A stretch of DNA of 7,861 nucleotides from Candidatus Hydrogenedentes bacterium CG07_land_8_20_14_0_80_42_17 (GTDB lineage Bacteria > UBA8481), in NCBI GenBank assembly GCA_002780065.1, contig PEWQ01000059.1:1-7861 (forward strand), read 5' to 3'. The notes beneath the pieces are model-generated. The model was given only the letters and a program-made list of their open reading frames with translations, did not search any database and was not told where the DNA came from. Both the position numbers and the translations under genes were made by a program. Shown here piece by piece: positions 1 to 7,861 of this stretch. The first letter of the stretch is position 1. Each line of letters begins with the position of its first letter.

Positions 1-1
1 T

Positions 2-1162
2 ATGATAAAACGAACTCTTTCAAAAAAAATTCTGCACTATGCTCGGCAATATCCAGTTGTTACGCTGACAGGGCCTCGTCAATCCGGAAAAACAACCTTA
101 TGCAAAGCATTATTTCCAAAAAAAAGATACTTTTCTCTTGAAAATCTCGATACCCGCGATTATGCAAGAAATGATTCCAGATCTTTTTTAAACGAATGTC
201 TTAAAGAAGGAGCTGTGATTGATGAAATACAACGCGTCCCGGAATTAGTATCCTATATTCAGGAAATAGTAGATACAAAAAATAAGCCCGGTTTATTTAT
301 ATTAACCGGAAGTCAGAATTTTCATCTCATGGATACGATCAGTCAAAGCCTTGCCGGCAGGACCGCATTGGCCGTACTTTTGCCGTTTTCATATAATGAA
401 GTTTATTCTGATAAGACAATTTCTATAAATAAACTCCTCTTTACTGGATTTTATCCAAGAATTCATGATAAGAGGCTTATCCCTACTGAAGCGTTATCTT
501 TTTATGTCAGCACATATCTGGAACGTGATATCCGTGCTCTCATCAATGTTAAAGATCTTTCAAAATTTGAGAAGTTTCTTAAACTTTGTGCCGGCAGAGT
601 GGCTCAGATAGTAAATTTGTCGAACTTAGCAAATGACTGCGGCATCAATCACAACACAGCGAAAAGCTGGCTAAGCGTACTTGAAGCAAGTTACGTTATA
701 TTTTTTGTGCGGCCGCATTATAATAATTTCGGCAAACGGCTTATCAAAGCACCCAAGCTATATTTTACCGATTGCGGCTTAGTTGCATATCTTTTAGATA
801 TACAAAATGAAATGCATATCGCTAATCATCCGCTAAAAGGCGCGCTTTTCGAAAATTTTGCTGTTGCTGAGCTTCTAAAGGCTCAAACAAACCAAGGGAA
901 GAACAGCAATCTCTATTATTTTCGAGACCACATCGGAAATGAAGTTGATCTTCTTCTTGAAAAAGGAAAATATGTCAAACCGATTGAGATAAAACTAGGC
1001 AGCACCATAAACAATGATTATTTTAAAGGTTTGCTATATTATCAAAAAATCAATCAAAAAAACTCTCTAAAGTCGTCATTAATATTTGGTGGTAGTGAAG
1101 ATCAAAATCGAAAAATGTGTAATATATTCAGTTATAAAAATATAGAAAAGATCAACCTTTAG
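2..1162 (+). CDS. AAA-type ATPase with C-terminal DUF4143 domain
   Basis: This 386-residue protein has the layout of the widespread AAA_14/DUF4143 ATPases. The P-loop GPRQSGKTTL lies at residues 24-33. A Walker B-like strand ending in D74-E75 (AVIDEIQ) follows, then LTGSQ at 101-105 and the family LAGRT motif at 117-121. A helical middle part with a winged-helix look leads to a C-terminal section with EVD and, about 16 residues later, EIKLG. This resembles the D...ExK core of PD-(D/E)xK nucleases and is usual for DUF4143 proteins. The length is normal for the family, so the gene looks intact. The ATG is at base 2, so its ribosome binding site is outside the window and an upstream start cannot be excluded. 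The biological role of the family is not settled; the proteins are often found singly and spread by transfer. No partner gene is visible here. Family call is firm, function unknown. Confidence 0.9.
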   Translation: MIKRTLSKKILHYARQYPVVTLTGPRQSGKTTLCKALFPKKRYFSLENLDTRDYARNDSRSFLNECLKEGAVIDEIQRVPELVSYIQEIVDTKNKPGLFILTGSQNFHLMDTISQSLAGRTALAVLLPFSYNEVYSDKTISINKLLFTGFYPRIHDKRLIPTEALSFYVSTYLERDIRALINVKDLSKFEKFLKLCAGRVAQIVNLSNLANDCGINHNTAKSWLSVLEASYVIFFVRPHYNNFGKRLIKAPKLYFTDCGLVAYLLDIQNEMHIANHPLKGALFENFAVAELLKAQTNQGKNSNLYYFRDHIGNEVDLLLEKGKYVKPIEIKLGSTINNDYFKGLLYYQKINQKNSLKSSLIFGGSEDQNRKMCNIFSYKNIEKINL

Positions 1163-1284
1163 TTTGCAAAAATAATTGTAATCAATTACTCCGTCACACA
1201 TTGAATATACTTGTGGAGATTAGAAATGAATCTGCGGATTCCCTCGGCCTGTTGATAACTCAAAATGCTCACGCGCTTTTTGGG
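1163..1284. other. Intergenic stretch without recognisable gene
   Basis: AT-rich spacer between the ATPase gene and the promoter of the next operon. It holds only weak inverted repeats, such as GAATC-TGCG-GATTC at 1228-1241, and a nine-codon frame at 1226-1255 that I do not regard as a gene. I see no convincing terminator for the upstream gene. Confidence 0.5.
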
Positions 1285-1312
1285 TTGACATAAATAGATT
1301 CTATGATACAAA
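1285..1312 (+). promoter_or_regulatory. Sigma-70-type promoter for the 3D/TPR operon
   Basis: A perfect -35 hexamer TTGACA (1285-1290) is followed, after a 16-base spacer, by TACAAA (1307-1312), which matches four of six bases of TATAAT. Transcription would begin near 1319. This gives a leader of about 80 bases before the TTG start at 1402, and it would contain the hairpin at 1338-1382. TATGAT at 1302 is a better -10 match but lies only 11 bases from the -35 box. The promoter is inferred from sequence only. Confidence 0.55.
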
Positions 1313-1337
1313 GTAAATAACTTGGAATAAAAAAAGA

Positions 1338-1382
1338 GCCTAGCGTCTAAAAACCATGCAAAGGTTTAGGGTTAGACGCGGC
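1338..1382 (+). promoter_or_regulatory. Bulged leader hairpin, candidate cis-regulatory RNA
   Basis: The leader RNA can form one long hairpin. GCC (1338-1340) pairs with GGC (1380-1382). After a two-base UA bulge, GCGTCTAA (1343-1350) pairs with TTAGACGC (1372-1379). Opposite a four-base AGGG bulge, AAACC (1351-1355) pairs with GGTTT (1363-1367), leaving the seven-base loop ATGCAAA. That is 16 pairs with two bulges. The structure ends six bases before the Shine-Dalgarno GGGAGGT, and no U-tract follows, so it is not an intrinsic terminator. I compared it from memory with c-di-GMP, c-di-AMP, preQ1, SAM and other common riboswitch cores and found no match. It may control translation or mRNA stability of the 3D-domain gene, or bind a protein. 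Confidence 0.5.
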
Positions 1383-1388
1383 AAAAAT

Positions 1389-1395
1389 GGGAGGT
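1389..1395 (+). promoter_or_regulatory. Ribosome binding site that selects the TTG start at 1402
   Basis: GGGAGGT is a strong Shine-Dalgarno sequence, with seven bases from the end of GGGAGG to TTG at 1402. The in-frame ATG at 1387 overlaps this site and has only GCGGCAAAA before it, so it has no binding site of its own. This makes the TTG the better start. Confidence 0.6.
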
Positions 1396-1401
1396 AAGCA
1401 A

Positions 1402-2205
1402 TTGCTTATCACAAAGAAAAGAAAGCTGATGGCTTTCGCCTTCTTCGCACCTATATTAATAGGTATCGTCTTGTCGGCTTTCAAAGCATCAGGCGACATT
1501 AAGAATGTAACGATAATTGCGAACGATCAGGCATATCATCTTACGACTAGAGCAAATTTTGTAAGCGAGGCGCTTAAAGAAGCAAACATTGAGTATGACA
1601 ACGACGATATGATTCTTCCGCCTGCAATGGCGACATTGAGTTCAAATGAAGTCATAACGGTTAAAAGATGGAGCAAAGAAGTTGTCGAGCGCGAGGTAAT
1701 TATCCCTTCAAATACGATAGTTTTAAAGAATTCCAGATTGCGTGTTGGAAGTGAAGTCGAACTGAAAGCCGGCGCGCCTGGAATAAAAAGAGAGACTATT
1801 GAAGTTGAAACTTTGGACGGAAAAGTTATCGAGGAAAATACAATTTTAAGTCAAATAGTGATTAAACCTGTGACTAGAAAATTGTATGTCGGAACCAAAT
1901 CTGTAGGCAATACTTCTAGGGTTATAAACATGGTCGCGACCGCTTACACGGCAGGAGCCGAATCATGCTGGCCATACGTTGACGGCAAAACAGCGACAAT
2001 GAAGAAAGCCGGTTACGGTGTTGCGGCAGTTGACCCCCGAGTAATAAGTTTAGGAACAAGAATGTATATCGAAGGTTACGGTTTTGCTATAGCTTCCGAT
2101 GTAGGAGGCGCAATCAAAGGAAATAAAATTGACATATTCATGTCTGATGTAAATTCTGCGCGTTCGTTCGGACGCAGGCACATTAACGTATATCTCTTAG
2201 ACTAA
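1402..2205 (+). CDS. Membrane-anchored 3D-domain protein (YabE/Rpf-like, DUF348 and G5-like parts)
   Basis: The protein has 267 residues from TTG 1402, or 272 from ATG 1387; positions below use the ATG count. A basic start (KKRKL) leads into a hydrophobic segment at about 14-32, which anchors or exports the protein. Residues about 38-80 resemble the DUF348 ubiquitin-like domain of YabE and Rpf proteins. Residues about 90-165 look like a G5-type beta region. The C-terminal 90 residues are a clear 3D domain, the double-psi barrel shared with MltA-type lytic transglycosylases. Its three hallmark aspartates are present: D216 in AVDP, D238 in SDVGGAIKG and D249 in KIDIF, followed by FGRRHINVYLL. 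The likely role is binding or cleaving peptidoglycan outside the cytoplasmic membrane; catalysis itself is inferred. It opens a two-gene operon, has its own promoter, and its leader carries a strong hairpin. Family call firm, start codon moderately sure. Confidence 0.88.
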   Translation: MLITKKRKLMAFAFFAPILIGIVLSAFKASGDIKNVTIIANDQAYHLTTRANFVSEALKEANIEYDNDDMILPPAMATLSSNEVITVKRWSKEVVEREVIIPSNTIVLKNSRLRVGSEVELKAGAPGIKRETIEVETLDGKVIEENTILSQIVIKPVTRKLYVGTKSVGNTSRVINMVATAYTAGAESCWPYVDGKTATMKKAGYGVAAVDPRVISLGTRMYIEGYGFAIASDVGGAIKGNKIDIFMSDVNSARSFGRRHINVYLLD

Positions 2206-2222
2206 AAGGAAATAAGGAAAAA

Positions 2223-4067
2223 ATGAAAAGATATCTACCTGTTTATATCATATCTATTGCAGTTGTTGCCGGGCTTTTGATCTGGATGCTGAACATTAAG
2301 CGTTCTGAAGAAACAATTAGAAAAGTTGAAGCAGGCTGGTATTCGACAATTAAAGAATGTCTCGCCGACTCCTCTAAATCTCCGCGGCTTATTGTAGTGA
2401 CTCGTGCGGGCTGGAGCAGATATGAAAGAAACACGTATGACAATTCTGAAGTCAAAAAGCTGATAGCTCCGCTTCCAAGAGTAAAACTTGATTGGTCTGA
2501 AGACACTGCAAAAATGGATGCGTGGAAGATTACAGAAGCTCCCTCACTCATTTTGACTACATCTCAAGGCGAACTAATAACTAAATTGATGGGGCCTCGA
2601 GACATCTCGATAATAAGCAAGGCGATTTCTCGTTCAATTGAATTTCCTTTTTCCTACTCTGAACTTTCGCAGCGCACGGATACCGAATCGGTTCTCAGAT
2701 GCATTGAAGTTGCAATAGAGCTCGGCGAGTTTGAAACTGCGGCCGTAAAGGCTGAGCGTTTTCTCGGCAACGATACTTCGAGCATCTCCGCAAAAGGTCA
2801 ATATCTGCATGCTTACGCAATCGCCGAACTTGGTGAGATCGAAAAGTCTCAGAATGAAGCAAAAGTATATCTTAGCCGTTATCCAAAAGGTGAAGACAGA
2901 GCGGCTCTATTATGGATTCTATCAGTGCTTGATCTGCAAAATGGAAAAGATGCATCAGCGAAGAAGTATATACAAGATATGATAACCTCTGATTCAAGCT
3001 CGCCGTTTTCGCGGCAAGCTGTGCTCGCTTATTCGATCGAGTATCTGGCGCGAGGCAAAAAGAATTTAAGCGAAGCGGACAATTTTCTTACTTCTGCAAT
3101 CGCCGAATCGAGTCCTTGGACTTATGATTTTCTTCTCGCTCGATCCTCACTAAGATTTGCTTCGCCTTCAACGATGGAGTTAGGGCTACAGGATCTTGCC
3201 GGTGTAGCCAAATCCAATAGCGATTTGGCGGAAGATGCTCAAGATCGACTGGTAATGCTCTCGATGCCGCCAAACGGAGATGCTCTGAGGCCGAATATCA
3301 TTCTGATGTTTCAAGAGCTTGCGAGATCGTCAGGAAATCCTGATTGCGCAAGATTCAATCTTGCGAGACTTTATATCTTTGCGAATGATGAAAACCGAGC
3401 TCGTGAGGAAGCTCAAACTTTATCGGTAAAAGGCGGAGAATACTCCGACGATGCAATGCTATTATTAGGGACAATGAAACTCGAGTTCGGTAAAGAGCCG
3501 AAAGAAGCCGTAAAGATTTTCGAAGATTTGATTGCAAAATATCCTGAAAGAGAAACCTTCTGGGCAGGCAAATACGGGCTTGCAAGAGCTTTATTCTTCA
3601 GTGGAGATGTTGAGCGAGCTAAAAAAGAGATCTCAGAAGTGCTGGTTTATTTGGAGGGAAGACGTTATCTCGCGGATGCGTTTCTAACTATTCTTCCAAG
3701 ACCGATGAGACCTATAGAACTGAAAGAGCAATTTCAAGATTTTGCCGCGAAGCTGGAATCTATTGAGAAAGAAGAGGGCGGAAAAGAAGTTTTCGGAAAA
3801 CTTCTCGAAGGTGTTCTAGCATCTTCAAAAGGTGATACTGTGACGGCAGGATCAAAGTTCAATGAGATTATCGAAAAGAATCCTGCATCTTCTGTCGTGG
3901 ACGACGCTTATTTCGAATTAGCAAAGATTTATGTTCGTGAGGGCAATCTTGATAAGACCAAAGAAATTTTAACCAAAATAATTACTGTGTACAAACATTC
4001 CGATCAGTATGAATCAGCAAAGAATTTGTTAGAAATGATAAATCAAAGTCAGGGAAATAGACGATAG
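2223..4067 (+). CDS. Membrane-anchored thioredoxin-like/TPR repeat protein
   Basis: The 614-residue protein begins with a single membrane helix (about residues 5-24, flanked by K2-R3 and K26-R27), so most of it should lie outside the cytoplasm. Residues about 50-140 read as a thioredoxin fold: strand RLIVV, then W64 at the usual WCxxC place, a helix with EVKKLI, strand RVKLDW, and A106-P107 at the cis-proline position before strand SLILTT. The two redox cysteines are absent (WSRYE replaces WCxxC), so this domain is probably structural or for binding. From about 150 to the end come paired amphipathic helices typical of TPR repeats, with repeat-like blocks such as AKGQYLHAYAIAELGEIEKS and, near the end, DDAYFELAKIYVREGNLDK. 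Similar repeats occur in BamD/YbgF-type envelope proteins. AAGGA at 2214-2218 precedes the ATG. The gene starts 17 bases after the 3D-domain gene, which suggests co-transcription and a shared cell-wall role. The exact function is unknown. Confidence 0.85.
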   Translation: MKRYLPVYIISIAVVAGLLIWMLNIKRSEETIRKVEAGWYSTIKECLADSSKSPRLIVVTRAGWSRYERNTYDNSEVKKLIAPLPRVKLDWSEDTAKMDAWKITEAPSLILTTSQGELITKLMGPRDISIISKAISRSIEFPFSYSELSQRTDTESVLRCIEVAIELGEFETAAVKAERFLGNDTSSISAKGQYLHAYAIAELGEIEKSQNEAKVYLSRYPKGEDRAALLWILSVLDLQNGKDASAKKYIQDMITSDSSSPFSRQAVLAYSIEYLARGKKNLSEADNFLTSAIAESSPWTYDFLLARSSLRFASPSTMELGLQDLAGVAKSNSDLAEDAQDRLVMLSMPPNGDALRPNIILMFQELARSSGNPDCARFNLARLYIFANDENRAREEAQTLSVKGGEYSDDAMLLLGTMKLEFGKEPKEAVKIFEDLIAKYPERETFWAGKYGLARALFFSGDVERAKKEISEVLVYLEGRRYLADAFLTILPRPMRPIELKEQFQDFAAKLESIEKEEGGKEVFGKLLEGVLASSKGDTVTAGSKFNEIIEKNPASSVVDDAYFELAKIYVREGNLDKTKEILTKIITVYKHSDQYESAKNLLEMINQSQGNRR

Positions 4068-4093
4068 TCAAAATGTAATAATATTGTTAGAAT
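4065..4093 (+). promoter_or_regulatory. Possible promoter for tRNA-Pro
   Basis: TAGTCA (4065-4070, four of six to TTGACA) and TAGAAT (4088-4093, five of six to TATAAT) are separated by exactly 17 bases. They place a start near 4100, a few bases before the mature tRNA. The -35 box overlaps the last codon of the TPR gene. Read-through from the upstream operon is the alternative source of this tRNA. Confidence 0.4.
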
Positions 4094-4105
4094 TAGTTTT
4101 TGTTA

Positions 4106-4179
4106 CGGGCCGTAGCGCAGTTCGGTAGCGCACCTGCCTTGGGCGCAGGGGGTCTCCGGTTCAAATCCGGACGGCCCGA
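4106..4179 (+). tRNA. tRNA-Pro (anticodon UGG)
   Basis: A full cloverleaf of 74 bases is visible. The acceptor arms CGGGCCG (4106-4112) and CGGCCCG (4172-4178) pair perfectly, with discriminator A at 4179. The D arm is GCGC...GCGC. The anticodon stem CCTGC/GCAGG encloses the loop CTTGGGC, with anticodon TGG at 4140-4142 and G37 after it. The T arm is TCCGG-TTCAAAT-CCGGA. The C1-G72 pair and A73 are typical identity elements of bacterial proline tRNAs. UGG can read all four proline codons when modified. CCA is not encoded, so it must be added after transcription. Confidence 0.96.
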
Positions 4180-4210
4180 ATGAAATGAGGGCCGAACATT
4201 AAACGCGATA

Positions 4211-4264
4211 CAGATTGAAAATTTTATTTTTCCAATTTTCATTTTTCAATTATTTCACACGTTC
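4211..4264 (-). repeat. 54-base AT-rich element, copy 1 (inverted relative to copy 2)
   Basis: The reverse complement of this stretch matches 7802-7855 at 52 of 54 positions; the two differences face 7820 and 7853. It lies between the 3' end of tRNA-Pro and the 3' end of the aminotransferase gene. Inside it, TGAAAATT (4216-4223) can pair with AATTTTCA (4234-4241), giving a weak AT-only hairpin. No open frame or known insertion-sequence end is visible. It is probably a dispersed intergenic repeat. Confidence 0.85.
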
Positions 4265-4276
4265 TGGAAGATAGGC

Positions 4277-4326
4277 GGAGACAAGGAAAAAAAGATAAAA
4301 TAAAAAATCTCAGTGTCTCTGTTTTT
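4277..4326 (+). terminator. Possible intrinsic terminator after tRNA-Pro
   Basis: GGAGACA (4277-4283) can pair with TGTCTCT (4314-4320), with one G-T pair. Within the loop, AGAT (4293-4296) and ATCT (4307-4310) can pair as well. GTTTTT (4321-4326) follows the stem directly, as in an intrinsic terminator. The loop is long and AT-rich, so the structure is weak. It would end plus-strand transcripts of the tRNA. Confidence 0.3.
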
Positions 4327-4335
4327 CCGTGGTTC

Positions 4336-4376
4336 AAAAATGCTACTTGCACGAGCTCGGTTCTTAACTTGCAAGT
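4336..4376 (-). terminator. Possible intrinsic terminator of the aminotransferase gene
   Basis: Read on the minus strand, ACTTGCA (4376 to 4370) can pair with TGCAAGT (4351 to 4345), and a TTTTT run (4340 to 4336) follows four bases later. The self-complementary CGAGCTCG (4352-4359) sits inside the loop. The stop codon of the aminotransferase lies within the structure, at 4364-4366. A perfect 12-base palindrome, AACTTGCAAGTT (4366-4377), overlaps the first arm and offers an alternative fold. Confidence 0.4.
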
Positions 4377-5467
4377 TCAAGTAATGCCTTGATTCCGCGT
4401 TCGAGCATTGAATCATCGGCGGCATAGCTCAATCTAAAATGCGTGTCGCGCTCTGAAAAAACATTTCCCGGAATCAATAACAATTTTTTTTCTGAGATAG
4501 CTCTCGTGCAGAATTCAGTGCCTGTCCCTTTAGGCGACTCGATGAATAGATAAAAAGCTCCGCCTGCTCCTTCAATTCGATATTTATTCGAAAGAGCATT
4601 AATTAATCTGTCTCGTTTTCTTCGATACAATTCCCGCTTTTCGTCCATCGGCAATTTGAGCGCTGTCAATCCTGCAGACTGAACCATTGACGGAGCGCAA
4701 ACAAAAGAATATTGCTGAACCGTTATCATCGCTTTTACAATCTCTTCAGGTCCTACCGCATAGCCAAGTCTCCAGCCGGTCATTGCATGCGACTTGGAAA
4801 ATCCACCCATTGTCAAAACGTTTTCATAAATCGAACCCGGCGAAAACGGTTGCAATCCATAAACAAAATTGTCGTAAATCTCATCCGATATGATTAAAAG
4901 ATCGTGCTTCTGCGCAACCTCGACAACTTCTCTCCACTCTTTTTCGTCAAGCACAGCACCGGTCGGATTCGCAGGTGAAGCCGCAATGATTGCTTTTGTT
5001 CTGGGAGTTATCAGCCGCTCGATTTTCTCAGCGCTCAATTTAAATTCCGGATATGTATCTGCGTAAACCGGAGTCGCTCCGAACAATCTCAATAGATGTT
5101 TATACATCACAAAATACGGATCCGGAATTATCACCTCGTCGTCCGCTCCGAACATAGCAAGGAAAGCAAGAACAAGCCCGCCGGATACTCCAGACGTCAC
5201 AATTATTTGATCGATTTTACATGAAACTTTTTTTTGAGTTTCAATGTATTCCATCAAAGCCTCACGCAATTCAGTCGTTCCTTGCGTCAAGGTATAACGG
5301 TTTTTGCCGTCTCTAATGGCGGTAATTGCCGATTCCTTTATTTCGTGCGGAACATCAAAATCCGGCTGACCGATGGAAAGATTTATCGGATCGGATATTT
5401 TCGCCGCGAGATCAAAAACTTTTCTGATTCCTGAAGAGTCAATTACTTTCATTCTTTCATTTAGCAT
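4364..5467 (-). CDS. Class I/II aminotransferase (aspartate aminotransferase-like), PLP-dependent
   Basis: This 367-residue enzyme belongs to fold-type I PLP aminotransferases. The PLP-binding lysine is K225 in GGFSKSHAMTGWRLGY. Other active-site residues are in place: N167 of NPTG, D195 and Y198 of SDEIYD, R233 of GWRLG, and R345 of FRLSYA, which usually binds the substrate carboxylate. The N-terminal SIGQPDFDVP and YTLTQGTTELREAL are also typical. The length is normal, so the gene is intact. It probably moves an amino group between an amino acid, such as aspartate or an aromatic or branched one, and 2-oxoglutarate; the substrate cannot be read from sequence. It is transcribed away from the isopropylmalate dehydrogenase-like gene. 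No Shine-Dalgarno sequence precedes the ATG at 5467, but the promoter lies so close that the mRNA is probably leaderless. ATG at codon 6 is a possible alternative start. Confidence 0.92.
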   Translation of the reverse strand: MLNERMKVIDSSGIRKVFDLAAKISDPINLSIGQPDFDVPHEIKESAITAIRDGKNRYTLTQGTTELREALMEYIETQKKVSCKIDQIIVTSGVSGGLVLAFLAMFGADDEVIIPDPYFVMYKHLLRLFGATPVYADTYPEFKLSAEKIERLITPRTKAIIAASPANPTGAVLDEKEWREVVEVAQKHDLLIISDEIYDNFVYGLQPFSPGSIYENVLTMGGFSKSHAMTGWRLGYAVGPEEIVKAMITVQQYSFVCAPSMVQSAGLTALKLPMDEKRELYRRKRDRLINALSNKYRIEGAGGAFYLFIESPKGTGTEFCTRAISEKKLLLIPGNVFSERDTHFRLSYAADDSMLERGIKALLELAS

Positions 5468-5474
5468 AGTCAGA

Positions 5475-5502
5475 AGTATATTTTTATTATTACTTTCTTC
5501 AA
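5475..5502 (-). promoter_or_regulatory. Promoter of the aminotransferase gene, close to its start codon
   Basis: On the minus strand, TTGAAG (5502 to 5497, four of six) is followed after 16 bases by TATACT (5480 to 5475, five of six). The expected transcription start is near 5468, one base before the ATG at 5467. This fits the absence of any Shine-Dalgarno sequence and suggests a leaderless message. Confidence 0.45.
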
Positions 5503-5586
5503 TTAAATTTTCAGCATACTTTTAATTGCATTTTTTTAAATAATCTATAAGGTATAAAAAATAAAAAGCAGATGCAGGAGGAATAA

Positions 5587-6681
5587 ATGTATAAGATTGC
5601 TGTAATCCCCGGTGACGGCACAGGCACAGAAGTTATTCGAGAAGGATTGAAAGTGCTCAATGTTCTTTCAAACAGATTAAACTTTAAATATGAAACTATC
5701 ACATACGATCTCGGCGGAGAGCGATACAAAAAAACCGGCGAGACTTTACCTGAAAGCGTTCTTGACGAGATACGAAAGACAGATGCGATATATCTTGGAG
5801 CAATCGGACATCCGGATGTAAAACCGGGAATACTTGAAAAAGGCATATTGCTTGGGCTCAGGTTCGGATTGGATCAGTACATAAATTTGAGACCGGTGAA
5901 GCTTTATCCCGGAGTAGAAACGCCGTTGAAAGGCAAAGGCCCAAACGAAATAGACTACGTTGTAGTCAGAGAAAATACAGGAGACAGCTACACGGGCACC
6001 GGTGGTTTTTCGATGAAAGGAACGCCTCATGAAGTTGCGACTCAGACGAGCGTTTACTCGAGATTTCAGGTTGACCGATGTCTCAAATGGGCATTTGAAT
6101 ACACGCGAAAGCATGGAAAAAAAGCTCAAGGTAAAGGTAAGACAAACACTCTTGCTCTCGTAGGAAAAACAAACGTTCTAACCTATGTCTATAACTTGTG
6201 GGAGCGGGCATTCCATGAAATGGGAGCAAAAGATTATCCTGATGTAGAACGAGGTTACTATCATGTCGATGCAACATGCATGTGGATGGTCAAGAATCCA
6301 GAATGGTTCGATGTTCTTGTGACAGGCAACATGTTCGGCGACATTATCACAGATCTAGCGGCAATAACTCAGGGCGGAATGGGAATTGCAGCCGGAGGAA
6401 ATATTAATCCGGAAGGCGTTTCCATGTTCGAACCTATCGGAGGTTCAGCTCCGAAATACACAGGCAAGAACGTCATCAATCCGCTTGCGGCAATATGCGC
6501 GGCAGGAATGATGCTGGAGATACTCGGTGAAGCCAAAGCGGCTAAACTGCTAGATAAGGCAGTTTCCGAGGCGCTAGGCAATAAAGAGGTTAAATCTCTT
6601 CAAGCCGGAAAGATGGGCATGAGCACGAGCGAAGTTGGAGATTTAATTGCAAAGAAGTGCGTTGAATTAAAGATAGACTAA
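5587..6681 (+). CDS. Isocitrate/isopropylmalate dehydrogenase family enzyme (probable 3-isopropylmalate dehydrogenase)
   Basis: The 364-residue protein is a complete beta-decarboxylating dehydrogenase. It starts with [14 protein letters not shown]. The substrate-binding arginines are R92 and R102 in [13 protein letters not shown] and R128 in VVVREN. The catalytic Y135 and K194 (GKTNVL) and the metal-binding D228, D252 and D256 ([14 protein letters not shown]) are all present. The reaction in this family is NAD(P)-linked oxidation and decarboxylation of a 2-hydroxy acid; 3-isopropylmalate (leucine synthesis) is the usual annotation, with isocitrate, homoisocitrate or tartrate as alternatives. 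The cofactor loop reads [18 protein letters not shown] rather than the usual EPxHGSAPDIAG, so K290-Y291 stand where NAD enzymes have D-I. AGGAGG (5576-5581) lies five bases before the ATG and fixes the start. No other leu gene is in the window. DUF362 follows after 17 bases, and the aminotransferase is divergent. Confidence 0.88.
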
Positions 6682-6698
6682 TTTGTGATCTGTGAGTT

Positions 6699-7637
6699 GT
6701 GAAGAACAATTCTCCTGTTGCTATAATCGGTTGCGATGATTATTCAAAAGTTTATGACTCAATTAGTCGAGCTATTGAACTTCTCGGCGGAGCAGAAAAG
6801 TTTTTTAAAGAAAAACAAATTTTACTGAAACCGAATCTTTTAAAATCATCTGCTCCTGACTCGGCAATTGTCACGCATCCCAAAGTTATTTCAGCCGCAG
6901 TTAAAATTGCCGCTGATTATTCGTCATCAATCAAACTTGGAGATTCCCCCTCATGGGGCTCAGCTCGAGCAGTAGCGGAGAAAGCGGAATATTTTGATGA
7001 AGAGTCAATAAAAAAAATTTCGATTCTTGAATTTAAAAAAGGGAGATACGTTCATTGCAAATCAACGCAAGGACTCGATAAAATTTTTCTAGCCAAAGAC
7101 GCTCTCGATTCTGAACTGATAGTAAATCTTCCAAAATTCAAAACTCATGTTCAGATGGTGATGAGCGGAGCAGTCAAGAATCTATTCGGCTGTGTTGTCG
7201 GAAAACGTAAGCCTCTTTACCATTGCCTAGTAAGAGATTCCAAACTCAAATTTGCGCACATGCTGATTGATATAATGGAGAGTCTGCCTCCGAACCTTGT
7301 CATAGTCGATGGCGTAATGGTGATGGAAGGCAACGGGCCAATAAATGGAAATCCAAGAAAACTTGGAGTAATAATCGCAGGCACAAATCCAATTTCAATA
7401 GATACAGTAATGGCGTTTCTTGCAGGTTATAGTTCGAATGAAATACCGGTTTTAGTTGCGGCAGAGGAACGAAAATACAAAACAAAAATTAAAGAGATTA
7501 ATCTTATCGGAGACGATCTTAAGAAATTTAAAACAAATATTCGAAGAGCATCTTTCAAACCTATCACGTTCTCACCTCACAGAGTTTTATGGTCAACTAT
7601 AAAAGGAATTTTTATTAAACTTGCAGAAAAAGTGTGA
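6699..7637 (+). CDS. DUF362 protein without a C-terminal ferredoxin domain
   Basis: The 312-residue protein carries the DUF362 motifs in order: ILLKPNLL (41-48), a GDSPSWG strand (81-87), the hallmark NLPKFKTH (143-150), GAVKNLFG (157-164), VDGVMVMEGNGP (203-214), and D235 in SIDTVMA. DUF362 proteins are often redox-linked, and many end in a two-cluster 4Fe-4S ferredoxin domain. Here no CxxCxxC motif follows. The chain stops after a basic, linker-like tail (KGIFIKLAEKV), only a few bases before a GC-rich repeat array. The start is GTG: a stop at 6693-6695 excludes anything upstream, and no other start lies before the first conserved strand. There is no good Shine-Dalgarno sequence. The 17-base gap to the dehydrogenase gene suggests translation by coupling or re-initiation from that gene. 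The biochemical function is unknown. Confidence 0.85.
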   Translation: MKNNSPVAIIGCDDYSKVYDSISRAIELLGGAEKFFKEKQILLKPNLLKSSAPDSAIVTHPKVISAAVKIAADYSSSIKLGDSPSWGSARAVAEKAEYFDEESIKKISILEFKKGRYVHCKSTQGLDKIFLAKDALDSELIVNLPKFKTHVQMVMSGAVKNLFGCVVGKRKPLYHCLVRDSKLKFAHMLIDIMESLPPNLVIVDGVMVMEGNGPINGNPRKLGVIIAGTNPISIDTVMAFLAGYSSNEIPVLVAAEERKYKTKIKEINLIGDDLKKFKTNIRRASFKPITFSPHRVLWSTIKGIFIKLAEKV

Positions 7638-7639
7638 AG

Positions 7640-7762
7640 GCACAGGCGCTCCGCGTCAATGGGCGCCTCGCGTCAATGGGCGCCTCGCGTCAATGGGCGC
7701 CTCGCGTCAATGGGCGCTCCGCGTCAATGGGCGCCTCGCGTCAATGGGCGCCTCGCCTGTGC
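7640..7762. repeat. 9-base inverted repeat enclosing the 17-base array
   Basis: GCACAGGCG (7640-7648) is the exact reverse complement of CGCCTGTGC (7754-7762). The arms begin two bases after the DUF362 stop and end just past the last repeat unit. In RNA or single-stranded DNA the whole array would be the loop of this stem. With fewer units it could have been an ordinary hairpin downstream of DUF362. No clear T-tract follows the right arm. Confidence 0.7.
7645..7754 (+). repeat. GC-rich tandem array, six 17-base units plus a partial unit
   Basis: The unit GCGTCAATGGGCGCCTC occurs at 7653, 7670, 7687, 7704, 7721 and 7738, head to tail with no spacer. The unit at 7704 ends CTCC instead of CCTC. 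A partial unit with the same CTCC variant (7645-7652) precedes the array. Consequently 7645-7688 and 7713-7756 are identical, which points to growth by duplication of a four-unit block. The unit is 12/17 G+C, far above the surrounding DNA, and holds the palindrome GGCGCC. The period is not a multiple of three and the array lies outside any gene, so it is not a coding repeat. It has no spacers, so it is not CRISPR. Confidence 0.95.
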
Positions 7763-7801
7763 AAGCGACTCGGATGAGATATAATATTCCTCTCTCCCGT
7801 G

Positions 7802-7855
7802 GAACGTGTGAAATAATTGGAAAATGAAAATTGGAAAAATAAAATTTTCAATTTG
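7802..7855 (+). repeat. 54-base AT-rich element, copy 2
   Basis: This stretch matches the reverse complement of 4211-4264 at 52 of 54 positions. It lies about 165 bases downstream of the DUF362 gene, beyond the GC-rich array, near the right edge of the window. The element contains the near-repeat AATTGGAAAAT/AATTGGAAAAA at a 14- to 15-base offset. As with copy 1, it sits 3' of a gene. Whether the similarity stops at 7855 or resumes beyond the window cannot be seen. Confidence 0.85.
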
Positions 7856-7861
7856 CACTTT

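Follow-up and report, generated by a model that had tools for sequence, protein, structure and literature searches.

The GC-rich array that follows a DUF362 gene near the end of the window (the whole 7,861-nt stretch of DNA analyzed here) very probably belongs to a lineage-private family of interspersed, tagged palindromes of the REP/BIME type, in which the loop of the hairpin consists of a module in variable copy number, on a plan resembling that of BOX elements. The preliminary description had seen a 17-base minisatellite inside a 9-base inverted repeat, and this anatomy is borne out: Tandem Repeats Finder placed the array at 7652–7756 (period 17, 6.2 copies, 95% matches), and both direct inspection of the sequence and a hairpin search gave an outer stem whose 5′ arm GCACAGGCG (7640–7648) and 3′ arm CGCCTGTGC (7754–7762) are exact reverse complements, forming 9 perfect base pairs.

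The complete element is 127 nt long and lies on the plus strand at 7636–7762, with an unpaired 5′ foot GAAG (7636–7639; GGAG in most copies) preceding the first arm and a 105-nt loop (7649–7753) between the arms. The loop comprises 3 + 6 × 17 nt, with six units, each made of the core GCGTC-AATG-GGCGC, itself an inverted repeat, and a linker; the cores start at 7653, 7670, 7687, 7704, 7721 and 7738. The unit CGCGTCAATGGGCGCCT has G or C at 12 of its 17 positions, the 71% first reported. All six cores are identical and the linkers alone vary (TCC, CTC, CTC, CTC, TCC, CTC, CTC), a pattern that fits local duplication, including duplication of several-unit blocks. The arm begins, as was noted earlier, two bases past the stop codon TGA (7635–7637) of the DUF362 gene. 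The foot, which the preliminary description missed, is part of the element and overlaps that stop codon. Also missed were the dispersed-repeat nature of the AT-rich sequence downstream (about 7773–7861) and the fact that the contig ends inside it. The 3′ arm is followed by a spacer beginning AAGCGAC (7763–7799); other copies often carry AAGC(G/T)ACGCATGCTTATCC at this position, and sometimes an inverted second hairpin, which the window copy lacks.

To determine whether the unit occurs elsewhere, as the preliminary description had proposed, we searched the source genome (2.39 Mb in 207 contigs, 87% complete). It contains 38 occurrences of the 14-nt pattern CGCGTCAATGGGCG, spread over about 20 contigs, and none of its reversal, while the broader 14-nt unit core GCGTCAANRGRYGC has 183 exact matches, against 0 for the reversed control and 0–4 per genome in 40 other genomes. 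The excess over the reversed control indicates that the family is not a product of chance. With up to one mismatch allowed, the genome holds 272 matches, compared with 14 for the reversed control. A census that covered 1.29 Mb of whole or partial contigs, a sample in which contigs already known to carry elements are over-represented, yielded 87 clusters with 232 units, at 1 to 10 units per cluster.

Outside this genome the family was not found in the species genomes, viral contigs, phages or plasmids searched. The exact tandem-unit pattern was absent from the genome contigs of 84,980 species, its own genome left out, and the stem pattern, with 13 matches at home, gave a single chance-like match in 385 other genomes. 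The tandem pattern had no match in viral contigs and a Blast search of phages and plasmids found nothing related to the family, results on which we rejected a phage, plasmid or viral origin. By these searches the family is, in the genomes examined, private to its lineage. That lineage is isolated: its phylum is represented by two genomes in the searched set, and the window's isopropylmalate/isocitrate-type dehydrogenase has relatives no more than 77–78% identical, scattered over phyla.

The members of the family form a graded series. In the hairpin search the foot was mostly GGAG and the stem was 9 bp long, beginning GCAC or GCAT; among 81 unit-anchored elements, 51 have the GGAG foot, with GAAG, GGAT and TGAG as variants, and the tag stands on one side only. 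Loop lengths fell into the classes 3–4, 19–22, 37–38, 54–55, 71–74, 88 and 105–109 nt, which follow the rule 3(4) + 17n nt with n = 0–6, nested or composite cases excepted. Bare stems (n = 0) occupy about a dozen sites, with loops such as CCT, CCA, CCC and CCCT. The stem exists in several versions, each with its own complement: GCACAGGCG/CGCCTGTGC, GCACGTGCG/CGCACGTGC, GCACGCACG/CGTGCGTGC and GCATGTGCG/CGCACATGC. To quantify this covariation, we located each arm by its distance from the outermost unit on its side, together with the conserved TGC that ends the 3′ arm, which limits circularity. The inner stem positions were paired in 88.3% of cases, against 76.4 ± 2.2% when arms were shuffled among elements, and the observed value was not attained in any of 5000 shuffles; the outer stem is thus kept as a stem while its sequence changes. 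At one locus (L097, C154) the foot and 5′ arm are themselves repeated directly in tandem (about 4275–4560 on the minus strand and 4328–4400 on the plus strand) with a period of 21–22 nt, for example GGAGGCATGTGCGCGGCAGAAT three times, which is another way of multiplying the element.

The same series bears on how the loop grew. Units within an element differ by 1.77 mismatches per 17 positions, compared with 2.75 ± 0.09 after random exchange of units between elements; this greater likeness inside an element indicates that the arrays grow locally. The proposal of a hairpin whose loop expanded is well supported by this likeness and by the coexistence of bare stems with 3(4) + 17n loops, but not as the history of a single hairpin at the DUF362 gene. 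We infer that slippage or unequal exchange is the process behind the growth.

It had been claimed that every unit contains GGCGCC, so that neighboring units can pair with each other. The palindrome is indeed present in most units of the window copy, and there the pairing is preferred, with a predicted energy of −66.1 kcal/mol as RNA versus −59.0 for six separate hairpins. Genome-wide, however, the unit reads mainly GGACGCC (117 units with GGACGC versus 38 with GGGCGC), so the palindrome is a feature of the window copy and not of the family, and unit-to-unit pairing was rejected as the family fold because the commonest unit lacks it. When the window element was folded as DNA, it was more stable than its shuffles (z = −3.3). 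The unit stems also hold a clue to the strand: they contain 56 G·T pairs, which are allowed on the strand that reads GGAG first, and 15 A·C pairs, allowed only on the other. Half of the non-Watson-Crick cells come from one A-to-G variant that may have been spread by descent, and for this reason the asymmetry gives moderate support to the GGAG-first strand as the one that folds.

The position of the window copy directly after a stop codon raises the question of whether these arrays are functional RNAs of 3′ untranslated regions, that is, transcribed hairpins that stabilize upstream mRNAs or bind a protein and are selected locus by locus. The predicted transcript folds strongly (z = −2.2 at the energy given above), the G·T versus A·C asymmetry favors one strand, and BOX elements are able to enhance expression downstream of them, an effect that boxB counters depending on its orientation (PMC3049150). 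Against these points, the RNA of the opposite strand folds about equally well (−61.0 kcal/mol, z = −3.2), and the elements lie on either strand in co-directional, convergent and divergent gaps, all of which occur where both neighboring genes are known. Nor did Rfam 15 return a family for the element above the gathering score, its only match in the window being a tRNA gene on the plus strand at 4106–4179 (RF00005); a known RNA family was rejected on this ground. We consider the RNA explanation unlikely. The narrower suggestion of a transcript-end structure is not supported as far as intrinsic termination is concerned: no terminator was found at 7400–7861, the sequence after the stem being AAGCGACT, with no T-run, and the elements occur in all gene orientations.

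The host gene itself appears unharmed. The DUF362 gene (PF04015 by domain match; 6699–7637, plus strand) encodes a protein whose ortholog in a genome of the same order aligns up to residue 309 of 312, and truncation by the element was rejected since the ortholog ends at the same place. The shared end point indicates that the element occupies the 3′ flank and does the gene no damage, and by this alignment the C-terminus is natural. The elements are most likely selfish or neutral interspersed repeats that may have secondary effects on the 3′ ends of mRNAs. In the census, 70 of the 87 clusters lie outside open reading frames of at least 80 codons, although 91.5% of the sequence lies inside such frames.

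If the repeats are mobile, they might instead constitute a family of cut-and-paste MITEs, moved by a DDE transposase that recognizes the 9-bp arms as terminal inverted repeats, with the units as filler. Such a family would show the perfect inverted arms, the dispersal, the intergenic placement and the genome-private high copy number that we observe, and BOX, with its similar modular plan, has been treated as MITE-like, with terminal inverted repeats and target duplications (PMC3049150). Several self-complementary versions of the arms (GCACAGGCG, GCACGTGCG, GCACGCACG), however, suit a hairpin recognized by shape better than fixed terminal repeats, and bare stems with 3-nt loops leave scant room for two transposase ends. 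In addition, inspection of the flanking sequences by eye revealed no constant target duplication. We regard a MITE family as quite improbable. No empty site was seen either, in the one comparison available, a distant genome of the same order; both absences count against the REP-type reading as well.

We therefore return to the REP-type reading, under which a Y1 transposase would be the natural partner. The genome has four Y1 matches, and none was found flanked by two inverted GGAG hairpins, which is weak evidence in a genome 87% complete and in 207 pieces. Three of these genes were considered as the cognate RAYT. Two (C131 and C12) were rejected because each has its own unrelated inverted ends. 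The third (C2) has a bare family element about 130 bp upstream, and was rejected because its transposon has its own ends, GGGGACACAT...ATGTGTCCCC, of a kind shared by homologs in three other genomes; the nearby bare element is thus probably a chance or target-preference association.

Other repeats of related character share this genome. The RAYT-type transposon of the C2 kind, with GGGGACACAT(A/C)ACTTA ends, is present in several copies or remnants at contig ends (L086 at ∼15819, L104 at 6253, L111, L115 at 13765, L133, L147 and L155), and at least five of them stand beside GGAG hairpins or the AT-rich block, a possible target preference. Two more RAYT-like genes, around 9065–9403 of L083 and 9992–10330 of L103, each lie within their own long inverted repeat (CTTATAGTTATATAGTTAT... 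and GGGGTCAGGCTTGAACTTTTTTAC..., respectively). A GTAG-tagged palindromic repeat, GGTAGCCGCAGGCTTTAGCCTGCG, has 16 copies (L065, L070, L103 and others) and looks like a classical REP family.

The arrangement of the elements along the genome is that of a dispersed repeat in a fragmented assembly. Among 103 tagged arms, 8 pairs have their tags outward, 3 inward and 18 in direct orientation; the inverted pairs are mostly 86–138 bp across, with a conserved linker (for example AAGCGACGCATGCTTATCCAGC) between the two elements, and some elements cluster in direct orientation. Of the 87 elements, 51 are found no more than 300 bp from a contig end, a zone that makes up 5.5% of the sequence. This clustering, in a draft so fragmented, might suggest an artefact of assembly or binning, with repeat-collapsed or foreign contigs in the bin, but many copies are deep in contigs with ordinary genes on both sides and with differing unit numbers and variants, and a real dispersed repeat would produce the clustering because such repeats break short-read assembly. 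An artefact is accordingly highly improbable. An ordinary minisatellite, born of slippage in the DUF362 3′ region as the preliminary description implied with its single hairpin, would account for the tandem structure and the homogeneity within elements, but is refuted beyond reasonable doubt by the recurrence of unit, stem and foot in matching arrays at dozens of unrelated loci, which by the preliminary description's own test marks a repeat family.

The AT-rich block that adjoins the elements is also repeated. The window's last ∼89 bases (7773–7861, plus strand; GAACGTGTGAAATAATTG...TTGGAAAAATAAAATTTTCAATTTGCAC), cut by the contig end, match many loci at 85–100%. The block measures roughly 90–110 bp, and its core (TTGGAAAAATAAAATTTTCAATTTGCA) was counted 121 times here, most copies being free of mismatches, and not once in 40 other genomes. 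It looks more uniform among its copies than the adjoining hairpins do, suggesting recent spread. Because the block elsewhere leads into another GGAG hairpin, a further one probably lies just beyond the end of the window.

These results suggest the following course of events. The minimal, and perhaps ancestral, form would be the bare stem with a 3–4-nt loop. In most copies found, the loop carries a 17-nt module consisting of a 5-bp hairpin (GCGTC-AATG-GACGC) and a linker of 3 nt. At individual loci this module has multiplied to 2–6 copies or more, presumably through replication slippage or unequal exchange. We infer that the elements spread as non-autonomous, single-stranded mobile DNA recognized as a hairpin, like REPs moved by Y1/HUH transposases, and that the GGAG-first strand was the one folded during spread. 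The mobilizer may have been lost, may lie in unassembled sequence, or may not be among the genes identified. Any effect on the DUF362 transcript, such as stabilization of its 3′ end by the hairpin, would be a by-product.

A bolder version, to which we give little credence, would make the structure itself the point: a REP-like hairpin-within-hairpin transposable repeat, to whose loop self-folding 17-nt cassettes are added in strict phase, so that one strand shows a tunable row of hairpins, kept by G·T wobble on that strand only. The row would offer a modular single-stranded structure to a putative transposase or host protein, and copy number would set the strength of the effect on neighboring genes.

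Whatever its mobilizer, the family brings together in one genome a graded series that starts with tagged stems lacking any module and reaches hairpins whose loops carry at least six. The series lets one ask how an interspersed palindrome gains and amplifies an internal module, the same question that BOX poses. The family is also an example of REP/BIME-like repeats whose tag is unusual, from a bacterial phylum that has been sampled poorly, and it is probably part of the reason why the genome assembled into 207 pieces.

It is instructive to compare the family with the known systems that it resembles. Published REPs consist of an unpaired tetranucleotide tag (GTAG, GT(A/G)G or CGTC) beside a GC-rich palindrome and form inverted dimers, the BIME pairs (PMC2817692, PMC3733652); their stems measure 6–13 bp with loops mostly of 2–4 nt, and the GTAG types have a RAYT (PMC2817692, PMC3733652, PMC8266576). 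The present family shares with them the short GC-rich palindrome, the unpaired 4-nt tag at one foot, the high copy number, the intergenic position, the inverted pairs, the mosaic clusters whose linkers are conserved, the stems that vary yet stay complementary, and confinement to one lineage. It differs in its tag, GGAG, and in a loop that grows by exact 17-nt self-complementary modules to at least 105 nt, whereas published REP loops reach at most a few tens of nucleotides. It differs further in that no flanked RAYT was found for it in the 87% complete genome. Because the tag is neither GTAG nor CGTC, we describe the family as REP-like and do not file it as a REP of either class. A literature search that left most subscription journals outside its reach gave no account of a REP-type repeat whose loop expands in this way.

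The CGTC-tagged palindromic repeats (PMC3733652) are likewise high-copy tagged palindromes with no associated transposase gene, but they are unlike the GGAG family in their tag, in stems that start with AT pairs and in loops of 4–5 nt. Within the same genome, the insertion sequences with RAYT genes and terminal inverted repeats (ends GGGGACACAT..., GGGGTCAGGCTTGAAC... and CTTATAGTTATATAG...) encode Y1 transposases belonging to the REP-moving family, and one kind adjoins GGAG repeats several times; their terminal repeats are, however, unrelated to the GGAG hairpin, and they are therefore not a demonstrated mobilizer.

In its modular plan the family resembles the BOX elements of Streptococcus pneumoniae and S. 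suis (boxA-boxBn-boxC), where constant outer parts pair with each other around inner modules that vary in number and fold mostly by themselves, and where copy number differs between dispersed loci (PMC3049150). BOX elements are 67–637 bp as a whole, with longer parts, and are MITE-like with target duplications (PMC3049150), whereas the outer stem here measures 9 bp and exists in several versions, and a 17-nt hairpin serves as the module; the likeness is one of plan and not of sizes. By these analogies the family is REP-like with a BOX-like expandable loop: it shares a known plan, while its tag and its modular loop set it apart.
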